This document shows, piece by piece, positions 1-29,594 of a stretch of 29,594 nt of DNA (the first letter of the stretch is position 1; each line of letters opens with the position of its first letter). The DNA comes from a virus: IMG/VR virus record IMGVR_UViG_3300024264_000126, positions 1 to 29,594 of that record. One strand, written 5' to 3'. Position numbers and translations under genes: made by a program. The notes under the pieces were generated by a model. That model worked only from the letters and a program-made list of their open reading frames with translations. It was not told where the DNA came from and ran no database searches.

Positions 1-1
1 A

Positions 2-388
2 ATGCGAGTCAGACTAGGACCATACAGAAAGAATCGTGCTACAAGAGTTGAAATAGAACCGCACGACACATGGAGTATGGATTGCACACTTGCTATGATT
101 ATTCATCCTATGCTTGTACAACTCAAAGCAACGACACATGGATATCCTAGCACTACTACTGAACAAGAGTGGGACCAAATACTAGATGAAATGATCTGGG
201 CGTTTGAACAAAAGTGCCGAGATAATTGGGAAGATGATTATCTCGGCGACTATGTAGAAGATCAAAAGAATGGGTCGATGGTTGGTAGTTTTAAATGGAT
301 TGACCATGAAGGACTGAAAACACACCAAGAACGAATGTCAAATGGCTTCAGACTATTTGGAAAATATTATGAAAACTTATGGGATTAA
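2..388 (+). CDS. Conserved phage protein of unknown function (5' end uncertain)
   Basis: A 128-residue soluble, acidic reading frame whose first ATG lies at the second base of the window. The true start may be this codon or lie upstream, since no ribosome binding site can be examined. The protein is rich in Trp, Asp and Glu and ends in a segment with the residues GFRLFGKYYENLWD. I associate this layout with a hypothetical protein family of T4-like marine phages, but I know no function for it. No signal peptide, membrane segment or catalytic motif is visible. It runs into the next gene with no gap, so the two are probably co-transcribed. Confidence 0.75.
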   Translation: MRVRLGPYRKNRATRVEIEPHDTWSMDCTLAMIIHPMLVQLKATTHGYPSTTTEQEWDQILDEMIWAFEQKCRDNWEDDYLGDYVEDQKNGSMVGSFKWIDHEGLKTHQERMSNGFRLFGKYYENLWD

Positions 389-392
389 AATT

Positions 393-650
393 ATGGATCA
401 GGAACAAAAAACAAACGTTTTGGAAAACTTAAAGAATGGTGAGGTTACAGTCACTTTTACCAAAGTTAACGGTGATAAACGAGTAATGACTTGTACACTT
501 AATGAAGCAGTACTACCGCCTGCTAAAAAAGATGACCCACTGACACAAAAGAAAGTACGTGCTATCAATCCAGAAGTATGCAGTGTATGGGATGTAAATG
601 CCAAAGGCTGGAGAGCTTTTCGTTGGGATAATGTAGTAGAGGTAGAATAA
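393..650 (+). CDS. DUF2693/WYL_2-like small phage protein
   Basis: An 85-residue protein with the pattern GxVxVTFTKVNGxKRxMxCTLNEAxLP in its first half and VWDxxxxxWRxFRWDxV at the end. This is the signature I know from DUF2693 (WYL_2, a small SH3/Sm-like beta barrel) in T4-like phages. The frame is open from 342, but that would overlap the previous gene by 47 bases. The ATG at 393 gives a compact protein that starts just after the upstream stop, so I prefer it; its ribosome binding site is weak. The stop codon overlaps the ATG of the next gene (TAATG), which suggests translational coupling. The biochemical role is unknown. Confidence 0.75.
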   Translation: MDQEQKTNVLENLKNGEVTVTFTKVNGDKRVMTCTLNEAVLPPAKKDDPLTQKKVRAINPEVCSVWDVNAKGWRAFRWDNVVEVE

Positions 651-1399
651 TGCGTACAGCATATCTATTTGATGTAGACGGAACATTAACACCAAGTCGC
701 TGTGGTATGAACGGCGAGTTCCGTATTTGGTTTTGTGAGTTCATGAGCAACAACGATGTGTTCCTGGTTACTGGTAGTGACTATGGAAAGACTGTTGAAC
801 AGTTGGGAACTGTTATTACAGAAAATGTAAAACGTGTATATGGATGTAGTGGTAATGATGTCTGGCAACACGGACGAAACACATACTCAAGTGAATGGAA
901 ATTACCAGACCTAGCAAGAACATTCTTAATCAGTTGTGAATACGAAAGTCCATTTGAGATACGCACAGGCAATCATATTGAAGAACGTCCTGGTGTAGTA
1001 AACTTTAGTGTAGTTGGTCGTAATGCAACCAGAGAAGAACGTGCAAAATATGTTGAATATGATCAAGCCACTGGCGAACGCAATAAAATTGTACAAGCAT
1101 TCAACACAATGTTCCCAGATCTAACAGCAACAGCCGGTGGAGAAACTGGCTTGGATATCTATCCAAATGGCAAAGATAAAGCACAGATTCTGGACGATTT
1201 TTCCGAGTACGATTCAATAGTCTTTTTTGGAGATCGTTGTGACGAACTAGGAAACGACTACACGCTTTCTCGGGCGATTTCAGCTCTGTCAGAGGGCAAG
1301 AACAGCCTAGAGTACGGGCGTGGTAAATTTTATAATGTAGAAGGTTGGCAAGATACTTGGAAAATACTTCAAAATAATTTACAACCTGTTGAAATCTAA
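650..1399 (+). CDS. Eukaryotic-type phosphomannomutase-like HAD protein
   Basis: A 249-residue HAD-superfamily protein. Residues 7-13 are FDVDGTL, with D8 as the expected phospho-accepting Asp and D10 as the acid/base. Residues 40-45, VTGSDY, are motif II. ERPGVVNFSVVGR at 112-124 and GRNATREER at 123-131 match the substrate-binding segment of eukaryotic phosphomannomutases (PMM1/PMM2: RNGMLNVSPIGR then GR..SQEER). GGETGLDIYPNGKDK (163-177) and FFGDRCDELGNDY (192-204) complete the pattern. The length equals that of the human enzymes. The family interconverts mannose-6-phosphate and mannose-1-phosphate, so the likely role is sugar-nucleotide metabolism or surface modification. It is coupled to the upstream gene by an ATG/stop overlap. 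Fold assignment is secure; substrate is inferred. Confidence 0.82.
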   Translation: MRTAYLFDVDGTLTPSRCGMNGEFRIWFCEFMSNNDVFLVTGSDYGKTVEQLGTVITENVKRVYGCSGNDVWQHGRNTYSSEWKLPDLARTFLISCEYESPFEIRTGNHIEERPGVVNFSVVGRNATREERAKYVEYDQATGERNKIVQAFNTMFPDLTATAGGETGLDIYPNGKDKAQILDDFSEYDSIVFFGDRCDELGNDYTLSRAISALSEGKNSLEYGRGKFYNVEGWQDTWKILQNNLQPVEI

Positions 1400-1422
1400 A
1401 GAAACTTTTTTACACTTTTTTG

Positions 1423-1451
1423 TTGACAAGTAAGACGTCTTACTGTATATT
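1423..1451 (+). promoter_or_regulatory. Early-type sigma-70 promoter with perfect palindrome in the spacer
   Basis: TTGACA at 1423-1428, a 17-bp spacer, and TATATT at 1446-1451. The spacer contains the perfect 14-bp palindrome GTAAGACGTCTTAC at 1430-1443. It lies 32 bases before the ATG of the gene at 1484. Close relatives occur at 2341, 4054, 4401 and 19608, which is why I read the spacer as a likely operator. Confidence 0.85.
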
Positions 1452-1483
1452 GTATTAGTAAGTTAAAAACACTAGGAGTTAAT

Positions 1484-1927
1484 ATGTTAGATCAAACAGT
1501 AACATTTGAAGATGTAAGCGCAGAAACAATTGCAATGGAATTTGTTCAATTTGAAGATGTAGATGCTGACACACTTGCTATGGAACACTTTGACGATATG
1601 AAAACTGAACTATGTATGGATTCAGTTTGGAGCATTTGGGAAGCTGCGGCACTAAGTGCTGATGACTTATTATTTCAAGATCGTCAGTATTTGGTACGTT
1701 ACCAATTTGTACGCTCTGATTCAACATGTGAAGAAATTTACGATGATTTGCAGAATGGTACAAAAAGCTCAATGGCTGAAGTAACAATGTTTGCCGTAAG
1801 TGGCAGTATTAAACATCTTTGGTTTGCCGCTGATAGTTGTATTAAACAAAGTGGTACACATCATTCTTACATTGAAGATTTTCAAATGCAAGAAGATGGT
1901 TCACTATTATTAATTACTGGATCTTAA
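1484..1927 (+). CDS. Acidic early-type protein of unknown function
   Basis: A 147-residue acidic protein that I do not recognise. Its N-terminus carries a short tandem duplication: TFEDVSAETIAMEF is followed by QFEDVDADTLAMEHF, about 18 residues apart. The rest is mixed alpha/beta in appearance with several Cys residues, and no membrane segment. AGGAG at 1474-1478 gives a good ribosome binding site for the ATG at 1484, and a strong sigma-70 type promoter sits just upstream. It begins an apparent operon with the two small genes that follow. By position and promoter type it is probably expressed early and may act on the host, but this is inference. Confidence 0.75.
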   Translation: MLDQTVTFEDVSAETIAMEFVQFEDVDADTLAMEHFDDMKTELCMDSVWSIWEAAALSADDLLFQDRQYLVRYQFVRSDSTCEEIYDDLQNGTKSSMAEVTMFAVSGSIKHLWFAADSCIKQSGTHHSYIEDFQMQEDGSLLLITGS

Positions 1928-1938
1928 GGAGACATTTA

Positions 1939-2109
1939 ATGATTAGATTTTTTATCGGACTTGTAATAATTTTAGGTGCTGTTGGTGCAGATGATTTTGC
2001 ACATGAAGCAGGACTATTACCTCCTTCCCTTTGGGAAACAGCAGGGTGGTGCGCCCTTGGACTAGCCTTCATGTTGTGGGCTCTTCCTAAACTCGCCAAT
2101 CAACAATAA
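1939..2109 (+). CDS. Small two-helix membrane protein
   Basis: A 56-residue gene starting at the ATG at 1939, preceded by AAGGAG at 1926-1931. The translation has a hydrophobic stretch at residues 3-17 (RFFIGLVIILGAVG) and another at 32-50 (WETAGWCALGLAFMLWALP), joined by a short polar loop. It looks like a small inner-membrane hairpin protein. There is nothing to tie it to a named family. It follows the 147-residue gene by 11 bases and precedes another small gene by 26 bases, so all three are likely read from the promoter at 1423. Confidence 0.65.
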   Translation: MIRFFIGLVIILGAVGADDFAHEAGLLPPSLWETAGWCALGLAFMLWALPKLANQQ

Positions 2110-2135
2110 CTCACTCTACCATACAGGAGCCATAT

Positions 2136-2324
2136 ATGAGCAATTCTTCCACAAAATATCAGTATAATAGTCTTTTGGATATCGACGAGGAAACTCTCGA
2201 TTATCTTAGTTTTGTAATTCCAGGTGGGGATGTATACAAAACGCCAATTGATGATGTTAATACATTTCTCAATGAGCTAGATACATTATATGAGGAATTG
2301 GAAAGAGAAAAACAAATTGCATAA
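2136..2324 (+). CDS. Small acidic hypothetical protein
   Basis: A 62-residue acidic protein beginning MSNSSTKYQY and ending in a charged probable helix (FLNELDTLYEELEREKQ). AGGAG lies about 7 bases before the ATG. I do not recognise it. It is the last member of the short cluster downstream of the promoter at 1423, and another early-type promoter follows 16 bases after its stop codon. Its size and charge would suit a host-binding early protein, but nothing in the sequence demonstrates that. Confidence 0.65.
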   Translation: MSNSSTKYQYNSLLDIDEETLDYLSFVIPGGDVYKTPIDDVNTFLNELDTLYEELEREKQIA

Positions 2325-2340
2325 AAGTAAAAGTTTTTGC

Positions 2341-2369
2341 TTGACATGTAATACTTCTTACTATATATT
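2341..2369 (+). promoter_or_regulatory. Early-type sigma-70 promoter
   Basis: TTGACA at 2341-2346, a 17-bp spacer and TATATT at 2364-2369. The spacer holds GTAATACTTCTTAC (2348-2361), which differs at two positions from the perfect palindrome in the promoter at 1423. It drives the ParB-like gene at 2403. Confidence 0.82.
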
Positions 2370-2402
2370 GTAGTTGAAGCAACAACAAGAAAGTATTCAA
2401 AT

Positions 2403-3584
2403 ATGATGATGCTATTACAAAATACTAATAATACAAACAACTATGCCTCTCAAATTAATTCAACTTATCATACAGATGAAGATCTGTTTGTCACAGTTGA
2501 TCAGCGTCTACAAGAATTGTATGCCAAAGATAGTGATTTGGAAATGCTATTCCGTAGTTTAGCTGAAGGCATGGTTGCCGCAATGGGGTATGAAACATAC
2601 AATGATATGGTTAAAGATATTGTTGGCATGGGAGAAATCCAATATGTACCAGTAACAAGTATCGATATTAACGATACAATGCAACGTTGGCCTGATCGTG
2701 AGAACTTGATTGATATCATTTCAGAATTTAATCCAGACTTTGTTAATCGTATCCGCACTTATTTAGATACAAAACGTAAAGATGGTAATGTATCACGTCA
2801 TGTTGCTTGGGATGGACAACACACTGGACTAGCACTATACATTATTGGTGTATATGGTTTTGGTATGATGCCTGAACTGGTAACAGTACCAGTTGATCAA
2901 TATCCAGGAGATGATCGTGCTGCAATCCGCCGCCGCTTTGTTGAGTTTAACAGTGGCCGTACCAGCAAGAAATTAGAAAACATTGACTTGTACAAACAGT
3001 ATGTAGCAGGGTTCCGCCATGATGGACTTACTGATTTCTGGAACAACCGTTGCGTTAAGTTGCAAGAGTATTTTGAGAACTACAGTTACTATGCTACTAG
3101 CGAAAAGTTTGGTGATGAGAAACGTAGTGGTGCTTGGTCACGTATGACAGAAGTATTTAATCGTAACTTTCCAGTAGAAGTATTTGAGCGTGTGATGTAT
3201 TATCATTCAGTTAGCAATGCTGACAAGCCGTTTATTGCAATGGAGATTGATAACCTCAGTGTATTCTTCCGTCAATGTATGGACGATGGAATTGTTATTA
3301 CAGATGAATACATAGATGAAATGTCATCTGTACTGTCAAAGATTACACAAAACACATGGGCTCCTAGTGGCACTGTTAAAGGACGCAAAGTACAAGCAGC
3401 ATACCAAAATCACTGTGATATCGAAAAGAAAGCAGGGCGTATGATTGAGGGCAAGACTTACCGTTGTAACCAAACGATTGTTGGGCCAAGCTGGATTGCA
3501 GGTGCTCTTAAAACAGCAGGATTTAAACACAAGTTACCAACTTTTGAAGTAGCATTTAACTTTACTGCGGAGGACTTAGTATAA
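2403..3584 (+). CDS. ParB/DGQHR-like protein
   Basis: A 393-residue soluble protein. Residues of about 75-200 look like a ParB-type N-terminal domain: a VPVTSIDIN strand, an MQRWP segment, then HVAWDGQHTG resembling the DGQHR core of ParB/Srx-like proteins, a VTVPVDQYP strand, and an RRFVEFNSGR segment like the conserved F..N..R helix. The C-terminal half is unassigned. In phages such domains occur in DNA-binding or nuclease-like proteins. It has an early-type promoter, and its stop codon overlaps the ATG of an HNH endonuclease gene, so the two are translationally linked. The start has only a weak AAGAAAG ribosome binding site, and ATG codons at 2403, 2406 and 2409 are all possible. Fold call moderate; function unknown. 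Confidence 0.6.
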   Translation: MMMLLQNTNNTNNYASQINSTYHTDEDLFVTVDQRLQELYAKDSDLEMLFRSLAEGMVAAMGYETYNDMVKDIVGMGEIQYVPVTSIDINDTMQRWPDRENLIDIISEFNPDFVNRIRTYLDTKRKDGNVSRHVAWDGQHTGLALYIIGVYGFGMMPELVTVPVDQYPGDDRAAIRRRFVEFNSGRTSKKLENIDLYKQYVAGFRHDGLTDFWNNRCVKLQEYFENYSYYATSEKFGDEKRSGAWSRMTEVFNRNFPVEVFERVMYYHSVSNADKPFIAMEIDNLSVFFRQCMDDGIVITDEYIDEMSSVLSKITQNTWAPSGTVKGRKVQAAYQNHCDIEKKAGRMIEGKTYRCNQTIVGPSWIAGALKTAGFKHKLPTFEVAFNFTAEDLV

Positions 3585-4036
3585 TGGGCATTCGTGAAGC
3601 AACAGATCGGGTACGTAAATCAACAACCGAAATGAAAGCCGCAATGCGAGGCAAATGTAAAACACCAGGCTGTAACAGTCACTTAACACTGTGGAAAGGT
3701 CCAGGTGAGAAAGAGTACTGTGATCCATGTCAGCGTAATTTTGCTGCATTTGGCGGTATGGCCACACCATCCAAAGCATACAGTCAGTTGCGTCAGACAT
3801 CATGCAGTGATTGTGGATTTGATCCTGCTAAATTGCCACGTGTTAAAAAATACAAGGAAAGTGACCCCAAAAAATACAACAGCCTATTACGTGCCGCACT
3901 AACAGTAGATCATATTGATGGTAACCATCAAAACAATGATCCAGAAAATTTAGTAACACTGTGTAGTAATTGTCATAATATCAAAACAATTGAATACGGC
4001 GACAATCTTACTCCAAGTAATCAAAATATTTTATAA
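3584..4036 (+). CDS. HNH endonuclease with N-terminal zinc knuckle
   Basis: A 150-residue protein with two Cys-rich sites. C25, C30, C46 and C49 form a likely zinc knuckle. C74/C77 with C127/C130 form the zinc site that frames a classic HNH core: VDHIDGN (residues 108-114), NNDPENLVTLC, and NCHNIKT, with H110 and H131 as the expected catalytic and metal residues. This is typical of free-standing HNH nucleases in T4-like phages, which usually act as homing endonucleases or in DNA processing. The ATG overlaps the stop codon of the ParB-like gene. No intron is visible. Family call is firm; the target is unknown. Confidence 0.9.
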   Translation: MGIREATDRVRKSTTEMKAAMRGKCKTPGCNSHLTLWKGPGEKEYCDPCQRNFAAFGGMATPSKAYSQLRQTSCSDCGFDPAKLPRVKKYKESDPKKYNSLLRAALTVDHIDGNHQNNDPENLVTLCSNCHNIKTIEYGDNLTPSNQNIL

Positions 4037-4053
4037 TTTATTGCCTTTTACTG

Positions 4054-4082
4054 TTGACAACCAAGACGTTTTACCTTATAAT
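4054..4082 (+). promoter_or_regulatory. Perfect-consensus sigma-70 promoter
   Basis: TTGACA at 4054-4059, a 17-bp spacer and TATAAT at 4077-4082, an exact match to the consensus. The spacer contains CCAAGACGTTTTAC (4061-4074), shared almost letter for letter with the promoters at 4401 and 19608. It drives the gene at 4113. Confidence 0.9.
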
Positions 4083-4112
4083 GATGGTATAAGTTAACAA
4101 AAAGGAAACAAT

Positions 4113-4385
4113 ATGTTTGAAGTAATGTCAAAAGAAGATAAACAGACGTTGTTTGAATCAGCAGTAATTGATATCACAGCAGGTTGTATAGTTGATATTG
4201 ATGATGCAAGTGGTTCATCCAACAGTGTTTGTATTGGTGACTTTCGTGACATTGGTTGGAGTACACGTGTAGCAACACGTGATAGTCTTTACTATGCTTG
4301 GAACGGTCCTAACCCTATCAAAGTTAATGGACAGATTGTTAACCCTGGTGAAACAACAGAAGAAGTTGAAATGGATTGGTCATAA
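4113..4385 (+). CDS. Early-type hypothetical protein
   Basis: A 90-residue acidic protein with no family that I recognise. It has an N-terminal charged helix (SKEDKQTLFESAV) and a beta-rich middle, and lacks membrane segments. The ribosome binding site is AAAGGAA about 7 bases before the ATG. It forms a single-gene unit, with a perfect-consensus promoter in front and a second early-type promoter 15 bases after its stop. Such strong individual promoters suggest high, probably early expression. Confidence 0.7.
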   Translation: MFEVMSKEDKQTLFESAVIDITAGCIVDIDDASGSSNSVCIGDFRDIGWSTRVATRDSLYYAWNGPNPIKVNGQIVNPGETTEEVEMDWS

Positions 4386-4400
4386 AAGTTAAAAAAAGGC

Positions 4401-4429
4401 TTGACAACCAAGACGTTTTACTATATACT
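4401..4429 (+). promoter_or_regulatory. Early-type sigma-70 promoter
   Basis: TTGACA at 4401-4406, a 17-bp spacer and TATACT at 4424-4429. The spacer has CCAAGACGTTTTAC (4408-4421), identical to that of the promoter at 4054. An A-run (TTAAAAAAAGGC) directly upstream could act as an UP element, and the same run precedes the promoter at 17063. Confidence 0.87.
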
Positions 4430-4460
4430 GTAAGTATAGTTAATAAAGAAGGAATACACA

Positions 4461-4700
4461 ATGTTTAGAATCCCTAGCTTTTACCAAGAAACAGTAGATT
4501 TTACTAGTGCTTGGAATACAATTAAAAACTTTGGTCGTGGCGATGCTCTTGAAGGTATGAACGCTATGAACCGTGTTTGGGAAGAGCATGCCAGTGGTAG
4601 TGACCGCTTTGAAGAAGATGATGACTTTTATGAGTGGTATGAAGCTGAAGTGAATGCTTACAATGTTGTGTTTAAAAATATGGGCAAATTGTTTGCCTAA
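4461..4700 (+). CDS. Early-type hypothetical protein
   Basis: A 79-residue protein, aromatic and acidic (for example EEDDDFYEWYEAEVNAYNVVF), predicted mostly helical. I do not recognise it. AAGGAA lies about 6 bases before the ATG. It is driven by the early-type promoter at 4401 and is followed after a few bases by the HAD phosphatase gene, which has no clear promoter of its own and is probably in the same transcript. Confidence 0.7.
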   Translation: MFRIPSFYQETVDFTSAWNTIKNFGRGDALEGMNAMNRVWEEHASGSDRFEEDDDFYEWYEAEVNAYNVVFKNMGKLFA

Positions 4701-4762
4701 GGTATGTTATAATGTATGAAGGATATTACGCATATATGTTAAGAAGGACTAAAGAGGAAAAT

Positions 4763-5353
4763 ATGAAAGAAAAGATGAAAAAGATGAAAAATATAATTTT
4801 AACAGATTGCGATGGTGTTCTGCTCGATTGGGAAAATAGTTTCCATGATTGGATGTATGACAATGGATATAAAAAAGTTGTTGAAGGTGTTTATGAAATG
4901 GAAGTTGCTTATGACATTTCCAAAGCAGAATGCAAAAAATTAGTTAAAGAATTTAACCAGAGTGCTTGGATGTGCTGTTTGCCTGCTTTACGAGATGCAC
5001 GAAGCGGTGTTGCCAAGCTAGTTGAAGCTGGATACACATTTACTTGTATTACTAGTTTAAGTTTAGATCCGTATGCAAAGAAGCTACGGGAGGAGAACTT
5101 GGCTAAGATATTTGGCCAAGATGTGTTTAATGATGTTGTGTGTTTGGATACTGGTGCAGACAAAGATGAAGCACTTGCACCCTACAAAGATACAGGACTT
5201 TATTGGCTTGAAGACAAGCCAGAAAATGCACAGTTGGGTGCAGACCTTGGTTTGAACACGATCCTTATAAATCATGAACATAATGTTGGGTTTATGGATA
5301 AACGAATTACTAACGTCGACAATTGGGCTCAAGTCTGTGATATTATTTTGTAA
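4763..5353 (+). CDS. HAD-superfamily phosphatase (nucleotidase-like)
   Basis: A 196-residue HAD protein. TDCDGVLLDW at residues 14-23 is motif I, ITSLS at 96-100 motif II, K134 in ADKDE a candidate motif III Lys, and LEDKPENA at 149-156 motif IV. This order resembles the 5'(3')-deoxyribonucleotidase-like phosphatases of T4-like phages, but the substrate cannot be read from sequence. The frame extends to an ATG at 4712. I prefer the ATG at 4763 because AAGAGG sits just upstream and the extra 17 residues have no HAD features; the longer form, with AAGG at 4699, cannot be excluded. It ends 5 bases from the convergent phoH gene. Confidence 0.78.
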   Translation: MKEKMKKMKNIILTDCDGVLLDWENSFHDWMYDNGYKKVVEGVYEMEVAYDISKAECKKLVKEFNQSAWMCCLPALRDARSGVAKLVEAGYTFTCITSLSLDPYAKKLREENLAKIFGQDVFNDVVCLDTGADKDEALAPYKDTGLYWLEDKPENAQLGADLGLNTILINHEHNVGFMDKRITNVDNWAQVCDIIL

Positions 5354-5358
5354 TACGT

Positions 5359-6090
5359 TTAGTTAATACTTTCGTCTCCATAAATTGATAATACTTCAGA
5401 CACGGCAGGATGTCTTTCCACATCACACCGGTTAAATTCAGTAAAGCCGATACGTTGTGTGTCGGTTTTTTTCAGTAAGAACATAAAGTCTTTTAACCCA
5501 TTGTTGTCGAACCCCCTATCATGCTGAGCTAAGTCTCCTGTCACAACAATACGACTACCAACACCTATACGTGTTAGCAACATTTTCATTTGACTTGGTG
5601 TGGCGTTTTGCATTTCATCTGCGATAATGAATGCTTCTTTGAAAGTCCGCCCACGCATATATGCTAATGGGGCAACTTCAATTATGCCTTCTTCAATCAT
5701 TGTTGTGATTTCTTTTGGAGTGTAATAATCTTCAAGTACATCGAAGATTGGTCTAGTCCATGGTGCCATTTTCTCTAGTAGAGTACCGGGCAAAAAGCCA
5801 TGTTGTTCATCCACACTTACTGCTGGACGAGTTACAACAATTTTCTCACAGTCGCCTTCCTTGAGCGCACGAACCGCCGCTAGCACTGCTAGCATGGTTT
5901 TGCCAGTACCCGCTGGGCCTGTTGCAAACACGATGTTTTTATTTGCATCGTCAAGTAACGTCAAGTAATCCTCCTGTGCAAGATTTTTAGGTAAAATAGT
6001 TACCCTTGAATTACGCTTTTTATATTTCCCGAAGTCAACAATTGGCTCCGAACTGTTGAACGATTTGGTTTTTCTAGCTCTTTTAGTCAC
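5359..6090 (-). CDS. phoH: PhoH-like P-loop ATPase
   Basis: A 243-residue PhoH family protein. Walker A is GPAGTGKT at residues 58-65, followed by VVTRPAV and EQHGFLPGTLLEKMAPW (95-111). Walker B is FIIADEMQNA at 154-163, and TGDLAQHD at 184-191 is the sensor region. PhoH is very common in marine phages; proposed roles include RNA-associated ATPase/helicase activity and response to phosphate stress, but its phage function is unsettled. The frame is open upstream to 6282, but I choose GTG at 6090. It is preceded by AAAGGAG on the minus strand, and the upstream translation looks non-coding. It is the only minus-strand gene here, convergent with the HAD gene. Confidence 0.92.
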   Translation of the reverse strand: MTKRARKTKSFNSSEPIVDFGKYKKRNSRVTILPKNLAQEDYLTLLDDANKNIVFATGPAGTGKTMLAVLAAVRALKEGDCEKIVVTRPAVSVDEQHGFLPGTLLEKMAPWTRPIFDVLEDYYTPKEITTMIEEGIIEVAPLAYMRGRTFKEAFIIADEMQNATPSQMKMLLTRIGVGSRIVVTGDLAQHDRGFDNNGLKDFMFLLKKTDTQRIGFTEFNRCDVERHPAVSEVLSIYGDESIN

Positions 6091-6149
6091 TACGTCATTC
6101 TCCTTTTGTAGTTTATATTTGCTAGACTTGAGCCCAAGTTGTTCATTGG

Positions 6150-6157
6150 TATTTAAC
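6150..6157 (-). promoter_or_regulatory. Possible late-type promoter for phoH
   Basis: On the minus strand this reads GTTAAATA, six of eight matches to the T4 late octamer, about 60 bases before the phoH GTG. It is the best candidate I see, but it is weak. No good -35/-10 pair is visible on this strand. Confidence 0.3.
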
Positions 6158-6160
6158 AGA

Positions 6161-6189
6161 TTGACGTCAAACACCTTTGATAGTATAAT
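6161..6189 (+). promoter_or_regulatory. Sigma-70 promoter with dyad spacer
   Basis: TTGACG at 6161-6166, a 17-bp spacer and TATAAT at 6184-6189. The -35 box lies within the perfect palindrome TTGACGTCAA (6161-6170), and the spacer contains the dyad TCAAA-CACC-TTTGA (6167-6180). It points toward the gene at 6252, which also has a late promoter at 6216, so the block could be transcribed in two phases. Confidence 0.65.
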
Positions 6190-6215
6190 GAAATAACAAA
6201 ATAGTTTCTTGTTTG

Positions 6216-6223
6216 TATAAATA
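6216..6223 (+). promoter_or_regulatory. T4-type late promoter (TATAAATA)
   Basis: An exact TATAAATA octamer 28 bases before the ATG at 6252. It is one of a series of NATAAATA motifs in front of structural and lysis genes in this window, as in T4-like phages where the gp55 sigma factor reads this motif. Confidence 0.75.
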
Positions 6224-6251
6224 GTTACAACAGCAATTAGGTAAATGAATA

Positions 6252-6785
6252 ATGATTGAACCACAAGACATAACAGACACAATTAGTAGTATCTATGACG
6301 GTAATAGTAAGCTAGATATGCTACTCGAATTTGAGGGCGTATTAGACAAGTTACACTTGTATGCTTATAAAAACTGGATCAAAGGTGAAATTGTAGCAGG
6401 ACCAGAAATTAGTCGCTATTGGATTGAAGCCACAGTGATGTATCCTAGAGATTTCATGCCAGATCCAGAAGGTTCGTTACGACTTACCAAACATGGTTGC
6501 TATGTGTATTTTCAGAAAGAAACATACATTGTAAGTAAAGAAATTAAAACACCAGATGATCTTGAAACAACTGACCGAGGCGAACGTAAGCCTAAGAAAA
6601 TTGAAAAAGATGTTTGGCTAGTGCGTATCGTGATGCCACGCCACTTTGTGGACGAATTCAAAAGTCAGCAAATTGAAGTTAACGGCGTTGAAATTGACAT
6701 GAGTGATGTTAGTGATGCTTACGAACAAGGACTAGATAACGAAGAGGCTTTAAAAAATGACAATGACCCAGACCAAGATATTTGA
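6252..6785 (+). CDS. Conserved phage protein, late-type
   Basis: A 177-residue soluble protein. Its core, containing the residues KNWIKGEIVAGPEISRYW and RLTKHGCYVYFQKE, is compact and beta-rich, while the C-terminus is an acidic tail ending NDNDPDQDI. I have the impression that related proteins occur in other T4-like marine phages, but I cannot name a function. It is the first gene after both a sigma-70 type and an exact late promoter and overlaps the next gene by 29 bases. A virion or assembly role is plausible from the late promoter only. Confidence 0.72.
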   Translation: MIEPQDITDTISSIYDGNSKLDMLLEFEGVLDKLHLYAYKNWIKGEIVAGPEISRYWIEATVMYPRDFMPDPEGSLRLTKHGCYVYFQKETYIVSKEIKTPDDLETTDRGERKPKKIEKDVWLVRIVMPRHFVDEFKSQQIEVNGVEIDMSDVSDAYEQGLDNEEALKNDNDPDQDI

Positions 6786-7257
6786 GGGATTAACCCACGA
6801 AGAAATGCAAGGACTAGTCAATAGTGTAGTTAGTATTGACCAGTATAAACCTAAAATTGGCGAAAACGCAGACACTGTTGTGGTAGCATTTACTGTACAA
6901 TATGAGAAGCCAGCCAAAGATTTAAGTAACTTTATTGAAACAGGTGTAAATGAGCATTTGGATGTTGAAGCTAGCCCTGCACCCAATCAGGACGGCGAGT
7001 ACAAAGTGTTTGTTGAATTCCAACGTAATAAAGATTTATATGAAAAAATATCTGGTATGTTGTCACACATTAATAAAATTACCAGTGATGCTGGTGAATG
7101 GCAATACACTGGATATAAACTTGATGACCCACGTACACTTGATGAGGAACGTTTTACTAGAGATATTATTACTGATCCAGAACTGTATCGTCAGAAGTTT
7201 GAAAAGACAGCCGGTCAGGAGATCGCAGAACGCATGGACTTTTTAGTTAAATATTAA
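6757..7257 (+). CDS. Conserved phage protein of unknown function
   Basis: A 166-residue acidic protein overlapping the previous gene by 29 bases, which suggests translational coupling. ATG codons at 6757 and 6763 are both possible starts. The sequence looks alternating alpha/beta with no catalytic motif, signal peptide or membrane segment. I do not recognise a family. The gene directly precedes the IF-1 homologue, whose ATG comes two bases after this stop codon. Confidence 0.72.
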   Translation: MTMTQTKIFEGLTHEEMQGLVNSVVSIDQYKPKIGENADTVVVAFTVQYEKPAKDLSNFIETGVNEHLDVEASPAPNQDGEYKVFVEFQRNKDLYEKISGMLSHINKITSDAGEWQYTGYKLDDPRTLDEERFTRDIITDPELYRQKFEKTAGQEIAERMDFLVKY

Positions 7258-7258
7258 A

Positions 7259-7480
7259 ATGGCCAAAGAAGAAATCTTTACGGTTACTGGTAAAATTATC
7301 GATTGCATGCCCAATGCAACATTCAAGGTAAAGATTGAAGATACCGATAATATTATTATTGGACTTATCAGTGGAAAAATTCGTAAATTTAACATAAACA
7401 TATTGTTGGGCGACCGTGTAGACTTAGAGCTATCACCCTATGATCTATCCAAAGGCCGTATCGTTTATAGACACAAATAA
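7259..7480 (+). CDS. infA: Translation initiation factor IF-1 homologue
   Basis: A 73-residue protein, the same size as bacterial IF-1. It matches IF-1 along its whole length: MAKEE at the start, MPNATFKVKIED, LISGKIRKFNINILLGDRVDLEL, and SPYDLSKGRIVYRHK at the end. About half the residues agree with my memory of the E. coli protein. IF-1 is an S1-like OB-fold protein that occupies the ribosomal A site on the 30S subunit and modulates IF2/IF3 during initiation. The start follows the previous stop by one base and has no obvious Shine-Dalgarno sequence, so expression may depend on coupling. A phage copy could bias initiation toward phage mRNAs; that role is inference. Confidence 0.93.
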   Translation: MAKEEIFTVTGKIIDCMPNATFKVKIEDTDNIIIGLISGKIRKFNINILLGDRVDLELSPYDLSKGRIVYRHK

Positions 7481-7491
7481 GGTAGACCATT

Positions 7492-7962
7492 ATGGGATAT
7501 AAAATTTCAGCGGCATTACTGGTTGTAATTATGGCAATGAGTGGATTAGGCTATTGGTATTATACCTCAAGTCAAGCAACTATCCAAGTATTAACAGCAA
7601 ACAATGCTAAACTTGATACAGCAATACAATTAAACGAAGAAGCAATAACTTCGTTACAAGCAGACTATACAAGAGTCCTAGAACAAAATACTAAAATACA
7701 AGAACAATATGCTGACATTCGTCAGCAAAATAATCGTCTCAGAGATAAACTGTCTGACCTAGATTTAGGTCTTATTGCAAGTGAAAAACCAGACAGCATT
7801 GAACGAGCGATTAACAATGGTACCATCAATGCTGGACGTTGCTTTGAAATACTAAGTGGCGCACAGTTAACGGAGAAAGAAACAAATGCAGAAAACGGTG
7901 AACAATTTAACAAAGAGTGTCCTTGGCTTTGGCCTGGTAATATTACTGGCGAGTTGCAGTAG
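7492..7962 (+). CDS. Inner-membrane spanin (i-spanin, Rz-like)
   Basis: A 156-residue protein with one N-terminal membrane anchor (residues about 5-24, SAALLVVIMAMSGLGYWYY) and no cleavage site. A long Gln/Asn/Glu-rich coiled coil follows from about 30 to 100 (ANNAKLDTAIQLNEEAIT through RQQNNRLRDKLSDL). The C-terminal part contains Cys at about 118 and 145. This is the layout of i-spanins, which join with an outer-membrane lipoprotein to fuse the two membranes at the end of lysis. The next gene, starting inside this one in another frame, is a lipoprotein, so the pair has the Rz/Rz1 overlapping architecture. Identification rests on topology and context. Confidence 0.8.
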   Translation: MGYKISAALLVVIMAMSGLGYWYYTSSQATIQVLTANNAKLDTAIQLNEEAITSLQADYTRVLEQNTKIQEQYADIRQQNNRLRDKLSDLDLGLIASEKPDSIERAINNGTINAGRCFEILSGAQLTEKETNAENGEQFNKECPWLWPGNITGELQ

Positions 7963-8284
7963 CTTACCACAAACTGTCGAAATCAGCGCAAAACCTGTCG
8001 AAAAACCACAACTCATTTTACCTCCAGTAGATCAAGTTAACATGCGATCAGTGGATTGGGTAGTTATCAATCAGGATAATCTAGATGAGAAGATCAGTCA
8101 ACTCACAACAAACGGAAAGCCGTTGGCTATGTTTGTACTAACTGGAGACGGTTACAGTAACTTAGGACTAAACTTCAGTGATATACGTGCTTTAGTTCAG
8201 CAACAAAAAGCAATCATTGTTGCTTATGAAGAATATTACCAACAGGCAGAAGAAACACTTGACAATGCTGTCACAATCGATTAA
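7886..8284 (+). CDS. Outer-membrane spanin lipoprotein (o-spanin, Rz1-like)
   Basis: A 132-residue protein with a short basic N-terminus, a hydrophobic segment and a lipobox LLASC, with C24 as the expected lipidated Cys. GGAG at 7872-7875 lies ahead of the ATG. The gene overlaps the i-spanin by 77 bases in a different frame. The mature part contains Pro-rich spacer sequence (EKPQLILPPVDQ) as in many o-spanins, followed by a longer globular-looking region with SVDWVVINQDNL and LALVQQQKAI-like helices. I recall this C-terminal part from T4-like marine phages. It would sit in the outer membrane and pair with the i-spanin across the periplasm. Confidence 0.8.
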   Translation: MQKTVNNLTKSVLGFGLVILLASCSSLPQTVEISAKPVEKPQLILPPVDQVNMRSVDWVVINQDNLDEKISQLTTNGKPLAMFVLTGDGYSNLGLNFSDIRALVQQQKAIIVAYEEYYQQAEETLDNAVTID

Positions 8285-8296
8285 ACTCGTTGTAAT

Positions 8297-9112
8297 ATGT
8301 CAGATCCTTACACAACACTCGGCGTAGACCGAAACAGCACAGACAAAGATATCAAGAGTGCATTTCGTAAACTAGCGCACAAACATCACCCTGACCGTGA
8401 AGGCGGAAGTGAGGAAAAGATGAAGGCAGTTAATGAAGCCTATCGTCAGATCCGTACACAGGAAGATCGTGACACCTTTAATCGCCCACAGCAAGAATAT
8501 CCACAGGGGTTTGGACCTAATGGATTCCAAGGCATGGGCGGTTTTGAAGATATGTTTGCTAATTTTGGATTTCGTAAACCACAACCACAAATGAATCCAA
8601 ACAAAGATATACATATAAATTACAACATTACTATGGAAGAGATCTGTCTAGGTGTAAATAAAGACATACAGATATCATTGCCCGCAGACAGAAAAACCAC
8701 AGTACATATAAAAATCCCACCCGGCATCAAACACGGACAAAGAATTAAATTTAGTGGATGTGGAGAAACTACACACAAAGGCTTTACATCTGGTGATTTA
8801 TATGTTACAGTAGTAGAACAATTACACCCATTATATGTACGACAAGAAAACAACTGTTGCATAAAACAAAGTATAGATCTTTACACTGCTATGACAGGCG
8901 GTGAGCTGGAGGTCAACAGTATCGACAATAGTAGATATAAATTAAAAATTAAACCCGGAACTCAACCAGGAACACGGTTGCGTATACCAGAAGCAGGATT
9001 TCCAATACTCAACACAAAACGTACTGGAGATTTAGTAGTAACAATAAACGTAGTTATTCCTGCCGTATCTGATGTAAATATACGTATAAGCGACCTCAAT
9101 AAGGAAAAATAA
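8297..9112 (+). CDS. DnaJ-like (type II) co-chaperone
   Basis: A 271-residue J protein. The J domain occupies residues 1 to about 62, with the diagnostic HPD at 31-33 (HKHHPDREGG). A Gly/Phe-rich linker follows at about 65-95 (GFGPNGFQGMGGFEDMF). The C-terminal beta domain carries IPPGIKHGQRIKFSGCGE and the GDLYVTV strand. The CxxCxGxG zinc repeats of DnaJ are absent, which makes it a CbpA-like type II protein. The family stimulates DnaK ATPase and hands over substrates. It ends 4 bases before the ClpA-like gene, so phage chaperone and unfoldase are made together. It could recruit host DnaK to capsid or tail assembly or to remodelling of host proteins. Confidence 0.92.
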   Translation: MSDPYTTLGVDRNSTDKDIKSAFRKLAHKHHPDREGGSEEKMKAVNEAYRQIRTQEDRDTFNRPQQEYPQGFGPNGFQGMGGFEDMFANFGFRKPQPQMNPNKDIHINYNITMEEICLGVNKDIQISLPADRKTTVHIKIPPGIKHGQRIKFSGCGETTHKGFTSGDLYVTVVEQLHPLYVRQENNCCIKQSIDLYTAMTGGELEVNSIDNSRYKLKIKPGTQPGTRLRIPEAGFPILNTKRTGDLVVTINVVIPAVSDVNIRISDLNKEK

Positions 9113-9116
9113 AATA

Positions 9117-11339
9117 ATGTCAAACGAACGTTTAGAATTAATGGTAACAAAAGCATTTAAAATTGCAGAAGAGTTTAGTCACAAGTATGTAACTCTCGAG
9201 CATGTATTATGTGTGATTTTAGAAGATCAGGATGTCATTGATGTGATTGTTGAATTGGGAGGTGACCCACTTCAGATTAGCGATCATACGTATGCATATT
9301 GTCATACAGAACTAGAAGAAATTAAAGTTGTAGGTACACTACGCCCAACTAAAACACAGGCACTGGAACGTGTATTTAATCGTGCATTTACACAAGCACT
9401 GTTTAACGGACGTCAACAACTTACAACAGTGGATGTATTGTTGAGTATCCTGAGCGAAAAGAATAGTTTTGCAACATACATCTGCGCAAACAATTTTGTA
9501 ACACGTGAATCATTACTAGAGCATTTGGCAGACAAAAACGATCAGGCTGAACTAGACAGCAACGACCCACGCAATAAAAAAGAAGCAGTACTGCGTAAGT
9601 TCTGTGTTAACTTAAACAAGGAAGCAGAACAAAACAAATTAGATCCACTTATTGGACGTAAAGAAGAAGTAGACTTACTGACACAAACACTGGCCAGACG
9701 TAAAAAGAATAACGTTGTATTAGTGGGCGATGCTGGTGTTGGTAAAACGGCAATTGCTGAAGGACTGGCACATCGTATTGTAACAGCAGATGTTCCAGAA
9801 ACTATTCAAGGACACACAGTATACAGTTTGGATATCGGTGCATTATTGGCTGGTACAAAATATCGTGGAGACTTTGAAGAACGTATGAAAGAGATACTGG
9901 ATATCTTGGAAACACGTGATGATGCTATCTTGTTTATTGATGAGATACACATGATTATGGGCGCAGGGTCAGCAGGACAAGGAGCAATGGATGTTGCTAA
10001 CTTACTGAAGCCAGCACTACAAAAAGGCAAACTACACTGTGTAGGCAGTACAACATATGAAGAATATCGCGAAAAATTTGAGAAAGATCGTGCTTTAGCA
10101 AGACGCTTTTATAAGATTGATGTACCTGAACCAACACCAAGTGAAGCACGTGAGATTGTGACACAGAGTATTGCAACATACGAAACATATCACAACTTAC
10201 AGATTAGTCCAGAAGCAATACAAGCGGCTGTAGACTTGAGTGTACAATATCTACATGATAAAAAGTTGCCAGACAAAGTATTTGACGTTATTGACAGCGC
10301 ATTTGCTCGTCAGCGTGTAACTGAAACAGGTAAACGCAAAAGTCTTATTGATGAAGACTTAATTAAATATGAGATTAGTAAACTTGCACGTATTCCACTA
10401 GACACAGTTGTTAATGTCAAGAAGCGTGAAACACAAATGATTAATATCGAACAGAAACTGCGTGATAGAGTGTTTGGGCAAGACGAAGCAATTGACTTAT
10501 TGGCGGATGCTGTTTATATCAGTAAAGCAGGACTAAAAAGCAAAGACAAGCCTGTTGGTACTTACTTGTTTACTGGACCTACTGGTGTTGGTAAAACTGA
10601 AACTGCAAAAGCAATTAGTGAATTACTTAATATGCATCTTGTACGTTTTGACATGAGTGAATATCAGGAACGTCACACTGTTGCTAAACTTATTGGTGCA
10701 CCTCCTGGCTATGTTGGACATGGTGATGGTAAAATGGGTAGCGGACAACTTATTAATGAGTTGGAAAAGACTCCCAACTGTGTATTACTGCTTGATGAAG
10801 TAGAAAAAGCACACCCAGATGTACTAAACGTTATGTTACAAGTAATGGACAACGGCATGGTGACAAGCAGTGACGGTAAAGCAGTGAGTGCTAGAAATGC
10901 TGTTATTATCCTAACCAGTAACTTGGGCGCCGCTGACAGTGAAAAGAATGTAATTGGATTTAGTGGTGGTAAACATGATACTGCACAAGACAAAGCAGTT
11001 AAAAACTTCTTTAGCCCAGAGTTCCGCAATCGGTTGGATGCTACTGTTAAGTTTAATAAACTTGACCGTGGACACATCAACAAAGTTACTGATAAATTCC
11101 TTAATGAACTAAAATATATGGTCAAGGATCGTGGTGTTACATTAACGTGGACACCAGCAGTAACTGATTGGTTGAGTGATCGTGGATTTAGTGAAACAAT
11201 GGGTGCAAGACCAATGGCACGTGAGATTAATGAAAATATCAAGAAGCCACTTGCACGTAAAATGCTGTTCGACGATTCGGAACTTAGTGATATTCAAGTA
11301 GACATCAATAATGACACAGTGCAAATTGAATATCGATAA
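9117..11339 (+). CDS. clpA: ClpA-type AAA+ protease unfoldase
   Basis: A 740-residue protein with ClpA architecture. The Clp N-domain spans about 1-140 (residues SHKYVTLEHVLCVILED near the start). Module D1 has Walker A GDAGVGKT at 204-211 and Walker B LFIDEIH. Module D2 has Walker A GPTGVGKT at 487-494 and Walker B LLLDEVEKAHPDV. The C-terminal AAA lid contains FSPEFRNRLD and GARPM. There is no ClpB-type long middle coiled coil. IGF at 613-615 (NVIGFSGG) sits where ClpA has its ClpP-docking IGL loop, so it can probably engage host ClpP; no clpP is present in this window. Together with dnaJ it suggests phage control of protein turnover. Confidence 0.93.
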   Translation: MSNERLELMVTKAFKIAEEFSHKYVTLEHVLCVILEDQDVIDVIVELGGDPLQISDHTYAYCHTELEEIKVVGTLRPTKTQALERVFNRAFTQALFNGRQQLTTVDVLLSILSEKNSFATYICANNFVTRESLLEHLADKNDQAELDSNDPRNKKEAVLRKFCVNLNKEAEQNKLDPLIGRKEEVDLLTQTLARRKKNNVVLVGDAGVGKTAIAEGLAHRIVTADVPETIQGHTVYSLDIGALLAGTKYRGDFEERMKEILDILETRDDAILFIDEIHMIMGAGSAGQGAMDVANLLKPALQKGKLHCVGSTTYEEYREKFEKDRALARRFYKIDVPEPTPSEAREIVTQSIATYETYHNLQISPEAIQAAVDLSVQYLHDKKLPDKVFDVIDSAFARQRVTETGKRKSLIDEDLIKYEISKLARIPLDTVVNVKKRETQMINIEQKLRDRVFGQDEAIDLLADAVYISKAGLKSKDKPVGTYLFTGPTGVGKTETAKAISELLNMHLVRFDMSEYQERHTVAKLIGAPPGYVGHGDGKMGSGQLINELEKTPNCVLLLDEVEKAHPDVLNVMLQVMDNGMVTSSDGKAVSARNAVIILTSNLGAADSEKNVIGFSGGKHDTAQDKAVKNFFSPEFRNRLDATVKFNKLDRGHINKVTDKFLNELKYMVKDRGVTLTWTPAVTDWLSDRGFSETMGARPMAREINENIKKPLARKMLFDDSELSDIQVDINNDTVQIEYR

Positions 11340-12081
11340 TATACGAGAACTTTGTAAACAAACAGGTGTTAAGTATACACTGAGCAACAAAGCATTCTAT
11401 CGAAAATTTGCATACAACATTAGTTTACGTAGTATCTCCATGTGGCAGTATCGTGATAGTGACGATTTATATGCAATAAAGCGTGAATACATGAATCTAG
11501 TTGCTAAACAACACAAAATAACCAAACTAATGGATCGATTGGATATTGAATATCGCTTTAGACGTGAGCAAAACTTTAATTTGTATTTGAGTGACAGTAG
11601 TATAGTACGCCGTATATTAAACACAATGAGTGATGATGTATTATTAATTGATGGTCCTAAAAACGATCAACATTTGGATGTATTATTATCCAATCGTAAA
11701 GCAATAGTAAAATCACAGTTGTATTACAGGAAGTATCGCTTTAAGGTTGCGTATAACACCAATACAGTGTTTAAAGAAGAAATATTACCAGTGTTATCTC
11801 AATATCTCAAAAACACACCAATAGAAAATGTCAAAGTAAGCAGTAATTACTACAAACTTATAAGGGATATGGAAGCTGAACAGTCCAAAGCATGGGTTAG
11901 TAATATGAAGCCATCCAGCAACTACTCTAATATTGCCAATTGGCACTATCGACCTAAAATTAATTCATGGCATGTTGTTAGCATATATTTTGCTGATGAG
12001 GAAGATTATGTAATGTATAAAATGATGGTGGGCGGTGATACATTGCATGAATATGAAGTGATATTACAACAGGACCTGTAA
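11311..12081 (+). CDS. Hypothetical basic protein
   Basis: A 256-residue, Tyr/Arg/Lys-rich soluble protein that I do not recognise. The ATG at 11311 overlaps the end of the clpA gene by 29 bases; a TTG at 11326 is an alternative start. The region from about 30 to 130 is rich in RRxxN and YRxKY patterns and predicted helical; a C-terminal alpha/beta part includes WHVVSIYFADEEDYVMYKM. No nuclease, membrane or coiled-coil signature stands out. It closes the infA-spanin-dnaJ-clpA block, and a late promoter follows three bases after its stop codon. Confidence 0.65.
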   Translation: MTQCKLNIDNIRELCKQTGVKYTLSNKAFYRKFAYNISLRSISMWQYRDSDDLYAIKREYMNLVAKQHKITKLMDRLDIEYRFRREQNFNLYLSDSSIVRRILNTMSDDVLLIDGPKNDQHLDVLLSNRKAIVKSQLYYRKYRFKVAYNTNTVFKEEILPVLSQYLKNTPIENVKVSSNYYKLIRDMEAEQSKAWVSNMKPSSNYSNIANWHYRPKINSWHVVSIYFADEEDYVMYKMMVGGDTLHEYEVILQQDL

Positions 12082-12083
12082 CA

Positions 12084-12091
12084 GATAAATA
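12084..12091 (+). promoter_or_regulatory. T4-type late promoter (GATAAATA)
   Basis: A GATAAATA octamer three bases after the stop of the preceding gene and 25 bases before the ATG at 12117. It overlaps the 16-bp palindrome AATAACTATAGTTATT (12088-12103), which lies between the octamer and the AAGGAG ribosome binding site. Confidence 0.65.
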
Positions 12092-12116
12092 ACTATAGTT
12101 ATTTAAGGAGAAGGTT

Positions 12117-12281
12117 ATGGCAAAAATTGCAGAAACTACAGTAGTAATTAAAGCCAGTAGACTGGTTAGAGACGATGAGCAAATATTAGCACCACTGGAC
12201 GAAGGTCTACTTGATCAGCTATCAGCTATCGTACAAGAATTGGCAGGTGAAGGTACACTTGTAGAGATCATTAAGGAATAA
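12117..12281 (+). CDS. Small acidic late-type protein
   Basis: A 54-residue gene with a good ribosome binding site (AAGGAG at 12105-12110) and a late promoter just upstream. The translation starts MAKIAETTVVIKASRLV and ends in an amphipathic segment (LDQLSAIVQELAGEGTLVEIIKE). It ends 3 bases before the next ATG, with GGAATAAGAG between them, consistent with coupled translation. I do not recognise a family. The ordered spacing and frame, not similarity, are why I call it real. Confidence 0.7.
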   Translation: MAKIAETTVVIKASRLVRDDEQILAPLDEGLLDQLSAIVQELAGEGTLVEIIKE

Positions 12282-12284
12282 GAG

Positions 12285-12689
12285 ATGAGCAACGTCAGTT
12301 ATACAATGTTAACACACAAAGCAGAATTAAGCTATAAAGGCGACAATATTAAGGCTGATGCCTTTTATGGTAATACTGACGGCTTACACACAGTAAGTGT
12401 AAAATTTGATGATTTTGTTGGAAGAGTTTATATCGAAGGCACATTGGCCACAACACCAACTGAGCAAGATTGGTTTCCAATATATTTAACGTCAGGTACT
12501 ACGTATAAACAGTATCCAGTAAACAGTGCAGTGCCAACAGGCTCAGTTGGAGACACTGGTACAGACGGATTTACGTTCCGTGTAAACGCAATTTATTTAA
12601 GAGCGAAAATTGATCGTAGTCATTTAGGTGCTGGTTCGTATTCTCAAGTGGCACATGGCCGAATTGACCAAATACTTTTGAACGTATAG
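12285..12689 (+). CDS. Probable virion structural protein (tail/fibre associated)
   Basis: A 134-residue beta-rich protein with no Cys. It includes the segments KFDDFVGRVYIEGTL, EQDWFPIYLTSGT and FRVNAIYLRAKIDRS, a pattern I know from small structural proteins in marine T4-like phages, which look like short beta-sandwich receptor or tail-associated domains. It sits between the late promoters at 12084 and 12691 and directly before three large fibre-like genes. The structural role follows from context and composition, not from a named family. Confidence 0.68.
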   Translation: MSNVSYTMLTHKAELSYKGDNIKADAFYGNTDGLHTVSVKFDDFVGRVYIEGTLATTPTEQDWFPIYLTSGTTYKQYPVNSAVPTGSVGDTGTDGFTFRVNAIYLRAKIDRSHLGAGSYSQVAHGRIDQILLNV

Positions 12690-12690
12690 G

Positions 12691-12698
12691 CATAAATA
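12691..12698 (+). promoter_or_regulatory. T4-type late promoter (CATAAATA)
   Basis: A CATAAATA octamer two bases after the previous stop codon, 30 bases before the ATG at 12729. AAAGG lies between them as ribosome binding site. Confidence 0.65.
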
Positions 12699-12728
12699 CT
12701 ACTAATAAAAGATAAAGGTAAATGTAGT

Positions 12729-13796
12729 ATGGCAATCTATGCGAGTTCTTCAACAATAACAGCACAAACAGTCCCGTCCATTAAACTTGACAGGTCAACA
12801 TTAACTGACGATCAAGTTTTACAGTGGAACACCACACAGGGTAATTTTATAAATTCCGATTTAAGTATCGGCGGTAATCCAGCGGTTACTTCCTTTCAAG
12901 CAGGTGACGGTGCTACTGGTACATCATTAATTGGTGCTAGAACTGGTACTGGTAACCATACACAAATTATAAAAACATTAAAGGTTGGTGCCAATTTAGA
13001 TATTACTGGCACTGGTACAGATGTTACAATTAGTCTCGCTAATGGCGGTGCTTTACTCAACACAGGTAATAATGTTGGTGCTGGTCAAGAAGTATACAAA
13101 AGCGTAGCCAATAATATACTACAATTTCGTACATTAACTGCAACAGGCAGTAACCTTGCTATTACAACCAATGGCGATGAAATAGAATTTAACAATACAG
13201 CAGAAATTAATACAGCAAGTAACTTAGGTACTGGGCAGTCTATATTCAGTGCAAAGACGGGCGCAGACTTAGCGTTTAACAGCATTGATGTATCTGGACA
13301 ACTAAGTGTAAGCACAGCCAATAACACAATTACAATTGCTCCAAACTACGGATTTCAAGCCGGCGATGAAGGCGAACTTGTGCAAGTTAATGGCGGTGCT
13401 TTAAGTACATTAACAACAGGTGCAACTGGTTCATTCTTAATGAGTGGTGCTGGCGGACTTGAGTGGAGTACAACTACTGCTAATACAAGAATATTTAAAG
13501 TTACATTTGAGCAGGATGGCAATTTGGAAGCATTTAGTCAAGTACCGGCAGATTTAACTGTTTCCAGAATTGGTAACGAACTTACTGTAATACACAGTTT
13601 TAATACTTGGCCAAAAAGTGTAACCTATTTTGGTTTTGACAACACAAACAATCAATATAAATTACGTTATCCAACCGGTAACTATCAAGTGTTACTTGAT
13701 GGTGCAAATCCAACCACTACATTTAAGATACAACTTATATCCTCCGTGGCTGGAGCAGATGTTAACCAACATGCATATGTAAACTTGGTGTTCTAA
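12729..13796 (+). CDS. Tail fibre-like structural protein
   Basis: A 355-residue protein rich in Thr, Gly, Asn and Ala with regular beta-strand repeats, no Cys and no enzymatic motif. The N-terminus (MAIYASSSTITAQTVPSIKL, then LTDDQVLQWNT) resembles the virion-binding start of marine phage fibre proteins. The middle has repeated segments of the type GAxLxTGNNxGxGQxVY and NLxGxGQxIFSAKTG. The C-terminal 90 residues (FKVTFEQDGNLEAF onward) look like a separate globular tip. It is followed one base later by the next fibre-like gene and lies under the late promoter at 12691. Confidence 0.75.
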   Translation: MAIYASSSTITAQTVPSIKLDRSTLTDDQVLQWNTTQGNFINSDLSIGGNPAVTSFQAGDGATGTSLIGARTGTGNHTQIIKTLKVGANLDITGTGTDVTISLANGGALLNTGNNVGAGQEVYKSVANNILQFRTLTATGSNLAITTNGDEIEFNNTAEINTASNLGTGQSIFSAKTGADLAFNSIDVSGQLSVSTANNTITIAPNYGFQAGDEGELVQVNGGALSTLTTGATGSFLMSGAGGLEWSTTTANTRIFKVTFEQDGNLEAFSQVPADLTVSRIGNELTVIHSFNTWPKSVTYFGFDNTNNQYKLRYPTGNYQVLLDGANPTTTFKIQLISSVAGADVNQHAYVNLVF

Positions 13797-13797
13797 A

Positions 13798-15177
13798 ATG
13801 AGTAATCTTAATCCACCAAAGTTACTGAGTGTTGGGATACAAGTACAAGGAATAACAGCATACTGGGCTGCAAGCACTCCACAAAAAGATATTGATGGCA
13901 ATGCCAAACAGTGGCGTTTAGAAATGAACGTCAATGCACAACTACACAGTGGTGTTGAAAGTACAGTCCCTTTTCAGTATGACGGCAGAAACATTGCAGT
14001 GGGCGACTACGTTGCCACTGGTGCCAATGGATTAATTTTACGTATTGATGCAATTGAAAGTGCCAATGTAAGTACAGTTGTTTGTTTAGCAAGTGACGAA
14101 GATAGACTCAACGCACTTATGGATCAAACACAGTTTGGTGACGGAAGTATACTGGAAGGTCCTGGTATATGTTTTGAAATAGAAAACCAAATGCCAGTGC
14201 TGTTCCCATTACCAAGTGTATTGCCAGCAGGATTTAGTCGTGGGTTTGCTACACAGATACTCAGCAGATTTTTACTGCGTGAAAAACGAGACACATTAAC
14301 TATTGAACAAGCCGGACATGGGCTTGCAAAGAAACAAGCAGTTGTTTTAAACAATACTGGACAGTATCAAGCTGTTGATTATACAGCGGCTGATGCTACA
14401 ATGACCAAACGTATTATTGGTATTGTTGAAGAGCCAAAATGGCCAACAGACGATCACTTCCGTATGCGTACAGTTGGACCAATTGTAGACATTATGTTGG
14501 GCGGCAATCCTGGTACTCTTTATTTTGTAGACCCAGCAAGTACAACTGGACAATTGTATCACTTAGACCCCAACAGCGCACAAGCAGCCAGTACTACTGC
14601 TGACCCAGTATACATTGTTATTGATGATCACAGAGCAGTATTTTTTGCCAGCGGATTAGTAGACAATACCAGTTCAACACAGGCATTTATAGTAGGAAAT
14701 CAAACTGAATTACTTGCACTAGCACCAGGGCCAGGAGATACAGCATTTGTTATAGACAGTGGTAATCCACTAGGGCCAGGCGAATGGGCATATTACATTT
14801 ATCAGGGCGGTGGATGGAAAGCACTCAGTACACAAGATGGCGGTGGTGCAGACAGTCAAACCAGTTATAAGGCTATAGTAACACACAACGGAATGAACAC
14901 AGTTAATATACATCGTGTAGACCATAATGTAAGAGTACTCAATGTAAGTATTGAAGTTACCACAGCATTTAATGGCGGCGCTACATTAACAGTGGGCGAT
15001 AATAATAATTTTACAAGACATATGACCGCAGATGAGAACGATCTCAGTGAAGTAGGAACATACTACAGTTTTCCAAATCATTTATACAATGAAGCATCGG
15101 AAATTCATGTTAGTGCTTTTTTGAATAAAGGTGCAGCCACTGTGGGCGAAGCAGAGGTTTTGATCACCTATGCATAA
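13798..15177 (+). CDS. Large structural protein (tail/fibre-like)
   Basis: A 459-residue beta-rich protein under the same late promoter as its upstream neighbour, which it follows after one base with no clear Shine-Dalgarno sequence (likely coupled). The first 130 residues form one domain; the middle includes GHGLAKKQAVVL and GGNPGTLYFVDPASTTGQLY, which look like a short virion beta module. The final 85 residues (from about HRVDHNVRVLNVSIEV) are similar to the C-terminus of the 483-residue protein that follows: both have RVxxVxVxIxTA(F/Y), VGD, a TADE motif, VGxY, and a closing LITY/LTYI strand. Probably part of the host-recognition apparatus. Confidence 0.73.
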   Translation: MSNLNPPKLLSVGIQVQGITAYWAASTPQKDIDGNAKQWRLEMNVNAQLHSGVESTVPFQYDGRNIAVGDYVATGANGLILRIDAIESANVSTVVCLASDEDRLNALMDQTQFGDGSILEGPGICFEIENQMPVLFPLPSVLPAGFSRGFATQILSRFLLREKRDTLTIEQAGHGLAKKQAVVLNNTGQYQAVDYTAADATMTKRIIGIVEEPKWPTDDHFRMRTVGPIVDIMLGGNPGTLYFVDPASTTGQLYHLDPNSAQAASTTADPVYIVIDDHRAVFFASGLVDNTSSTQAFIVGNQTELLALAPGPGDTAFVIDSGNPLGPGEWAYYIYQGGGWKALSTQDGGGADSQTSYKAIVTHNGMNTVNIHRVDHNVRVLNVSIEVTTAFNGGATLTVGDNNNFTRHMTADENDLSEVGTYYSFPNHLYNEASEIHVSAFLNKGAATVGEAEVLITYA

Positions 15178-15180
15178 ATA
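15173..15180 (+). promoter_or_regulatory. T4-type late promoter overlapping a stop codon
   Basis: CATAAATA, in which the TAA at 15175-15177 is also the stop codon of the preceding gene. It lies 25 bases before the ATG at 15206, with AGGAG between. Confidence 0.7.
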
Positions 15181-15205
15181 CGTATAGAGGATATTAGGAG
15201 CAAAA

Positions 15206-16657
15206 ATGGCACTTATTAAACAGTTTGGGCTAGCAGGTGTATACGAAAACGTTCAGTTCGGCAAGGGCAACGGACGTATTAAGTTTGACCAATCAGCGAA
15301 CGCATTTCTTGTACGCAACTTAGCTGACTCAAGTTTAGTCAACGCCCGAGTTGCTGAACCAGTAAATGATAGCGATGCGGCTACAAAATTTTATGTTGAC
15401 AGCGTAGCACAAGGACTTGACCCCAAGGAAGCAGTTGTTGCGGCAACAAACACAATAACAACAAACATAGACGGTGACGTTTCAGGACCCATAGTTAATG
15501 ATATGTTAAACTTAACATACATTACTAATGATGATAAATGGACACTAAGTGGCGGCGTAATTGACGGTGTAACACTAACAACTAACGACCGTGTATTAGT
15601 TAAAGATGCTACTGGTGCTGACGCAGTTGGTAATGGTATATTTGTATTTGCCGCAGGTGAGCTAACCCGTTCAGCTGACGCAGACAATGATATAGCAGGA
15701 ACACAAAACGAAATCGGCGGCGGTACATTTGTATTTGTGATAGGCGGTACAGTATGGGAAAACAGTGGATGGGTTGTAACATCACCAAAAGCCACAGCCG
15801 TACTAAAAACAGACGACATTTTATTTGCACAGTTTAGTCGTGTTACTGGCATATATGCAGATGACGGCCTTGGAAAATCTGGCAATAAAATATATGTTAG
15901 AACAGATGGAACAACCACACATATTGACAACGACAATGTGTCGGTTAAAAGTAGCACAACACAATACCAATCATTAGTAAGTGATGGCGCTGGCGGCACA
16001 GCCAATTGGAGCGCAATCAGTTTAAATGAAGCAGATGCTACACAAAACACACTACTACGTTCACGTGGTGGTTTTGGTGCAGATGCCAGTGCATTTGCTG
16101 ACCAGAGTATATATCTTAGTAACTTAACAAGTAACACCACTACAGAACTAAGCGTTGGTGCAGCCAACACTGTATTACGTGTTGACGCCAACGGTGTCTT
16201 AAGTTACGGAACAGTTGACTTAGCTAACAGTGTATCAGGTATTTTACCTATTACAAAGATCAGCACAGGCACAGGCGACAATCAACAAGTTATTACCACT
16301 AATAGTGGTGCTAATGTTTGGACAGATGTAACTGAACTTAAAGGATTAGAAGCTTCTAGACAAGTAGCATTTAATTCAAGTTCTGTATCAATTGGTGCAG
16401 CTTTACCAGCAAACGCAAGAGTTACAAGTGTAAAAGTATCAATTACATCAGCGTATCAAGCATCAACATCAATTATTGTTGGAGATGCATCTGATCCAGA
16501 CGCATTAGTAACAGCAGATGAGATAGATCCAACTGTAGTTGGAATTTATCAAATTGATCTAATGCATCATTATGTAAACAGTACACAAACTATCTTAGCA
16601 GTATCAAACTCAGGCAGTGGTACTGGATATGTAATGTTAACATACATTTTAGATTAA
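15206..16657 (+). CDS. Tail fibre-like structural protein
   Basis: A 483-residue beta-rich protein. The N-terminal 80 residues (GKGNGRIKFDQSANAF, then VNDSDAATKFYVDSVAQGL) form the attachment module common in phage tail and fibre proteins, where the AATKxYVD segment recurs in many families. A middle domain (about 85-220) and a set of shaft-like repeats follow. The last 95 residues match the C-terminus of the preceding 459-residue protein (see its entry), so the two probably share a tip or docking domain. AGGAG precedes the ATG, and a late promoter overlaps the upstream stop codon. Structural assignment is solid; exact position in the virion is not. Confidence 0.77.
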   Translation: MALIKQFGLAGVYENVQFGKGNGRIKFDQSANAFLVRNLADSSLVNARVAEPVNDSDAATKFYVDSVAQGLDPKEAVVAATNTITTNIDGDVSGPIVNDMLNLTYITNDDKWTLSGGVIDGVTLTTNDRVLVKDATGADAVGNGIFVFAAGELTRSADADNDIAGTQNEIGGGTFVFVIGGTVWENSGWVVTSPKATAVLKTDDILFAQFSRVTGIYADDGLGKSGNKIYVRTDGTTTHIDNDNVSVKSSTTQYQSLVSDGAGGTANWSAISLNEADATQNTLLRSRGGFGADASAFADQSIYLSNLTSNTTTELSVGAANTVLRVDANGVLSYGTVDLANSVSGILPITKISTGTGDNQQVITTNSGANVWTDVTELKGLEASRQVAFNSSSVSIGAALPANARVTSVKVSITSAYQASTSIIVGDASDPDALVTADEIDPTVVGIYQIDLMHHYVNSTQTILAVSNSGSGTGYVMLTYILD

Positions 16658-16662
16658 ACTAG

Positions 16663-16681
16663 GCTTTTTTATTAAAAAAGC
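16663..16681 (+). other. Perfect AT-rich hairpin between structural genes
   Basis: GCTTTTTT-ATT-AAAAAAGC is a perfect 8-bp stem. It is not followed by a T-run, so it is a poor intrinsic terminator on the + strand. Its last base is the first base of the late promoter at 16681, and it could slow read-through or protect the 3' end of the upstream mRNA. Confidence 0.4.
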
Positions 16682-16688
16682 ATAAATA
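16681..16688 (+). promoter_or_regulatory. T4-type late promoter (CATAAATA)
   Basis: A CATAAATA octamer 45 bases before the ATG at 16734. A short GCGC-AATAG-GCGC stem (16696-16708) begins close to the expected transcription start, and AGGAG at 16722-16726 is the ribosome binding site. Confidence 0.7.
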
Positions 16689-16733
16689 AAAGTAAGCGCA
16701 ATAGGCGCAGAACCATATTTTAGGAGAATTATT

Positions 16734-16991
16734 ATGGCTTTAACAACAGCAGCAAAAGGTCAAGCAGGTAACGGACTTGGCGGACGCACACAAATCGTAT
16801 CAGCACCAGTAGCAAACCAGACTGAGTATGACGCAATCATCGAAGGCTTCGGCGCAACAGGTACAGTAGCAGGCGCAGACGGCGCACACGGTGGAACAGT
16901 ACACTTTGCAATTCAGCAGACAGCTGACGTTGCAGGCACAGTTGCAGCTATCACTGTAACAGCAGTTTGTGACTTCAAAGATAACGTATAA
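16734..16991 (+). CDS. Small, probably abundant virion protein
   Basis: An 85-residue Ala/Gly/Thr-rich protein with a single Cys near the end, predicted beta-rich. It is a self-contained unit, with its own late promoter, a very good ribosome binding site (AGGAG, 7-base spacing) and a strong hairpin with T-run 23 bases after the stop. Codons such as GGC, GCA, ATC and TTC are used more than in its neighbours, and the gene looks visibly less AT-rich. Together these suggest high-level late expression, as for a decoration, tail-tube or other multi-copy protein. I do not recognise a family, and the structural role is inference. Confidence 0.72.
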   Translation: MALTTAAKGQAGNGLGGRTQIVSAPVANQTEYDAIIEGFGATGTVAGADGAHGGTVHFAIQQTADVAGTVAAITVTAVCDFKDNV

Positions 16992-17013
16992 TACGTAATT
17001 TTTAGTTAAATTA

Positions 17014-17041
17014 AAATAGGCGCCTAGTGCGTCTATTTTTT
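17014..17041 (+). terminator. Intrinsic terminator after the 85-residue protein gene
   Basis: AAATAGGCGC (17014-17023), loop CTAGT, and GCGTCTATTT (17029-17038) pair over 10 bp with one G-T wobble, and a T-run continues to 17041. It closes the small late unit before the promoter at 17063. Confidence 0.8.
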
Positions 17042-17062
17042 TGACTTTTTTTAAAAAAAGGC

Positions 17063-17091
17063 TTGACTTTAGTGTTAGGATGTATTATATT
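17063..17091 (+). promoter_or_regulatory. Sigma-70 promoter of a non-coding RNA
   Basis: TTGACT at 17063-17068, a 17-bp spacer and TATATT at 17086-17091. It is preceded by the same TTAAAAAAAGGC stretch as the promoter at 4401, but the spacer lacks the AAGACG motif. No gene follows for about 400 bases; the expected start is near 17098. Confidence 0.75.
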
Positions 17092-17097
17092 AAAGAC

Positions 17098-17422
17098 ATA
17101 AGTTAGGAGATATCCTAAGTTAGATAGTGCAAGGAATGGCGGTCCGTAGAGGTCGTAACTTGATTCATAGCTGTGGTGGCAATGCAAGAGCGTAGAGATA
17201 CGAAGTTGTATTTTTAGACGTAACTGTTTAATATGAAGTTCCCGGATTTGAGCGTGGCTCTACAGAAGGGTTGTTGGTATTCACAGAGTCCAACCTATCA
17301 CATTATTATAAACTTGACAGTAATCGGATTACAGTCAGACCAGTTTTAGATAAGAACTTGACTGGAGATAAGAAATACAAATACAAGAAATGACAAACCC
17401 ACCATTGGTGGGTTTTGTTTTT
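17098..17422 (+). ncRNA. Candidate structured phage non-coding RNA, about 320 nt
   Basis: The interval between a sigma-70 promoter and a strong intrinsic terminator contains no credible open frame on either strand; the longest + frame with an ATG near a possible ribosome site is 19 codons. It does contain regular local pairing: TTAGGA-GATA-TCCTAA at 17103-17118 right at the 5' end, GAGC-GTG-GCTC, GGTTG pairing with CAACC across 17 bases, GTAAT-CGG-ATTAC, and CCAGT pairing with ACTGG. It lacks the ends and TPsiC features of a tRNA or tmRNA, and I see no group I intron core that I can defend. I read it as a standalone RNA, possibly regulatory; function unknown. The alternative is a long 5' leader read through into the gene at 17503. 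Confidence 0.65.
17395..17422 (+). terminator. Strong intrinsic terminator of the non-coding RNA
   Basis: AAACCCACC (17395-17403), loop ATT, and GGTGGGTTT (17407-17415) form a perfect 9-bp GC-rich stem, followed by TGTTTTTT. The next late promoter begins two bases later. Confidence 0.9.
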
Positions 17423-17423
17423 T

Positions 17424-17431
17424 AATAAATA
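17424..17431 (+). promoter_or_regulatory. T4-type late promoter (AATAAATA)
   Basis: AATAAATA directly after the terminator. Six bases further, at 17437, begins the perfect hairpin ATAAGT-GAT-ACTTAT, so the late transcript would start with a stem-loop. Confidence 0.68.
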
Positions 17432-17436
17432 CAAAC

Positions 17437-17489
17437 ATAAGTGATACTTATCGACAGCAACCTTAGGTTGACTGACAGTGGAAACACTG
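17437..17489 (+). other. Leader with three successive hairpins
   Basis: ATAAGT-GAT-ACTTAT (17437-17451), CAACC-TTA-GGTTG (17458-17470) and CAGTG-GAAA-CACTG (17476-17489, a GNRA tetraloop) fill the 5' leader between the late promoter and the ACGGAG ribosome binding site at 17491. All stems are perfect. This looks like a stabilising or regulatory leader. Confidence 0.7.
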
Positions 17490-17502
17490 AACGGAGTACA
17501 AA

Positions 17503-18189
17503 ATGGCAGTAACACAGAACCTGAAGGGCACAAGCTACCCTTCTTTTAAAATTCAGAAGGCTGGACCTACCTTATACCAAGGGTCAATTACCCCCGCATT
17601 ATCAGCAGTTAACGGAGACATGTATCTACAGCATGGCAGTGAAGGCTCAGTATGGGTATACAACAACGAATGGACTAGAATTGAAACTGATATCAATGAT
17701 GCAATTGATAACTTTACCATTTACAACAGTACAATGGCCACCAGTAAAAATGTTAGTCATGTATTATGGGGAGAGACCACTGATGGTAATGAAACAGAAT
17801 TATCCCCCAGTTCAAGTTTTGGTATAGACACAACCACAACTACTATTGATAGTATAGCAGTAACCACAGACCAAGGGTCAGCAATTGGACAGATTCATAT
17901 ACCAACTGACACCGCTGGATTAGTGGAAGCTCGTTTTATTGCGAGAGATGCAGACAACAATGACCATGCAGGGTATGTTATACGTGGTGTAATTACCAAT
18001 GATAGTGGAAGCACAACACTACTAACTAATCCAGTGGAAGAAATTATTGGCGAGAGTATTAATTCTTGGTATGCACTGATAGCCGCAGACGATGCAACTG
18101 ATTGTTTAAGTATTAGAGTAAGTGGCGAAAATGGTAAAACTATTAAATGGACAGCGTTTGTAAACTTAACATTGGTCACAAAGACTTGA
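17503..18189 (+). CDS. Late structural protein (fibre-like)
   Basis: A 228-residue beta-rich protein. Residues about 10-65 (SFKIQKAGPTLYQGSITPA to VYNNEWTRIETD) form a short attachment module. The C-terminal 130 residues are a beta-sandwich-like domain rich in Asp, Thr and Ala (DSIAVTTDQGSAIGQIHIP; EARFIARDADNNDHAGYVIRG; WTAFVNLTLVTKT), a pattern I know from tips of marine phage fibres. It starts with ACGGAG 6 bases upstream and has the unusual three-hairpin leader described separately. Its TGA stop overlaps the next late promoter. No enzymatic motif is visible. Confidence 0.72.
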   Translation: MAVTQNLKGTSYPSFKIQKAGPTLYQGSITPALSAVNGDMYLQHGSEGSVWVYNNEWTRIETDINDAIDNFTIYNSTMATSKNVSHVLWGETTDGNETELSPSSSFGIDTTTTTIDSIAVTTDQGSAIGQIHIPTDTAGLVEARFIARDADNNDHAGYVIRGVITNDSGSTTLLTNPVEEIIGESINSWYALIAADDATDCLSIRVSGENGKTIKWTAFVNLTLVTKT

Positions 18190-18195
18190 TAAATA
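18188..18195 (+). promoter_or_regulatory. T4-type late promoter overlapping a stop codon
   Basis: GATAAATA whose first two bases belong to the TGA stop codon (18187-18189) of the preceding gene. The expected late start, about 18201, falls in the loop of the hairpin at 18196-18210. Confidence 0.72.
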
Positions 18196-18210
18196 CTCCT
18201 AGTAGAGGAG
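18196..18210 (+). promoter_or_regulatory. Shine-Dalgarno-sequestering hairpin before the holin-like gene
   Basis: CTCCT (18196-18200), loop AGTAG, and AGGAG (18206-18210). The 3' arm is the ribosome binding site of the gene at 18218. Transcripts entering from upstream would hide it; transcripts from the late promoter would lack the CTCCT arm. Confidence 0.72.
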
Positions 18211-18217
18211 AGAAACT

Positions 18218-18568
18218 ATGAACACAAACAGTATTTGGTGGACAGCACCGGAGTACTTTAGCAGATGGAGACTATTCCCAAGAGCATTTATTACAATGTA
18301 CATTTACCTACTGTATAAGACAGTAATTTGGTTCCAGGACCTACCAGCACCAACTATGGAACAAGCTGGTCTAGTAAGTGTAATTGTAGGCGCAGGCGCC
18401 GCTTGGTTTGGATTATATGTTAACAGTACTAGCAGTAAATTTAGTGGTGTACAAGTAGACACAACACAAACAGGCAGTATGCCAACTCAGAAAAGCAGTA
18501 CATCAGTGACACCAGTTGAAGCTGAAGCAGACGATGAGCCAGTAATTATTAGACGAAAAAGGGCATAA
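18218..18568 (+). CDS. Holin-like two-helix membrane protein
   Basis: A 116-residue protein with a short N-terminal part rich in Trp and Arg (WWTAPEYFSRWRLFPRAF) and two hydrophobic segments: about 23-40 (AFITMYIYLLYKTVIWF) and about 49-68 (AGLVSVIVGAGAAWFGLYV). A polar C-terminal tail ends in a basic IIRRKRA. Two membrane segments plus a charged tail suit a holin, and related proteins in T4-like marine phages are, as I recall, sometimes annotated so. The spanins are 10 kb away and no endolysin is visible here, so this stays tentative. Its ribosome binding site is under hairpin control with a late promoter, which would suit a protein whose timing matters. Confidence 0.55.
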   Translation: MNTNSIWWTAPEYFSRWRLFPRAFITMYIYLLYKTVIWFQDLPAPTMEQAGLVSVIVGAGAAWFGLYVNSTSSKFSGVQVDTTQTGSMPTQKSSTSVTPVEAEADDEPVIIRRKRA

Positions 18569-18570
18569 CA

Positions 18571-19137
18571 ATGCATTATATACGACTATTGACAAGTGAA
18601 GAATTAGAAGAAACACAAATGGTATCTTGGTACAACACCGTAATGCGGTTTGCACCAGTTAATACTGTAGTGGTTGATGACGATGACTCACTTGACGATA
18701 TGTTGGAAGTGGAAGAAGAAGTAGGGGATGAAGGCTTCCCCTACGTCTACATTGTAGAGCTACGCAGAGACTTAATTGCTCGTGAAGCAGAATTTATTGT
18801 AAGTGCATGGGACATGCGTTATGATAATGATTATGAAATAGAAACAAGTAACTTGTATCGTCCAGATGCAGACATTCAACACCCATTTGATATCGAAATG
18901 GAAGATGAAGTACATCAGAATATACAACTTGAAGCCGCTAAGTTTTTGCACAACCGTTGGGTGGAAGCAAAGAACTTGGACGGATGGCGTTATGGTACAC
19001 GCCTAAATATACAAGAAAAAAGTCATCCAGCAATGCGTGATTGGGATAATTTAAGCGAAGCATATCGCAAATATCCAACAATGACTAAAACAGAAGCATT
19101 GGATTTTTACACAAAGTACCGTCACCTTTTTAATTAA
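18571..19137 (+). CDS. RyR-domain protein
   Basis: A 188-residue acidic protein beginning 2 bases after the holin-like gene. The N-terminal 110 residues are unassigned and contain a run of acidic residues (DDDDSLDDMLEVEEEVGDE, about 36-54). Residues about 121-180 match the RyR domain (Pfam family named after ryanodine receptors): an AAKFLHNRW helix, GWRYG at 138-142, K150, SHP at 151-153, then WDNLSEAYR. In bacteria and phages this small domain appears in diverse contexts and is thought to bind ligands, possibly nucleotides. No membrane segment is present. Domain call is fairly good; function unknown. Confidence 0.7.
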   Translation: MHYIRLLTSEELEETQMVSWYNTVMRFAPVNTVVVDDDDSLDDMLEVEEEVGDEGFPYVYIVELRRDLIAREAEFIVSAWDMRYDNDYEIETSNLYRPDADIQHPFDIEMEDEVHQNIQLEAAKFLHNRWVEAKNLDGWRYGTRLNIQEKSHPAMRDWDNLSEAYRKYPTMTKTEALDFYTKYRHLFN

Positions 19138-19142
19138 ACCTC

Positions 19143-19171
19143 TTGACATCTTGTAAAATTTACGCTATACA
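19143..19171 (+). promoter_or_regulatory. Early-type sigma-70 promoter
   Basis: TTGACA at 19143-19148, a 17-bp spacer and TATACA at 19166-19171. The spacer has a dyad GTAAA-A-TTTAC (19153-19163) that differs in sequence from the AAGACG family. It drives the gene at 19204. Confidence 0.78.
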
Positions 19172-19203
19172 GTAAATAAGCTAAATTTACTCAGGAGCGT
19201 ATA

Positions 19204-19590
19204 ATGCTAACTACATCTCAAAAAGAATTTCGTGCAAAAGAATTACAAGCCCGTGTACAAGGTTTGTATCGTGCTAGTCAACTACCACGAGGATCCGGCT
19301 TAACATATTATTATATGTGTCCAAAAAACAAAGCAAAAGATATAGTAGAAGTAGCATATCTTGCCTATGCACTGCTACTTACAAAATTATGTAATTCAAC
19401 ACAAACCAATACACTGCTAACAGTAATCGCAACCATGTGTGAGGAACGAGGTGTACTTCCAATCACCGGAACCGCAAAGCAAAAAGATCTTGCAAAACGT
19501 ATTTTAATGCACACTAAAAATCGTTCATCAGAAAAAGTTATGCACCGTTCATTCTTTGGAGAATATCCAGTAAGTGCTCATTTAATGTAA
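19204..19590 (+). CDS. Early-type hypothetical protein
   Basis: A 128-residue basic, mostly helical protein with AGGAG upstream of its ATG and an early-type promoter 33 bases before the start. It has a Lys/Arg-rich N-terminus (SQKEFRAKELQARVQGLYRA), a hydrophobic but not membrane-like middle (YLAYALLLTKLC), and a basic C-terminal part (KQKDLAKRILMHTKNRSSEK). I do not recognise a family. The composition would be compatible with nucleic-acid binding, but no motif proves it. It stands alone between two early-type promoters in an otherwise late region. Confidence 0.68.
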   Translation: MLTTSQKEFRAKELQARVQGLYRASQLPRGSGLTYYYMCPKNKAKDIVEVAYLAYALLLTKLCNSTQTNTLLTVIATMCEERGVLPITGTAKQKDLAKRILMHTKNRSSEKVMHRSFFGEYPVSAHLM

Positions 19591-19607
19591 AAAAATTACT
19601 TTTTTAG

Positions 19608-19636
19608 TTGACAACCAAGACGCTTTACCGTATAAT
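19608..19636 (+). promoter_or_regulatory. Perfect-consensus sigma-70 promoter before the uvdE operon
   Basis: TTGACA at 19608-19613, a 17-bp spacer and TATAAT at 19631-19636. The spacer contains CCAAGACGCTTTAC (19615-19628), one base different from the promoters at 4054 and 4401, 15 kb away. It drives the small gene at 19662 and, by overlap, uvdE. Confidence 0.9.
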
Positions 19637-19661
19637 AGTAGTATATTGTTAGGAGACACTT

Positions 19662-19886
19662 ATGAATTATCTAGTCACAGAACCCGGTTTAACTATTTTC
19701 AACTTTGCACAAAAAATTACAGCATCGCAGTACCAACTTGCACAGCAAGTATTCGGCTCAGATGCGTTCATTGCTGTGCCTTATACACGCAAGCAACAGC
19801 AAGCAATCCGTGCAAACTTCCCTAGTAAATTTACACATACCTTTACTACAAAACAAACTACTAATTTGTTGCAATCATATGTTTAA
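19662..19886 (+). CDS. Small hypothetical protein upstream of uvdE
   Basis: A 74-residue protein starting with AGGAG 5-6 bases before the ATG, directly under a perfect-consensus promoter. It is mixed alpha/beta with a Gln/Lys/Thr-rich C-terminal half (RKQQQAIRANFPSKFTHTFTTKQTTN). I know no family for it. Its last 8 bases overlap the start of uvdE (ATGTTTAA), so uvdE, which lacks a ribosome binding site of its own, is probably translated by coupling to this gene. Confidence 0.68.
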   Translation: MNYLVTEPGLTIFNFAQKITASQYQLAQQVFGSDAFIAVPYTRKQQQAIRANFPSKFTHTFTTKQTTNLLQSYV

Positions 19887-20904
19887 TCAAAACGTACAGC
19901 GTGTAGGATTTGCATGCAAGTACATGCACCCAGACCAGACACAAAAGCCAAAAATACTTAAAGAAGTACAAGGTGCTTACAGTGAACGCAGTACTACTAT
20001 CACATGGCTTAACAATCAAAAGCAATCAGTAGCAGAAGATAAACTGTGGTTTTGTTTGGATACTAACTGGCAAAATGCATATCGTCTGATTGAGTATGTG
20101 GGTAACTTACCACAAGGTCAGCGTATGGTACGATTGGGCAGTAATATGATGCCTGCGTATACACACAATGACTGGGCTTGGTTTTACAAACAGAGCGATG
20201 TACGAGATGCCGCAGCCAAAGGCTGGGCGCAAGTGGGAGAGCTAGCACGTAAACTTGATGTGCGTGTAAGTATGCACCCTGGTCAATTTACTGTATTGGC
20301 AAGTGACAATCCAGAAATAGTAAATAGAAGTATAGAGGAGTTCGAGTATCATGCGGATATCATCAGGTGGATGGGTTACGGTAAAAAGTGGCAAGACTTC
20401 AAGTGTAACGTCCACATCTCAGGACGTCAAGGTCCAGCCGGTATCAAAGCCGTCCTTCCAAGACTGTCTACAGAAGCACGAAACTGTATCACTATTGAAA
20501 ACGACGAAAACGCCTGGGGTCTCGAAGCTAGCCTAGAACTAGAAAACGATGTTGCACTGGTGTTGGATATACATCATCATTGGTGTCACAGTGGAGGAGA
20601 ATACATTGACAGAACTGACGATCGCTGTAAACGTATTATTGACAGTTGGCGTGGTGTACGTCCTAGTATGCACTACAGCGTCAGTCGTGAAGACTTGCTG
20701 GTTGATCATCCAATGGATCAAAAGCCTGACTTCCAAAGACTATTAGAACAAGGCTACAAGAAAGCAAAACTACGAGCGCACAGTGACTACATGTGGAATA
20801 CGGCAGTCAATGAATGGGCTAGCACGTTTCGTAATGACTTTGACATTATGGTAGAAGCAAAGTGCAAAAACTTGGCAAGTATTCCGTTTGAAGAAAGTAT
20901 GTAA
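19879..20904 (+). CDS. uvdE: UV damage endonuclease UvdE/UvsE
   Basis: A 341-residue TIM-barrel nuclease of the UVDE family, which nicks DNA 5' of UV photoproducts and starts alternative excision repair. Conserved metal-site strands are present: RLGSNMMP (85-92), SMHPGQFTVLAS (131-142, H133), ITIENDE (204-210, E207), LDIHHHWCH (229-237) and RPSMHYS (261-267, H265). These match the known family order (VGFACKYM at the N-terminus is also typical). The frame is open further upstream, but that part overlaps the preceding gene and is not UVDE-like; the ATG at 19879 overlaps that gene's stop. It is controlled by an early-type promoter. A repair enzyme suits a phage of sunlit water. Confidence 0.92.
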   Translation: MFNQNVQRVGFACKYMHPDQTQKPKILKEVQGAYSERSTTITWLNNQKQSVAEDKLWFCLDTNWQNAYRLIEYVGNLPQGQRMVRLGSNMMPAYTHNDWAWFYKQSDVRDAAAKGWAQVGELARKLDVRVSMHPGQFTVLASDNPEIVNRSIEEFEYHADIIRWMGYGKKWQDFKCNVHISGRQGPAGIKAVLPRLSTEARNCITIENDENAWGLEASLELENDVALVLDIHHHWCHSGGEYIDRTDDRCKRIIDSWRGVRPSMHYSVSREDLLVDHPMDQKPDFQRLLEQGYKKAKLRAHSDYMWNTAVNEWASTFRNDFDIMVEAKCKNLASIPFEESM

Positions 20905-21479
20905 TGATTTTATATCTTAAAACACATAATGTTACAGGTATGAAGTATCTTGGACAAACAACTAGAAATCCATACAAATATGAGGGATCTGGTGTTTATT
21001 GGCGCCGGCACATAGAGATGCACGGCAATAATGTAACAACTGAAATACTTTACCAAAGTGACAACCAAGACAATTTTAAAAAGGTTTGTATAGACTACTC
21101 AGCAAAATTTGATGTTGTTAATAATAAAATGTTTGCAAATCTAGTTGAGGAACATGGAAATTCACTTGGTGGTAAAGCTAATCCCAACTACAAGACTGGC
21201 ATGTATACAGGGCGTTTAGATAATCCTGAACTATATAGACAGTTAGACAGAGATCGTCATTCTGCACAATGGGATAATAAAAAAGAACACACACACCCTA
21301 GGATGAACTTCTTTCATCATAAACGTATGGGCAATAAAGAACGTGCTGAATACTATTGGAATATATGGTACAACATGGCTCCTAAGAAAAGTAATAATCG
21401 ACAAGCACTCTGGAAAACAGATACATTTGAAATGTGGTATAATCGTAAAGGCAACGATTTGGACTTTAGAGAGAAATAG
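20904..21479 (+). CDS. GIY-YIG-like free-standing homing endonuclease
   Basis: A 191-residue protein with the degenerate GIY-YIG pattern of phage free-standing endonucleases: LYLKTHNVTGMKYLGQTTRNPYKYEGSG near residues 3-30 (YLG as the YIG core), then WRRHIEMHG with the family Arg. A GGKANPNYKTGMYTGR segment (about 88-103) resembles the NUMOD-type DNA-binding motifs that accompany these enzymes, and the C-terminal part is basic and aromatic. Its ATG overlaps the uvdE stop codon (TAATG). Such genes usually spread by cutting a homologous locus in a competing phage. It is likely a selfish insert next to uvdE. Family call good; activity untested. Confidence 0.75.
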   Translation: MILYLKTHNVTGMKYLGQTTRNPYKYEGSGVYWRRHIEMHGNNVTTEILYQSDNQDNFKKVCIDYSAKFDVVNNKMFANLVEEHGNSLGGKANPNYKTGMYTGRLDNPELYRQLDRDRHSAQWDNKKEHTHPRMNFFHHKRMGNKERAEYYWNIWYNMAPKKSNNRQALWKTDTFEMWYNRKGNDLDFREK

Positions 21480-21486
21480 AACTAAT

Positions 21487-21756
21487 ATGATCAATAGAGT
21501 TACCCCATCACAATTAGCTGATCTGGCAATGCACATAGATCAGGTTGATCCTATTGATTGGGGAATGTTAAGTATAAAAGAAGAAGATGCATATCTAATG
21601 ATGGCACAACAAGTGTTGGATATGATTAGAGAAATTGAAGATGACAAGCAACTATTGGTTGCTGCTGCAAGTTTAACAAAACTAACTGTGGAGAACTTTG
21701 TGCTTAATACTCAACTATATCAAAATACAACTTTGAGTCCTGATAAGCATAAATAA
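21487..21756 (+). CDS. Small helical hypothetical protein
   Basis: An 89-residue acidic, helical protein (for example SQLADLAMHIDQVDPIDWGML, EDAYLMMAQQVLDMIREIEDD). The frame is open from 21343, but that part overlaps the endonuclease gene; the ATG at 21487, seven bases after the endonuclease stop, is the sensible start despite a weak ribosome binding site. I think I have seen similar short proteins in T4-like marine phages but cannot name a role. Its stop codon lies within the late promoter of the next gene. Confidence 0.65.
   Translation: MINRVTPSQLADLAMHIDQVDPIDWGMLSIKEEDAYLMMAQQVLDMIREIEDDKQLLVAAASLTKLTVENFVLNTQLYQNTTLSPDKHK
21748..21755 (+). promoter_or_regulatory. T4-type late promoter overlapping a stop codon
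   Basis: CATAAATA, with the upstream gene's TAA stop at 21754-21756 formed by its last bases. It is 22 bases before the ATG at 21777, with AGGGGA as ribosome binding site. Confidence 0.7.
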
Positions 21757-21776
21757 TAGCAACAGGGGATTTTGAT

Positions 21777-23459
21777 ATGGCAAAACAAGATTTAAATTTA
21801 GGCGCCACACCTAACGATGGTACAGGCGATCCACTCCGTGATGCAATGGACAAAGTTAATGATAACTTTCTTGAAGTTTATAATGCATTGGGCGGAAGCA
21901 CACCAACTACCATTGTCAACAGTGGACAACTAGAACTAACAGGTTCTAACAAAATTACATTTTTATATGCAGACTTAGCATCATTACCATCAGCATCAAG
22001 CTATCATGGAATGTTTGCTCATGTACACGCTACTGGAGGAGCATACTATGCTCATGCAGGAAGCTGGTTAGAATTAGCAAATAAATCAACAATGGATGCA
22101 CTTACTACCAGTAGTTTAACTGACGTAAGTAGCACGGCACCAAGTACTGGACAAGTTTTAAAATGGGACGGTTCAGAATGGGCACCAGCCGCAGACAGCG
22201 CAGGTAGTTCACTTGGAGCAGATGCAATTACAGCAGGCATGATTGCTGAAAATGTTGTAACAACTAGAGAAATTGCAGCAAACACAGTTGCCGTGGGCGA
22301 CTTGGCTACCAATATTAGCATAGACTTTTTAGCAGACGTAGACACGACTACCGTTACCCCAGCGGCCGGTCAAGCTCTTGTTTGGTCAGCATACAACAAA
22401 TGGGAACCAGCTACAGTTGCTAGTGGTAGTTATGCTAACAGCGATGTTGACACACACCTAAACGTAAGTGGCGCATCAAGCGGACAAATACTAAGTTGGA
22501 ATGGAACTGACTATGCATGGGTAGCAGACCAAACTGGTGGTGGTGGTGGAACACCTGGCGGCTCTGACACACAAGTACAATACAACAACAGCGGCGCATT
22601 TGGTGCAGAAGCTGACTTTACATACAACGCAAGTACCAACACATTAACAGTGGTTAACTTAGTTGCAACTAATATTACTGCAACTGGTTCTGGCACACAG
22701 ACAATTAGTGCTGGTGCTAACATCGAACTAGATGCAACAAACCGTGTACTAGTTACAGACACACCATTTAGGTTAGCAAGTTTTACAACAACTACACGTA
22801 ATGCTATTGCAAGTCCTGTAAATGGTGATATGATTTACAATACTACAACTAACCAATTAGAGAGTTATGAAAACAGTTCTTGGGTAGCGACAGCTGGATC
22901 TGCTGGCGGTGCAACTAGTGTCAATACTGCTGGTAACACAGGAACAGGTAGTGTAACTTTTGCAAGTGAAACATTAACAGTAACTGGTGCAACAGGACAA
23001 ATTAATGTTGATGCTGCTGGATTTGCGCTAAGTTTAAGTTTAGATGCAGACCTAACCAGTTTAACAACTATTAATACGCATACTATACCAAGCGGCACAG
23101 GTACATTAGCACTAACAAGTGATATTCCTGCAGACAACACCCCAACATTTGCTGTAACAGCACCAGATAGTGGACGTTATACGTTTAACGGTGCAGGTAC
23201 TGATGGTGATGACAACGCAACATTATATCTATATCGTGGATTTACATACAAATTTGCAGTTAATAGTTCAGGACATCCTTTCCATATTCAAACATCAAGT
23301 GGTGCTTACAATGCTAGTAACTTATATACTGATAATGTAACAAATCCTGGAACACAAAGTGGTACTATTACTTGGACTGTACAAATGGATGCACCAAGTA
23401 CATTGTATTATGTATGTCAATATCACAGCGCAATGGCTGGCACAATTAATATTGTTTAA
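21777..23459 (+). CDS. Tail fibre-like protein with cupredoxin-like C-terminal domain
   Basis: A 560-residue structural protein. The N-terminus (LNLGATPNDGTGDPLRDAMDKVNDNF) is the widespread attachment module of marine myovirus fibres. Residues about 110-260 contain three copies of a repeat of the form L-x-DVSST-x-P-x-x-GQVLKWDGSEWxPA. A beta-rich shaft follows. The last 110 residues look like a cupredoxin fold: GHPFHIQ at 499-505 supplies His, and CQYHSAM at 547-553 gives C547, H550 and M553, similar to the C-x2-H-x(n)-M copper loop of plastocyanins. No signal peptide is present. It is probably a receptor-binding or baseplate-associated fibre; copper binding is unproven. Confidence 0.78.
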   Translation: MAKQDLNLGATPNDGTGDPLRDAMDKVNDNFLEVYNALGGSTPTTIVNSGQLELTGSNKITFLYADLASLPSASSYHGMFAHVHATGGAYYAHAGSWLELANKSTMDALTTSSLTDVSSTAPSTGQVLKWDGSEWAPAADSAGSSLGADAITAGMIAENVVTTREIAANTVAVGDLATNISIDFLADVDTTTVTPAAGQALVWSAYNKWEPATVASGSYANSDVDTHLNVSGASSGQILSWNGTDYAWVADQTGGGGGTPGGSDTQVQYNNSGAFGAEADFTYNASTNTLTVVNLVATNITATGSGTQTISAGANIELDATNRVLVTDTPFRLASFTTTTRNAIASPVNGDMIYNTTTNQLESYENSSWVATAGSAGGATSVNTAGNTGTGSVTFASETLTVTGATGQINVDAAGFALSLSLDADLTSLTTINTHTIPSGTGTLALTSDIPADNTPTFAVTAPDSGRYTFNGAGTDGDDNATLYLYRGFTYKFAVNSSGHPFHIQTSSGAYNASNLYTDNVTNPGTQSGTITWTVQMDAPSTLYYVCQYHSAMAGTINIV

Positions 23460-23468
23460 GGAAGTATA

Positions 23469-25100
23469 ATGAGTGAAAGAGAGTATATCGTAACACTGAA
23501 TGTAGGTGTAGACTATGCAGCATTTAATGCTGAAATGATTGAAGAAACTGGAGCAGGCGACATTCCAAATCGTACTGTTGAAGTAACTAATGCTAGACCT
23601 ATTTCACAACGTAATACACACTACTCATTAACTGACGAAGAAGCAGTTGATCTTGCTCAAGATTCCAGAGTAGCTGGTGTTGAAATCCCACCTGATCAAA
23701 GAGACGATCTTGATATAGGATTTGACGCAGTTCAAACTGGAGATTTTACAAAAACCAACAGTGACAGTGGAGTTTACTTAAATTGGGGGATGCGTAGATG
23801 TGCAACCACTACAAACGACTACAACACAGGCAACACAGTAAGCGGCGACTATGAGTATAATTTAGACGGTTCCGGTGTTGATGTAGTTATTCATGATAGT
23901 GGACTACATGTTGATCATCCTGAGTTTCAAGATGCAGATGGTGTAAGTAGAGTGCAACAAATTGACTGGTATACTGAAAGTGGTGTAAGTGGAACACAAG
24001 ATGCCAATCACTACAGAGACCAGCACGGACACGGCACACATGTTGCTGGTACAGTAGCAGGTAAAACTTATGGATGGGCTAAAAATGCTCGTATATACGC
24101 AATAAAAGTCAGTGGACTTGAGGGTACTGGTGATAGTGGTACTGGTATTCCAATAAGTGATTGTTTTGATGTAATCAAAGGTTGGCACGATAATAAACCT
24201 ATTGATCCAGCTACTGGATATAAGCGTCCAACTATTGTAAACATGAGTTGGGGGTATAGTAATACTAATACATATGAGCCATATGATGGTTACTATAGAG
24301 GAACACAGTGGACATACGACAATAATAATTCTGGCGTTGCTACAAATTTAACAACATCAGCACAACTACAAAATCGAACTGGGCTACCATTATGGAATTC
24401 TTATTCTGATGGAAACGCTCGTAAACTGAATACACGTATTACTAGTGTTGATAATGATGTACAAGAACTAATAGATGCTGGTATACATGTTTGTATTGCT
24501 AGTGGTAATAGAAACTTAACAATTGATGTAAGTGGCGGTCCAGATTATGATAACAGATACAGAGTAAATCCATTTGGAACTCCAGGCGGTTATATCTATT
24601 ATTGTAGAGGCAGCAGTCCTTTTAGTAATGATGCGTTTATGGTAGGAAATGTAGATAGTGCAACTAACAGCAATGATGATTTAGAGCAAAGAGCATCCAG
24701 TAGTAACCATGGACCGGGTGTAGATATATATGCTCCTGGTACACGAATTATGAGTGCATGCAGTAACACAAATGAAATAGGCGGTCAAGACTATAATATA
24801 GATAGCAATTATAAACAAGCTAATATAAGTGGAACTAGCATGGCAAGTCCACAAGTTTGTGGTGTAGGCGCACTGGCACTTCAAGTTAATCCACACATGA
24901 CTCCAGCACAGCTTAAAACATTTTTGCACAATCAATCACAATCAGGTAAACTAAGAGAAGATGCAAACTATTCTAATTGGACCATTGCTGATAGTGATTA
25001 TAGTAGTTCATCATCAGCTAGATATATAGCTGGCGCACCTGACAGATTTTTATATAGTCCATATCCTGGACAATACAAGTTTAGAATTCAAAACACCTAA
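23469..25100 (+). CDS. Subtilisin-like serine protease (S8)
   Basis: A 543-residue S8 family protease. Residues 1 to about 85 look like an I9-type propeptide (EREYIVTLNVGVDY; VAGVEIPPDQ). The catalytic triad is complete: D143 in VVIHDSG, H188 in QHGHGTHVAGTVAG, and S457 in ISGTSMASPQVCG, with oxyanion Asn N347 in CIASGNRN. The domain runs to the end without a membrane anchor. There is no secretion signal, so it is either packaged in the virion or active in the infected cell. It follows the fibre gene after 9 bases (TAAGGAAGT as ribosome binding site) and is co-transcribed with it. Possible roles are virion maturation, fibre processing or degradation of host surface protein. Confidence 0.92.
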   Translation: MSEREYIVTLNVGVDYAAFNAEMIEETGAGDIPNRTVEVTNARPISQRNTHYSLTDEEAVDLAQDSRVAGVEIPPDQRDDLDIGFDAVQTGDFTKTNSDSGVYLNWGMRRCATTTNDYNTGNTVSGDYEYNLDGSGVDVVIHDSGLHVDHPEFQDADGVSRVQQIDWYTESGVSGTQDANHYRDQHGHGTHVAGTVAGKTYGWAKNARIYAIKVSGLEGTGDSGTGIPISDCFDVIKGWHDNKPIDPATGYKRPTIVNMSWGYSNTNTYEPYDGYYRGTQWTYDNNNSGVATNLTTSAQLQNRTGLPLWNSYSDGNARKLNTRITSVDNDVQELIDAGIHVCIASGNRNLTIDVSGGPDYDNRYRVNPFGTPGGYIYYCRGSSPFSNDAFMVGNVDSATNSNDDLEQRASSSNHGPGVDIYAPGTRIMSACSNTNEIGGQDYNIDSNYKQANISGTSMASPQVCGVGALALQVNPHMTPAQLKTFLHNQSQSGKLREDANYSNWTIADSDYSSSSSARYIAGAPDRFLYSPYPGQYKFRIQNT

Positions 25101-25103
25101 CAC

Positions 25104-25109
25104 AGGAGG
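25104..25109 (+). promoter_or_regulatory. Ribosome binding site in front of an apparent AUU start
   Basis: AGGAGG, a perfect Shine-Dalgarno sequence, with a 5-base spacer to ATT at 25115. No ATG, GTG or TTG in the correct frame lies at a usable distance, which is what identifies the unusual start. Confidence 0.65.
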
Positions 25110-25114
25110 TTGCT

Positions 25115-25492
25115 ATTAAAATAGGAACTATATTCTCTGAGGCTATTTCGGATATTGTATCTGGTAAAGTAGACCCCACACAAGTAATAATGATATTTGA
25201 TTATTCAGGTTATAATTACGAACACAGTGATGATTGGGAAGAGTGTTGGAGTTATAACAGTCAACCCAGTGGACACTGGTATAACTTGGACAAAGACAGT
25301 GTTTGGAAAGCTATTGACGAATTAATGTTTGATAGAAAAATACATCGTTATGAATGTATGCAACCAGCCTGGCGCTTTCCCTGGATGGATTTAGTAATTC
25401 CCAATGATTATCTTGATGATATTCCACAACTACGTGAGATGTGGGAAGATTATCAAGTATTAGCTAAATTAGCTACTCCTGCATATAAATAG
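25115..25492 (+). CDS. Conserved late protein with probable AUU start
   Basis: A 125-residue protein if translation begins at ATT 25115, which follows a perfect AGGAGG by five bases. The segment before the first in-frame ATG (25190) reads KIGTIFSEAISDIVSGKVDP and is clearly protein-like, whereas the ATG itself has no ribosome binding site. AUU is a rare but real initiation codon (infC in E. coli). The rest is aromatic and acidic (HSDDWEECWSYNSQPSGHWY; MQPAWRFPWMDLV) with no family that I know. The N-terminus resembles a T4-type capsid-targeting peptide (see findings). The gene is co-transcribed with the protease gene; its TAG stop lies in the next late promoter. Confidence 0.68.
   Translation: MKIGTIFSEAISDIVSGKVDPTQVIMIFDYSGYNYEHSDDWEECWSYNSQPSGHWYNLDKDSVWKAIDELMFDRKIHRYECMQPAWRFPWMDLVIPNDYLDDIPQLREMWEDYQVLAKLATPAYK
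25484..25491 (+). promoter_or_regulatory. T4-type late promoter (TATAAATA) overlapping a stop codon
   Basis: An exact TATAAATA whose last two bases begin the TAG stop of the upstream gene. The hairpin GTTGC-AATTA-GCAAC starts six bases later, at 25497. Confidence 0.78.
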
Positions 25493-25496
25493 TAAC

Positions 25497-25511
25497 GTTG
25501 CAATTAGCAAC
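25497..25511 (+). other. 5'-terminal hairpin of a late transcript
   Basis: GTTGC (25497-25501), loop AATTA, and GCAAC (25507-25511), beginning at the expected transcription start of the late promoter at 25484. It may protect the mRNA 5' end. Confidence 0.6.
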
Positions 25512-25540
25512 TGAGTGAAATTTATACAGAGGAGAAGCAA

Positions 25541-25867
25541 ATGTATCATCACAGTGAATCAATGGTCGCTATGTGCGAAGAGTTACAACGCCAAGCCGAC
25601 CAAATGGAAAAAGAAGTTAAAATGATGTTGGAAATGGAAGGCCGTGCATGGGGTATTGAATTAGACAGACGCAAAAATGCAAGAGCTCTAATGGAAGAAC
25701 TATCTACACACCAAGCAAGTAGCGAACTTCCACAAATGACTTGGGCATATGTTCCTGAAGAAAAAATTGAATACGATACATCAATGCCGGATGATTATGT
25801 GCCAACTGCATATGATAACCAAAGAATGGCTGAATCTGGCACTACGCCAAATGCAGATCCAGCATAA
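25541..25867 (+). CDS. Late-type helical hypothetical protein
   Basis: A 108-residue protein with a strong ribosome binding site (GAGGAG, 6 bases before the ATG) and its own late promoter with a 5' hairpin. Residues about 5-55 are a charged amphipathic helix, possibly coiled coil (MVAMCEELQRQADQMEKEVKM..MLEMEGRAW). The C-terminal half is Pro/Asp/Thr-rich and probably disordered (DTSMPDDYVPTAYDNQRM). No family recognised. The late promoter suggests a virion or assembly role such as scaffold or minor structural protein, by inference only. Confidence 0.7.
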   Translation: MYHHSESMVAMCEELQRQADQMEKEVKMMLEMEGRAWGIELDRRKNARALMEELSTHQASSELPQMTWAYVPEEKIEYDTSMPDDYVPTAYDNQRMAESGTTPNADPA

Positions 25868-25870
25868 ATA
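25863..25870 (+). promoter_or_regulatory. T4-type late promoter overlapping a stop codon
   Basis: CATAAATA containing the TAA stop (25865-25867) of the preceding gene. A hairpin, AGTCC-ATTAA-GGACT, starts six bases later at 25876. Confidence 0.72.
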
Positions 25871-25875
25871 TTACT

Positions 25876-25890
25876 AGTCCATTAAGGACT
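25876..25890 (+). other. 5'-terminal hairpin of a late transcript
   Basis: AGTCC (25876-25880), loop ATTAA, and GGACT (25886-25890), again beginning at the expected transcription start. The duplicated leader with a second GGGGT-ACCA-ACCCC stem follows immediately. Confidence 0.6.
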
Positions 25891-25894
25891 TTAT

Positions 25895-25954
25895 GGGGTA
25901 CCAACCCCGTAGACTTAGAACGTCAAGGAGAAAACAAATGGGAAGACCACTAAA
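25895..25954 (+). repeat. 60-bp direct repeat, copy 1 (leader and start of an MGRPL gene)
   Basis: Identical, base for base, to 26452-26511. It contains a GGGGT-ACCA-ACCCC hairpin, the AAGGAG ribosome binding site and the first codons of the gene (MGRPL). It is conserved at the DNA level although the two proteins differ strongly after residue 5. Confidence 0.9.
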
Positions 25955-26399
25955 GGCATCAAAAACAGTTAATGGAGTTGCAATTTTAGGTGCAATTGGC
26001 AAAGAATCAGAACCAGGCGAACAGTTAACAATGAGTGCATTTGTCACAGGCGGTAGCGCATTAGATACAACTGACATTGTACAAAAAGGTACACACCGTT
26101 TCCGTTGCACAACATATGATGGCACAGAAACATGCACACTAGTTGCAAAAGCACCTGGTGCTCTTGTAGCAGGAGAGTGCTGTCTGGTGGCAGCAGATCA
26201 GCAGGGAGACACATACTATGTAAGTCGTATTAGTGCTAACTGGATTGAAATTGGTGCATTGGGCACAGGTTCACAGGTTGCAGTAGGCGATCGTGTACAG
26301 TGGGTTAGGGCAACAGCACCAGCACTAACAATCTATACTGACACATATCCTGTTGGTTCAGTAGAACAGCCAGGCAGATTCCAAATGAGGACATCATAA
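25938..26399 (+). CDS. MGRPL-family virion protein, copy 1
   Basis: A 153-residue beta-rich protein starting MGRPLKASKTV. The frame is open from 25893, but AAGGAG at 25925-25930 points to the ATG at 25938. The stretch IVQKGTHRFRCTTYDGTETCTLV, then GALVAGECCL and GDTYYVSRISANWIEIGA, aligns with the next gene's protein (IVRQKGSKRFVCS, CTLA, SALAAGEMT, GETYTVSKIAGRRVTLSA), so the two are paralogues. Proteins that begin MGRPLNKxxF are familiar from marine T4-like phages as structural proteins. It is expressed from the late promoter at 25863 with a structured leader. Virion role likely; exact place unknown. Confidence 0.75.
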   Translation: MGRPLKASKTVNGVAILGAIGKESEPGEQLTMSAFVTGGSALDTTDIVQKGTHRFRCTTYDGTETCTLVAKAPGALVAGECCLVAADQQGDTYYVSRISANWIEIGALGTGSQVAVGDRVQWVRATAPALTIYTDTYPVGSVEQPGRFQMRTS

Positions 26400-26416
26400 T
26401 TTTTGCATGATGCAAA

Positions 26417-26424
26417 AATAAATA
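26417..26424 (+). promoter_or_regulatory. T4-type late promoter (AATAAATA)
   Basis: AATAAATA just downstream of a TTTTGCA-TGA-TGCAAAA hairpin (26401-26417). The hairpin GATAACA-ATA-TGTTATC starts six bases later at 26430. Confidence 0.65.
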
Positions 26425-26429
26425 ATATT

Positions 26430-26446
26430 GATAACAATATGTTATC
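26430..26446 (+). other. 5'-terminal hairpin of a late transcript
   Basis: GATAACA (26430-26436), loop ATA, and TGTTATC (26440-26446), a perfect 7-bp stem at the expected transcription start. The second copy of the 60-bp leader follows. Confidence 0.62.
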
Positions 26447-26451
26447 TTATG

Positions 26452-26511
26452 GGGGTACCAACCCCGTAGACTTAGAACGTCAAGGAGAAAACAAATGGGA
26501 AGACCACTAAA
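26452..26511 (+). repeat. 60-bp direct repeat, copy 2
   Basis: The second perfect copy of 25895-25954: hairpin, ribosome binding site and the first codons of the downstream gene. An extra G precedes it here (GGGGG instead of GGGG). Confidence 0.9.
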
Positions 26512-26953
26512 CAAAAGATTCTTTGCTAAAGCTGATGTAGGACCAACAGCGGCAGGCGAAGAAATTAAAGTAAATTTTCACAACGGAAGTGGAGTAAAAG
26601 AAGGCTTTATTGTGAGACAAAAAGGATCTAAAAGATTCGTATGCTCAGCACTAGACGTACAAGATACTGAACACACATGTACACTAGCAACTGGTAAACT
26701 ACCATCGGCACTAGCAGCAGGTGAAATGACTATTTCATTCAAAATGGACGATGGCGAAACATACACAGTGAGTAAAATTGCTGGACGTAGAGTTACACTA
26801 TCAGCACCAAGTGCTACAGGCACAAATAAGCATGATGGCGCAAGTGTTCCATGGGGCTTTGGCAACTATACTGATCAAGCACAAGTTGAAGAAGCTGGTG
26901 ATGACGATGTTGCTGCTGGCACAGATGACGACGATTTCACAGAAGATGCATAA
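26495..26953 (+). CDS. MGRPL-family virion protein, copy 2
   Basis: A 152-residue beta-rich protein starting MGRPLNKRFFAK, the classic beginning of this marine-phage structural family. It shares the central pattern of copy 1 (QKGxxRFxC, HTCTLA, LAAGEM, GETYTVSKIAG). The C-terminus differs, being a very acidic tail (EEAGDDDVAAGTDDDDFTED), which in phage proteins often marks scaffold-like or head-associated parts. It has its own late promoter and 5' hairpin and the same leader as copy 1. A downstream hairpin (26979-27019) separates it from the next gene. Confidence 0.77.
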   Translation: MGRPLNKRFFAKADVGPTAAGEEIKVNFHNGSGVKEGFIVRQKGSKRFVCSALDVQDTEHTCTLATGKLPSALAAGEMTISFKMDDGETYTVSKIAGRRVTLSAPSATGTNKHDGASVPWGFGNYTDQAQVEEAGDDDVAAGTDDDDFTEDA

Positions 26954-26978
26954 GTCATAAAGTTTAATAAAAACTTAT

Positions 26979-27019
26979 ACCCTTTACTATTGGATAAATA
27001 CATCTATATAGTAAAGGGT
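26979..27019 (+). promoter_or_regulatory. Shine-Dalgarno-sequestering hairpin enclosing a late promoter
   Basis: ACCCTTTACTAT (26979-26990) pairs perfectly over 12 bp with ATAGTAAAGGGT (27008-27019). The 3' arm contains the ribosome binding site AAAGGG of the gene at 27026. The 17-base loop contains GATAAATA (26993-27000), so late RNA would start near 27006 and lack the 5' arm. Confidence 0.8.
26993..27000 (+). promoter_or_regulatory. T4-type late promoter inside a hairpin loop
   Basis: GATAAATA in the loop of the hairpin at 26979-27019, 26 bases before the ATG at 27026. The expected start, about 27006, is at the very end of the loop. Confidence 0.75.
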
Positions 27020-27025
27020 TTTATT

Positions 27026-27406
27026 ATGAAAATTAACGAAGTTACACAAATAGTCGAAAAGACTGAAATTACTCTAGAAGACAATCAAGACTTCCACGAA
27101 GAGTTTGGATATTTGGCATATAGTATATGTGAAAATGATTTATTCGAAGCAGAGTATCAAGGACGTAAGGTTAAACTAAACAAGCCAATGCGTGGCGATG
27201 TTAAAAAGTTTAAAGTATATGTAAAGAATGATAAAGGCAATGTTATCAAAGTAAACTTTGGTCATGGCGGCACAAGTGCTAAACGTCCAACAATGCGTAT
27301 ACGCAAAAGCAATCCAAAAGCACGTAAGAGTTTTAGAGCAAGACACAATTGCGATAATCCAGGACCAAAAACTAAAGCACGTTACTGGAGTTGCCGTAAG
27401 TGGTAA
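27026..27406 (+). CDS. Conserved marine-phage late protein
   Basis: A 126-residue protein. The ATG at 27026, with AAAGGG upstream, is preferred over an in-frame TTG at 26990 inside the hairpin. The N-terminal third is acidic. The C-terminal part (FEAEYQGRKVKLNKPMRGD; RKSFRARHNCDNPGPKTKARYWSCRKW, split here by other residues) is very basic, with two Cys, and I know close relatives of it from many T4-like cyanophages and other marine phages, where it is a conserved protein of unknown function. A DNA-binding or head role would fit the charge. Its start begins MKINEVTQIVE, loosely like a capsid-targeting peptide. Translation appears restricted to late transcripts by the hairpin. Confidence 0.75.
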   Translation: MKINEVTQIVEKTEITLEDNQDFHEEFGYLAYSICENDLFEAEYQGRKVKLNKPMRGDVKKFKVYVKNDKGNVIKVNFGHGGTSAKRPTMRIRKSNPKARKSFRARHNCDNPGPKTKARYWSCRKW

Positions 27407-27457
27407 TATCCGATTAAGCCCTAACGTATTATATAAAGAGATAAAAGGAAGAGTGAT

Positions 27458-27910
27458 ATGAGTAAAGTGACACCATTTGCATACAGAGTAAAGAGTATGG
27501 TAAAAATTATTGACGGTGATACTTTCGATTGTATACTGGACCTGGGATTTGACGTATTGCTTGAAGCACGTGTACGTATGGCTGGTATAGATACACCAGA
27601 GAGCCGCACACGAGACTTAATTGAAAAGCAATTTGGACTTGCCAGTAAAAAGTATTTAATAGAAAGAATTGAAGCCGCACAAGATATTATAGTAAGAACA
27701 GAACTAGATAATGAAAAAGGCAAGTTCGGCAGAATCCTAGGTACAGTATACTTGGATGATGTAGATGTTAATCAGCAAATGATTACTGACGGTTATGCTG
27801 TTGGATATCATGGACAAAGTAAAGATGATATTGAAGGCCAACATTTAGTTAATAGGGATCGACTATTGACTGAAAATAAAGTACAATTAGACCCAGACTT
27901 TGGGAAGTAA
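27458..27910 (+). CDS. Staphylococcal-nuclease-like endonuclease (SNase/TNase fold)
   Basis: A 150-residue SNase-fold protein without a signal peptide. IIDGDTFD (17-24) supplies the first metal-binding Asp (D21). RMAGIDTPES (40-49) supplies R40, D45 and E48, equivalent to R35, D40 and E43 of staphylococcal nuclease. GKFGRILG supplies the second catalytic Arg (R87 equivalent), and the TDGYAVGY segment is family-typical. All active-site residues are present, so it should cut DNA or RNA with calcium. SNase-like genes are common in marine T4-like phages. AAGGAAG precedes the ATG. It probably works in host DNA breakdown or phage DNA processing. Confidence 0.88.
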   Translation: MSKVTPFAYRVKSMVKIIDGDTFDCILDLGFDVLLEARVRMAGIDTPESRTRDLIEKQFGLASKKYLIERIEAAQDIIVRTELDNEKGKFGRILGTVYLDDVDVNQQMITDGYAVGYHGQSKDDIEGQHLVNRDRLLTENKVQLDPDFGK

Positions 27911-27925
27911 CACAGGAACAAAACA

Positions 27926-28624
27926 ATGGCAGAGATCACACAAGTACAATTAAACGCATTGGAAAATGCATTGGATAAAATTTTTAGTAAAGTTGGCATT
28001 GACGTTGAATTTACCCGACACTTTATTGATCGTGTAAATGATGAACGCAATATGACACAAATTACATTGCGTGAACTTGGCCAGTTGTTTGCCAAAACAT
28101 ACCAAAAGTATGGAAAGCCCATTGCACAAATGGGACCAGACGCTGAAGCTGTTCTTAAAGATATGGCCAGTGATGTTAATGTGCCGTTTGCACTTGAATG
28201 GAATAAAAGTACAGGGATGTTAGAATTAATTGCCAAAACAGTTATGCGTAAGAAAAACTTCAAGACACCAGACAGAGAATTTGCTGTTGAGGCTCGTAAA
28301 GGTCCATTGGAAAAGGAAGTAATGGTACAAGGCTTGGGTGTATACTCAGTTGGTACATTACAAAGCAACCTAGCTGGAAAGTTTGCAGACTTAGCAAAGA
28401 AAGCCGCCAGTGGTGATCCATATGAGTTTAGACAAATTGAATATCATCTTAATCACGGCGTAATTGATGCAATGATGAAAAGCCTATTAGAGGCATATGA
28501 CGAATTAGCAAAACAAACAATATACAGACGTGAGTTTGGAGAAACAGCAGACGCCCACACAACGCCTATAAGTAATTATGATGTTAAAAAAATGTACGAA
28601 CGTTGGCAACGAGGCGAAAAATGA
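27926..28624 (+). CDS. Conserved phage protein of unknown function
   Basis: A 232-residue helical protein with AGGAA about 7 bases before the ATG. The first 120 residues include FTRHFIDRVNDERN and VPFALEWNKST, then AKTVMRKKNFKTPD, a pattern I have the impression of seeing as a conserved domain in T4-like marine phages. The C-terminal half (YEFRQIEYHLNHGVIDAMMK, ETIYRREF-like segments) is predicted helical. There are no Cys, membrane or nuclease motifs. Its stop overlaps the next ATG (ATGA), so the two are translated together. A link to the virion or to DNA packaging cannot be shown. Confidence 0.68.
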   Translation: MAEITQVQLNALENALDKIFSKVGIDVEFTRHFIDRVNDERNMTQITLRELGQLFAKTYQKYGKPIAQMGPDAEAVLKDMASDVNVPFALEWNKSTGMLELIAKTVMRKKNFKTPDREFAVEARKGPLEKEVMVQGLGVYSVGTLQSNLAGKFADLAKKAASGDPYEFRQIEYHLNHGVIDAMMKSLLEAYDELAKQTIYRREFGETADAHTTPISNYDVKKMYERWQRGEK

Positions 28625-29406
28625 AAATTACTGATTTTATCAATGAAGCAAAAGATGGGTTACCGGTTAAAACACTCAAAGGATTATATCATGTTGGCAC
28701 ATTGGATGCATCTAAAAAGCGTGATGGATTTGAGGGAGCAGGTTTAAGTGTAAGTACACATCCTGATGCTTGGAAGCAGATTGCAAGAGGTCACGTAACA
28801 GGTGATACGTATAGTGCTACAAAAGAAGGCAACAAATTCTTAGATGCACACGGTCTTTCAGATGCACACAATGAACAAATCAAACAGTGGGCACTCGAAA
28901 ATGACTACTTAGCACAACAAGAGACTGTCACAGTATGTTATTACGATGATGAAATGGAAGATGACCTTTGTTCAACTTTCAATTCAATGGCAGACGCAGA
29001 AGCAGAGTACGACGAAGAATTAGAACACATGGATGTGTCTGTAGACAAGGGCGGCATAGTTCCTACTGATAAACTGAAAAAAGAAACAAGACAAAATCGT
29101 ATTGAATCAACAGGTGTGCTAGAATTTGTTCTACCTATATTTGCAGAACAGCAAGGACTTGATGGTGTTTGGTGGCAAGACAAACTAGACGTAAACAGAT
29201 ATTCAGCACCACGTGGTGTTATTGTTCCTAGCAAGATTAAATCTTGGAAGTTTGCTGTTAACGAAACAGCAGGAGTTGGTCGTGTTGTAAAAGGTGTAAA
29301 TACAACTGTTGATGTAGGCGTTGATGAAATTATCAAACAAGTTAAAAAGTTTGGAAATGATGTGAATAGAGATGGTATACCTACTAAAAATTTAAGAACT
29401 AAATAG
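28621..29406 (+). CDS. Possible internal head protein with ADP-ribosyltransferase-like fold
   Basis: A 261-residue protein. The ATG at 28621 overlaps the previous stop (ATGA); an in-frame ATG at 28603 is also open, but the later one fits better. The N-terminus MKITDFINEA is close to the T4 internal-protein capsid-targeting peptide (MKTYQEFIAEA), with a potential gp21-type cleavage after Glu9. The segments LYHVGTLD (about 22-29), GAGLSVSTHPDAW, and GLDGVWWQDKLDVNRYSAPRGVIVP resemble ADP-ribosyltransferase-type toxins of phages, but I cannot point to a proven catalytic Glu. Such an enzyme, packed in the head and injected with DNA, would parallel T4 Alt. This is a hypothesis; confidence in the fold is moderate to low. 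Confidence 0.6.
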   Translation: MKITDFINEAKDGLPVKTLKGLYHVGTLDASKKRDGFEGAGLSVSTHPDAWKQIARGHVTGDTYSATKEGNKFLDAHGLSDAHNEQIKQWALENDYLAQQETVTVCYYDDEMEDDLCSTFNSMADAEAEYDEELEHMDVSVDKGGIVPTDKLKKETRQNRIESTGVLEFVLPIFAEQQGLDGVWWQDKLDVNRYSAPRGVIVPSKIKSWKFAVNETAGVGRVVKGVNTTVDVGVDEIIKQVKKFGNDVNRDGIPTKNLRTK

Positions 29407-29434
29407 TAGTATATAATTCATATTAAGGTAGCAC

Positions 29435-29594
29435 ATGGCAGAATATAACAAAGAAGTAGCAGATATTAAAAAGTCTACTGTTCCCATTAATCCAGATGTG
29501 CATAATCTGGTAAATTCTATGTGTTTTAAGACATATAATGATTTAATCATTAGTTTGCCTACTCGCACAGTTAAATGGTGTTGTAAAACAGTAA
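29435..29594 (+). CDS. Hypothetical protein, cut by the window end
   Basis: An open frame from the ATG at 29435 (AAGG 7 bases upstream) through the last base, 53 codons without a stop. The translation starts MAEYNKEVADIKKSTVPINP and continues to LPTRTVKWCCKTV. Nothing identifies a family. Weak ACTAAATA at 29398-29405, six of eight matches to the late octamer, could be its promoter. The rest of the gene lies outside the window. Confidence 0.55.
   Translation, partial: MAEYNKEVADIKKSTVPINPDVHNLVNSMCFKTYNDLIISLPTRTVKWCCKTV

Follow-up and report, generated by a model that had tools for sequence, protein, structure and literature searches.

Layout of the locus

The window, i.e. the whole stretch of DNA that was analyzed, is a 29.6-kb IMG/VR record (29,594 nucleotides) of an uncultivated virus of bacteria. 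The region considered here lies between a gene of 85 aa and a gene of 228 aa and contains the following elements, given with the evidence used:

16734-16991: upstream gene, 85 aa
17011-17187, minus strand: TTG frame of 58 aa (ORF list)
17013-17042, plus strand: terminator-like hairpin (11-pair stem at 17013-17039, then a T-run) after the upstream gene and before the RNA promoter (terminator scan; T-run read from the sequence)
17063-17091, plus strand: sigma-70-type promoter of the RNA, TTGACT-17-TATATT, 10/12 (promoter scan and recurrence in relatives)
17099-17301, plus strand: conserved structured RNA of divergent manA type, ~203 nt (Rfam match at 17103-17304, clade alignment, RNAalifold, covariation)
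17099-17122, plus strand: 5' hairpin of this RNA (clade fold)
17123-17127 (GATAG) with 17295-17299 (CTATC), plus strand: closing stem of this RNA (clade fold)
17127, plus strand: GTG frame of 22 aa (ORF list)
17233, plus strand: frame of 38 aa (ORF list)
17305-17394, plus strand: lineage-specific tail, ~90 nt (retained in a sister phage without the manA-type RNA)
17306-17533, minus strand: TTG frame of 75 aa (ORF list)
17395-17423, plus strand: intrinsic terminator of the RNA unit, 9-bp stem, loop of 3, T-run (terminator scan, clade comparison)
17425-17431, plus strand: ATAAATA ahead of the next gene, a promoter motif of T4 late type (assigned by motif only)
17503-18189, plus strand: next gene, 228 aa (ORF list)

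The product of the 228-aa gene has no PHROG match, and over its first 51 aa it shares 48% identity with a hypothetical protein of Sinorhizobium phage Phosso; we do not propose this gene as a target of the RNA. A reading made from the letters of the window (hereafter the sequence-only reading) had described here a sigma-70 promoter, about 320 bases devoid of a credible gene, and a perfect 9-bp terminator with a T-run, the whole being unlike tRNA or tmRNA and embedded in a late region. Promoter and terminator are present as described. The longest plus-strand frame starting inside the stretch has 40 aa, and ARAGORN finds no tRNA or tmRNA gene in the window. A motif supports the late setting: the window has 12 copies of ATAAATA on its plus strand, one of them at 17425, and none on its minus strand, and the T4 late promoter sequence is given as TATAAAT in the relevant part of PMC3037559. 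The 12 plus-strand sites form a candidate set of late promoters. Elsewhere in the window, a perfect 12/12 sigma-70 promoter (TTGACA-17-TATAAT, 19608-19636) precedes two genes which we take, from resemblances seen by eye, to encode a UV-damage endonuclease (19705-20904) and a GIY-YIG endonuclease (20904-21479); this is perhaps another early-type insert in the late region.

The ~325-nt stretch is composite, with a conserved RNA of ~203 nt followed by the lineage-specific tail of ~90 nt; transcription of the RNA would start at ~17097-17099. Single-sequence scans of 10 kb found 22 promoters (30.0 +/- 6.2 in shuffles) and 10 terminators (6.7 +/- 3.0 in shuffles), which is no better than chance in both cases, so that only comparison between phages can settle the reality of the unit. 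The 330-nt strand folds somewhat better than its shuffles (z = -2.1; equalled by 3/100 of them). Two tails taken without the terminator fold weakly better than shuffles (z of -2.1 and -2.5). The idea of a structured tail was dropped, since values of -3.8 and -3.7 had been obtained with the terminator hairpin included and the folds of the two tails disagree. The tail is confined to the window's own site (6/6 records).

A divergent relative of the manA RNA

The sequence-only reading had called for an Rfam search. Scanned by E-value, the short stretch matches the manA RNA (RF01745) at 17103-17304 with 43.5 bits and E = 5.5e-10, over the whole model (positions 1-192) and with several non-standard pairs. 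This score is below the gathering cut-off of the family (55.2 bits); two relatives, L018 and L031, reach 48.3 and 40.6 bits. A scan at gathering thresholds misses the window RNA, and ordinary annotation would therefore miss it too. The window RNA is thus a divergent relative of manA which, by Rfam's cut-off, is no formal member of the family. Fourteen other Rfam matches by E-value in the stretch (best E 0.076), mostly on the terminator hairpin, were set aside as due to chance.

The relationship was also considered through structure and in the reverse direction. The full set of consensus helices is found in the same order, both in the RF01745 alignment and by RNAalifold on the clade alone. Tried on 20 canonical loci, a covariance model made from 13 sequences of the window's clade recognizes 11, with E from 6e-9 to 1e-5, and misses the other 9; it gives no match in 4 loci where nhmmer had found no RNA. 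On these comparisons the window RNA is almost certainly homologous to manA.

Sequences of the RNA split into a canonical clade and a divergent clade, and the window belongs to the divergent one. A pattern taken from the 3' end common to the window and the manA consensus was found in 48 IMG/VR stretches, and a second, canonical pattern in at least 120, giving 118 loci (L069-L186) among the matches listed; G002 and G004 also carry the RNA. Against 84,980 species genomes, the first pattern matched once, in a contig labelled Flavobacteriales MAG. BLAST of the manA consensus against phage records matched 42 records at one place each, all of them named Prochlorococcus, Synechococcus or cyanophages, or marine single-cell viruses. 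BLASTN of the window's intergenic region against phages returned short pieces only, which cover 5-8% of the query and mostly fall on terminators (best E 4e-3).

With the proteins tried, no close cultured relative of the window's clade was found, and tblastn of neighbouring and other proteins identified no host. There were no matches in phage records for window 2403-3584, for window 26495-26953 or for one L018 protein. The ClpA-like ATPase of the window (9117-11339) has its best match, with 44% identity, in a protein of Sinorhizobium phage Phosso, whose genome is 469 kb, and the window may come from a large-genome phage.

Conserved fold and covariation

The alignment of the window's clade comprises 13 distinct sequences and 218 columns. 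RNAalifold applied to it gives a 5' hairpin and a long-range closing stem, inside which hairpins and a multi-branched helix follow one another in the order of the manA consensus. The sequence-only reading had proposed that compensatory changes in the stems would support a structured RNA, and such changes are found: 20 of the 69 pairs have changed on both sides with pairing kept, a count reached in 0/500 shuffles. Similarly, pairing is kept in 98.1% of the pairing cells (93.6% in shuffles; 0/500) and the covariation score is 0.218 (0.134 in shuffles; 0/500). The number of further pair types is not above that of shuffles, 439/500 of which reach it. The 5' hairpin, already noticed in the sequence-only reading, covaries as well, with both-side changes in 5/9 pairs of this helix 1. 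Within the clade, neither the closing stem nor the outer four pairs of the third helix vary; helices 10 and 11 pair in just 89.2% and 94.1% of the cells.

For 35 canonical sequences, RNAalifold recovers the same closing stem and main inner helices, with both-side changes in 27/44 pairs; the 5' hairpin, poorly aligned there, and one inner hairpin are not recovered. The closing stem is GATAG/CTATC in 13/13 sequences of the window's clade. Among 118 distinct canonical cores it is GGGAG/CTCCC in 109, GGGTG/CACCC in 3 and AGGAG/CTCCT in 3, and the remaining 3 have the mismatched GGGTG/CTCCC. Two other resemblances are not retained. A loop-loop contact UGGU/ACCA, near-invariant in canonical rows and by eye partly kept in the window's clade, is not claimed, and the likeness of the canonical 3' end CCUCCC to an anti-Shine-Dalgarno sequence was dropped because the window's clade has CUAUC.

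Promoter and terminators across loci

Promoters played no part in the finding of the loci, which relied on RNA patterns, on neighbouring proteins or on BLAST of the RNA consensus. We reduced 184 instances to 137 non-redundant ones by dropping those without 60 nt upstream, those with a truncated 5' end and those having more than 80% of 12-mers in common with a kept one. A sigma-70 promoter of at least 10/12 is present at the 5' end of the RNA in 134 of these 137 loci, compared to 2.7% of 2563 random windows of the same loci. The exceptions are L115 and L173, both at 9/12, and L178, where a tRNA-Thr, the manA RNA and a terminator directly follow one another (L178:1120-1436) and the tRNA takes the place of a promoter. 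In 49 of the 134 loci (e.g. L015, L028, L042) the promoter is fused to a terminator, whose hairpin overlaps the -35 box and whose T-run lies in the spacer. A further 5, including the window's lineage (L001), have a terminator at most 80 nt upstream, and 80 have neither arrangement. At matched promoter strength, such an overlap of terminator and -35 box is seen for 21/78 manA promoters and for 3/48 other promoters of the same loci; the second copy in L144 accounts for one of these three.

In the window's clade a terminator follows the RNA, 5-187 nt downstream, in 21/22 records (L017 ends 72 nt after the RNA); several of these records belong to the same phage lineage, so that they do not amount to 22 independent cases, and longer loops were allowed than in the 118-locus count given below. 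The terminators vary between lineages in sequence and distance while the RNA stays constant. This bears on a test set beforehand by the sequence-only reading, according to which conservation confined to the terminator would speak against a non-coding RNA gene: it is the RNA that is conserved. A TAAATA late-type motif lies within 260 nt after the RNA in 11/11 clade records looked at.

The sequences of the RNA end and of the terminators were compared for signs of attenuation. No complementarity between the 5' arm of the terminator and the last 60 nt of the RNA is common to all clade records. It amounts to 5 nt in the window, where 49/200 shuffles do as well, and is nominally low in frequency among shuffles only in L012/L022 (8-9/200) and L023/L030/L031 (18-21/200). 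That terminators differ and share no complementarity with the RNA end speaks against attenuation, and no common expression platform of a riboswitch was seen in the window's clade. By its sequence, the clade has the features of a stand-alone RNA gene, namely its own promoter, its own terminator and no frame shared by all; it appears to lack the 5'-UTR position implied by the Rfam type 'Cis-reg', a terminator standing before the next gene in 21/22 records.

These comparisons support the central claim of the sequence-only reading, that a separate unit of non-coding RNA, with a promoter and a terminator of its own, is set among late-type genes: the observation is confirmed and its interpretation as a unit appears well founded. 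We conclude that the RNA very probably has its own transcription unit.

Genes downstream of the RNA

The surroundings of the RNA were surveyed in 118 non-redundant loci with 250 nt downstream, after dropping 19 shorter ones. A terminator precedes any ORF in 28 loci, a tRNA comes next in 7, an ORF starts within 120 nt in 75, and an ORF comes later in 8. The 7 loci with a tRNA, like L178, place the RNA in the context of an RNA operon. Terminators within 150 nt after the RNA are found in 28/120 loci compared to 48/685 random stretches. All 75 loci in which an ORF starts so closely, with no terminator found in between, belong to the canonical clade, where use as a leader may be common. The window's clade accounts for 11/137 loci, and the nine of them with enough DNA are all in the terminator class.

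The first downstream ORFs of at least 40 codons (n=119), whether behind terminators or not, fall into 38 families (BLASTP, 1e-5). According to names taken from the annotated L065 and L066, the largest are gp32 (21/119), an unnamed family (12/119) and transaldolase (12/119). In P-TIM68 (L196:1733-2038), a manA copy that seemed to face a gene on the opposite strand was dropped as a case: a plus-strand ORF begins ~20 nt downstream of the RNA, and the minus-strand annotation is probably in error.

Some neighbouring elements are reported here as side observations. In L023:2932-3541 three elements come after the manA core, namely a frame of 19 codons, possibly with a Shine-Dalgarno sequence (judged by eye), next a terminator, and last a pair of tRNAs. 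The window contains two freshwater-2 RNAs (RF02980) at 25875-25940 and 26430-26497, separated by ~0.5 kb; one lies where the gene 25893-26399 starts, the other where the gene 26495-26953 starts. In L018, L044, L045, L026 and L050 the gene that immediately follows the manA unit likewise has a freshwater-2 RNA at its start, and these genes have 43-70% identity to window 26495-26950.

Copy number, position and exchange

The RF01745 model was searched in 21 complete phage records, 14 of which had been chosen as carriers via a BLAST match, so that copy number can be read from this set and frequency cannot. Exactly one match is present in each of these 14/21 records, at varying places. The other 7 (five cyanomyoviruses, pelagiphage HTVC008M and Sinorhizobium phage Phosso) have no RF01745 match, nor any match to the clade model; the RNA is therefore dispensable. 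Among the loci scanned, the sole case of two manA copies is the metagenomic contig L144, at 105-312 and 3636-3833, 3.3 kb apart.

The position of the RNA changes between close relatives. Phages P-HM1 and P-HM2, whose records are filed under one species, carry manA after gp23 and between a ferredoxin oxidoreductase gene and gp32, respectively; each site is present but empty in the other phage, with flanks 79-92% identical. The P-HM2 copy is located at NC_015284.1:4771-4969. At the window's own site, contig 3300021957_004611 has kept promoter, tail and terminator, and the RNA is precisely absent. At the same site, contig 3300009086_001220 shares the tail, and its core has 72% identity to that of the window. 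Among eleven clade records the cores are 71-98% identical, while most flanks are no more alike than shuffled DNA (0.61), with the exception of record pairs having one flank in common. Related units are thus exchanged, absent or located elsewhere independently of their neighbours.

Proposed function and alternative explanations

We propose that 17063-17423 is a self-contained, exchangeable, early-type RNA gene acting in trans, with a probability of about 0.62. The host polymerase would transcribe the unit early from the sigma-70 promoter, whose host type itself suggests early expression; the transcript would end at the intrinsic terminator 17395-17423, and would be stable owing to its closed multi-helix fold. 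Action in trans, taken separately, seems fairly probable to us: a downstream gene that varies, a terminator that cuts it off in the window's clade, and an RNA that is relocated yet single-copy form the pattern of a trans-acting RNA gene, and what is constant across loci is promoter, fold and copy number. The RNA would most likely bind a host or phage protein or the translation machinery, since its closed multi-helix fold and conserved core would suit contact with a protein or the ribosome better than base-pairing to a single message. Pairing with one mRNA, or regulation of the adjacent gene, would be less likely modes, and the suggestion of the sequence-only reading that the RNA acts on host or phage messages is a guess.

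The same mode would hold for many members of the manA family as a whole, which frequently have a gene or tRNA close behind them; such canonical copies may be processed out or be active while attached. We lean towards the view that manA is a family of trans-acting phage RNA genes rather than a riboswitch or cis leader, single-copy, with a strong early-type promoter (often overlapped by a terminator that would stop transcription arriving from upstream), and lost, swapped or relocated as a module. In the same view, and with the same reserve, the window displays the most naked form of manA (promoter, RNA, terminator), in phages not known to infect cyanobacteria.

The window RNA could instead be a cis-acting leader, a riboswitch-like manA sensor with the terminator as expression platform, attenuating the 228-aa gene at 17503. 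This agrees with the filing of the family as cis-regulatory and as a riboswitch candidate (Rfam type; manA entry of PMC2864571), with the ORF found within 120 nt in 75/118 loci, and with the CUCCC of the canonical closing stem, which could in principle pair with a Shine-Dalgarno sequence. In the window's clade, however, CUCCC is replaced by CUAUC, terminators differ around a constant RNA without a complementarity to the RNA end common to all, and the next gene has its own late-type motif. The 38 downstream families, the single copy in each of the 14 carrier genomes and the different places of the P-HM1 and P-HM2 copies also argue against a leader, which we consider unlikely here. A second possibility retains action in cis, on the polymerase. 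The put RNAs of phage HK022 are short paired hairpins at the 5' end of early transcripts which act in cis on RNA polymerase, and nascent manA might likewise bind the polymerase, which would then ignore downstream terminators. The RNA does stand at the very start of the transcript in 134/137 loci, followed by various genes and in some cases by a terminator. But one copy in each of 14 carriers would serve just one transcript, the L178 copy sits between a tRNA and a terminator, and the late-type motif after the RNA in 11/11 clade records means that the next gene need not depend on the RNA promoter; a put-like role therefore appears improbable.

The mobility of the unit could also be that of a selfish or hitch-hiking RNA cassette, spread by recombination without benefit to the phage, and its precise absence in one sister, the other allele in a second and the differing places in P-HM1 and P-HM2 would all be expected of it. 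One HNH-endonuclease-like protein is encoded in the window as well (3584-4036), 13 kb away. Covariation and promoter conservation nevertheless imply selection on the RNA, and the 14 carrier genomes give no sign of multiplication, though L144 has two copies; we judge such a cassette very improbable. Finally, a small protein might be encoded by the 22-aa frame at 17127 or the 38-aa frame at 17233. These frames exist, and in the 13-row clade alignment the 22-aa one is present in 11/13 rows and two frames running off the 3' end in 12/13. The sequence-only reading had named a conserved small frame as a refuting observation, and no plus-strand frame is common to all 13 rows: the 22-aa frame is altered or lost in L003 and L035, and base changes follow the pairing. 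The chance of a small protein gene is accordingly close to nil. We thus retain the trans-acting RNA gene as the preferred reading.

If manA is an independent movable RNA gene, the search for its role would shift from ligands to partners (host protein, polymerase or ribosome), and an RNA of many marine phages would join the few known phage-encoded structured RNAs without known function. A stand-alone manA could then be tested at once on existing infection RNA-seq: that of P-HM2 on Prochlorococcus MED4 is available (GEO GSE79359), with intergenic reads also counted according to the part of PMC5082946 that describes it.

Comparison with known systems

The window RNA resembles the manA RNA (RF01745) by its full-length alignment, helix order, GUGGUG-type loop, 3' hairpin and carriage by phages. 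The window's clade differs from it by a score below the gathering cut-off, another closing stem and the terminator after the RNA in 21/22 records; manA is filed as cis-regulatory for metabolic genes. The put RNAs of HK022 and, on our reading, manA are both structured phage RNAs at the 5' end of early transcripts.

The listing of manA as a likely cis-regulator, and possibly a riboswitch, located before mannose and other metabolism genes goes back to Weinberg et al. 2010 (PMC2864571). The passages on manA of later phage papers and of a 2025 review (PMC9964418, PMC10665884, PMC12197685) repeat this cis-regulatory reading, and the corresponding passage of the Rfam 14 paper (PMC7779021) reports 48 significant pairs for the ZWD manA alignment. 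In pelagimyophages and cyanomyophages, no riboswitches were found with Riboswitch Scanner, according to the section of PMC7029224 on this point. The parts of PMC2864571, PMC9964418, PMC12197685, PMC10665884, PMC7657543 and PMC7779021 that deal with manA treat it as cis-regulatory or as a test alignment and contain no reading of it as a stand-alone gene. From the sequence comparisons above, we suggest that manA is probably misfiled as an mRNA leader.

The wcaG, PhotoRC-II and glnA RNAs are likewise structured RNAs of T4-like cyanophages, as described in parts of PMC2864571 and PMC9964418; they are other Rfam families, none of which is found at cut-off in the window. The nearest parallels in kind are the ROOL and GOLLD RNAs, presented in the corresponding sections of PMC12286853 as phage-encoded structured non-coding RNAs without known function, often near tRNA genes; for manA, a tRNA comes next in 7/118 loci. 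GOLLD is often longer than 800 nt, and ROOL and GOLLD form RNA nanocages (same source).
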